Under the pieces are notes generated by a model. That model did not search any database. It was not told the DNA's origin and saw only the letters and a program-made list of their open reading frames with translations. Shown here in pieces: positions 1-41,222 of a stretch of 41,222 bases of DNA (positions are counted from its first letter, which is position 1; each line of letters opens with the position of its first letter). Source of the stretch: an uncultured Chlorobiaceae bacterium (GTDB lineage Bacteria; Bacteroidota; Chlorobiia; Chlorobiales; Chlorobiaceae); contig CAIPMW010000044.1 in the NCBI GenBank assembly GCA_903866255.1, forward strand, positions 1-41,222. The letters run 5' to 3'. The translations under genes were made by a program, and so were the position numbers.

Positions 1-779
1 GAGGGAGACCATCTGCTCCCGCTTCTTTTCGGGGAGTGAGTTCAGATAGAGCTCCATGGTGGAGTTGAAGTTGCCGGTGATTTTTTGGGAAACCTTGATG
101 GTCTGGCAGAAGGCCACCGCTCTCCGCATCGGTTCCGGGTCACTGCTCTTCAGCACACCGGCATCACCGAGAATCTGCTTGGAGAGTGCGTTGATGCAGC
201 CGATAAGCTTCGACGCATCATCAGCATTGATTTCATTCTCCTGATTGGAGATCGCGTTCTGTACGGCTGGCGTAATATCGGCATCGCTCAGTGTGAGGAT
301 GAGCACTTTGTAGTCGGCCAGCAGATCCCGTTCTACCGCTTCGCCAAAGCCTATCCGGTAGATCTCTTCACCATACAGCTCGGTTCTCGTGCATCAGCCG
401 TCCACTCCCTGAGCGTCTGGCCAAGCAGGGCAATCGAGGGGACGAGAAAAAGAATCAGCCCTTTGCCCTCACGGCTGGAGGTGGAGAGAAAGGAGTCAAC
501 CACCTGTTTGTCGATGGTGGCGGCAGCATCAAAACATTTGCATTGAATTGCCCAGTAGTCGCCTTCCCAGGTTAGCACCACGAGGTCTATTCGGGTATCG
601 GTTCCCCCCAAATCCTTGCGGCCAGAAAATTCATTCCAGAGCCAGACATGCCTGAAGCGGTAGGCGTACTTGGGGTCGGTTTTGAGGTAGGCTTGCATGA
701 GTCGCTCAAACCGGTCGCCCTTGTTGCGCTCGGAGAAGGAGTGTTTGCGGTAGTTGGTCAGGAGGGTCTGGAAGGTCAT
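1..779 (-). pseudogene. Decayed Mrr-type nuclease / superfamily 2 helicase
   Basis: The N-terminal piece (779 down to about 470) resembles predicted restriction helicases that begin with an Mrr-like PD-(D/E)xK nuclease: GGTDTRIDLV is followed by AIQCKC, the expected D...QxK pattern. At about 463-475 the reading jumps from the end of the nuclease domain (FLSTSSRE) straight into the segment after Walker A (LILFLVPSIALLGQ), so roughly 200 residues including the ATP-binding P-loop are gone. At about 385-392 a second jump, with a frame change, joins LREWTADARE to ELYGEEIYRIGFGEAVERD, removing the DEAD/DEAH-box region. The shifted frame then stays open to the window edge. Two deletions and a frameshift make an active enzyme very unlikely. 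The family assignment is from memory of these helicases; the deletions are inferred from the missing motifs. Confidence 0.75.
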
Positions 780-814
780 GGCATGTTCGGAAAATGTAAA
801 AAATCAGAATTCGT

Positions 815-1195
815 TCATTTCACTCTTGCATGAGGAATGTTGGGACTGGAGGGATCTACCGTGACTTCGCGCCGGACTGGTGACAGCACCAGATCCATAT
901 CCTCCATTGGTACTGCGCCCAGCAACACTTCGTCACCCAATACCAATGCACCAACATAACAAAAGCGATCCCGAAACTCTACTTTGATGGGTCCGGCGTA
1001 AGGCACATTCATTGATCGACCATCTGCAACCGTAACTTCTCGTTTTGAATCCATTTCAAGTTCAAGCTGAATGGCAATATGTTCAGGTATACAAAGCATC
1101 AAGGCCCCGGTATCAGCCAATGCTCGTGTGACGATGGGTGTCAACAACTGATTGCGAGGGTTACTGAGTGTAATTTCAGCAAAAATATGTCCCAT
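815..1195 (-). CDS. Clan AA (retropepsin-like) aspartic protease family protein
   Basis: A 126-residue soluble protein with the ADTGA active-site motif at residues 27-31 and a hydrophobic-hydrophobic-glycine style segment near LLGAVPMEDMDL. The size and the single DTG motif fit the small bacterial clan AA proteases, which act as dimers because each chain supplies one catalytic aspartate. No signal peptide is visible. It lies 35 bases upstream of the decayed helicase on the same strand and may once have shared its transcript. The substrate is unknown. The C-terminal tail (VDPSSPNIPHARVK) is low in structure. Family assignment is fairly sure; the physiological role is not. Confidence 0.75.
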   Translation of the reverse strand: MGHIFAEITLSNPRNQLLTPIVTRALADTGALMLCIPEHIAIQLELEMDSKREVTVADGRSMNVPYAGPIKVEFRDRFCYVGALVLGDEVLLGAVPMEDMDLVLSPVRREVTVDPSSPNIPHARVK

Positions 1196-1374
1196 TTCAC
1201 GTTATCATTATTGTTGGAAATTGCGTGCTGATTAAACGCTTTGTTCCCAGCTTTCGATGTTCAAGCCGTCCGGAACTCGACTAATCAGTTGCTTGAATAT
1301 ACATCGAGTGATGGTATGTTATCAAGGTATATTGCTTGCGAGCAGGGCATCTTCATCAGCTCCATCATCACTCG

Positions 1375-2115
1375 CTACTCAAATTTTTTCATCTTTTCCA
1401 TCAGGGTTTTCAGATGCTCCTTTTGCTGCCTCCCGAGTGCTTTCTGATCGTTTGTTACTTTCTGGTACCCTGCAGGAACGGTGAAGAAGGATGGTGGAAC
1501 TTTTTTTTCTGAGATACGGGTGAGTTCCATGACGTAGGGACGATTATTGTTATGCTGTACAAGCTTGACAGGGAACCCCTCAATCCCGGCAGCGCTGAGG
1601 GCCTTGGCAAGTTGTGTGTTGGAAAGGCGTGGATTCTGTGTTTGCAGAATTCTGAAGGTGGAGAAATCTCCCAGATCGCGTGTCACCCAAAGTTCGAGTT
1701 TTTCGGTGCTGCTGGTCACAATAATGTATTCGCAGGTGTACCCTTTGATGGTTTGACGACCTTCGCGGTTAAGGGTATAGTTACTGTCAAAATCAAGCAG
1801 CAGGGCATTTTCGGCAGCAGTTCTCAGGTTAATGATGGAATAATTTTTCTCTTGATGGTTGATGATATAGGCAATATCGGGTTGTGCAGCTTTTGTTATG
1901 ACCGTTGTTTTGAGTGGATCGGGTATTTTTTCAATCTGCATGACCATATCCATCCGCTGCGTCTTTTCACCGAAAAAATAGGTGACAGTGGCGGTGCCGT
2001 TTGGCATGGTAAGTGCCATGTCCATGGTGCCGGTAAATTTTGATTCGGCTGAGGCGGTGTGCCCACCGATGGAAGCAATGAGCAGTAAAAAAAGAGTAAG
2101 TAGTGCCTTGTTCAT
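1375..2115 (-). CDS. Secreted DUF4412-type (LolA-like fold) protein
   Basis: A 246-residue protein with a clear signal peptide: positively charged start (MNK), hydrophobic stretch LLTLFLLLIASIGG and an ASA cleavage site near residue 23. The mature part has repeated beta-strand character, with segments such as MDMALTMPNGTATVTYFFGEKTQRMDM and, later, GYTCEYIIVTS and LELWVT. This is the pattern of DUF4412 proteins, which are thought to have a half-barrel fold like the lipoprotein carrier LolA. No catalytic motif is seen. It is probably exported to the periplasm or outer membrane. It is a single transcription unit divergent from prmC. The family call is moderate; no function can be assigned. Confidence 0.65.
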   Translation of the reverse strand: MNKALLTLFLLLIASIGGHTASAESKFTGTMDMALTMPNGTATVTYFFGEKTQRMDMVMQIEKIPDPLKTTVITKAAQPDIAYIINHQEKNYSIINLRTAAENALLLDFDSNYTLNREGRQTIKGYTCEYIIVTSSTEKLELWVTRDLGDFSTFRILQTQNPRLSNTQLAKALSAAGIEGFPVKLVQHNNNRPYVMELTRISEKKVPPSFFTVPAGYQKVTNDQKALGRQQKEHLKTLMEKMKKFE

Positions 2116-2317
2116 TGGGGATGTAGTATATTCAGGTTGTCAAAAATTGTTGAGCATTCGCCAGAGTTTTGCCTCTACAGGGGAATGTACTATTTGCCGG
2201 GTTACTTGTCCATGATCTTTTAATAAATGGGTTATCGGATGTATATTACCGAATTTTGTCGGGCAAGATGTTCGTGCGGTATGCCTGTGGTATAAATATT
2301 TTGTATAACGGAGGGGG

Positions 2318-3208
2318 ATGGGAGAGCTGAAGGAGTGGCATGTTGTTGATCTGCTCAAGACAACGACAGATTATTTTGTGTCAAAACAGGTTGATGAGCC
2401 TCGAATCAGTTCGGAGCTGCTTATGGGGTATGTTCTCTCCCTCAGCAGGCTTCAGCTCTATCTGTATCATGATCGCCCGGTCTCGGGGGAAGAGCTCGAT
2501 CGTTTCAGGAACCTTTGCCGCCAAAGGCTGGAGGGGCGTCCGGTACAGTACATTACCGGCGAACAGTTTTTTTATGGATTTCAGTTTTTTGTTGATGAAC
2601 GGGTGCTCATTCCCCGTCCAGAGACTGAACTGCTTGTGGAGCATGCCCTTGAATCTCTTGGTATGACAGCTCATGGAGGCACTGTAACGGCGACGGTGCT
2701 TGATATCGGGACAGGAAGTGGTTGTATTGCCGTGACGATGGCGAAGCTCTGCCCATCGCTCAGGGTGGTTGCTGTTGATTGTTCTCCCGATGCACTCGCT
2801 GTTGCACGGATTAATGCCGAAAGGCACGGAGTTTCGTCGCAGGTGACGTTCATTCAGGCGGATCTTTTTGAACCCTTTTTTGCAGCCAAACTGCCAGCAG
2901 CGCCTTATGAGCTGATTATCTCCAATCCGCCCTATATTCCACGTGCAGAATGGGAGGGGCTTCAGCGAGAGGTGCGACAGTTTGAACCTGAAGTGGCGCT
3001 GACCACCCCGACGGGGAGAGAGTGTTACCGGATGATTTCATCATTGGCACCATCACTTCTTGTTTCGGGAGGGGCGCTCATGTTTGAACTGCATGCTGAT
3101 GGTGCTGCCGATGTATTGGAACTTATCGCTTTACAAGGCTTTACGGAAATAAAAGTTGTGAAGGATTATTCGGCGATTGACCGGATCATATCGGGAGCTG
3201 CAAGCTGA
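2318..3208 (+). CDS. prmC: Release factor glutamine N5-methyltransferase PrmC
   Basis: A 296-residue cytoplasmic SAM-dependent methyltransferase that methylates the glutamine of the GGQ motif in peptide chain release factors, improving translation termination. An N-terminal helical domain ends with the family motif GRPVQYITG (73-81) and VLIPRPETE (96-104). The SAM-binding motif GTGSG is at 131-135 and the substrate-glutamine motif NPPY at 203-206. The ATG at 2318 is preceded by a G-rich Shine-Dalgarno run (GGAGGGGG at 2310-2317), though the spacing is short. It is 135 bases upstream of hrcA, and prfA is not next to it as it is in many bacteria. Identification is firm. Confidence 0.95.
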   Translation: MGELKEWHVVDLLKTTTDYFVSKQVDEPRISSELLMGYVLSLSRLQLYLYHDRPVSGEELDRFRNLCRQRLEGRPVQYITGEQFFYGFQFFVDERVLIPRPETELLVEHALESLGMTAHGGTVTATVLDIGTGSGCIAVTMAKLCPSLRVVAVDCSPDALAVARINAERHGVSSQVTFIQADLFEPFFAAKLPAAPYELIISNPPYIPRAEWEGLQREVRQFEPEVALTTPTGRECYRMISSLAPSLLVSGGALMFELHADGAADVLELIALQGFTEIKVVKDYSAIDRIISGAAS

Positions 3209-3343
3209 GAAGAGCGTGCCGTTTTTCTTGTGAGAATAGGTATTAAAACGCTTTATTGTTAGTATTGTTTAAAAGGTGTAATAGCGGCTGATTTTTTTAA
3301 ATTCATCACTGATGATGGTTATCAGGTTCAGGATTATACGTTA

Positions 3344-4396
3344 ATGGAGTCGCGTGAACTCAACATAAGAGAGCGCCAGGTGCTGGGTATTATTATCCAG
3401 TCGTATTTGGTGACCGCCGCTCCGGTGGGTTCAAAGTCAATTGGCCAGAATTATAATCTTGGCTATTCTGATGCCACGATCCGCAATGTCATGGCGGAAC
3501 TTGAAAATCAGGGCTATATCAGTCAACCACATACCTCCGCAGGCAGAGTTCCGACCGACAAAGGCTATCGCTACTATGTTGACCTGATTATGACCTTTCA
3601 GTCTCTTGATGAAAGGGAGAAAAAGAAAATTGAGGAGAATGTTGGTCAGATCAGTATTGATCGTAAAGGCACCTCTTCTGATGTTCTTCTCTCGGCAGTG
3701 AAGGTTCTGGGAACCATTTCACGCCAACTCAGCGTTGTGTTGTCGCCGACACTCTCCAATGCTATTTTTGAGAAACTTGATCTGGTCTTGCTGAGTTCAA
3801 CACGGATGATGGTTATTCTCTCTATCCAGTCGTTGTTTGTCAAGACCATTGTTATGGAGCTCGACATTGAGGTCTCCCGTCAAACTCTGGATGAGGTTGT
3901 TGATATGCTGAACCAGCGGCTTTCGGGGTTGACCCTTGCCGAAATTCGCTGTTCGATCGGCCGACGTCTTTCAGACTGTGGTTGCGACAGCGCACTTAAA
4001 AATCTTATTGTAGGTTCAGCCGGAACTCTTTTCGACGAGACTCCGCTTTTTGAACGACTCTATATTTCCGGCACAGAGTATATTGTTGATCAGCCTGAGT
4101 TCAAACAGCCTGAAAAGGTTCGAGAACTGATTACCATGATTGAGGACAAGTTCAGTGTTGCAAAGCTTGTTGAAAATAGTGGCCCGTCGCGTATGGATAT
4201 TACCATCTGTATCGGCAAAGAGAACAATGGTCGTCATGCGGAAGATTTAACCATTGTTTCTGCTCCCTATTATGTTGGCAATATGGTAGGAAAAGTGGGA
4301 ATTCTCGGGCCTAAAAGAATGGATTATGAATATGCAGTCCGTGTTCTCAACTATATGGCGGACAGCCTTTCTGCAACCCTGTCGGGTGTTAACTAA
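3344..4396 (+). CDS. hrcA: Heat-inducible transcription repressor HrcA
   Basis: A 350-residue repressor of class I heat-shock genes that binds the CIRCE operator and is kept active by GroEL. The N-terminal winged helix is clear: [14 protein letters not shown], then PVGSKSI and a recognition segment [18 protein letters not shown] followed by [14 protein letters not shown], all family hallmarks. The central and C-terminal parts match the GAF-like dimerisation domain. It is the first gene of hrcA-grpE-dnaJ. I looked for the CIRCE inverted repeat (TTAGCACTC-N9-GAGTGCTAA) in the 135 bases upstream and did not find it, so autoregulation through a standard CIRCE is not supported here. Identification is firm. 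Confidence 0.95.
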
Positions 4397-4403
4397 TAAA
4401 GTG

Positions 4404-5015
4404 ATGGATGTTATGACAAAGAAAGCAGACGAGCATCAGGAAGAGGTTTTTGATATGGGTGATCTTCTTGATATGACAGCACTGGAAGGGGAGTTGTCTC
4501 AAGGCAACCCTTCACGGGCGGCGGAACCATTTAATGCCCGAATTGCCGAGCTTCAGGCTGAGCTGGAGGAGCAGAAGGAGCAGGTCAACAAGTATCGCGA
4601 TGAGGTTCTGCGCAGAGCAGCCGATTTTGAAAATTTTCGTCGACAGAAAGAGCGTGAGGCCATGATGGCTTCATCAAGGTCTCTGGAAAATATCATCAGG
4701 GAGCTGCTTCCGGTTATTGATGATATCAAGCGGCTTCTGCAACATGTTCCCGGTAATTCGGAACTCTCAAGTGAAGCTCGCCCCTATATAGAGGGTGTAG
4801 AGCTGGTGAAGAAAAATCTTGAAAAATGGTTTGCCGAAAAGGGTGTTAGTGCCATAGAGTCAATTGGCGCAAAGCTTGATGTGGACTTTCATGAGGCTAT
4901 TTCGCAGGTCGATTACCCTGAAGTGGAGCCGGAGACCATTATCGAAGAGTACCAGACCGGTTATCTGCTGGGGGAGAAAGTTATCAGGCACGCGAAGGTG
5001 ATTGTAGCCAGATAG
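4404..5015 (+). CDS. grpE: Nucleotide exchange factor GrpE
   Basis: A co-chaperone that releases ADP from DnaK. The frame opens at 4326 inside hrcA, but the residues before 4404 are just hrcA read out of frame; the ATG at 4404, seven bases after the hrcA stop, gives a normal 203-residue protein (4413 is an alternative). The N-terminal third is acidic and coiled-coil forming ([27 protein letters not shown] broken by few prolines). It is followed by the signature [13 protein letters not shown] and a C-terminal beta domain ending with [19 protein letters not shown]. It lies between hrcA and dnaJ in the expected heat-shock order. Its partner dnaK is not in the window. Confidence 0.95.
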
Positions 5016-5051
5016 CAGGGAGCTTTTTATACTATTGAACGATATCCAAAT

Positions 5052-6239
5052 ATGAAGAAAGAGTACTATGAGGTTCTTGGTGTTGGCCGGTCGGCAACCA
5101 AGGACGACATCAAAAAGGCATACAGGAAGCTGGCATTGCAGTTTCATCCCGATAAAAATCCTGACAACAAGGATGCCGAGGAGCACTTCAAGGAGGTGAA
5201 TGAGGCTTATGAGGTGTTGAGTAATGACGACAAGCGACGTCGCTACGACCAGTTTGGCCATGCAGGTGTTGGTTCGTCAGCAGCATCTGGTGGTGGACAT
5301 CAGGCTGGTGGTGCCGATATCAACGATATTTTCAGCGCATTCAGTGACATGTTCTCTGGTAACCGAAGGGGAGGCGGTTCTCCTTTCGGGTTTGAAGATG
5401 CTTTTGGTGGTGGTGGCGCAAGAAGAGGCCGCACTCCCGTAGGAATTCCTGGAACCGATCTGAAAATCCGTCTCAAATTGACCCTTGAGGAGATTGCCAA
5501 GGGTGTTGAGAAGACCCTGAAGATTAAAAAACAGGTGACCTGTACGGTGTGTAATGGCACCGGTTCAAAAACAGGTGCAACCGAGACTTGCCAGACCTGT
5601 CATGGAAATGGTGAGGTGCGGCAGGTATCCAAAACGATGTTTGGCCAGTTTGTCAATATTGCCGCATGCCCGACCTGTGGAGGCGAAGGCAGGACTATCA
5701 AGGAGCGTTGTACGAGCTGTTATGGCGAGGGTATAAAGCTTGGTGAGGTGACGGTCAAGATAACCGTTCCTTCCGGTGTTGAGGATGGAAATTATCTAAC
5801 CCTTCGTTCCCAGGGAAATGCCGGTCCAAGAGGAGGAGCTGCAGGAAATCTGATTGTTGTGCTTGAGGAGATACCGCATGAACTCTTTTCCCGAAATGGC
5901 AACGATGTGGTTTATGCTCTTGCGGTCAGTTTTGCGGATCTTGTGCTTGGGACGAAAGTTGAAGTTCCTACTCTGGAGGGGGCGGTCAAACTCACGATTC
6001 CGCCATCGACGCAACCGGAGACCATGCTCAGGATTCCGGGCCTTGGTATAGGCCATCTCAAGGGTGCCGGGAAGGGCGACCAGTACGTCAAAGTCAATGT
6101 ATATGTGCCCAAAGATATTTCACACCACGATAAGGAACTTCTGAAGGATATCAAAAAATCTCCAGGACTTTCACCAACAGCCCATAACGACAAGGAGGCT
6201 AAAGGCTTTTTTGAAAAAGCGCGTGGTATCTTCAGTTAA
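5052..6239 (+). CDS. dnaJ: Chaperone protein DnaJ (type I Hsp40)
   Basis: A 395-residue co-chaperone that delivers unfolded clients to DnaK and stimulates its ATPase. Domains in order: J domain (1-70) with the essential HPD at 32-34; a Gly/Phe-rich linker (about 75-130, rich in GGG and FGG); a zinc region with four CxxCxGxG repeats ([32 protein letters not shown]); then the client-binding beta domains and a dimerisation tail. All features of a complete type I DnaJ are present. It is 36 bases after grpE and is the last gene before a strong terminator. Identification is firm. Confidence 0.97.
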
Positions 6240-6248
6240 CTGTTAAAA

Positions 6249-6283
6249 AAAGAGAAGGCGGCTTTATTGTCAGCCTTCTCTTT
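6249..6283. terminator. Bidirectional terminator between dnaJ and the malic enzyme gene
   Basis: A perfect 11-base-pair stem (AAAGAGAAGGC at 6249-6259 pairing with GCCTTCTCTTT at 6273-6283) encloses a 13-base loop. It is A-rich on the left and T-rich on the right, so it can end transcription from either side. It sits 9 bases after dnaJ and 31 bases from the end of the convergent malic enzyme gene. Confidence 0.85.
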
Positions 6284-6313
6284 GAATTGTTTGTGTTGTT
6301 TGTGGGTAATCTG

Positions 6314-7516
6314 TTACTCAACCATTCCGGCAAGCATCTCTTCCAGTTCACACTCATCACCGATACAGTGTTCACCCTTGACTGTTTGTGCAATAACGGT
6401 TACGATGTTACGGACAACATCCTTGTTGAACATCGTTGGCATAAGCTGGTCGCGGGTCGGTTCAATTGAGTAAGCAATCGAGATTGCCACGGCCATTTTG
6501 ATCTCTGCAGTTACTTTTTTAATGCCGCTCGTCAAGATTCCCCTGAACAGGCCAGGAAAAACAAGGGCATTGTTCACCTGGTTCGGCAGATCCGATCGAC
6601 CTGTGCCTACCACACTTGCTCCAGCTTGATAGGCAAGATCCGGCATGATTTCTGGAGTTGGATTAGCCATCGCAAAAATAAATGGTGACGGATTCATGAC
6701 CTCAATCATCTCTGTCGTCACAATATCCCCGACCGAGACACCGACAAAGACATCTGCGCCCACCATCGTACTTTCCAAATCACCCTTATGCTTCGCTTTG
6801 TTGCTGAGCTCTGCGATCTTCTGTTTCATGGTGTTCATGCCAGGGCGACCGTCATAGATTGCGCCCTGCGTATCTACCAGAACGACCTCCTTGACCTTTG
6901 CATGAATCAGCAGGCGTGCAATGGCGATACCCGCAGCACCAGCGCCGTTAATGACAACAACCAACTCTTTCAGGTCGCGCTTCGTAACGCGGCAGGCGTT
7001 GATAATAGCGGCTAAGGTTACAATGGCGGTGCCGCCCTGATCGTCGTGAAAGACAGGAATGGAGAGCTCATTTTCGAGACGCTCAAAAATTTCAAAACAT
7101 CTCGGGGCTGAAATATCTTCAAGGTTAATTCCGGCAAAACTTGGTTCGATCATTTTGCAGAATTTCACAATATCTTCAACGTCGGTGGAGTTTATGCAGA
7201 GCGGGATAGCGTCAATATCAGCAAATTCCTTGAAAATTATTGACTTTCCCTCCATCACAGGCATTGCGGCTTCAGGCCCAAGGTCACCGAGTCCCAGAAT
7301 GGCAGTGCCATCGGAAACGATAGCAACCTGATTTGCACGATTGGTCAGCGTATAGGATTTCTGCTTGTCGAGGCCGATCTCCAGGCAGACTGCAGCGACT
7401 CCCGGGGTATATGCCAGTGACAAGTCATGTTTTGTCGCTACATCAACCTTTGATTTGATCTCAATTTTTCCTCGGGTTCTGTGATGTAATTCTATTGATT
7501 GCTTTGAATAATCCAT
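6314..7516 (-). CDS. Malic enzyme (oxaloacetate-decarboxylating malate dehydrogenase), short form
   Basis: A 400-residue enzyme for oxidative decarboxylation of malate to pyruvate and CO2, or possibly the reverse in an autotroph. The N-terminal domain has the family motifs YTPGVAAVC, a catalytic-region lysine in LTNRANQVAIVSDGTAILGLGDLG, and metal-binding ENISAP-like text (NLEDISAPRCFEIF), followed by FHDDQGGTAIV. A Rossmann domain starts at VVINGAGAAGIAIARLL. It lacks the C-terminal phosphotransacetylase-like domain of the long MaeB enzymes. Whether it uses NAD or NADP cannot be read safely. It is monocistronic, with a promoter-like pair at 7560-7588 and the shared terminator downstream. Confidence 0.93.
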   Translation of the reverse strand: MDYSKQSIELHHRTRGKIEIKSKVDVATKHDLSLAYTPGVAAVCLEIGLDKQKSYTLTNRANQVAIVSDGTAILGLGDLGPEAAMPVMEGKSIIFKEFADIDAIPLCINSTDVEDIVKFCKMIEPSFAGINLEDISAPRCFEIFERLENELSIPVFHDDQGGTAIVTLAAIINACRVTKRDLKELVVVINGAGAAGIAIARLLIHAKVKEVVLVDTQGAIYDGRPGMNTMKQKIAELSNKAKHKGDLESTMVGADVFVGVSVGDIVTTEMIEVMNPSPFIFAMANPTPEIMPDLAYQAGASVVGTGRSDLPNQVNNALVFPGLFRGILTSGIKKVTAEIKMAVAISIAYSIEPTRDQLMPTMFNKDVVRNIVTVIAQTVKGEHCIGDECELEEMLAGMVE

Positions 7517-7559
7517 ATAATTTATACTGAAGCTTTTGTCAATGATTCTTGATCGTTAA

Positions 7560-7588
7560 CGTATAAAATTAGCTTGTCAGAAGGTCAA
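7560..7588 (-). promoter_or_regulatory. Sigma-70-like promoter for the malic enzyme gene
   Basis: On the minus strand TTGACC (7588-7583) is separated by exactly 17 bases from TATACG (7565-7560). Transcription would start near 7553, giving a leader of about 37 bases to the ATG at 7516. The call comes from consensus matching only. Confidence 0.5.
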
Positions 7589-7909
7589 TCCTGGAGGAAA
7601 TCGTCATGATTCCAAAAGGTTTACAACAGAACAAGGTTATGTAAGAACGTCAGAATATAAGCTTTTTCGGTCCATAAGCTTGAAAAAGCATAATATTTCT
7701 GGCGATAAAAATTCAGGAGCTGAAAATTTATATGTCGGCGATTCGATCAGACTCAATGGCAATGTGCCTCAATACGCGCTTCGCGCCGGTCGCTGAGTGG
7801 GCCGAAGGCCGTATCGAAGCGTGGTGCCTCGATACGCGCTTTGCGCTACTCGGCACCCGGATTTGGTGGTAGTTCGGACGGTGAACAGCACAATGCCCAT
7901 GGTGCCGGA
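7589..7909. other. Intergenic region with a hairpin and REP-like repeats
   Basis: No gene is supported here. It contains an 8-base-pair hairpin (GCTTTTTC 7661-7668 with GAAAAAGC 7682-7689) and, from 7764 to 7860, a REP-like repeat described separately. An open frame of 111 codons from 7841 runs antisense through the flavodoxin-like gene and has no protein-like features, so I do not count it. Confidence 0.6.
7764..7860 (+). repeat. REP-like repeat, one full and one partial copy
   Basis: A 57-base unit at 7768-7824 matches the complement of 9754-9810 at 50 of 57 positions by my count. Each copy contains a GGCC-GNA-GGCC mini-hairpin whose only change lies in the loop. A partial direct copy (CTCGATACGCGCTTTGCGC) follows from 7829, creating an inverted pair CGTATCGA (7810-7817) and TCGATACG (7829-7836). 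The pattern resembles dispersed 3'-end repeats known from several bacterial phyla. No repeat-mobilising transposase is in the window. Confidence 0.7.
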
Positions 7910-8362
7910 TTATTCTTGCCCTTTCTTATAGGTTCCGATCAGCTCATCGACATAGTGCGCAATGACGGAGTGGTCACTTACTTGATCTGGCGCAAAGATT
8001 TTTTCGACAAGAATTGTACTGCCGATCAGGTTAAGTTTCAGTTGTGGGAGGTAGAGCAGGTTAGCCATCAGCTCAGGACTACCGCAAGAGAGAAACAGAG
8101 CAATTTTTTTGTTTTGCAGACAACTTTTCAGGTTGCTTTGCAACAGGGCGCCCATAAGTTCAGACGATACCATTAAATAATAGATCGGGGCACCCATTAT
8201 CACCACGTCAAAATCTTTGACAAAGCTGTAATCTCCTGTGCTTTTGCATTTTGCTTTTTCGACATAAGCTCCCGATTCGGCAAGTTTAAGACCAATCAAA
8301 TCGATGAGTTTGTCAGTTGAACCGCCCGACGTTTTGCTGTCGAACAGGATAATTGCTCTCAT
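7910..8362 (-). CDS. Flavodoxin-like protein
   Basis: A soluble protein of about 150 residues (start chosen at the ATG at 8362, where the Rossmann-like strand MRAIILFDSKTSGGSTDKL begins; the frame stays open 23 codons further up, with another ATG at 8386). The first strand and loop resemble an FMN-phosphate loop (SKTSGGST), then FDVVIMGAPIYYLMVSSEL corresponds to the second FMN-contact loop and IALFLSCGSPE to the third strand. This is the fold of flavodoxins and flavodoxin-domain quinone reductases or protoporphyrinogen oxidase HemG, but no feature separates these. It is likely a small FMN redox protein. Between gap and the repeat region it appears to stand alone. Confidence 0.65.
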   Translation of the reverse strand: MRAIILFDSKTSGGSTDKLIDLIGLKLAESGAYVEKAKCKSTGDYSFVKDFDVVIMGAPIYYLMVSSELMGALLQSNLKSCLQNKKIALFLSCGSPELMANLLYLPQLKLNLIGSTILVEKIFAPDQVSDHSVIAHYVDELIGTYKKGQE

Positions 8363-8453
8363 TGGTGTGGCGGCAGAGTGTGTCATAGAGATAAATGGTT
8401 GTGTTGAAAGATCGGGCTGGCACTGATACAAAGTAACGAATAAAGATCAAAAA

Positions 8454-8480
8454 CCGTTTCATCCGTTTCATCCGTTTCAT
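8454..8480. repeat. Triple tandem 9-base repeat
   Basis: Three perfect consecutive copies of CCGTTTCAT lie in the gap between the flavodoxin-like gene and gap. The unit is a multiple of three, but none of the frames that cross it is a convincing gene. Confidence 0.8.
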
Positions 8481-8554
8481 CAACACCGTCCGACGGAACA
8501 TCGAAGATGTCGAATTGCTCACCCCCTGTTTCTGGCTGTATTGAAAAAGTATAA

Positions 8555-8585
8555 AAAAAAGGCGCCCTGTGAGAGCGCCTTTTTT
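8555..8585. terminator. Terminator after gap
   Basis: AAAAAAGGCGC (8555-8565) pairs with GCGCCTTTTTT (8575-8585) around a 9-base loop. Read on the minus strand it ends the gap transcript 24 bases past the stop codon. The T run on either side lets it work in both directions. Confidence 0.85.
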
Positions 8586-8608
8586 GATAAACCTCTCTAA
8601 AGAGCGAT

Positions 8609-9670
<1,062 letters not shown>

Positions 9671-9753
9671 CTACCTGGGTCAATTCTGAAAATACTACAT
9701 AAAAAGATAATATGAAACCTGAATTCTTCAGAGCAGGGAGAATTTCACCAAAT

Positions 9754-9810
9754 CCGCGCTTCGATACGGCCTGCGGCCTACTCAGCGACCGGCTCAAAGC
9801 GCATATCGAG
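9754..9810 (-). repeat. REP-like repeat copy overlapping the 3' end of mpl
   Basis: The complement of this stretch matches 7768-7824 at 50 of 57 bases. The first half of the unit, in mpl orientation, supplies the last ten codons (LDMRFEPVAE) and the TAG stop of mpl; the rest extends past the gene. Confidence 0.75.
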
Positions 9811-11226
9811 GCGCTCCATCAGCATCTGCTTCAACCCACCGAAGCTGCCGTTGCTGAGCAGTGCAATTACATCGCCCTCTTGCAGTTGTGGTTGCAGAAA
9901 TTCCACAATATCGGCCGGATAGTTCGCCCCATCCTGACCGGCAAGAAAGAGGATTTTGCCCTGTTTTTCAAGCTCATCTTTCAGCCGTGCGGTGTTGAGC
10001 GACTTGTCGGGGGCGTAGCGATCAGGGCGGTGCACCTTGCCCATAACAACAATGGAGGCAGGGCCGAAACATTCCGACAGCTCCTGCTGAAAGATGTTCC
10101 GGGTGGTGGTATTTGAGCGAGGCTCAAAGCAGGCGATTACTCTTCGTCCCGCGTAACGCTGAGCAAGCGCCTCAAGTGTTACCCGGATGGCGGTCGGGTG
10201 ATGGGCAAAATCTTCAATCAGGGTGATATTGTGATTGTAGGTGCCAACAATCTCCATCCGGCGTTTGGGGCGCAGGAAGAGCGGCATGGCGTGCGTTATA
10301 GCCTCAATTGAGAGACCGCTGCGGGTTGCTGCGGCAATGGCGGCAAGCGCATTCATAATATTATAGTTGCCGAAGAGCGGAATGCGGAGGGTGGCGATGA
10401 CGGCGCCGTGACGGAGCAGGTCAAAGGTTGATGCTTCATTGTCTGACCGAATGTTGGCGGCGCTCCATTCGCACGCACTGTTCAGGCCGAAGCGCTCAAC
10501 CTTGCAGTATGCTCGGGTGGCAATGTCGAGAGCAACGGGATCGTCACTGTTGAGGAGCAGGAGGCCGTTACGGGGGACAAGGTTGACAAAGAGACGGAAA
10601 CTGCGCTTGATATCCTCAAGGGAGTCGAAAATATCGGCATGGTCGAACTCGATATTGTTGATAATGGCGATGTCGGGGCGGTAGAGTAGGAACTTGCTGC
10701 GTTTGTCGAAAAAGGCGGTATCGTACTCATCGCCCTCAGTCACAAAGAATCCCTCTTCGCTTCGTCCTGAAGCACGGCAGCCGAGAGAGAAGTTTTCAGG
10801 AATGCCGCCAACCAGAAATCCGGGCTTGAGGCCACCATCTTCAAGAAGCCATGCAACCAGCGATGTTGTGGTTGTTTTGCCGTGCGTGCCTGCAACCACA
10901 ATCGAAGTGTTCTTGCCGATCAGATGGTGTCGAACGAGGTCGGGCATAGCTACAAGCTCAAGGTGCTGTTCAAGGGCATATTCGAGTTCAACATTTCCCC
11001 TGCTTATGGCGTTGCCGACAACAATGGCTGTGTCGGGCGACACGCGCTCGATATTCTTTTCCGAAAATCCGTTGCAGTAGGGGATGTTGTGCTGGTCAAG
11101 GAAGCTGCTCATGGGCGGATAGAGCTGGCTGTCTGAGCCGGTAACGGCATGACCTGCGGATGAAAGCGCTACGGCAACCGAGGCCATGGCAGTACCACCG
11201 ATACCAAGAAAGTAAAAGGAGCTCAT
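9778..11226 (-). CDS. mpl: UDP-N-acetylmuramate:L-Ala-gamma-D-Glu-meso-DAP ligase Mpl
   Basis: A 482-residue Mur-ligase family enzyme that attaches recovered murein tripeptide to UDP-MurNAc in peptidoglycan recycling. The start FLGIGGTAMASVA is the Rossmann motif shared with MurC. VAGTHGKTTTTSL is the ATP-binding loop, and GGIPENF, FVTEGDEYDTAFFDKRSKF and NNIEFDHADIFDSLEDI are distinctive of Mpl rather than MurC. The central EDFAHHPTAIRVTLEAL is the usual family motif. No other mur genes are adjacent. Its last ten residues and stop codon are encoded by a REP-like repeat, so the C-terminus may differ from relatives. MurC is the alternative but fits less well. Confidence 0.9.
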   Translation of the reverse strand: MSSFYFLGIGGTAMASVAVALSSAGHAVTGSDSQLYPPMSSFLDQHNIPYCNGFSEKNIERVSPDTAIVVGNAISRGNVELEYALEQHLELVAMPDLVRHHLIGKNTSIVVAGTHGKTTTTSLVAWLLEDGGLKPGFLVGGIPENFSLGCRASGRSEEGFFVTEGDEYDTAFFDKRSKFLLYRPDIAIINNIEFDHADIFDSLEDIKRSFRLFVNLVPRNGLLLLNSDDPVALDIATRAYCKVERFGLNSACEWSAANIRSDNEASTFDLLRHGAVIATLRIPLFGNYNIMNALAAIAAATRSGLSIEAITHAMPLFLRPKRRMEIVGTYNHNITLIEDFAHHPTAIRVTLEALAQRYAGRRVIACFEPRSNTTTRNIFQQELSECFGPASIVVMGKVHRPDRYAPDKSLNTARLKDELEKQGKILFLAGQDGANYPADIVEFLQPQLQEGDVIALLSNGSFGGLKQMLMERLDMRFEPVAE

Positions 11227-11427
11227 CGTGCTGTGATTATCTTTTTCAGGAGTATTGCGTCTGCAATGTCGAGGCTCATAGTACAGAAAAAAGAGGGAGA
11301 GAGCAAAAAAGCGAAGGGGTCAGCAGAGGCAAGAGTTTCAAAAGAACAGGTCTGAAGCTGTAAAAGAATAAAATCAATCTGTATTTTGACAACTATAGTT
11401 TTCATGGATTTAAAATGACTGTTCATC

Positions 11428-12540
11428 ATGCAATTTATTGACCTGCTTACCCAGAAAGATCGCATTCGGGCATCGCTGCTTCAGCGCATTGAAAGAATTC
11501 TCGACAGTGGACAGTTTATTATGGGGCCGGAGGTGATGGAACTTGAATCGCGCCTGGCTGCCTGGGTTGGCACACGTCACTGTGTCTCCTGCTCTTCAGG
11601 AACTGATGCCCTGCTGATGCCATTGATGGCGAAGGGTATCGGCCCCGGTGATGCGGTTTTTACCACTCCCTTTACTTTTGTTGCTACTGCTGAAGTGATC
11701 AGTCTGGTTGGCGCAACTCCGGTGTTTGTGGATGTCTCTCCCGACACCTTCAACATCAATCCCGATCTGGTTGGCCAGGCTGTTGACCAGGCTGTGCAGC
11801 AGGGGTTGAAGCCCAGGGCTATCATTCCGGTTGACCTGTTCGGTCTGCCCGCAGAGTATGACCGTCTTGATGTCGTTGCCAGCGATTACCGGCTCTGGAT
11901 TCTTGAGGATGCTGCCCAAAGTTTTGGAGGCAGTTTTGGCGGACGCAGGGCTGGCGGTTTTGGCCTTGTTGGTGCGACCTCATTTTTTCCAGCCAAACCT
12001 CTTGGTGGTTATGGCGACGGGGGAGCGATCTTTACCGATGATGATGAGCTCTATGGACTGCTTCGCTCCATAAGGGTGCATGGCAGTGGTGAGGATAAAT
12101 ACAGCAACGACCGTATTGGGATCAATGGTCGCCTCGATTCGTTTCAGGCCGCAGTCCTTATCGAAAAGCTTGCTATTTTTGATGAGGAGCTCGCTACACG
12201 GCAGCGCATTGCTGAAGCTTACAGCACGAGGCTTGAGGGCAGGCTTGTGGTTCCAAGGATTCCCGAAGGATATCGTTCGGCATGGGCGCAATACTCGGTC
12301 CTTGCCGCGTCAACCGAAGAGCGCGATCAACTTATGCAGGCGTTGCAGCAGGCGGGCATTCCCTCAATGATCTATTACAAAATTCCACTTCATCTCCAGA
12401 AGGCCTATAACAAGCTCGGGTACGTGGTGGGCGATTTTCCGGTGTCGGAGGATCTGAGCGGACGGATTTTTGCGCTTCCCATGCATCCGTACCTCAAGGA
12501 GGAGGAGATTGTGCAGATATGTGCCGTTTTGTTACGGTAA
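11428..12540 (+). CDS. DegT/DnrJ/EryC1/StrS-family sugar aminotransferase
   Basis: A 370-residue PLP-dependent enzyme that typically transaminates a keto group on a nucleotide-linked sugar for cell-surface glycans. The cofactor site is visible: SGTDALLMPL near 57-66, EDAAQSFGG with the pyridine-binding aspartate at 161, and the Schiff-base lysine at 190 in FFPAKPLGGYGDGGA. The motif RLDSFQAAVL and the tail ending in FALPMHPYL are also typical. It resembles WbpE/ArnB-type enzymes that make amino sugars, but the exact substrate cannot be read. A glycosyltransferase begins 31 bases downstream, supporting a role in polysaccharide or glycoconjugate assembly. Confidence 0.88.
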   Translation: MQFIDLLTQKDRIRASLLQRIERILDSGQFIMGPEVMELESRLAAWVGTRHCVSCSSGTDALLMPLMAKGIGPGDAVFTTPFTFVATAEVISLVGATPVFVDVSPDTFNINPDLVGQAVDQAVQQGLKPRAIIPVDLFGLPAEYDRLDVVASDYRLWILEDAAQSFGGSFGGRRAGGFGLVGATSFFPAKPLGGYGDGGAIFTDDDELYGLLRSIRVHGSGEDKYSNDRIGINGRLDSFQAAVLIEKLAIFDEELATRQRIAEAYSTRLEGRLVVPRIPEGYRSAWAQYSVLAASTEERDQLMQALQQAGIPSMIYYKIPLHLQKAYNKLGYVVGDFPVSEDLSGRIFALPMHPYLKEEEIVQICAVLLR

Positions 12541-12571
12541 GCGCACCGTACAATTTCACTCTTTTTAATTC

Positions 12572-13828
12572 GTGCATATTCTTTTTGTCCATCAGAATTT
12601 TCCGGGGCAGTTCAAGTTTCTTGCTCCGGCCTTGGCTGCCGACCCCCGCAACAGGGTTGTGGCCATGACCATGAAGCAGGTGCAGGCGAACGAATGGCAG
12701 GGTGTCACACTGCTCACCTATGCGGCCACCCGTGGCACAACAAAGGGTGTGCATCCGTGGGTGAGTGATGTTGAGACCAAGACCATTCGTGGGGAGGCCT
12801 GTTTTCGGGCGGCACAACAGTTGAAGGCTGCCGGATTTACACCGGATGTTATTGTTGCCCATCCAGGCTGGGGAGAAAGCCTCTTTCTTAAAGATGTTTG
12901 GCCAACGGCAGCACTGGGTATCTACTGCGAGTTTTACTATCATGCAAAGGGCGCTGATGTGGGTTTTGATCCGGAGTTTCCTCCGGTAGACGAGGGGGGA
13001 GATGCCTGTCGTCTGCGCCTGAAAAACCTCAATAACCTGTTGCACTTCCAGATAGCCGATGCAGGACTTTCGCCCACAGAGTGGCAGGCAAGCACCTTCC
13101 CAGAGCCGTTTCGCTCAAAGATTACGGTGGCGCACGATGGCATTGACACAGCAGTTGTTGCACCAAACCCGACTATCACCCTTTCCCTCAATGGCAAGGT
13201 GACGCTGACCAAGCAGGATGAGGTGATCACCTTTGTGAATCGCAATCTTGAGCCATATCGCGGGTACCATATTTTCATGCGTGCGCTGCCTGAGATGCTG
13301 AGGCGCAGGCCACATGCGAGGGTGCTTATTGTTGGTGGCGACAAGGTGAGCTACGGTGCCAGGCCGGCGGATGGCCAGACCTGGAAAGAGATTTTTGCCG
13401 CTGAAGTGCACCCGCAAATCAGCGATGCGGAGTGGGCGAGGGTCCATTTTTTGGGCACCATTTCCTATCCACAGTTTATCAAGCTTCTGCAACTTTCAAC
13501 GGTTCATGTTTATTTAACCTATCCGTTTGTTCTTTCATGGAGTCTCCTTGAGGCCATGAGCGTCGGTTGTGCCATAGTGGCCAGTGACACCAGCCCGTTG
13601 CATGAGGCGATTTGGCATGATGAAACCGGACGATTGGTGAATTTTTTTGATGGAAAAGCCCTTACCAATGAGGTTTGCAAACTGCTCGACGACCCTGACG
13701 AGCGGACACGGCTGGGAACCAACGCACGCGCCTGTGCACAAAGCCATTATGATCTCAAAAGCCTCTGTTTGCCTCGGCAGATTGAGTGGGTGAAGCAGCT
13801 TGCCTTGATGGAACTTCCCAGCGGTTAA
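12572..13828 (+). CDS. Glycosyltransferase family 4 protein
   Basis: A 418-residue GT-B fold glycosyltransferase. The start is a GTG, chosen because the N-terminal strand HILFVHQNFPGQFKFLAPAL begins right there and no ATG is near. The C-terminal donor domain has FVNRNLEPYRGYHIFMRALP, RVLIVGGDK and the sugar-nucleotide signature around SWSLLEAMSVGCAIVASD followed by HEAI, which supplies the E-x7-E type contact of GT4 enzymes. It is soluble, probably membrane-associated, and cotranscribed with the DegT aminotransferase. Acceptor and sugar are unknown. No clear Shine-Dalgarno is present. Confidence 0.85.
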   Translation: MHILFVHQNFPGQFKFLAPALAADPRNRVVAMTMKQVQANEWQGVTLLTYAATRGTTKGVHPWVSDVETKTIRGEACFRAAQQLKAAGFTPDVIVAHPGWGESLFLKDVWPTAALGIYCEFYYHAKGADVGFDPEFPPVDEGGDACRLRLKNLNNLLHFQIADAGLSPTEWQASTFPEPFRSKITVAHDGIDTAVVAPNPTITLSLNGKVTLTKQDEVITFVNRNLEPYRGYHIFMRALPEMLRRRPHARVLIVGGDKVSYGARPADGQTWKEIFAAEVHPQISDAEWARVHFLGTISYPQFIKLLQLSTVHVYLTYPFVLSWSLLEAMSVGCAIVASDTSPLHEAIWHDETGRLVNFFDGKALTNEVCKLLDDPDERTRLGTNARACAQSHYDLKSLCLPRQIEWVKQLALMELPSG

Positions 13829-14155
13829 TTTTTCATCATGATTTCAAAATATTGGTTTGCATCTCTATTAGCACCAATGTTTCGTAGCCTCTTTTTATAT
13901 TAAGCGTCATGCGAAATTAGCCTTGGAACTTACGATGATATGACTTTTCAGGAAGTCGCATGTGCGTGACACCAGCGGTTGAATATGGTGATCAGAATGT
14001 GATGACTCTCTTTGTTAGGTATGCTCATCTTTTTCTGATATGGCGTGACATCCTGAGGTGAACAGTATCCTGTTTCACTTGTGTATTGCTATATTGTCTG
14101 CGATATGGAAAGTTTTGCACAGTAGATAATAATGCTATAACAGGAGTCGAAAATT
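13829..14155. other. Intergenic region without recognisable gene
   Basis: 327 bases between the glycosyltransferase and the slipin gene. I see only a weak imperfect hairpin (about 14058-14079) and a Shine-Dalgarno AGGAG near 14143. No open frame here looks like a protein. Confidence 0.5.
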
Positions 14156-14926
14156 ATGATGACGTTTAACGTGATGACCGTTCTTATTCTGATTACAGCC
14201 TTTTTTGTGTCGGCGGTAAAGATTCTAAGGGAGTATGAGCGGGGGGTTATCTTTCGTCTCGGGCGGATTATTGCTGCCAAAGGGCCCGGTCTGATTATTC
14301 TCATTCCCGGAATCGATAAAATGGTCAAGGTTGACCTTCGCACCGTGACACTCGATGTGCCGCCGCAGGATATTATTACTCGCGATAACGTTTCGGTGAA
14401 GGTAAGTGCAGTGGTCTATTTCCGTGTTCTTGACCCAATCAAGGCGATTGTTGAGGTGGCCGATTTTCATTTTGCCACATCGCAGTTAGCTCAGACCACA
14501 CTGCGGAGTGTGTGTGGTCAAGGAGAACTCGACAATCTGCTTTCGGAGCGCGATGAAATCAATGGCCGAATCCAGACAATTCTCGACAAGGATACCGAGC
14601 CTTGGGGTGTCAAGGTTGCCAAGGTAGAGGTGAAGGAGATTGATCTTCCCGAGGAGATGCGTCGCGCAATGGCCAAACAGGCAGAGGCAGAGCGTGAGCG
14701 CCGATCTACCGTGATTAATGCGGAAGGGGAGTATCAGGCTGCGCAACGTCTTGCCGATGCGGCGAGGATTATTGCCGCCAGTCCTTCGGCATTGCAGCTT
14801 CGCTATTTGCAGACGCTGAAAGATATTTCGGCCGAGAACAACTCCACGATCATCTTTCCGTTACCGATTGATCTGCTCAAACCGTTTCTTGAAGGCAGGC
14901 AGTCATCATCTTCACAGGCAACCTAA
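14156..14926 (+). CDS. SPFH/stomatin-like protein (slipin)
   Basis: A 256-residue membrane-anchored protein of the stomatin/prohibitin family. An N-terminal hydrophobic segment (about residues 4-20) is followed by [14 protein letters not shown] and [21 protein letters not shown], then [25 protein letters not shown], all strong slipin signatures. The C-terminal half is a charged helix ([20 protein letters not shown] continuing with [13 protein letters not shown]) that mediates oligomerisation. Such proteins organise membrane microdomains and often pair with an NfeD-type protease partner; no nfeD is adjacent here. A Shine-Dalgarno AGGAG precedes the start, with two consecutive ATG codons possible. 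A universal stress gene follows after 12 bases. Confidence 0.92.
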
Positions 14927-14938
14927 ACTATTCCGATC

Positions 14939-15397
14939 ATGTTCAAGATTCATACCATTCTGTGTCCCGTCGATTTTTCAGACGCTTCCCGCAAAGCGGT
15001 CCAGTATGCAAGGGAGTTTGCATTGAGCATGGGTTCTGCCGTGCATCTGCTGAATGTAGTTGAGCCGCGTCCAATGGCGGTTGATATTACCATGAACTAT
15101 GTGCCTCTTGAAGAGGATCTTGAGCTGGCGGCAAAAGAGGATCTAAAACTTGTGCTCAAGGAGTTCCTGCTTGCTGGCCTGAATGTGGAGTGCAGCGTCG
15201 AGATTGGCAATCCCTCTGATGTGATTCTCGACAAGTCACGTGATCTGGATGTGAATCTTCTCATCATGGGCTCTCATGGTAAGAAAGGGCTGAGTCGCCT
15301 GCTTATGGGCAGCGTTGCCGAGACGGTTGTGCGCAAGGCCAACTGTCCGGTGCTGATTGTGAAGGCGGAGGAAAAGGATTTTATCGGTGACGAGTGA
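14939..15397 (+). CDS. Universal stress protein UspA family
   Basis: A single-domain protein of 152 residues. The N-terminal strand ILCPVDFSDASRKAVQYA and the nucleotide loop GSHGKKGLSRLLMGSVAETV (G-2x-G-9x-GS) identify the ATP-binding subgroup, and CPVLIVK ends the fold. These proteins bind ATP and aid survival under stress; no partner can be named. It probably shares a transcript with the slipin gene. Its last 17 bases overlap the end of the convergent meaB gene, so the two transcripts are antisense at their 3' ends. Confidence 0.93.
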   Translation: MFKIHTILCPVDFSDASRKAVQYAREFALSMGSAVHLLNVVEPRPMAVDITMNYVPLEEDLELAAKEDLKLVLKEFLLAGLNVECSVEIGNPSDVILDKSRDLDVNLLIMGSHGKKGLSRLLMGSVAETVVRKANCPVLIVKAEEKDFIGDE

Positions 15398-16379
15398 AGA
15401 AGGCATCCAACAGGAGGCTTGCGCCGCTGAAGGGGCTCAGATGGCCTGAAAGCACCTGTTGTTCCACCTCTATTTTTGTGCGGATGACCTCCGGGTGCGA
15501 GTAAAACTCCTTTTTCAGCATCTCCTCAAGCACGGTGAAGAGCAGGTGTTTGATTTGCTGGCTGCGGCGCTCTTCCAGTCGGTTTTGCTCACGCATCAGT
15601 ACAAAAAAATCAGAGATGTTCTGCCATACTTCGCTAATACCGATGCAGGAGATGGCTGAGGTGAGTATAACCTGAGGTTGCCAGAAAGAGTGTTTTGCAG
15701 GCAGCATTCTGAGGGCAGCCTCAAATTCAGCTTTTGAGATGGAGGCAATACCTGATTGATCCCCATCTGTTTTGGTGATAGCTACGGCATCGGCAATCTC
15801 CATGATGCCGCGTTTGATTCCCTGCAACTCGTCGCCGGATCCGGGGAGCATCAAGAGCAGGATAAAGTCAACCATAGTATCAACCATTACCTCCGACTGC
15901 CCGACACCAACGGTCTCAACCAGAATAACATCATAACCGGCAGCTTCGCACAACACCATGGCTTCATGGGTTTTTGGCGAGGTGCCGCCGAGGTAGCCGG
16001 ATGAGGCTGTCGGGCGAATATATGCCTCCGTTCTCCCGGCAAGTCTCTCCATGCGAGCCTTGTCGCCGAGGATGCTGCCTCGCGATTGCTGGCTGCTGGG
16101 GTCAATTGCCAGCACGGCAAGCGTCAACCCTTGCTGGATAATCTCCTCGCCCAGCGCCTCGATAAAGGTGCTCTTGCCAGCACCGGGCGATCCGGTAATG
16201 CCGATGCGGATAGCATGACTCTTCTTTGCAAGGCAGCGGTCAAGAATCTCATGCGCCCTCTTTTGATGCTCCGGTCGTTGCGACTCGACAAGAGTTATTG
16301 CACGGCTCAGCGTTTGCCGGTTGCCCTGCATGATGCCACTGACGATGCTCTCCACATCAGGTTCATAGCGTCTGGTCAT
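15381..16379 (-). CDS. meaB: Methylmalonyl-CoA mutase-associated GTPase MeaB
   Basis: A 332-residue G3E-type GTPase that protects methylmalonyl-CoA mutase and gates loading of its adenosylcobalamin. Walker A is GSPGAGKST at 63-71. Further motifs are LAIDPSSQQSRGSILGDKARM, RPTASSGYLGGTS, VETVGVGQSEV (switch region) and the base-specificity motif TKTD. It lies 180 bases downstream of its client mutase on the same strand, separated by a long palindrome that may uncouple their expression. The old name ArgK refers to the same family. Identification is firm. Confidence 0.95.
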   Translation of the reverse strand: MTRRYEPDVESIVSGIMQGNRQTLSRAITLVESQRPEHQKRAHEILDRCLAKKSHAIRIGITGSPGAGKSTFIEALGEEIIQQGLTLAVLAIDPSSQQSRGSILGDKARMERLAGRTEAYIRPTASSGYLGGTSPKTHEAMVLCEAAGYDVILVETVGVGQSEVMVDTMVDFILLLMLPGSGDELQGIKRGIMEIADAVAITKTDGDQSGIASISKAEFEAALRMLPAKHSFWQPQVILTSAISCIGISEVWQNISDFFVLMREQNRLEERRSQQIKHLLFTVLEEMLKKEFYSHPEVIRTKIEVEQQVLSGHLSPFSGASLLLDAFFTRHR

Positions 16380-16507
16380 GGGGTCGTATCGCTTTCTAAT
16401 ACAGCTTTCTGCATATCCTTGAATAGTTACATGAGTTGGTAGTTGTATTAGGCCAGCAGATCTTTTCCCATAACGACAATGTTAACGTTTTACGTCCAAT
16501 TTCCAAC

Positions 16508-16544
16508 GTTGTCGTTGAGGCACGGCATGCCGTGCCTCGACAAC
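16508..16544. repeat. Long interrupted palindrome between mutase and meaB
   Basis: A perfect 22-base palindrome (16517-16538, core GGCACGGCATGCCGTGCC) is extended by GTTGTC (16508-16513) pairing with GACAAC (16539-16544), with a 3-base bulge at 16514-16516. The transcript can form a stem of about 17 pairs minus the loop. No T run follows, so it looks more like a processing or REP-type structure than a simple terminator. Confidence 0.75.
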
Positions 16545-16559
16545 CAACCCAACCGGCAC

Positions 16560-19500
16560 TTATCCCTGCGCAATCAATTTCTTCAAAATCGTGATCGCCG
16601 CCTCGGCAATCACCGTGCCTGGCCCGAAAATACCGGCAACGCCCTTGTCATAGAGAAAAGCGTGATCGCGCTCGGGAATAATGCCGCCTGCTATAACGAG
16701 GATATCCTCCCGTCCATGCGCTTTCAGCTCTTCAACAATCCTGGGTATCAGGGTCTTGTGACCAGCAGCAAGGCTTGAAATGCCAATAAGATGCACGTCG
16801 TTGTCGAGCGCCTGCTGTACAACCTCTTCAGGAGTCTGGAAAAGCGGGCTGATATCGACATCAAAGCCCACATCGGCAAACCCGGCGGCAATAACTTTGG
16901 CCCCTCGGTCATGGCCATCCTGCCCCACTTTGGAGACCATGATTCTTGGACGGCGTCCTTCCTGGGATGCAAAGGTATCGGCGAGCTGCTGTGCCTCCTG
17001 AAAAAGTCTGTTATCCTGCATCTGTGTTCTGTAGATACTGCTGTTGAGTCTGGTGATGGCACGGTAGCGGCCGAATGTCTTTTCGCAGGCCGAAGAGATC
17101 TCGCCGAGGGTCGCCCGTTTTCGTGCGGCATCGACGGCCAGCGCCAGCAGATTGCCCTCTCCCGAAGCGGCGCTCTCCTCGATTGCCCGAATCGCCTCAG
17201 CACACGCTTTGTTATCGCGCTCAGCCTTGATTGTTTCGAGTTGACGGAGCTGCTGCTCCAGAACTTTGGTATTATCCACTTCCAGCAGCTCAATATCGGT
17301 TTTGCTGCTGGTTTTGTAGCCGTTCACGCCGACAATAATCTCTTTGCCGCTGTCAATACGCGCCTGTTTGCGGGTTGCGGCCTCCTCGATCTGTAATTTG
17401 GGGAGCCCCTTCTCAATTGCTTTCACCATGCCGCCAGCCTCTTCAATATCGCAGATGATCTTCCATGCTTTTGCGGCAAGCTCTCCCGTCAGGTACTCAA
17501 CAAACGATGAGCCCGCCCAGGGGTCGATGCTTTTGGTGATATCGCTCTCTTTCTGCAAATAGAGCTGGGTGTCGCGAGCTATTTTGGCGGAAAAGGGGGT
17601 GGGGAGTGCAATTGCTTCGTCAAGGGCGTTGGTATGCAGTGACTGGGTGTGGCCCAGCGTTGCTGCCAATGCCTCAAGGCAGGTACGGGTGATATTATTG
17701 AAAGGATCCTGCTCGGTGAGGCTCCAGCCGGAGGTCTGGCAGTGGGAGCGGAGCATCAGCGACTTGGGATTTTTTGGATTGAACTGCTTCACAATTTTTG
17801 CCCAGAGCATTCTTGCTGCCCGCAACTTGGCAATCTCCATAAAATAGTTCATGCCGATGCCCCAGAAGAAGGAGAGGCGAGGGGCAAAGGCATCAATATC
17901 GAGCCCGGCTTTCAGGCCGGTGCGGATATACTCAAGGCCGTCCGCAAGGGTAAAGGCAAGTTCAAGATCGGCGGTGGCACCAGCCTCCTGGATATGGTAG
18001 CCCGAGATGCTGATGGAGTTGAACTTTGGCATCTTTTCGCTGGTGTAGCGGAAGATGTCGGCGATGATCTTCATGGAGGGTTCCGGCGGATAGATGTAGG
18101 TGTTGCGAACCATAAACTCTTTGAGAATATCGTTCTGGATGGTGCCGCTCAGCTTTTCCAGTGGTACACCCTGCTCTTCACCCGCCACAATGTAAAAAGC
18201 CATGATGGGCAGCACGGCCCCATTCATGGTCATGGAGACGGAGATATCGCCCAGAGGGATCTGGTCGAAAAGGATCTTCATATCCTCAACTGAATCGACA
18301 GCCACTCCGGCCTTGCCGACATCACCGATAACCCGTTCGTGGTCTGAATCGTACCCACGGTGGGTTGGAAGGTCGAAGGCGACTGAGAGCCCCTTTTGGC
18401 CTGCAGCCAGGTTCTTGCGATAAAAGTTGTTAGACTCTTCAGCGGTAGAGAAGCCGGCGTACTGCCTGATCGTCCACGGCTGGGTGGTGTACATCATGGT
18501 GTAGGGGCCGCCGATGTAAGGGGGGAAACCTGGTGCAAAGTTCAGATGGTCGAAGGGTGCGACATCAGAGTGGTAATAAGTCGATTTGATGTCGATCCCC
18601 TCGGCGGTTGTCCACTGCGACTCTTGAGCTTCAGCAGTGTTGAGAGGCGCTGCAGAAAAAATATCGATGGCTGAAAAGTCGGGCCTTCGGTCTGTTGTTC
18701 TGTTTGGATTTCCCGCTTCAATCTCCTTGAACCTGCTCCATGCAGACTCTGCAAGTTTTCTGGTCAGGGTTTCGATGTAGTTTGAGCCACGGGCAGGATC
18801 AACAACCTGGTCGAGTGACCCCTCTTCTCTGAGAACAAGGTGAATGTTGCCGGAGATACGCTCCGCAATGTCGGGATTCACCGAATCACCACTGTCGAAA
18901 GCGTTGATTTGCAGGGTCTCGTAACCGCCAAGAATGGCTGATACAGCCTCGGTGGTAAAACGGAGCAGATTGGTGTAGGGTTCAGTCGCTGAACAGTTGC
19001 GTTCTGAAGTTCGGGCAAAAAGGCGGGGCAGGGAGTTGCCCGGTGCTCCGTAAGCCTTCAGCAGATGAGCGAGGAGATAGCGCAGGGCACGTGGTTTGGC
19101 AAGCTCGGTAAAGTGGCTTGAGGTAACCGGCAGGATGATCTCCATCGCCGCAACAACACTCTCAGCAGGAACTCCTGCCTGAATAAAGCGGTTCAGGTAG
19201 TCGCTTGCTCCGGCCAGTGCCAGGGCAATCTCCTCTGCTGATGTGGATCCGTTTTTATGGGACGGGATGGTATCGACGGCCAGAAATCTGAAGTGGGGGA
19301 GGAAAATAGGCAGAGTATCGAAGTGGGAACGCAACTTGTCAGAATCGAAGAGCTCTGTATCTTTTGAATCAGCAAGTACTCCACCCCTGTTTTCAGTAAA
19401 TCCGGGGAGCATCGCAAGAGTAGCGAGCAGTTCGGCAGTGGGTGGAAGATTGCCCGAAAAGTAGAGGGCAACCGCAGCGGTTTTAATCCCTGCCAGAAGC

Positions 19501-19850
19501 CGATTCAGATTCTCCGCAGAGCAGAGTGCAGGATCGGCTATGACAAACTCAAGAGCCGCAGCATCAAGCTCAAAGCATTTCAGTGCGGCCTTGTTCGCAG
19601 ATTCAGGATTGTTAACCGTTATGCGGTGGCAATTTTTCCATGAGTTGACTGCCTTTGTAACTGGTATGTCAAGATGCTGCCCGGCCTCTTCACTGGAGTG
19701 CCAGGGTTCAAGATCAAAACCGTCGGGTGTATGCCAGACAATCGTGTCGTAAGGCTTATCCTTGAGTTCGGTCATTGCCTTTTTATTCCACTCCGCCCGG
19801 CTGACCGCCGGGAACTCATGAAAGAGCGAATCAGGCCGGGAGTTATTCAT
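16560..19850 (-). CDS. Methylmalonyl-CoA mutase, small-large subunit fusion
   Basis: A 1096-residue enzyme interconverting (R)-methylmalonyl-CoA and succinyl-CoA with adenosylcobalamin. Start chosen at 19850, where ATGA overlaps the upstream stop; the frame stays open further upstream, inside the previous gene. Residues 1 to about 385 match the TIM-barrel part of the non-catalytic small subunit (MutA), ending at [13 protein letters not shown] and [20 protein letters not shown] at about 389 is the usual start of the catalytic large subunit, which then runs complete: [20 protein letters not shown] (451-470), catalytic [11 protein letters not shown] (615-625), and the B12 domain with DGHDRG (978-983) and GISSLAAGH. 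The small subunit's own flavodoxin-like C-terminal domain is missing. The cofactor chaperone MeaB is encoded just downstream. Confidence 0.93.
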
Positions 19851-21646
19851 AACGATCTTTTTTGCTGGTTGTGTGATGGATGTTGCTGGATAATCTCCAG
19901 AATTTTTTCCTTCATTTTTGTTGGATGTGCTGTTCGTTCGACAAATCCCTTCTGTTGCAGCCACCAGGTTGTCTGGAAATCTTTGGATGTCGGCTTGCCG
20001 GTGTACTGCTCAATAACCCGTTTTCCCGAAAATCCGATGTTGCCCGCATTGTGCTCAAAAAGCTTGATGCCTCTCGATCCAATACCGATGGCGACACCGC
20101 CAAGTGTTGGATCCGTAATGATGGTAATAACCGGCAGTCCCGCTTTTTCAATACTTGATATGGCGACATGCAGTTTTGGCAGGCCAACCATCGACGAACA
20201 CCCCTCATGCATTCTTGCTCCGCCTCCCGTAGCCTGAAAAATAAAGGGAACACCTCGTGTAATGGCGATTTTGCTGGCACGCCAGATTTTTTCAGCGGTT
20301 GTCATACAGAATGAACCACCAAGAAAGTTGAAATTGGTTCCGCAGAAGACCACAGGTTCACCATCGATAGTGCCATCACCGGTCACCACTGAAGCCGCAG
20401 CTCCAGTTTTCTGTTGCGCCTCACCGATTTTTTTCCGGTAATCGGGAAAGTCAAGAATATCCTTATCGACAATGTAACGGGTATCCTGGTGTTCATGGAA
20501 TGACTCTGGATCAAGAATAAAATTGATGTAGTCCTGCACAGCAAGTCGTACATAGCGGTGTCCACACGTTTCACACGCAAAATTGTCTGCCAGCAATTTT
20601 TTATAGAGTACGGGATCCAGCAGCCTTTTTCCTGCATTATCAATGCAGCGTTTATGGCGGGCAACAAAGAGAATTTTTTCTGGTTGGGGGATAAAGTAGG
20701 AGACAGGCTTTTCGAATGTTTTTAGCTTCTCCTCGGTGATGGTATCCCATTGACCGATCTTTTCCCAGCGTGCCATTCGCCGCAGAAAGATCTCATCTGA
20801 CGGTATAGCGCTGAGTTGCCTGGTCCATGTTACCAACGAACTTTTGAATGATTGAAGAGCCGATTGCTGATAGCGGTGTGCAGGTCCGTCATACTCAACG
20901 ATGATGTCGTCGATAATGCCATTTTTCAAACCTTCCTGAGCCGTTATCTGGGAAATTTGGGCGGCAAGGCTTGCCTTGTCTCTGGTTCGGAAAAGAATGG
21001 ATGAACAGGCTTCAGGAGAGATGACCATGTATGTGGAGTACTCCATGGCCAGAACCGCATCACATCCTGTAAGCGCAATGGCTCCTCCACTGCATCCCCG
21101 GTTGATGATCACCGAGAGAGTTGGAACCGTTGCTTCGGCAAGAGATTGCATACAGCGTCCGATTTTCCATGCGATGCCGCCCCCTTCTGACTGTTCAGTA
21201 GGGTCAGCGCCTGCTGTATCGATAACAGTAATGATAATTCTCTTCTCCTGTTCGGCAATCTGAATGGCCTTGATCGCCTTTTCAAATGCCGCAGGTGTCG
21301 GCATGCCCTGATTCCATTTTGCAATCTCGTCAGGATTCTTCATCAGCTCAAGCAGCTCGTCGAAATTTGATGTTGGCGAAGATTGCTGGCCAATGAGCAT
21401 GACTGGCCACCAGGCGTTTTCACCATTTCGCAGTATAGCGCGATGGGTCTGGATGATGCAACTGCCGTGCAGATCGTTTTGCAGGCACTCTTCCGCCTCT
21501 TCAAAGACGGTAAGGTAATCGAGATGCCTGGGGCGTTCGGGGTGAAAGGAGAGTTGATACTTTTCATATTCGCTGAGCTTTTCGATACTCTCATGTGAGT
21601 AACTGAATCCCTCTTGTTTCTCAAACGGCAGATAAAAATGTTTCAC
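19847..21646 (-). CDS. Biotin-dependent carboxyltransferase, alpha-beta fusion (probable propionyl-CoA carboxylase component)
   Basis: A 599-residue carboxyltransferase that should move CO2 from carboxybiotin to an acyl-CoA. Residues about 115-250 are AccA-like ([51 protein letters not shown]). Residues 330-590 are AccD-like: HxxC (331-334) and CETC (358-361) as a zinc ribbon, then [47 protein letters not shown] and [14 protein letters not shown]. PccB and actinobacterial enzymes carry these halves in the opposite order. Its place between epimerase and mutase makes propionyl-CoA the likely substrate, producing (S)-methylmalonyl-CoA (inference). No biotin carboxylase or carrier gene is nearby, so the acetyl-CoA carboxylase AccB/AccC may be shared. 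Confidence 0.82.
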
Positions 21647-21674
21647 TGGTTACAAGCGGCTTTGTCTCGTTTGG

Positions 21675-22082
21675 TTAATGCTTTTTTTGAGCAAATTCAA
21701 GAAGCACCCTGTTGGTCTGTTTCGGGTGCAAAAACATGATTTTTTTTCCTCCGGCTCCCTCTTTTGGAGGGCCAAGCGGCGTAATATTGAGCGATGCAAG
21801 TCGCTCGCTCTCCTCTTCAATATTATCGGTTGCAAGGGCAATATGGTGCATTCCTTCCCCATTTTTTACCAGAAATTTGGCGATCGGACTCTCGTCGCTC
21901 AGAGGCTCAAGCAGCTCAATCTTGCTCTCCCCAAGAGAGATAAACGCTACCCGCACCTTCTCGGATGCAACCTCTTCGATTCTGATTGCCTCGGGGGCGC
22001 ACCCGAGAACGTCACGAAACGTCTCAAGTGCGCTTTCAAGGTTGTGGACGGCAATAGCTATGTGGTCAATTTTCTTGATCAT
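21675..22082 (-). CDS. mce: Methylmalonyl-CoA epimerase
   Basis: A 135-residue vicinal-oxygen-chelate (glyoxalase-like) protein that epimerises (S)- to (R)-methylmalonyl-CoA using a bound divalent metal. It starts MIKKIDHIAIAVHNLESAL, with the first metal-ligand histidine (HIAIAV), and continues with EVASEKVRVAFISLGESKIELLEPL and GEGMHHIALATDNI (second His), ending with FLHPKQTNRVLLEFAQ (Glu ligand). This is a complete epimerase of normal size. Its ATG overlaps the prpE stop as ATGA (22079-22082), and the carboxyltransferase starts 28 bases downstream. Context and motifs agree, so confidence is high. Confidence 0.95.
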   Translation of the reverse strand: MIKKIDHIAIAVHNLESALETFRDVLGCAPEAIRIEEVASEKVRVAFISLGESKIELLEPLSDESPIAKFLVKNGEGMHHIALATDNIEEESERLASLNITPLGPPKEGAGGKKIMFLHPKQTNRVLLEFAQKKH

Positions 22083-24001
22083 GCGTCCTTTGTAATGGAT
22101 TTGCTTTTTGCAGCATAACCGATTGTCTGCAGCGCTTCCCTTATTTCATCGAGAATTACCGGATCGTCAATTGTTGCGGGCATGGTGTACTCTTCGCTGT
22201 TTGCAATTTTCCGCATGGTTCCACGCAGAATCTTGCCAGAACGGGTTTTCGGCAAACGGTTGACAATGACAGCATTTTTGAAGGATGCTACTGGCCCGAT
22301 ATTTTCACGAACATACTCAATAACATGCTTGATGATAAGGTTATGATGAGTATCGACATTGTTCTTGAGGACGAGGAAGCCAAGTGGAACCTGCCCTTTC
22401 AGATCGTCATGAACGCCGACTACTGCGCTTTCGGCAACGTCAGGATGCTCACAAAGTGCCCCCTCAATTGCTCCGGTCGAAAGGCGATGGCCAGCTACGT
22501 TGATAACATCATCTGTACGCGACATAATGTTAATGTAGCCATCGTCGTCAATAAATCCGGCATCGCTGGTCTGGTAGTAGCCAGGGAACTGTTTCATGTA
22601 GGTTTCCACAAAACGGTTGTCGGCCTTCCAGAGAGTCAGCATGGTCCCGGGAGGAAGTGGTTGTTTGATGACAATATCACCCATCTGTCCAGATGGAAGC
22701 TGCTCCATATCAGCATTGATGACCTGTACATTGTAGCCGGGAACAGCTCTTGATGCGGAACCATACTTGATCGGGCCGGGTTCAATGCCCTGACAGTTGG
22801 CTGCAATGGCCCATCCGGTCTCTGTTTGCCACCAATGATCAATGACAGGTACCTGGAGCATTTTCTCAGCCCATTTGACGGTATCTGGGTCAGCGCGTTC
22901 CCCGGCAAGAAAGAGTGTACGGAAATTTGTAAGATTATAGTTTTTTATGTAGTTGCCATTCGGATCCTCTTTTTTGATAGCCCTGAATGCGGTAGGGGCA
23001 GTGAAGAGTACCGAGACGTTGTAGTCACTGATAATTCTCCAGAAGGTACCAGGATCAGGGGTACCAACAGGCTTCCCCTCAAAAATCAGTGTTGTGCAAC
23101 CCTGGAGCAGAGGGGCGTAGACAATGTAAGAGTGGCCGACAACCCAACCGACATCACTTGCAGCCCAGAAAACCTCTCCAGGTTCAACGTTATAGACATT
23201 TTTCATTGACCATTGCAGCGCCACCATGTGTCCCCCATTATCACGAACAATACCTTTTGGCTGACCAGTGGTTCCAGATGTATAGAGGATATAGAGTGGA
23301 TCAGAAGATTCGACAGGGACACATTGTGCTGGTTCGGCTCCGAGAAGAGACTGGTTCCAGGTGAGGTCGCGCTCTTCGTTGAGTTCCGCCTTTAACTGGT
23401 CACGCTGTTTGATAATACAGATTTCAGGCTTGAAGTGGGCCAGCTCAATGGCAAAATCGAGCAGGCGTTTATAATCAATTATTTTGTTGACTTCAATGCC
23501 GCAGGATGCAGAGATGATCACCTTTGGCTTACAGTCATCAATACGTATGGCAAGCTCATGCGAGGCAAAACCGCCAAATACCACAGAGTGGATAGCCCCG
23601 ATTCGTGCGCAGGCCAGCATTGCCACAACAGCCTCCGGAATCATTGGCATATAAATGATAACACGATCGCCCTTGCGCACCCCTCTCGACTGAAGCGCAC
23701 CAGCAAAGAGTGCAACAATATCCCGGAATTCACGGTAGGTGTAGCGCTTTTTTGTGCCGGTCACCGGGCTGTCGAATATTACAGCCAACTCGTTGCCGCG
23801 TCCTTCATCGACATGACGGTCAAGCGCATTATAGCAGGTGTTGGTCATACCTCCGGCAAACCATCGGTAAAACGGTGGGTTGCTGCTGTCCAGCACTTTG
23901 TTCCATTTCTTGTACCAGTGAAGTTTTTCGGCAGCTTCCCCCCAGAATGCTTCGGGGTTCTGAATTGAGTGTTGATAAACGGTGTTGAAGGACTGCGACA
24001 T
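22079..24001 (-). CDS. prpE: Propionyl-CoA synthetase (PrpE-type acyl-CoA synthetase)
   Basis: A 640-residue AMP-forming acyl-CoA ligase. N-terminal motifs FYRWFAGGMTNTCYNALDRH and the phrase RGNELAVIFDSPVTGTKKRYTY are typical of PrpE/ACSS3 rather than AcsA. ATP-binding motif YTSGTTGQPKGIVRD, WWQTETGWAI, and the C-terminal RTDDVINVAGHRLSTG and catalytic-lysine segment PKTRSGKILRGTMRKI are all present. It activates propionate (possibly acetate too) to feed the carboxylase, epimerase and mutase encoded behind it. A Shine-Dalgarno GGGAGT lies nine bases before the ATG. It is the first gene of the five-gene propionate cluster. Confidence 0.9.
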   Translation of the reverse strand: MSQSFNTVYQHSIQNPEAFWGEAAEKLHWYKKWNKVLDSSNPPFYRWFAGGMTNTCYNALDRHVDEGRGNELAVIFDSPVTGTKKRYTYREFRDIVALFAGALQSRGVRKGDRVIIYMPMIPEAVVAMLACARIGAIHSVVFGGFASHELAIRIDDCKPKVIISASCGIEVNKIIDYKRLLDFAIELAHFKPEICIIKQRDQLKAELNEERDLTWNQSLLGAEPAQCVPVESSDPLYILYTSGTTGQPKGIVRDNGGHMVALQWSMKNVYNVEPGEVFWAASDVGWVVGHSYIVYAPLLQGCTTLIFEGKPVGTPDPGTFWRIISDYNVSVLFTAPTAFRAIKKEDPNGNYIKNYNLTNFRTLFLAGERADPDTVKWAEKMLQVPVIDHWWQTETGWAIAANCQGIEPGPIKYGSASRAVPGYNVQVINADMEQLPSGQMGDIVIKQPLPPGTMLTLWKADNRFVETYMKQFPGYYQTSDAGFIDDDGYINIMSRTDDVINVAGHRLSTGAIEGALCEHPDVAESAVVGVHDDLKGQVPLGFLVLKNNVDTHHNLIIKHVIEYVRENIGPVASFKNAVIVNRLPKTRSGKILRGTMRKIANSEEYTMPATIDDPVILDEIREALQTIGYAAKSKSITKDA

Positions 24002-24166
24002 ACGAATGACTCCCAGAAAAAGTAAAAGTTAATAAAAGATAAGGGAGGAGAGATTAATCAGACAAGAGGAACCTGTGAGAGTGAGCCTGCGGAACATGAA
24101 ATGTATTCGTTATGTTTTGAAAGCCTATGTTAACAAAAAATAGAGATTACAGCAAAGGGGATTTGT

Positions 24167-24952
24167 TCAGGAGTCTGGTTTCAGTTGGGCAAAGAGTTGG
24201 AAAAACTGATCTATTGAGAGAGCTTCCGCACGAAGTTTAAGTGTCTCATTATTTACCAACTCAATATTATATATATTTTTAAGATTGTTCTGCAGGGTTT
24301 TTCGGCGCTGATGAAATGCTGTACGGATGAATAAGCGGAATCCTTCGGCATCTTTCATTGGGTCATTTATTTTTGGTGTCATCCTTATCACAGCACTGTC
24401 TACCCCTGGTTGTGGTCGAAAGACTTTTCGTCCCACTTTAAAAAGGTAATGGACATCAAAAAATGCCTGGAGTTGTACCGCAAGAATTCCGTACTCTTTT
24501 GTGCACGGTTTTGCCACAATTCTCATGGCAACTTCATGCTGCATCATCAGGGTTGCTGAGAGGAAAGAGTGTCGATATTCAAGCAGTTTGAAAAGAATGG
24601 GAGAGGTGATGGAGTAGGGGATATTGCCGAGAACCCTGAGCGGTTTTTCTTTTGCCAGTGCCTTCAGATCGGTCTGAAGAAAATCACCTTCAATCAGGTC
24701 GAGCTGCGGGTATTCTGCCCGGATGAATGCCGCAAGCCCTGGATCTTTTTCTACAACGGTAAGGTGATGAGAGCAGTTTACAAGCTCTCTGGTCAGTGCG
24801 CCGAAGCCCGGACCTATCTCTAAAACATGATCTTCAGGTTCTACACCCGAAAGCGACACTATTTTTCTCGTAATATTGCGGTCGGTCAGAAAGTTTTGAC
24901 CTAATTTTTTTTTCGCCGCGATTTCAGTATGCTTATATTGAATGCTTATCAT
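24167..24952 (-). CDS. rsmA: 16S rRNA dimethyladenosine transferase RsmA (KsgA)
   Basis: A 261-residue SAM-dependent enzyme that dimethylates the two adjacent adenines (1518/1519) near the 3' end of 16S rRNA during late 30S assembly. Signature motifs are KKLGQNFLTDRNI (15-27), the SAM loop VLEIGPGFGALT, VVEKDPGL, EGDFLQTD and the catalytic NIPYSITSPILF (NxPY). The C-terminal helical domain carries FRPQPGVDSAVIRM and AFHQRRKTLQNNL. It is divergent from the transketolase gene and 165 bases upstream of prpE, without a visible terminator between. Identification is firm. Confidence 0.96.
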   Translation of the reverse strand: MISIQYKHTEIAAKKKLGQNFLTDRNITRKIVSLSGVEPEDHVLEIGPGFGALTRELVNCSHHLTVVEKDPGLAAFIRAEYPQLDLIEGDFLQTDLKALAKEKPLRVLGNIPYSITSPILFKLLEYRHSFLSATLMMQHEVAMRIVAKPCTKEYGILAVQLQAFFDVHYLFKVGRKVFRPQPGVDSAVIRMTPKINDPMKDAEGFRLFIRTAFHQRRKTLQNNLKNIYNIELVNNETLKLRAEALSIDQFFQLFAQLKPDS

Positions 24953-25022
24953 CGGGTCCGGAGTTTAATCGAAAGCGCAGCCGGGCAGAACCACTTTTTT
25001 AATTTAAGTTATTCTGGAAGTA

Positions 25023-26006
25023 ATGGAAGAAAATAAGATCGGGGATATTGCTGCGCGATACGTTTCGCGAGGAAATAAAGCAACCCGCACAGGGTTTGGC
25101 GATGCTCTGCTTGACGTCGGCAGGGAGAATAGTTCGGTGGTGGCACTTTGTGCCGACCTGACAGGTTCTCTGAATATGAATCCGTTCAGGGATGCTTTTC
25201 CCGATCGTTTCATTCAGACAGGAATTGCGGAAGCCAACATGATTTCAATGGCGGCTGGTCTTGCCACAACAGGCAAAATCCCGGTTGCCGCAAGTTTTGC
25301 CGTTTTTGCTACCGGCAGGGTATATGACCAGATTCGCCAGTCAGTCTGCTATTCCAATCTCAACGTCAAGATCTGCGCATCACACGCCGGGCTGACGCTG
25401 GGTGAAGATGGCGCTACCCACCAGATTCTTGAGGATATTGGGCTGATGCGCGGCTTGCCGAGAATGACTGTTGTTGTGCCCTGTGATTACAGCGAAACTG
25501 TTCGGGCTACAAAAGCGGTCATCAAGCATGACGGTCCGGTCTATCTCCGTTTTGGAAGACCTAATGTGCCCGATTTCTCACTTGACGAGGATGGCTTTGA
25601 AATTGGCAAGTCGATTGAGCTGCATCCTGGCAAGGATGTTACTGTTATCGCCTGTGGCATCATGGTATGGAAAGCGCTTGAAGCGGCCCGCATTCTCGAA
25701 AAAGAGGGAGTTGGTGTCAGGGTGATCAATATGCACACCATCAAGCCGATCGATACACTGGCAATCGTTTGTGCAGCAAACGACACAGGCGCCATTGTTA
25801 CTGCTGAAGAGCACCAGTTTCATAATGGCCTTGGAGATGCGGTAGCTCATGTCTGCGCCCTCAATATTCCGGTGCCGATTGAGATGGTTGGTGTTGAGGA
25901 TCAGTTCGGAGAGTCCGGCAAATCAGACGATCTTCTTGAAAAATACAAGCTCACAACCGCAGACATTCTTGAAAAAATTTATCTTGCCCTCCGTCGCAAA
26001 TGCTAA
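25023..26006 (+). CDS. Transketolase, C-terminal (pyrimidine-binding) subunit
   Basis: A 327-residue protein covering only the Pyr and C-terminal domains of a transketolase: [20 protein letters not shown] contains the catalytic glutamate that activates thiamine diphosphate, followed by [39 protein letters not shown] and a transketolase_C domain ([33 protein letters not shown]). Such half-length proteins pair with a separate N-terminal subunit that binds the diphosphate. That partner is usually the gene immediately upstream, but here the upstream gene is the divergent rsmA, so the partner must be elsewhere. The related E1-beta of other thiamine enzymes is less likely. Confidence 0.88.
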
Positions 26007-26062
26007 GCCCTGAAGGGGCGATATACACCAGCACAGGGCAAAGCCCTGTGAAATGTATTGGA
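26007..26062. repeat. GCCCTG-rich inverted repeat
   Basis: Directly after the transketolase stop lies AGCCCTGAAGGGGC, then a tight hairpin CACAGGGC (26032-26039), AAA, GCCCTGTG (26043-26050). This style of repeat is scattered through several Bacteroidota and Chlorobi genomes (from memory). It could also act as a weak terminator, though no T run follows. Confidence 0.55.
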
Positions 26063-26130
26063 TGGTATGATGGAGGTGACATGTGAAACGTCGAAACGCA
26101 ATTTTTATAACGTACGGGAGAAAATAACCA

Positions 26131-26466
26131 ATGGCAATGCCAAATTTGGGTGATATGATGAAACAGATCCAGCAGGCTGGCGAAAAGATGCAGGATGTGC
26201 AGAAACAGCTTGAAAAGATTGTGGCTTACGGCGAAGCTGGCGGTGGGATGGTCAAGGTGAGTGTCAGTGGCAAACAGAAGCTTCTCACTCTTGCCATTGA
26301 TCCTGATATTATGGACGATCGCGAAATGGTGCAGGATCTGGTGCTGGCAGCAGCAAATAATGCCCTTGACGAGTCTGCCCGACTTGCACAGGAGGAGATA
26401 TCCAAAGTGACCGGTGGGATGATGAATCCGGCGGATATTCTCAAAAACCTGAATATTGGTCAATAA
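26131..26466 (+). CDS. YbaB/EbfC family nucleoid-associated protein
   Basis: A 111-residue dimeric DNA-binding protein. It opens with a helix rich in Met and Gln ([20 protein letters not shown]) and continues with [18 protein letters not shown]-type beta text ([19 protein letters not shown]) and [21 protein letters not shown], all characteristic. A GGGAG Shine-Dalgarno lies ten bases before the ATG. It is six bases upstream of recR, the classic ybaB-recR pair. It probably coats or bends DNA in connection with recombination or nucleoid organisation. Identification is firm. Confidence 0.94.
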
Positions 26467-26472
26467 GAGTCG

Positions 26473-27087
26473 ATGCGTTATACCTCAGCGGCTCTCGATG
26501 CCCTTATTGACGAATTTTCCAAACTTCCTGGTGTCGGGCGAAAAACTGCCCAGCGCCTCTCCATGTACATCCTGCATGAACCAAGGGTTGAGGCCGAAAA
26601 GCTGGCTGCGGCTTTGCTTGAAGTAAAAGATAAAGTTATTCGCTGTTCGATTTGCCAGAACATCACCGATATTGGTACCGACCCCTGTACCGTCTGTACA
26701 AGCAAATCGCGCGATCGCTCCGTTATCTGTGTGGTCGAATCGCCGGTTGATATGCTTGCTTTTGAGAAAACCGGCTACTACAAAGGGCTCTACCATGTTC
26801 TTCATGGAGTCATTTCACCCCTTGACGGAGTGGGGCCGGACGATATCAAGGTTCGGGAACTGCTTGTCCGACTTTCAGATCACGAATCCGCTGAAGTTAA
26901 AGAGATTGTGCTTGCCCTGAACCCGACTATCGAAGGTGAAACGACAGCGCTTTACCTGACAAAACTGATCAAACCCCTTGGTTTTCATGTTACCAAAATA
27001 GCCCGGGGTATTCCTGTTGGGGCAGAGCTTGAGTTTATTGATGAGGCCACCCTGTCACGAGCGCTGGAAGGGCGTACTGTTGTGTAG
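26473..27087 (+). CDS. recR: Recombination mediator RecR
   Basis: A 204-residue protein of the RecFOR pathway, which loads RecA on gapped DNA. N-terminal helix-hairpin-helix [17 protein letters not shown]; a four-cysteine zinc motif [18 protein letters not shown]; a Toprim domain beginning [17 protein letters not shown] with [18 protein letters not shown]; and a C-terminal Walker-B-like [15 protein letters not shown]. All are complete. It forms an operon with the ybaB gene; the carotenoid desaturase follows after 33 bases and may be cotranscribed. Confidence 0.96.
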
Positions 27088-27120
27088 AGATTATTGCAAA
27101 TTCCGTTTTAATCCCGAATA

Positions 27121-28503
27121 ATGAGATCAGAAAAAAAAACCGTATTAATTTTTGGTGGAGGCCTTGCCGGTTTAACTGCCGCCAAACGGTTGACAGACAA
27201 GGGTTTTAAAGTCAAAGTGCTTGAAAAGAGAGAGATATTTGGCGGGAAGGTCTCTTCATGGAAAGATGAAGAGGGAGACTGGATTGAGTCCGGTACCCAC
27301 TGTTTCTTTGGAGCATACAGTGTGCTTTATGACCTCATGAAGGAGATCAAGACCGATCATGCTGTGTTATGGAAGGATCACCAGTTGACCTACACTCTGG
27401 CTGGTGGGGGGAGCTTTACCTTTAATACATGGGAGCTTCCCAGTCCACTTCACCTGTTGCCAGCCATTATTAAAAACGGCTACTTTACCTTTGGTGAAAT
27501 GGCCGCCTTTGCGAAATCTCTGATTCCCCTGGCCCTGAAAAGGGAGAAGTATCCGCCGACGCAGGATCATCTCACCTTCGCCGAGTGGGCTGTGGAGAAA
27601 AAGTTTGGCAAACGGCTCATGGATACCATGTTCCGCCCCATGGCACTTGCCCTCAAGTTTATTCCGCCCGAAGAGATATCGGCAAAGATTATTCTTGATG
27701 TCACCGAAACGTTTTATCGTATTCCTGATGCCTCTTGTATGGGCTTTCTGAAAGGAGCTCCTCAAGAGTATCTCCATCAGCCGCTTATCGACTATTCAGC
27801 ATCAAGAGGCGCGCTGTTCAAGACAAACATTGCTGTCGAAGAGCTGCTTTTTGATGGCACTGAAATTAAAGGGGTTCAGCTTCGCAATGGGGAGATTCTG
27901 ACGGCAGACTACTACCTCTGCGCCCTGCCTATTCATGACCTGAACAACGTGCTGCCCGATAAGCTGAAACGGCATGAGCAGTTTTTTGGAAAACTTGACA
28001 ATCTTGAAGCTGTGCCGGTTATCTCTGTCCAGCTCTGGTACGACAAGGAGATTACTGCTGCTGATAATGTTCTTTTTTCACCTGATGGTGTTATTCCTGT
28101 CTATGCCAACCTTGCGCGTACTACACCAGAGTACCGGATGCTCAGAGGAGAGCCCTTCAGCGGCAAGAGCCGTTTTGAATTTTGTGTTGCTCCGGCAAAA
28201 AACCTTATGGCTCTTTCAAAAGAGGAGATTATCCGCCTTGTTGATATGAGTGTGAGAAACTGTTACCCCGAAACATCAAAAGGGGCAAGGATTCTGAAAT
28301 CCACCCTTGTGAAAATTCCCCATTCTGTCTATGCTCCACTGCCGGGGATGGAGCAATATCGTCCCACCCAGAAAACCCCTGTTCGCAACCTCTTTCTTGC
28401 CGGCGGCTTTTCACAGCAGTTGTATTACGACTCCATGGGAGGGGCTGTGATGAGCGCAAATCTTGCAGTCGATGCTCTTGTTGTCGAAGCTGGAAAAAAT
28501 TGA
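27121..28503 (+). CDS. Plant-type carotenoid desaturase (phytoene/zeta-carotene desaturase, CrtP/CrtQ)
   Basis: A 460-residue FAD-dependent amine-oxidase fold enzyme that adds double bonds to phytoene or zeta-carotene on the way to chlorobactene-type carotenoids. FAD-binding motif [16 protein letters not shown] (about 9-24), then [19 protein letters not shown], a conserved [12 protein letters not shown] segment, [17 protein letters not shown] and the C-terminal FAD contact [12 protein letters not shown] followed by [13 protein letters not shown]. This is the cyanobacterial/plant PDS/ZDS lineage rather than bacterial CrtI. The motifs FFGAY and ALPIHDLN look closer to PDS, but the choice between CrtP and CrtQ is not safe by eye. 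The fit with green sulfur bacteria, which use this pathway, is strong. Confidence 0.88.
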
Positions 28504-28561
28504 GCGAAACGAGAAAAATGATTCAGGAAAGAGTCGAAAATTATTATTTTAGGCTCCCAAT

Positions 28562-28634
28562 GCCCTTGTAGCTCAGTGGATAGAGTAGTAGTTTCCGAAA
28601 CTAAAGGTCGGCAGTTCGAGTCTGCCCAAGGGCA
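28562..28634 (+). tRNA. tRNA-Arg (anticodon CCG)
   Basis: A 73-base cloverleaf: acceptor GCCCTTG/CAAGGGC with discriminator A, D-arm GCTC...GAGT, anticodon loop TTCCGAA (CCG reads CGG), T-arm GGCAG-TTCGAGT-CTGCC. The pair at the top of the anticodon stem (27-43) is G/A by my alignment. CCA is not encoded. Confidence 0.95.
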
Positions 28635-28648
28635 CAGAGAGGATATAT

Positions 28649-28721
28649 CGGGGTGTGGCTCAGTTGGTAGAGTGCTGCGTTCGGGACGCAGAGGTCGTGG
28701 GTTCGAATCCCGCCACCCCGA
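28649..28721 (+). tRNA. tRNA-Pro (anticodon CGG)
   Basis: A 73-base cloverleaf: acceptor CGGGGTG/CACCCCG with discriminator A, D-arm GCTC...GAGT, anticodon stem CTGCG/CGCAG with loop TTCGGGA (CGG reads CCG), T-arm GTGGG-TTCGAAT-CCCGC. CCA is not encoded. It follows tRNA-Arg by 14 bases and likely shares its transcript. Confidence 0.95.
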
Positions 28722-28725
28722 CACC

Positions 28726-28761
28726 AAAGGGAACAGCGGCATATTTCGTTGTTCCCTTTTT
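28726..28761 (+). terminator. Terminator after the tRNA pair
   Basis: AAAGGGAACA (28726-28735) pairs with TGTTCCCTTT (28750-28759) and is followed by more T. It ends the tRNA transcript and lies just before the convergent end of the CMD-family gene. Confidence 0.85.
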
Positions 28762-28764
28762 GCA

Positions 28765-29763
28765 TCAGGTATGGCCGTTTGATAGCCATGAACCAATCCT
28801 TCTTGCAGCGGTAAAGCTGCTCCAGGCAAGGGCAGCAACAAGCTGACCATTTCCGGGATAGTGTAAAGAAAAATCATGGATAATGGTTTCATTTACCCGA
28901 TAAGGGGCAAGAGCTGTAAGGAGTGCAAGATGTCCCGCGCTCTTTTTTGATGCATCCAAGTGATCCACATTTCTCGCGATCCATGAAAAATCAAGCATGG
29001 TATCGCTGCCATTCCACTGTTCCACACGATGTTGCACCATTGTTCTAACCTCCTGGGGCAAAGTTGCTGCTCCCGCTGTTTCGACAGCTCTTGCAAAACG
29101 GGCATAAGCACCAGCAATCTCAAGAGATGGAGTTGCCCATGAAAGGTCATCAGGCAATGCTGCATCAGGAAGCAGGGTGAGTGATGTGCCTGATTGTTTC
29201 GGTCGATGGATTGCTCTGCCAAAGAACCAGGCCGCCATGCGCATCGCAACCATTTTTGGGATTCCCGCCTTGAAGGGGAGGGGAGATTTTCCCAGCAGAA
29301 TGGTGGCCATCCGGTTGATATAGTGGAAAAAGAGTGCTGTTCCTATAAATGCAGGTGCTTCTTCGGCTGAAAATGGTGGAGTGAGTAAAATGGGGGAATC
29401 AGGCGTACGTGTCGCTGAAGCCCATGCGGCAAAAGGTGAGATGTGTGCATTAAGAAGCGCAGCCTCGTAGTTACTGTCTGATGCTCCGAGCAACATCATG
29501 TTGTGGGCATCAACACAGTAAGGGCATTGGTTGATCGTAGAAACGGCAGTCGCCACAACCTCTTTGGCTTCACGGCTCCCATTTCCTGCAAGCAGCGTCT
29601 CCCGGCAAACCATCCATGCCCCTGCAAGTAGTTCGGGAACAGGCTGGTGAAGGGTAAAGGGTTCAACCTCCGCACCAAACTCCTGCCTGATCTGGCTCAA
29701 TATTGTCCTCAATAAGTCTCCTTTGCACAGTGGTAAAGCATATTTCAGGTATTTTATGCTCAT
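28765..29763 (-). CDS. Carboxymuconolactone decarboxylase (AhpD-like) family protein
   Basis: A 332-residue, mostly helical protein. The AhpD/CMD redox motif is clear at residues 80-87 (CPYCVDAH): two cysteines and a histidine as in alkylhydroperoxidase AhpD. Text before it (AKEVVATAVSTINQ) fits the preceding helix. The protein is about twice the length of AhpD, and the second half has no second CxxC, though it may be a degenerate second CMD domain (residues about 200-320). A thiol-dependent peroxidase role is plausible but unproven. It lies 12 bases after rimO on the same strand and is probably cotranscribed with tgt-rimO. Confidence 0.75.
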   Translation of the reverse strand: MSIKYLKYALPLCKGDLLRTILSQIRQEFGAEVEPFTLHQPVPELLAGAWMVCRETLLAGNGSREAKEVVATAVSTINQCPYCVDAHNMMLLGASDSNYEAALLNAHISPFAAWASATRTPDSPILLTPPFSAEEAPAFIGTALFFHYINRMATILLGKSPLPFKAGIPKMVAMRMAAWFFGRAIHRPKQSGTSLTLLPDAALPDDLSWATPSLEIAGAYARFARAVETAGAATLPQEVRTMVQHRVEQWNGSDTMLDFSWIARNVDHLDASKKSAGHLALLTALAPYRVNETIIHDFSLHYPGNGQLVAALAWSSFTAARRIGSWLSNGHT

Positions 29764-29775
29764 TTTGGTAGCAAA

Positions 29776-32282
<2,507 letters not shown>

Positions 32283-32380
32283 CTACCGTGGTGGCGCAGG
32301 GTGCGGGTGCAGGGAAAATTTTTTTCGCCCCGGCATGGTTGTAAATGAGGTATATTCCCAAAACTGTAACAGGGAGAAAA

Positions 32381-32629
32381 ATGGAAAAGCAGTATGAGGT
32401 TGGCAGCGATTTTTTTCGGGAAGAGATTATCGCCGCGATTTTTTATGGATTCCGTACCATCAAAAATCCCGTATCCGTAACGGTTCATCCTGAGTTGATG
32501 ATAAAAATAAGAGATAGCTTCAAGGATAAAGTGGTTGGGCCGAAAACTATCGATAATGCGGAGTTGTTTTTTGGGCTCCAGGTCATTGAGGATGCGACCA
32601 AAGAGAAGGATTATATCTCTGTGGATTAA
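32381..32629 (+). CDS. Small conserved-looking protein of unknown function
   Basis: An 82-residue soluble protein that I do not recognise. Start chosen at 32381, where AGGGAG lies just upstream; the frame stays open 12 codons further. It is a mix of charged and hydrophobic residues with helix-like segments (FFREEIIAAIFYGFRTI) and beta-like text (VSVTVHPELMIKI), and ends ATKEKDYISVD. There is no cysteine, signal peptide or membrane segment. Its TAA stop overlaps the Shine-Dalgarno of the NOL-like reductase gene, implying translational coupling and perhaps a shared role. It is divergent from tgt. Confidence 0.6.
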   Translation: MEKQYEVGSDFFREEIIAAIFYGFRTIKNPVSVTVHPELMIKIRDSFKDKVVGPKTIDNAELFFGLQVIEDATKEKDYISVD

Positions 32630-32642
32630 GGAGGGAACTCTC

Positions 32643-33488
32643 GTGGCCCCAATGAAGCTTGTGAAAAACATGAATGGAGAACACTCCCTCGGCGTAGTTA
32701 TCACCGGAGGCAGCAAAGGATTGGGGTATGCGCTTGCATTGGAGTTTCTTTCTGCAGGTGATCGTGTGGTTATCTGTGGCAGAAATCCCGAGGGGTTGGA
32801 TGCAGCGTTACTCTCTCTTCGGAGGGCGGTGCCGGAAGGGGAGGTTTCTGGAATTGTCTGCGATGTGGGCGAACCAATTGCCGGAAGATTACTGGCGGAT
32901 TTTGCTGTGGCCAGGCTGGGAAGAGTGGATCGCTGGATTAATAACGCGGGTACTGCCGGCATGTTGAAGCGACCGTTATGGGAGCTTGATGCTGGTGATA
33001 TTATTGAAACATGCACCACAAATCTTGCTGGCTCTGTCGCATTATGCGCCGAAGCGGTGAAGGTGATGGTGCGGCAGCCATCCTCAGGGAACCCCTGCTA
33101 CCATATTTTCAACATGGGTTTTTCGATGGTTGGAGCATCTTTTTCCCGTTCAGCCGTGCCGCACAAGGCATCGAAAAGGGGAGTGGCGGAGGTGACCCAT
33201 TTTCTCTCGCGGGAGTTGAACACTGCCGGAGTAAAGAGCATTGGCGTTCATGAGCTGAGCCCGGGCCTTGTGCTGACCGAGCTGCTGCTTCGGGATGCAG
33301 CAGCCGGGGCGCGACGCTTTTTAACAGTTATCGCAGAAAAGCCTGAAACCGTCGCGGCTGTTCTTGTGCCAAAAATGCGTGCAGTCACGGGGACGAACAG
33401 TCGCTTGAGGTATGAACCGCTTGCAACAATGTTTTTCAGGATACTCATGGCTCTACCCCGAATTATTCGTCAGTCACAACACGGCTGA
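32643..33488 (+). CDS. Chlorophyll b reductase (NOL/NYC1)-like short-chain dehydrogenase
   Basis: A 281-residue SDR. Start chosen at GTG 32643 because AAGGAGGG lies at 32628-32635; the frame runs open further upstream through the preceding gene. Cofactor motif TGGSKGLGYALALEFLSAGD (21-40), IVCDV, NNAG (100-103), HIFNMG, VHELSPGLVLTELLL and the AEKPETVAAVLVPKMRA segment follow plant NOL/NYC1 closely in my memory. Those enzymes reduce the C7-formyl of chlorophyll b. The catalytic YxxxK reads HKASK: His174 (CAC, 33162-33164) replaces tyrosine, with Lys178 kept. Green sulfur bacteria have no chlorophyll b; a bacteriochlorophyll substrate or a non-catalytic role is open. Confidence 0.75.
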   Translation: MAPMKLVKNMNGEHSLGVVITGGSKGLGYALALEFLSAGDRVVICGRNPEGLDAALLSLRRAVPEGEVSGIVCDVGEPIAGRLLADFAVARLGRVDRWINNAGTAGMLKRPLWELDAGDIIETCTTNLAGSVALCAEAVKVMVRQPSSGNPCYHIFNMGFSMVGASFSRSAVPHKASKRGVAEVTHFLSRELNTAGVKSIGVHELSPGLVLTELLLRDAAAGARRFLTVIAEKPETVAAVLVPKMRAVTGTNSRLRYEPLATMFFRILMALPRIIRQSQHG

Positions 33489-33643
33489 GTGTTATCGCGT
33501 AAAAACTATGCGGAGCCCCTTATAATACCTTGGAGAAAAGGGTTGGCTCTCTTGTATATTGAAGAACATGAATTTCATGACGGGGGGCCACTGAAAATTA
33601 TGGAAGCAGCCTCAAAATATTTTTTAACCTTATCAGCCAAACA

Positions 33644-34522
33644 ATGAAGAGAGTACTTGTGGCCGGTTCAACCGGTTATCTCGGTCGCTATGCCGTGCAG
33701 GAGTTCAAAAATCGCGGCTATTGGGTCCGCGCCCTGGTGCGTAACCCCGACAAGGTCAAGCAACCCGGCCCCTACTTTGCACCTTCTCTTGAAAACCTGG
33801 TTGATGAGGTTGTGGTTGGTGATGCAACCATCCCTGAAACCATAGCTGTGGCTTGTGATGGCATTGATGTTGTTTTTTCATCGCTCGGTATGATCAAGCC
33901 CGACTTTGTCCATACTATTTTTGAGGTGGATTATCAGGCAAACATGAATCTCCTTGAGGTGGCACTGAAGGCCAAGGTCAAGAAATTTGTTTACGTCTCG
34001 GTCTTCGACGCTCACCGGATGATGAATATCCCGAATGTCCAGGCGCATGAGAAATTTGTCAGAGAGCTGAAAGCGGCAAAGATTGAGTCGGCCATTATTC
34101 GTCCGACAGGCTATTATTCGGAGATCGGGCAGTTTGTTGCCAGGGCACGCAAGGGATTTATGCTGATGGTTGGGGATGGTTACCAGCGCTCAAATCCCGT
34201 TCATGGCGCTGATCTTGCGGCGGTGTGCGTTGATGCCGTTGATGGAGCGGCAAAAGAGGTTGAGGTTGGTGGCCCTGAGGTCTTCACCTACCTCGAAATG
34301 GTTGATCTGGCGATTGAACTTGCCCAGACGAAGCCGGTTGTTTTCTCATTGCCACTCTGGGCGGCTGACACTCTTGTTGCGGCAGTTGGCCTCTTCAATC
34401 GCGATGTGCACGATGTTGCGCTCTTTGCTACCACGCTCAGCCGGGTAGATTTTGTCGCCCCGCTTTATGGCACCCACCGCCTGCGCGATTTCTTCACGCA
34501 GTGTAAGGCACTTGCGACGTAG
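33644..34522 (+). CDS. NAD(P)-binding atypical SDR / NmrA-like oxidoreductase
   Basis: A 292-residue protein with an N-terminal Rossmann motif VLVAGSTGYLGRYAVQEF (GxxGxxG) and an NADP-type basic residue after the second strand (VRALVRNPDKV). Later text VKKFVYVSVFDAHRMM and IESAIIRPTGYYSEIG fits atypical SDRs; the classical YxxxK is absent. The family includes isoflavone-reductase-like and NAD(P)H:quinone-type enzymes as well as complex I assembly factors. It is shorter than, and lacks, features I associate with the 8-vinyl reductase BciA, so I do not use that name. It stands 155 bases after the NOL-like gene and 53 before the patatin gene. Confidence 0.75.
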   Translation: MKRVLVAGSTGYLGRYAVQEFKNRGYWVRALVRNPDKVKQPGPYFAPSLENLVDEVVVGDATIPETIAVACDGIDVVFSSLGMIKPDFVHTIFEVDYQANMNLLEVALKAKVKKFVYVSVFDAHRMMNIPNVQAHEKFVRELKAAKIESAIIRPTGYYSEIGQFVARARKGFMLMVGDGYQRSNPVHGADLAAVCVDAVDGAAKEVEVGGPEVFTYLEMVDLAIELAQTKPVVFSLPLWAADTLVAAVGLFNRDVHDVALFATTLSRVDFVAPLYGTHRLRDFFTQCKALAT

Positions 34523-34575
34523 CTCTTTTCCAGACGGTATCCTTTTGACGGTAGCAATCCAGAACCAATGCAAGT

Positions 34576-35421
34576 ATGAAGCGTAACAGGCCCTCTCGCC
34601 AGGCCTCCCCCATGGCGGGCGGGACTGAGAAAAAGCCATGGTGCCTGGGGCTTGTGCTTGGAGGCGGCTCCGTACGGGGCGCGGCGCACATCGGTGTGAT
34701 CTCTGTCCTCGAACGAGAGGGAATCCGCCCCAACGTTGTCGCTGGCACGAGTGTCGGAGCCCTCGTCGGTGCGGGTGTGGCTGCAGGGGTTCCTTCATCC
34801 GAGATGTATGAGCTTTTCAAGGCTGCTCGGTGGAGGCATCTGGCGACGCCGTCGTGGGGCTCCCGACTGAGCTTGTTCGATACTCACCCGCTGGGTGCGC
34901 TCATCGAGCGCATTGTCGCCGTGCAGAGCTTCAAAGAGCTCGATCTTCCATTCGCGGCCGTCGCCACCGATCTCCTCAATGGCTCCTCATTTGTCTTTAC
35001 TGAAGGGCCGCTGCGCGAGGCACTGGTCGCTTCGTCGGCCATTCCAGGACTTTTCGAGCCGATCAGGTGGCAAGGGCATTTGCTGGTCGATGGTGCGCTC
35101 ACCGACAATCTCCCTGTCGACGCAGCGCGTGACCTTGGAGCAACGCTGGTCGTCGCGGTCGATGTCATGCCCCTGCCCAACGGCGCCTCCGAGCCCAAGG
35201 ATCTGCTTGACATGCTTCTGCTGAGTATGAACGTCGCAGTGCACTCGGCGGCTTGTCACCCACAGGAGGCCGACCTCGTTATTACGCCCGATATCGCACG
35301 GGCATCGTACTGGGACTTCTCAGAGGCTCAGGCCGTCTACGAGGCCGGAGTGCAGGCCGCTGAAGAGGCGTTGCCCGACCTTCGCCGCATGCTTGGCCCT
35401 GGAACGCCATTGAGGCATTGA
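34576..35421 (+). CDS. Patatin-like phospholipase family protein
   Basis: A 281-residue serine hydrolase of the bacterial RssA/YlbK-type patatin group. The oxyanion loop GGGSVRGAAHIG is at 29-40, the nucleophile elbow GTSVG at 57-61 (Ser59), and the dyad aspartate in VDGALTDNLPV (Asp172; DGA instead of DGG). No signal peptide is seen. The likely activity is hydrolysis of acyl esters from membrane lipids. By eye the gene is richer in GC than its neighbours, with many GTC, GCC and CTC codons, hinting at acquisition from another lineage. An internal ATG at 34612 is a possible alternative start. Confidence 0.88.
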   Translation: MKRNRPSRQASPMAGGTEKKPWCLGLVLGGGSVRGAAHIGVISVLEREGIRPNVVAGTSVGALVGAGVAAGVPSSEMYELFKAARWRHLATPSWGSRLSLFDTHPLGALIERIVAVQSFKELDLPFAAVATDLLNGSSFVFTEGPLREALVASSAIPGLFEPIRWQGHLLVDGALTDNLPVDAARDLGATLVVAVDVMPLPNGASEPKDLLDMLLLSMNVAVHSAACHPQEADLVITPDIARASYWDFSEAQAVYEAGVQAAEEALPDLRRMLGPGTPLRH

Positions 35422-35795
35422 AAATGCCGATCATGATCTTTGACTCGCACGGAATTTATCGAACGAGCGTATACGCCCGATGTTTAGTACTACTCCATTT
35501 TTCGTATCAGTCGGCTACTAAAAATTCGGTGGTGTGGAAACCCAATCAAGAGCGGCTTTCGCCATGGTTGCACGACGCGATGGAGGGATATTATGGTGGT
35601 GAAGGGATAATGCGTTGGCGTGGTGCGGTGTTCTTGTACTCAAGAACGCCATGATGGGTTGAGAACAATTTTTGAAGGCAATATTTTTAATCTTTCAGGG
35701 TTGAATTCCCCATCGCTTGCGTTGACGTATGTTAACTTGTTCTAAACCCAGATACCTCGCTGCTTGCGGCGGGGAGTTGTCATTCTACAGAATCA
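35422..35795. other. Intergenic region without recognisable gene
   Basis: 374 bases between two convergent units. A 78-codon frame (35418-35654) overlaps the end of the patatin gene and looks random. A hairpin CCTCGC (35755-35760) with GCGGGG (35769-35774) lies near the end and resembles a fragment of a dispersed repeat. No T-rich terminator is obvious. Confidence 0.5.
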
Positions 35796-36197
35796 CTAAA
35801 GATCAAAGGGGTTATCGATTATTTCCAAAGAGAGCTCTTTCTGATGATCGTGAAAACCGATCCGAATGTAATGAAGATTTTCAACCCGAAAAATATCCAC
35901 ACCTTTTTCAGCAGCACGAAGAATAATGTGGCCCTTGTGATGGCCTAACTCTTTGGCAAGATCACCCCACTTCCTGAAGATCAGATTGGTGTAAAATTTG
36001 CCCTCACGGAGGCCTAAAACCTCAGTATCAGCAAGATCGGTGATGAGATCCGGAGCTGAAAGCAGGGACATCTCCTTTCCAATCCAGATGGTTATAATCT
36101 CACAGTGAAACGGCAGAAAAACAGAGTTTTTGATCACAAATCCTTTTTCACCGTTCTTGATTGCAGTAATAATGTTTTTCATTGTTTCAAATTTCAT
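35796..36197 (-). CDS. Protein of unknown function downstream of the antiporter gene
   Basis: A 133-residue soluble protein that I do not recognise. It starts MKFETMKNIITAIKNGEKGFVIKN and has several hydrophobic strands (FLPFHCEIITIWIG) and a basic, His-rich middle (KELGHHKGHIILRAAEKG). There is no signal peptide, membrane helix or metal-binding pattern beyond scattered histidines. It begins 17 bases after the NhaD-like gene on the same strand, so it is probably the third gene of the clc-antiporter operon. Start could also be the in-frame ATG five codons later. Confidence 0.6.
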   Translation of the reverse strand: MKFETMKNIITAIKNGEKGFVIKNSVFLPFHCEIITIWIGKEMSLLSAPDLITDLADTEVLGLREGKFYTNLIFRKWGDLAKELGHHKGHIILRAAEKGVDIFRVENLHYIRIGFHDHQKELSLEIIDNPFDL

Positions 36198-36214
36198 TGA
36201 TTATCGGCGTACTC

Positions 36215-37690
36215 TCAATAGTTAAAAAACAGAAGCCATAAGAGAATAAAAAACGGGAGCAATATCGGCAGCGAGTACTTGTAGATATACTCCAGAAAAT
36301 CCGGAACCTCAACGTCTGCCTGCGCGGCAATGTTTTTTACCATGAAATTCGGAGCGTTACCGATATAGGTTAGCGCCCCAAAAAAGACTGCCGCGACCGA
36401 GATCGCCATAAGATAAATGTCTGAGGATACATCCACTTGAACAGGGGAGGCAACTCCGGAGGCGAAGTGCCTTATATCTTCAGGAGAAGCTATATTCAGC
36501 CCAAACTTCCCTAAAGCCCCCGCAAAAAAATTCAGATAGGTTGGAGCGTTATCAAGTACTCCCGAAAGAGCCCCGGTCAACCAGTAGAAGCGAGATACAG
36601 AAAATTCAGCAGCGTATGATGAAGCGTAGTTTCCGATGAGTTCAAGAGCCGGAATCATGGTGGCAAAAATGCCTATAAAAAGAAACGCAACCTCTTTAAT
36701 AGGCTCAAAGTTGAATTCATTGCCTTTAAACGCTTCATGATTTGAGAATTTATAGGCAGCAATAGCAACCATAAACATAATCAGTTCACGGATACCGAAC
36801 GGCAGATGAAATAGCTCCTGAAGACTCGGAAAACCCTTTATTAATCCCGGATCAAGAAAAACCGCAATAATGATCACCGCAAGAAACAAAAAATTTCTTT
36901 TTCCTGTAATGCTGGTTCCTCCTTTTGCGTCCGCGCTCTTCGTATCACCTATTCCCGCCCTTTTGTCAAGAATTATGAAAACGACAAGAAGGCCAGCAAC
37001 GGTAATGAGCCATGGCAAGAATAATTTTGGAAGCACCCAGAAAAAAGGTACCCCTTTCAAAAAGCCGAGAAACAGCGGAGGATCGCCAATAGGAGTAAGC
37101 GCACCGCCAATGTTACTGATAATGAAAATAAAAAAAACAATGTGGAACGCTTTAAGACGACCGGCATTGATACGCATATAGGGACGTATGAGCAGCATTG
37201 AGGCGCCGGTTGTTCCTACCAGATTTGAAATCGCTGCACCCACGAAAAGCACAAAAGCGTTAACCAACGGAGTCCCTCTTCGATCAATTTTGATAAGTAT
37301 CCCGCCGGATACCACAAACAGGGATGAGATCAATGCGATAAAAGAGAGATACTCTTCAAGCATACGTTCGAGAATATAAAGCCCATCTTCCATCAGAAAG
37401 CCGTAGTACCCCGCAACAAGCAGGCCAAGGCCGACAGAGACCTTTGGATAGTGACGCTCCCAGAAGCGATGGAAGAGGAGTGGGCCGGTAGCTATCATCA
37501 CAAGAAGTGTCACGAACGGGGTAACCAGCCAAAGCGGAGGGGGATTTTCTTCGATGATACGTGTGGCATCGACAGCTCTCGCCATAATTTCGGGCGCCTC
37601 CGCTGCCCACAAAGGCTGGCTGAAAGCGTTATGAAAGAGAGCAGTCAGAAAAACAGCAGATAGAAATATCGGTTGTTTTGTCAGTTTCAT
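36215..37690 (-). CDS. NhaD-like sodium:proton antiporter (ArsB/NhaD superfamily)
   Basis: A membrane protein of about 491 residues with some twelve hydrophobic segments. The start at 37690 leads into a signal-peptide-like sequence (KQPIFLSAVFLTALF); the frame also opens at 37741, where ATGA overlaps the upstream stop, so a start 17 codons earlier is possible. Ion-transporter superfamily motifs include ISNLVGTTGASMLLIRP, SNIGGALTPIGDPPLF and GVLDNAPTYLNFF, with conserved acidic and Asn/Pro residues in broken helices. It probably exchanges Na+ for H+ at the inner membrane; a carboxylate transporter role cannot be excluded. It is cotranscribed with a ClC protein, which could balance charge. Confidence 0.8.
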   Translation of the reverse strand: MKLTKQPIFLSAVFLTALFHNAFSQPLWAAEAPEIMARAVDATRIIEENPPPLWLVTPFVTLLVMIATGPLLFHRFWERHYPKVSVGLGLLVAGYYGFLMEDGLYILERMLEEYLSFIALISSLFVVSGGILIKIDRRGTPLVNAFVLFVGAAISNLVGTTGASMLLIRPYMRINAGRLKAFHIVFFIFIISNIGGALTPIGDPPLFLGFLKGVPFFWVLPKLFLPWLITVAGLLVVFIILDKRAGIGDTKSADAKGGTSITGKRNFLFLAVIIIAVFLDPGLIKGFPSLQELFHLPFGIRELIMFMVAIAAYKFSNHEAFKGNEFNFEPIKEVAFLFIGIFATMIPALELIGNYASSYAAEFSVSRFYWLTGALSGVLDNAPTYLNFFAGALGKFGLNIASPEDIRHFASGVASPVQVDVSSDIYLMAISVAAVFFGALTYIGNAPNFMVKNIAAQADVEVPDFLEYIYKYSLPILLPFFILLWLLFFNY

Positions 37691-37737
37691 ACGCAATGGG
37701 CATGTTAGAATTATGTCACTCATTTCAAAAAAAATGG

Positions 37738-39621
37738 TCATAATTTCTGGCCTTCCAACTGATCCGTTCCATACAGATTGAGCTGCTTGCGATAATAGGC
37801 AAAAGCCTCCTCCTGACGGACCACGCCAAGCAGTGTAGCGCTTCCGGTATCCAGCACCGGCAGCAAGTCATAATCCGAAATCTCAAACAGTTTAAGTGCT
37901 TCGTCCAGTTTTGAGGTACTATAAAGTACGGGGACATCGTTTTTCACAATGTCCTCGGCAATTAATCCAACAAGAACATCTTCTTTAAGAAGAATTCTCA
38001 TCTCATCAAGACTGATAATGCCAGAAAAAAGGCCTTGATCATCAGTAACCAGAAAACTTGACTCCGGGGTATTAAAAAACACATCAATCATTGTTGCGGC
38101 AGTTTCTGACACGCTGAATTTCACGTAGTCTTTTTTCATGACTTCGGAAATATTGATATGTTCTGCCACTGAAAGGGCTATGCCAAATCCCAGCCTTACC
38201 CCCTCTTTTTCAAGCACATAGCTCTCCATGCTGTGGCGATATGCAAGCCGTGCAATCAGTGAAGAGGTAACAGCAGCAAACATAATGGGCAGTACAATCT
38301 CATATTGACCGGTCACTTCAAAGAGAATAAGAATAACGGTCAAAGGTGCCCTCATGATGCCCGCCGTCAATGCACCCATGCCAACCAGAGCATAAGCGCC
38401 CGAGCTGGCGGTTATGGATGGAAAAACCGCATGGACAATGTTGCCGAACATCCCCCCAAGCATGGCACCCATTTTCATGGCAGGCGCAAACATTCCGCCT
38501 GATCCTCCCGAACCGATACTGAGACCTGCTACGACCGGTTTGAAGAGGTAAATGCCAATCATGTTTGTCCAGCTTTCATTACCATGTACAGCATGATTGA
38601 TGGCATCATAGGAAAATCCATACAGGCCGGGAAGCCAGATACAGATAACACCACTCATGAAGCCGCCGATAGCAGGCATAGCCCAAACAGGTATTTTCCA
38701 TCGTTTTTCAACTCTTTGGAACCACTCCTCGATGGCGTAATAGACCTTGATGAACATCACGGCTGAAAGACCGGCGAGAATGCCCAGCAGACAGTAAAAG
38801 AGCAGCTCTGTATTCGACACCAGAGTGTATTCAGGAACCTGAAATGTTGGAGAGTTTCCCAGAAAACTTCTTGAAAGTACTGTGCCGATGACCGCAGCAA
38901 TGACTATGGGGCTGAATGTTTTAACGCTGAAGTCCCCGAGCAGCACTTCAACAGCAAACATGACGCCGCCGATAGGTGCATTAAACACAGCAGCAAGACC
39001 TGCCGCAGCCCCGCAACCGAGCAGTGTACGGGTCTTGTTTGGCGAAAATCGCAGCAACTGGGCTACCGTTGAACCAATAGCTGCACCGACCTGGACAATC
39101 GGTGCCTCACGTCCACCACCACCACCTGAACCAATACTCAGTACCGATGTTATACTTTTATGAATCCATAGCTTGCGCTCAATAATACCATCATTCTGCG
39201 CAACCGCTTTGATGACTGAGGCAAGACCATGTCCAGGCCTCATTTTCAGCACAAACGCATTGTAAAGACCAACCAGCAGACCACCAAGCGCGGGGATGAA
39301 GGGAAGAATAACCATCCAGTAAGTGTCGATGACACTATTTTTACCAAATATTCGAAGGTCAGTAAAAATCATGGTACTGATCATCATAATGGCATCATGA
39401 AATACCACTGCAACATAACCGGTCAAAAGCCCAACGCATACCGCAACAAGAAGAAACGGGATATCCTGATTAAGATTGAGCTGAACCAGCAGATAATCAA
39501 GGCTCAGGCGGAAAAACTGTTGAGAATTGCCTTTGAAATATCTGCTTTTTCGAAAAAAGCTGTAGAAAAATGCCAGTACCTTTCTGCCCAACCTTCCTTT
39601 TGTGCGGTGTGAGTGTTTCAT
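37738..39621 (-). CDS. ClC-family chloride channel/transporter with CBS domains
   Basis: A 627-residue inner-membrane protein. The start is the ATG at 39621; a TTG five codons upstream is also open. Selectivity-filter motifs GSGGGGGREAP (E172 equals the gating glutamate) and GSGGSGGMFAPAMKMGA are present. At the internal proton-glutamate position (E203 of E. coli ClC) the residue is Val226 in FAVEVLLGD, as in ClC channels rather than Cl-/H+ exchangers. Two C-terminal CBS domains (about 470-610) may sense nucleotides. It is the first gene of an operon with an antiporter and an unknown protein, suggesting pH or salt homeostasis. Confidence 0.92.
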   Translation of the reverse strand: MKHSHRTKGRLGRKVLAFFYSFFRKSRYFKGNSQQFFRLSLDYLLVQLNLNQDIPFLLVAVCVGLLTGYVAVVFHDAIMMISTMIFTDLRIFGKNSVIDTYWMVILPFIPALGGLLVGLYNAFVLKMRPGHGLASVIKAVAQNDGIIERKLWIHKSITSVLSIGSGGGGGREAPIVQVGAAIGSTVAQLLRFSPNKTRTLLGCGAAAGLAAVFNAPIGGVMFAVEVLLGDFSVKTFSPIVIAAVIGTVLSRSFLGNSPTFQVPEYTLVSNTELLFYCLLGILAGLSAVMFIKVYYAIEEWFQRVEKRWKIPVWAMPAIGGFMSGVICIWLPGLYGFSYDAINHAVHGNESWTNMIGIYLFKPVVAGLSIGSGGSGGMFAPAMKMGAMLGGMFGNIVHAVFPSITASSGAYALVGMGALTAGIMRAPLTVILILFEVTGQYEIVLPIMFAAVTSSLIARLAYRHSMESYVLEKEGVRLGFGIALSVAEHINISEVMKKDYVKFSVSETAATMIDVFFNTPESSFLVTDDQGLFSGIISLDEMRILLKEDVLVGLIAEDIVKNDVPVLYSTSKLDEALKLFEISDYDLLPVLDTGSATLLGVVRQEEAFAYYRKQLNLYGTDQLEGQKL

Positions 39622-39973
39622 AGGTTCAATGTGCAAAAAAAGATTTACAAAAATTTATCAGAAACCTGAGATGCACTCTTTCAAGAAGATTGAAAAGCAA
39701 GCAAAGTCGGGCAGATGCTCCCCATGCAGCAGTATGCTGTGCTCGGCGCTCAGTCGCCATGTCTTACGGGTATATTGGCATCAAGATGGTAATACCGGTG
39801 TTCAAGTGCAGAAAGTAAAGCATCGTTTTATCTAATCAAATCAGTCAAGGCAATATTATATTGTGCGTCATTACCTGATCGTAACCTGTTTCAACCATGT
39901 TTTCTGACAACGCAGCATCAACTTTTTACCCACAACTCTTTAACCTGAATTATGTGCGCTTTAGAAGATGCAG
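39622..39973. other. Gap upstream of clc without recognisable gene
   Basis: About 350 bases between the clc start and the group II intron remnant. A 77-codon frame (39602-39835) has no protein-like features. The clc promoter should lie here on the minus strand, but I cannot pick a convincing pair of boxes. Confidence 0.5.
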
Positions 39974-40372
39974 GTGCGACGTGAAGTCGTGTAGGTGAAT
40001 TGTTCTTTGCAGAACCAACTGTGCCGTCAGTTGGCCCCACCGACACATGCAGGAGGAGTAATCAACCTGTGTGAAGCTGTCGGGAAACGTACCCGCAGGA
40101 AACTGTAGGCGAACCCGTGAGGGAATGCTGAATCTGCCAGTAGCAGGCGGAGAGGGTCAAGGGGCAGAGTGAGATGGCTAACGTAAGTGAATCATCAATA
40201 AACATCGTGACTACAAACAAGCGCAAGCTACTGTTACGCTTGAACCAAAATGGTAAGCGGGTAGGTAAAACTTATCTGTTTCGAGTTTACACGGCCCAAC
40301 AACCCCCGCCGGTGAAAAGATGGAGCCTGACTCATTCGTATATTCATTACACGGAACACGGTAAGCCCACAG
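39974..40372 (+). mobile_element. 5' fragment of a bacterial group II intron
   Basis: The sequence opens with GTGCGAC, the group II 5' splice-site consensus, followed at once by the small hairpin GCGAC/GTCGT. It then shows text I associate with domain I of bacterial introns: GTTGGCCCCACCGACACATG, GAAGCTGTCGGGAAACG, CCCGTGAGGGAATG and CTAACGTAAGTG, and, near the break, GGAACACGGTAAGCCC. It stops about 40372 where transposase sequence begins. No reverse transcriptase (LtrA), domain V or 3' end is present, so it cannot splice or move. The identification is by pattern memory. Confidence 0.7.
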
Positions 40373-40778
40373 ATGTTCTCATTTTCTGGCGTAGAGCGCT
40401 GATCAGGATTAGAGCGCTGAACTGGATGAAGAGTCTTCCGTCGACAGTCGCCGACTGGTGCATCCTTAGACGATTCATGTCTAAGGAGTTTTTCAGGTCG
40501 TCGAAGCACATCTCCACCGCATCCTTGTCTCGATAAACCTTCATTGCCTCTACTGGATCCTTGATTCCATTGGAAAGAAGTCCTTGGAATCCTGCATACC
40601 GGCTAATGTATTGGCTTATGGCTTCGGTGTTATAAGAGACCTGCATACCGCGCTTGGGAATTTTCTTCTGGATAAAGAAATTGTCATAGGCTTTCTGGTG
40701 CGCTTTCACTGGCTTGCCTGACTCAAGTTCTTGTTTGTAATCAAGCAGTTCCCCATTAAACCGAAGTTCCCCGGCCAA
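40347..40778 (-). pseudogene. C-terminal fragment of an IS1634-like (IS4 superfamily) transposase
   Basis: An open frame of 143 codons that begins abruptly (MAGELRFNGELLDYKQEL) and carries the end of a DDE transposase: YRDKDAVEMCFDDLK fits the Y-(2)-R/K-(3)-E-(6)-K signature containing the third catalytic acidic residue, followed by NRLRMHQSATVDGRLFIQF. The N-terminal two thirds, with the first two catalytic aspartates, are missing, and the last dozen codons appear to be intron sequence read through. It is a broken remnant facing away from the transposase at the window edge. Confidence 0.8.
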
Positions 40779-40866
40779 AATGCATATAACCTATTGATTC
40801 CTAATGAATTATAGGCTTTTTACGTGTTTTATACCCATGTAAATTACATCAAAGTATTTGTTTTAT

Positions 40867-40894
40867 ATGGAATTAATAAATACATTAATTCCAT
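40867..40894 (+). promoter_or_regulatory. Hairpin over the transposase start codon
   Basis: ATGGAATTAAT (40867-40877) and ATTAATTCCAT (40884-40894) form a perfect 11-base-pair inverted repeat with a 6-base loop. The second arm contains the first two bases of the transposase ATG (40893). In an mRNA started upstream this stem would hide the start codon. Confidence 0.65.
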
Positions 40895-41222
40895 GCACAT
40901 AGATACTGTTCCAAACAGAAACTCTCGTCCCGCCATCTTGCTCCGCGAGTCTTGGCGTGAAAACAACAAAGTCATGAAACGCACCTTGGCTAACATCTCG
41001 GACTGGCCTCCGGAAAAAGTAGCTGCGTTATGACGGGTTTTGAAGAATGAGCCGCTGGTCTCTCCAAGTGAGGTCTTCACCATTGAGCGCTCATTGCCTC
41101 ATGGCCACGTCGAAGCTATTCTTGAGATGATTCGTCATATCGGTCTTGACAAAATGATCGCTGCCCGACGCACTCGTGAGCGTGATCTTGTTTTGGCAAT
41201 GGTCGTCGAACGTCTGATTGCA
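40893..41222 (+). pseudogene. IS1634-like transposase, N-terminal part with in-frame stop, running off the window
   Basis: The frame starts MHIDTVPNRNSRPAILL and continues RESWRENNKVMKRTLANISDWPP, the typical opening of IS1634-family transposases. A TGA at 41031-41033 interrupts it. The same frame then goes on without a gap (RVLKNEPLVSPSEVFTIERS, LPHGHVEAILEMIRHIGLD and ERDLVLAMVVERL) to the window edge. The stop most simply reflects a CGA (Arg) to TGA change. As it stands the element is probably inactive unless the stop is read through. The remainder lies outside the window. Confidence 0.8.

What the first reader, a model, noticed from the sequence alone, without database searches (positions are those of the whole stretch)
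9754..9810. A dispersed repeat supplies the last ten codons and stop of mpl
The complement of 9754-9810 matches 7768-7824 at 50 of 57 bases. In mpl orientation the unit encodes LDMRFEPVAE and then TAG. The differences include one in the loop of the GGCC mini-hairpin, with the stem kept, suggesting selection on structure. So a mobile repeat appears to have captured the end of a gene, possibly replacing the original terminus and terminator.
Basis: partly seen in the sequence, partly recalled or inferred. Interest (0 to 1): 0.5.

Follow-up and report, generated by a model that had tools for sequence, protein, structure and literature searches.

The report
Palindromic repeat supplies a gene's end
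A short palindromic repeat that is scattered through this green sulfur bacterium supplies the last ten amino acids and the stop codon of a cell-wall recycling enzyme, most likely because small deletions let the gene read into a repeat already sitting beside it; repeats of this kind were already known to provide stop codons.

Summary
The complement of 9754-9810 matches 7768-7824 at 50/57 bases and encodes LDMRFEPVAE-TAG of a true mpl gene. The repeat is a REP-like palindrome (38-nt unit, imperfect 12-bp hairpin with compensatory changes). The genome holds 30 units at about 18 sites, often in inverted pairs; the 57-mer looks like an inverted pair collapsed by an internal deletion. In most REP-free Chlorobium, Mpl ends in ESFQKNP* or similar shortly before gap. 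In a 12-sequence clade a REP follows mpl in nine, in seven of them just beyond a normal stop (mostly ESLG*). Only the window and its sister genome lack that stop and read into the REP. So the repeat did supply the end, but the gene most likely ran into a resident repeat rather than being captured by a fresh insertion. The same tail also ends rmuC in four genomes, menC in one and a cobD/cbiB frame in one. No terminator was shown to be replaced, and no link to RAYT transposases was found. That REP termini provide TAG stops was published in 2013 (PMC3733652). This is a low-copy, clade-restricted member of a known kind.

The parts
9778..11226 (-). mpl, UDP-N-acetylmuramate:L-alanyl-gamma-D-glutamyl-meso-diaminopimelate ligase, 482 aa
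   Evidence: TIGR01081 392.4 bits, residues 5-473; Mur ligase domains
9778..9810 (-). last ten codons LDMRFEPVAE and TAG, read inside the repeat
   Evidence: absent from Mpl of REP-free relatives
9755..9792 (+). complete 38-nt REP unit (GGCC subtype), overlapping the mpl stop
   Evidence: model R1, 61.0 bits, E 9.5e-12
9793..9812 (-). truncated second REP unit in opposite orientation (GCGC subtype), coding in mpl
   Evidence: alignment with the full inverted pair of sister genome G029
7786..7823 (-). complete REP unit of the second copy
   Evidence: model R1, 56.4 bits
7766..7785 (+). truncated unit of the second copy, same junction as at mpl
7823..7860 (+). further complete REP unit next to the second copy
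   Evidence: model R1, 58.0 bits
8609..9613 (-). gap (type I glyceraldehyde-3-phosphate dehydrogenase), downstream neighbour of mpl; the REP sits in the mpl-gap spacer
   Evidence: TIGR01534 441.5 bits, cut-off 367.2; spacer compared in relatives
7910..8371 (-). flavodoxin-like gene whose 3' end faces the second copy
   Evidence: PF12724 27.2 bits, cut-off 27

Best explanation
A clade-specific REP-like palindrome (38-nt unit, often in inverted pairs) came to lie beside the 3' end of mpl in an ancestor of one Chlorobium clade (inferred). In the common ancestor of the window genome and Chlorobium sp. L442-64 a deletion of about 10 nt, between short G runs, removed the old stop, so that mpl read into the first unit (sequence difference shown, order inferred). 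In the window lineage two further deletions followed: 9 nt of the old gene end and about 37 nt inside the inverted pair. They fused the truncated first unit to the second, whose common form reads CCG GTC GCY GAG TAG in mpl's frame and so gives PVAE-stop. The residues past 473 lie beyond the matched part of the enzyme model and are most likely neutral (inferred). The same tail has become the end of rmuC, menC and a cobD/cbiB frame in the same group of genomes.
For: Whole-genome unit counts. Covariation: 49 cells changed on both sides against 20.4 in shuffles. Mpl ends and spacers of relatives. Mpl tree: the clade of 12 has support 98/89, the two read-through genomes are sisters (97/88), and a REP follows mpl in 9 of the 12 rows. 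60 exact REP tails in 11 genomes, of which 9 end an open frame of 100 codons or more; 7 of these 9 are recognised genes. rmuC ends in PVAE* in 4 of 30 loci compared and otherwise in 26.
Against: Three of 12 clade rows (G023, G018, G013) have no REP at mpl, so losses or separate gains are needed. The deletions are read from six sequences, and gap placement in repeats is uncertain; G029 also has 17 nt after the second unit that the window lacks, which the scheme leaves open. Translation to the predicted stop is not shown. Both window 57-mers share one junction, which could mean that a ready-made composite was copied into mpl.
Confidence: 0.8

Rival explanations
1. The 57-nt composite is itself a mobile unit that inserted into the mpl end (or was copied by gene conversion from the 7766 copy, 2 kb away), directly replacing the gene terminus.
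For: Both window copies share the same truncated-unit junction and 88% identity. In a search for the junction allowing 3 substitutions over the loci then held, only these two matched perfectly. At the 7766 locus the sister G029 has one unit and G031 none, while the window has the composite in addition.
Against: At mpl the sister genome has a full inverted pair at the same place, read in the same frame in its first part, from which the window state follows by deletion. REP next to mpl is widespread in the clade.
Confidence: 0.15
2. The similarity arose from convergence or from selection for the peptide, not from a shared repeat.
For: None found.
Against: E = 2e-15; the non-coding part is at least as well conserved (22 of 24) as the coding part (28 of 33); 30 units genome-wide.
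Confidence: 0.01
3. The repeat at the stop has a selected role in mpl expression (3' end hairpin, mRNA stability or slowed termination), so that its placement over the stop is adaptive.
For: The 66-nt mpl 3' end folds at -29.8 kcal/mol, z -2.05. REPs within 15 nt of a stop lower translation in E. coli, as cited in PMC12306157 (passages seen). In 7 clade rows a REP starts soon after the stop.
Against: Three of 12 clade rows have none at mpl. The single unit (z -0.20) and the second window copy (z -0.59) fold no better than shuffles. No expression data.
Confidence: 0.15

Closest known systems
REP sequences of the GTAG superfamily that provide TAG stops to flanking ORFs (Di Nocera et al. 2013, PMC3733652; sections 5, 6 and 15, abstract, outline and passages read)
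   Same: Short palindromes, inverted dimers, location just 3' of ORFs, TAG stop supplied to the neighbour gene, intragenic cases that lengthen proteins
   Different: Here GTAG lies inside an imperfect stem with bulges and not as an unpaired terminal tag; copy number is 30; no RAYT link. The one passage naming Chlorobi concerns CGTC repeats.
REPINs (PMC3116915; search listing and start of abstract only; the definition as inverted REP pairs is recalled)
   Same: Two units in inverted orientation with a short spacer; the pair can form a long hairpin
   Different: No helper transposase identified here; low copy number
E. coli REPs close to stop codons (RepRanger paper PMC12306157; passages read)
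   Same: Hairpins within a few bases of stops
   Different: No sequence relation was tested; here the stop is inside the hairpin

Membership tests
REP sequences | Short (20-40 bp) palindromic unit | tested here: met
   38-nt unit, 12 pairs, 95.1% of cells paired, 6 pairs with a change on both sides
REP sequences | Dispersed, mostly intergenic | tested here: met
   30 units on 13 contigs; 2 sites are at the ends of genes identified by family (mpl, rmuC); some units overlap unverified ORFs
REP sequences | High copy number (over 100 per genome is usual: start of abstract of PMC2817692 in the listing) | tested here: not met
   30 in the window genome; at most 20 in any of the other 60 genomes, a lower bound because at most 110 candidates per genome were scored
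REPIN | Two units in inverted orientation with a spacer | tested here: met
   for example G029 at mpl, G000 C84, C67, C95
RAYT-associated REP | Tied to a RAYT / Y1 transposase gene | tested here: not met
   Y1_Tnp absent from 5 of 12 REP-bearing genomes of the genus, present in 19 of 25 others; no unit in loci L016-L018 around the window genome's three Y1_Tnp places
GTAG superfamily | Unpaired GTAG at one end next to the stem | tested here: inconclusive
   GTAG is common in the units, but in the structure counted three of its four bases pair and it is not terminal
Mpl | Full-length match to TIGR01081 above cut-off | tested here: met
   392.4 against 388.7 bits

The most novel reading that the evidence does not exclude
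In this clade the REP tail CCGGTCGCYGAGTAG acts as a portable in-frame C-terminus and stop (P/S-V-A-E-stop) that is recruited repeatedly by different genes (mpl, rmuC, menC, cobD/cbiB), with the stop placed inside the hairpin so that the end of translation and the mRNA 3' structure coincide; the placement could be favoured, not neutral.
Probability: 0.08. Interest if true: 0.55.

Novelty: new member of a known kind. Interest (0 to 1): 0.25.

Why it matters
It gives a comparative case of how a palindromic repeat parked behind a gene becomes coding: repeat after the stop, stop lost by a small deletion, repeat read through, inverted pair collapsed. Each state except the last, which is the window itself, is seen in a sequenced relative. 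It also adds a REP-like family of a Chlorobium clade whose mover is unknown, and shows the same tail ending four different genes.

Tried and rejected
A strict pattern for the core found only the two window copies; units diverge, partly by compensatory changes, so a covariance model was used instead. Y1 transposases were tested as movers by genome-level presence and rejected as a general explanation; the IS200-type gene on C19 sits among a different repeat. Rfam has no match at the repeat at gathering thresholds. Terminator replacement was looked for in the window and in one relative and not found. Nine proteins, most of them from REP clusters, were scanned: an AAA_15 ATPase, two Bro-N proteins, one DDE transposase, an ABC transporter ATPase, RmuC, and three ORFs without a family; none pointed to a mover. 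Two of the nine long frames ending in a REP tail have no Pfam match and stay unverified. Literature searches: 14 of 14 listed; 20 of 57; 15 of 254; 15 of 32; 15 of 74; 5 of 5; from titles and starts of abstracts, no listed paper describes this family in Chlorobium. The library holds open-licence papers only.

Full report
Observation. The complement of 9754-9810 and 7768-7824 agree at 50 of 57 bases, and over 59 nt at 88%. In mpl orientation the unit reads CTC GAT ATG CGC TTT GAG CCG GTC GCT GAG TAG. The ORF is mpl by TIGR01081; the model match ends at residue 473 of 482, so the last nine residues lie outside it.

What the repeat is. A search of the genome with 60 bases gave 15 matches at E <= 10; only the two window copies cover the whole query, and most others cover about positions 22-58. 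These define a 38-nt unit. Thirty-two distinct units from loci of several genomes, chosen by a sequence profile without structure, align without gaps; rows with indels and several weak rows had been left out. A 12-pair imperfect hairpin, which I named from these same sequences, holds 95.1% of cells paired. It has 49 cells changed on both sides (shuffles 20.4, sd 3.1; none of 500 as high) and a covariation score of 0.328 against 0.133. Six pairs have a change on both sides (shuffles 3.7; 10 of 500 as high), but the number of further pair types is not unusual (13 against 11.7; 118 of 500 as high). Sliding the partner by 1 to 3 columns drops pairing to 22-45%. Much of the signal is the split between a GGCC and a GCGC stem, but other pairs vary too. 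Folding of a single unit (z -0.20) and of the second window copy (z -0.59) is not better than shuffles, whereas the mpl 3' end (66 nt) folds at z -2.05.

Census. The covariance model finds 30 units at E <= 0.001 in the window genome (32 at E <= 1) on 13 contigs, by my count at about 18 sites. Of 61 genomes, 13 have matches: 12 of 37 genomes of the genus including the window's own (30, 18, 14, 1, 8, 9, 6, 9, 17, 20, 18 and 11 units) and one genome of another family with three weak ones. In that call at most 110 candidates per genome were scored with strict filters, so counts are lower bounds.

Gene ends. In the window genome two REP sites lie at the 3' end of a gene identified by family: mpl, and rmuC on C84, where the tail belongs to a partial unit abutting a complete one. 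Other units overlap only short or unverified ORFs. The tail GGTCGCYGAGTAG occurs 60 times in 11 REP-bearing genomes (G010 was not searched); the reversed-pattern control gave 7. Of the 60, nine end an open frame of at least 100 codons. Seven of these nine are recognised: mpl (window), rmuC (G000 and G006 by PF02646; G029 and G023 by homology), menC in G031 (TIGR01927 248.8 bits, cut-off 130.55) and a CobD/CbiB frame in G018 (PF03186, 260 bits; the 217-codon frame covers profile positions 85-270 of 282, so its 5' part lies outside the frame and was not pursued). The other two (G029 C110 and C124) have no Pfam match. That all read VAE-stop follows from how they were counted. Among 30 rmuC loci compared, the four with the REP tail end in DDTPVAE or DDHPVAE. 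In G075 a diverged REP starts a few bases after the stop, and the other 25 show neither in the 110 bases printed, by eye. Seventeen further rmuC matches were not fetched. menC and cobD/cbiB ends of relatives were not compared systematically.

History at mpl. In most REP-free Chlorobium, Mpl ends ESFQKNP* or similar (more distant ones differ, such as LDNFG*), and the spacer to gap, where gap was found, is 100-137 nt. A tree of 31 Mpl proteins, cut before the variable tail, puts all nine rows with a REP at mpl in one clade of 12 (support 98/89); not every relative is in that tree. Within the clade a REP unit follows mpl in G000, G029, G031, L051, G006, G003, L054, G028 and G014 (the last is weak, E 0.025), and none was found in G023, G018 and G013. 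Seven of the nine keep a stop (ESLG*, or QSLG* in G006 and ERLG* in G003) before the REP. Only G000 and G029, which are sisters (97/88), read into it. G029 is Chlorobium sp. L442-64 by matching contig length and coordinates. It reads ESLGRLDTRFALLGDRL*, in the same frame as the window for the first shared codons. Against L051, G029 lacks 10 nt holding the stop. Against G029, the window lacks 9 nt of the old end, 37 nt inside the inverted pair and 17 nt after it; for the 17 nt, loss in one or gain in the other is not decided. G023, sister of G006, keeps a REP-free end of the common type (ENFEKNF*), so either the REP was lost there or it was gained more than once. G019 carries units but no mpl was found in it, and G010 (one unit) lies outside the clade.

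Second copy. At 7766-7860 the window has the composite plus one unit. G029 has one unit at the orthologous place, and G031 has none there. In a search over the loci then held, allowing three substitutions, only the two window copies matched the composite junction perfectly; two other matches needed three substitutions. One copy may therefore derive from the other; which came first is not decided.

Mover. Three Y1_Tnp matches exist in the window genome. Presence of Y1_Tnp does not go with presence of the repeat: 7 of 12 REP-bearing against 19 of 25 other genomes of the genus have one. The mover stays unknown.

Known kind. Di Nocera et al. [quoted passage not shown] The phenomenon is therefore known; the family, the clade and the step-wise history are new as far as the capped listings show.

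Changes made on checking: a fourth gene (cobD/cbiB in G018) was recognised, menC and gap were confirmed by family models, and the count of unfetched rmuC matches was corrected to 17.

Noticed in passing
window 26006-26050 (-): Rfam Acido-Lenti-1 RNA (RF01687) above gathering score.
   Followed up: no
window 40015-40158 (+): Group II intron D1-D4-7 match (RF02012), 104.8 bits.
   Followed up: no
L131 / L198, G000 C84:35666-35740: rmuC ends in PVAE-TAG supplied by the same repeat tail; the same in G029, G006 and G023.
   Followed up: yes
L245, G031 C186 near 6151: menC whose end SVAE-TAG is supplied by a REP tail; similar frames in G000 and G019 end in LWTM with the REP over 100 nt downstream.
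   Followed up: partly
L175, G018 C71:4526: CobD/CbiB frame of 217 codons ending SVAE-TAG at a REP tail; the profile's first 84 positions are not in this frame.
   Followed up: partly
L237, G000 C112:9583-13033: Cluster of ten REP units around an AAA_15 ATPase gene and a 167-aa ORF; in G003 and G028 clusters flank Bro-N genes, as if REPs mark a variable island.
   Followed up: partly
L017, G000 C81:30081-30900: Two Y1_Tnp matches; the coding sequence contains a different palindrome (GCCGAGCTGGAGCTCGGC) that also occurs near a REP on C48 (L010, by eye).
   Followed up: no
L016, G000 C19:7750-8088: IS200-type transposase gene next to several tandem copies of an unrelated repeat (CCCCGAAGGGGGCG type, by eye).
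   Followed up: no
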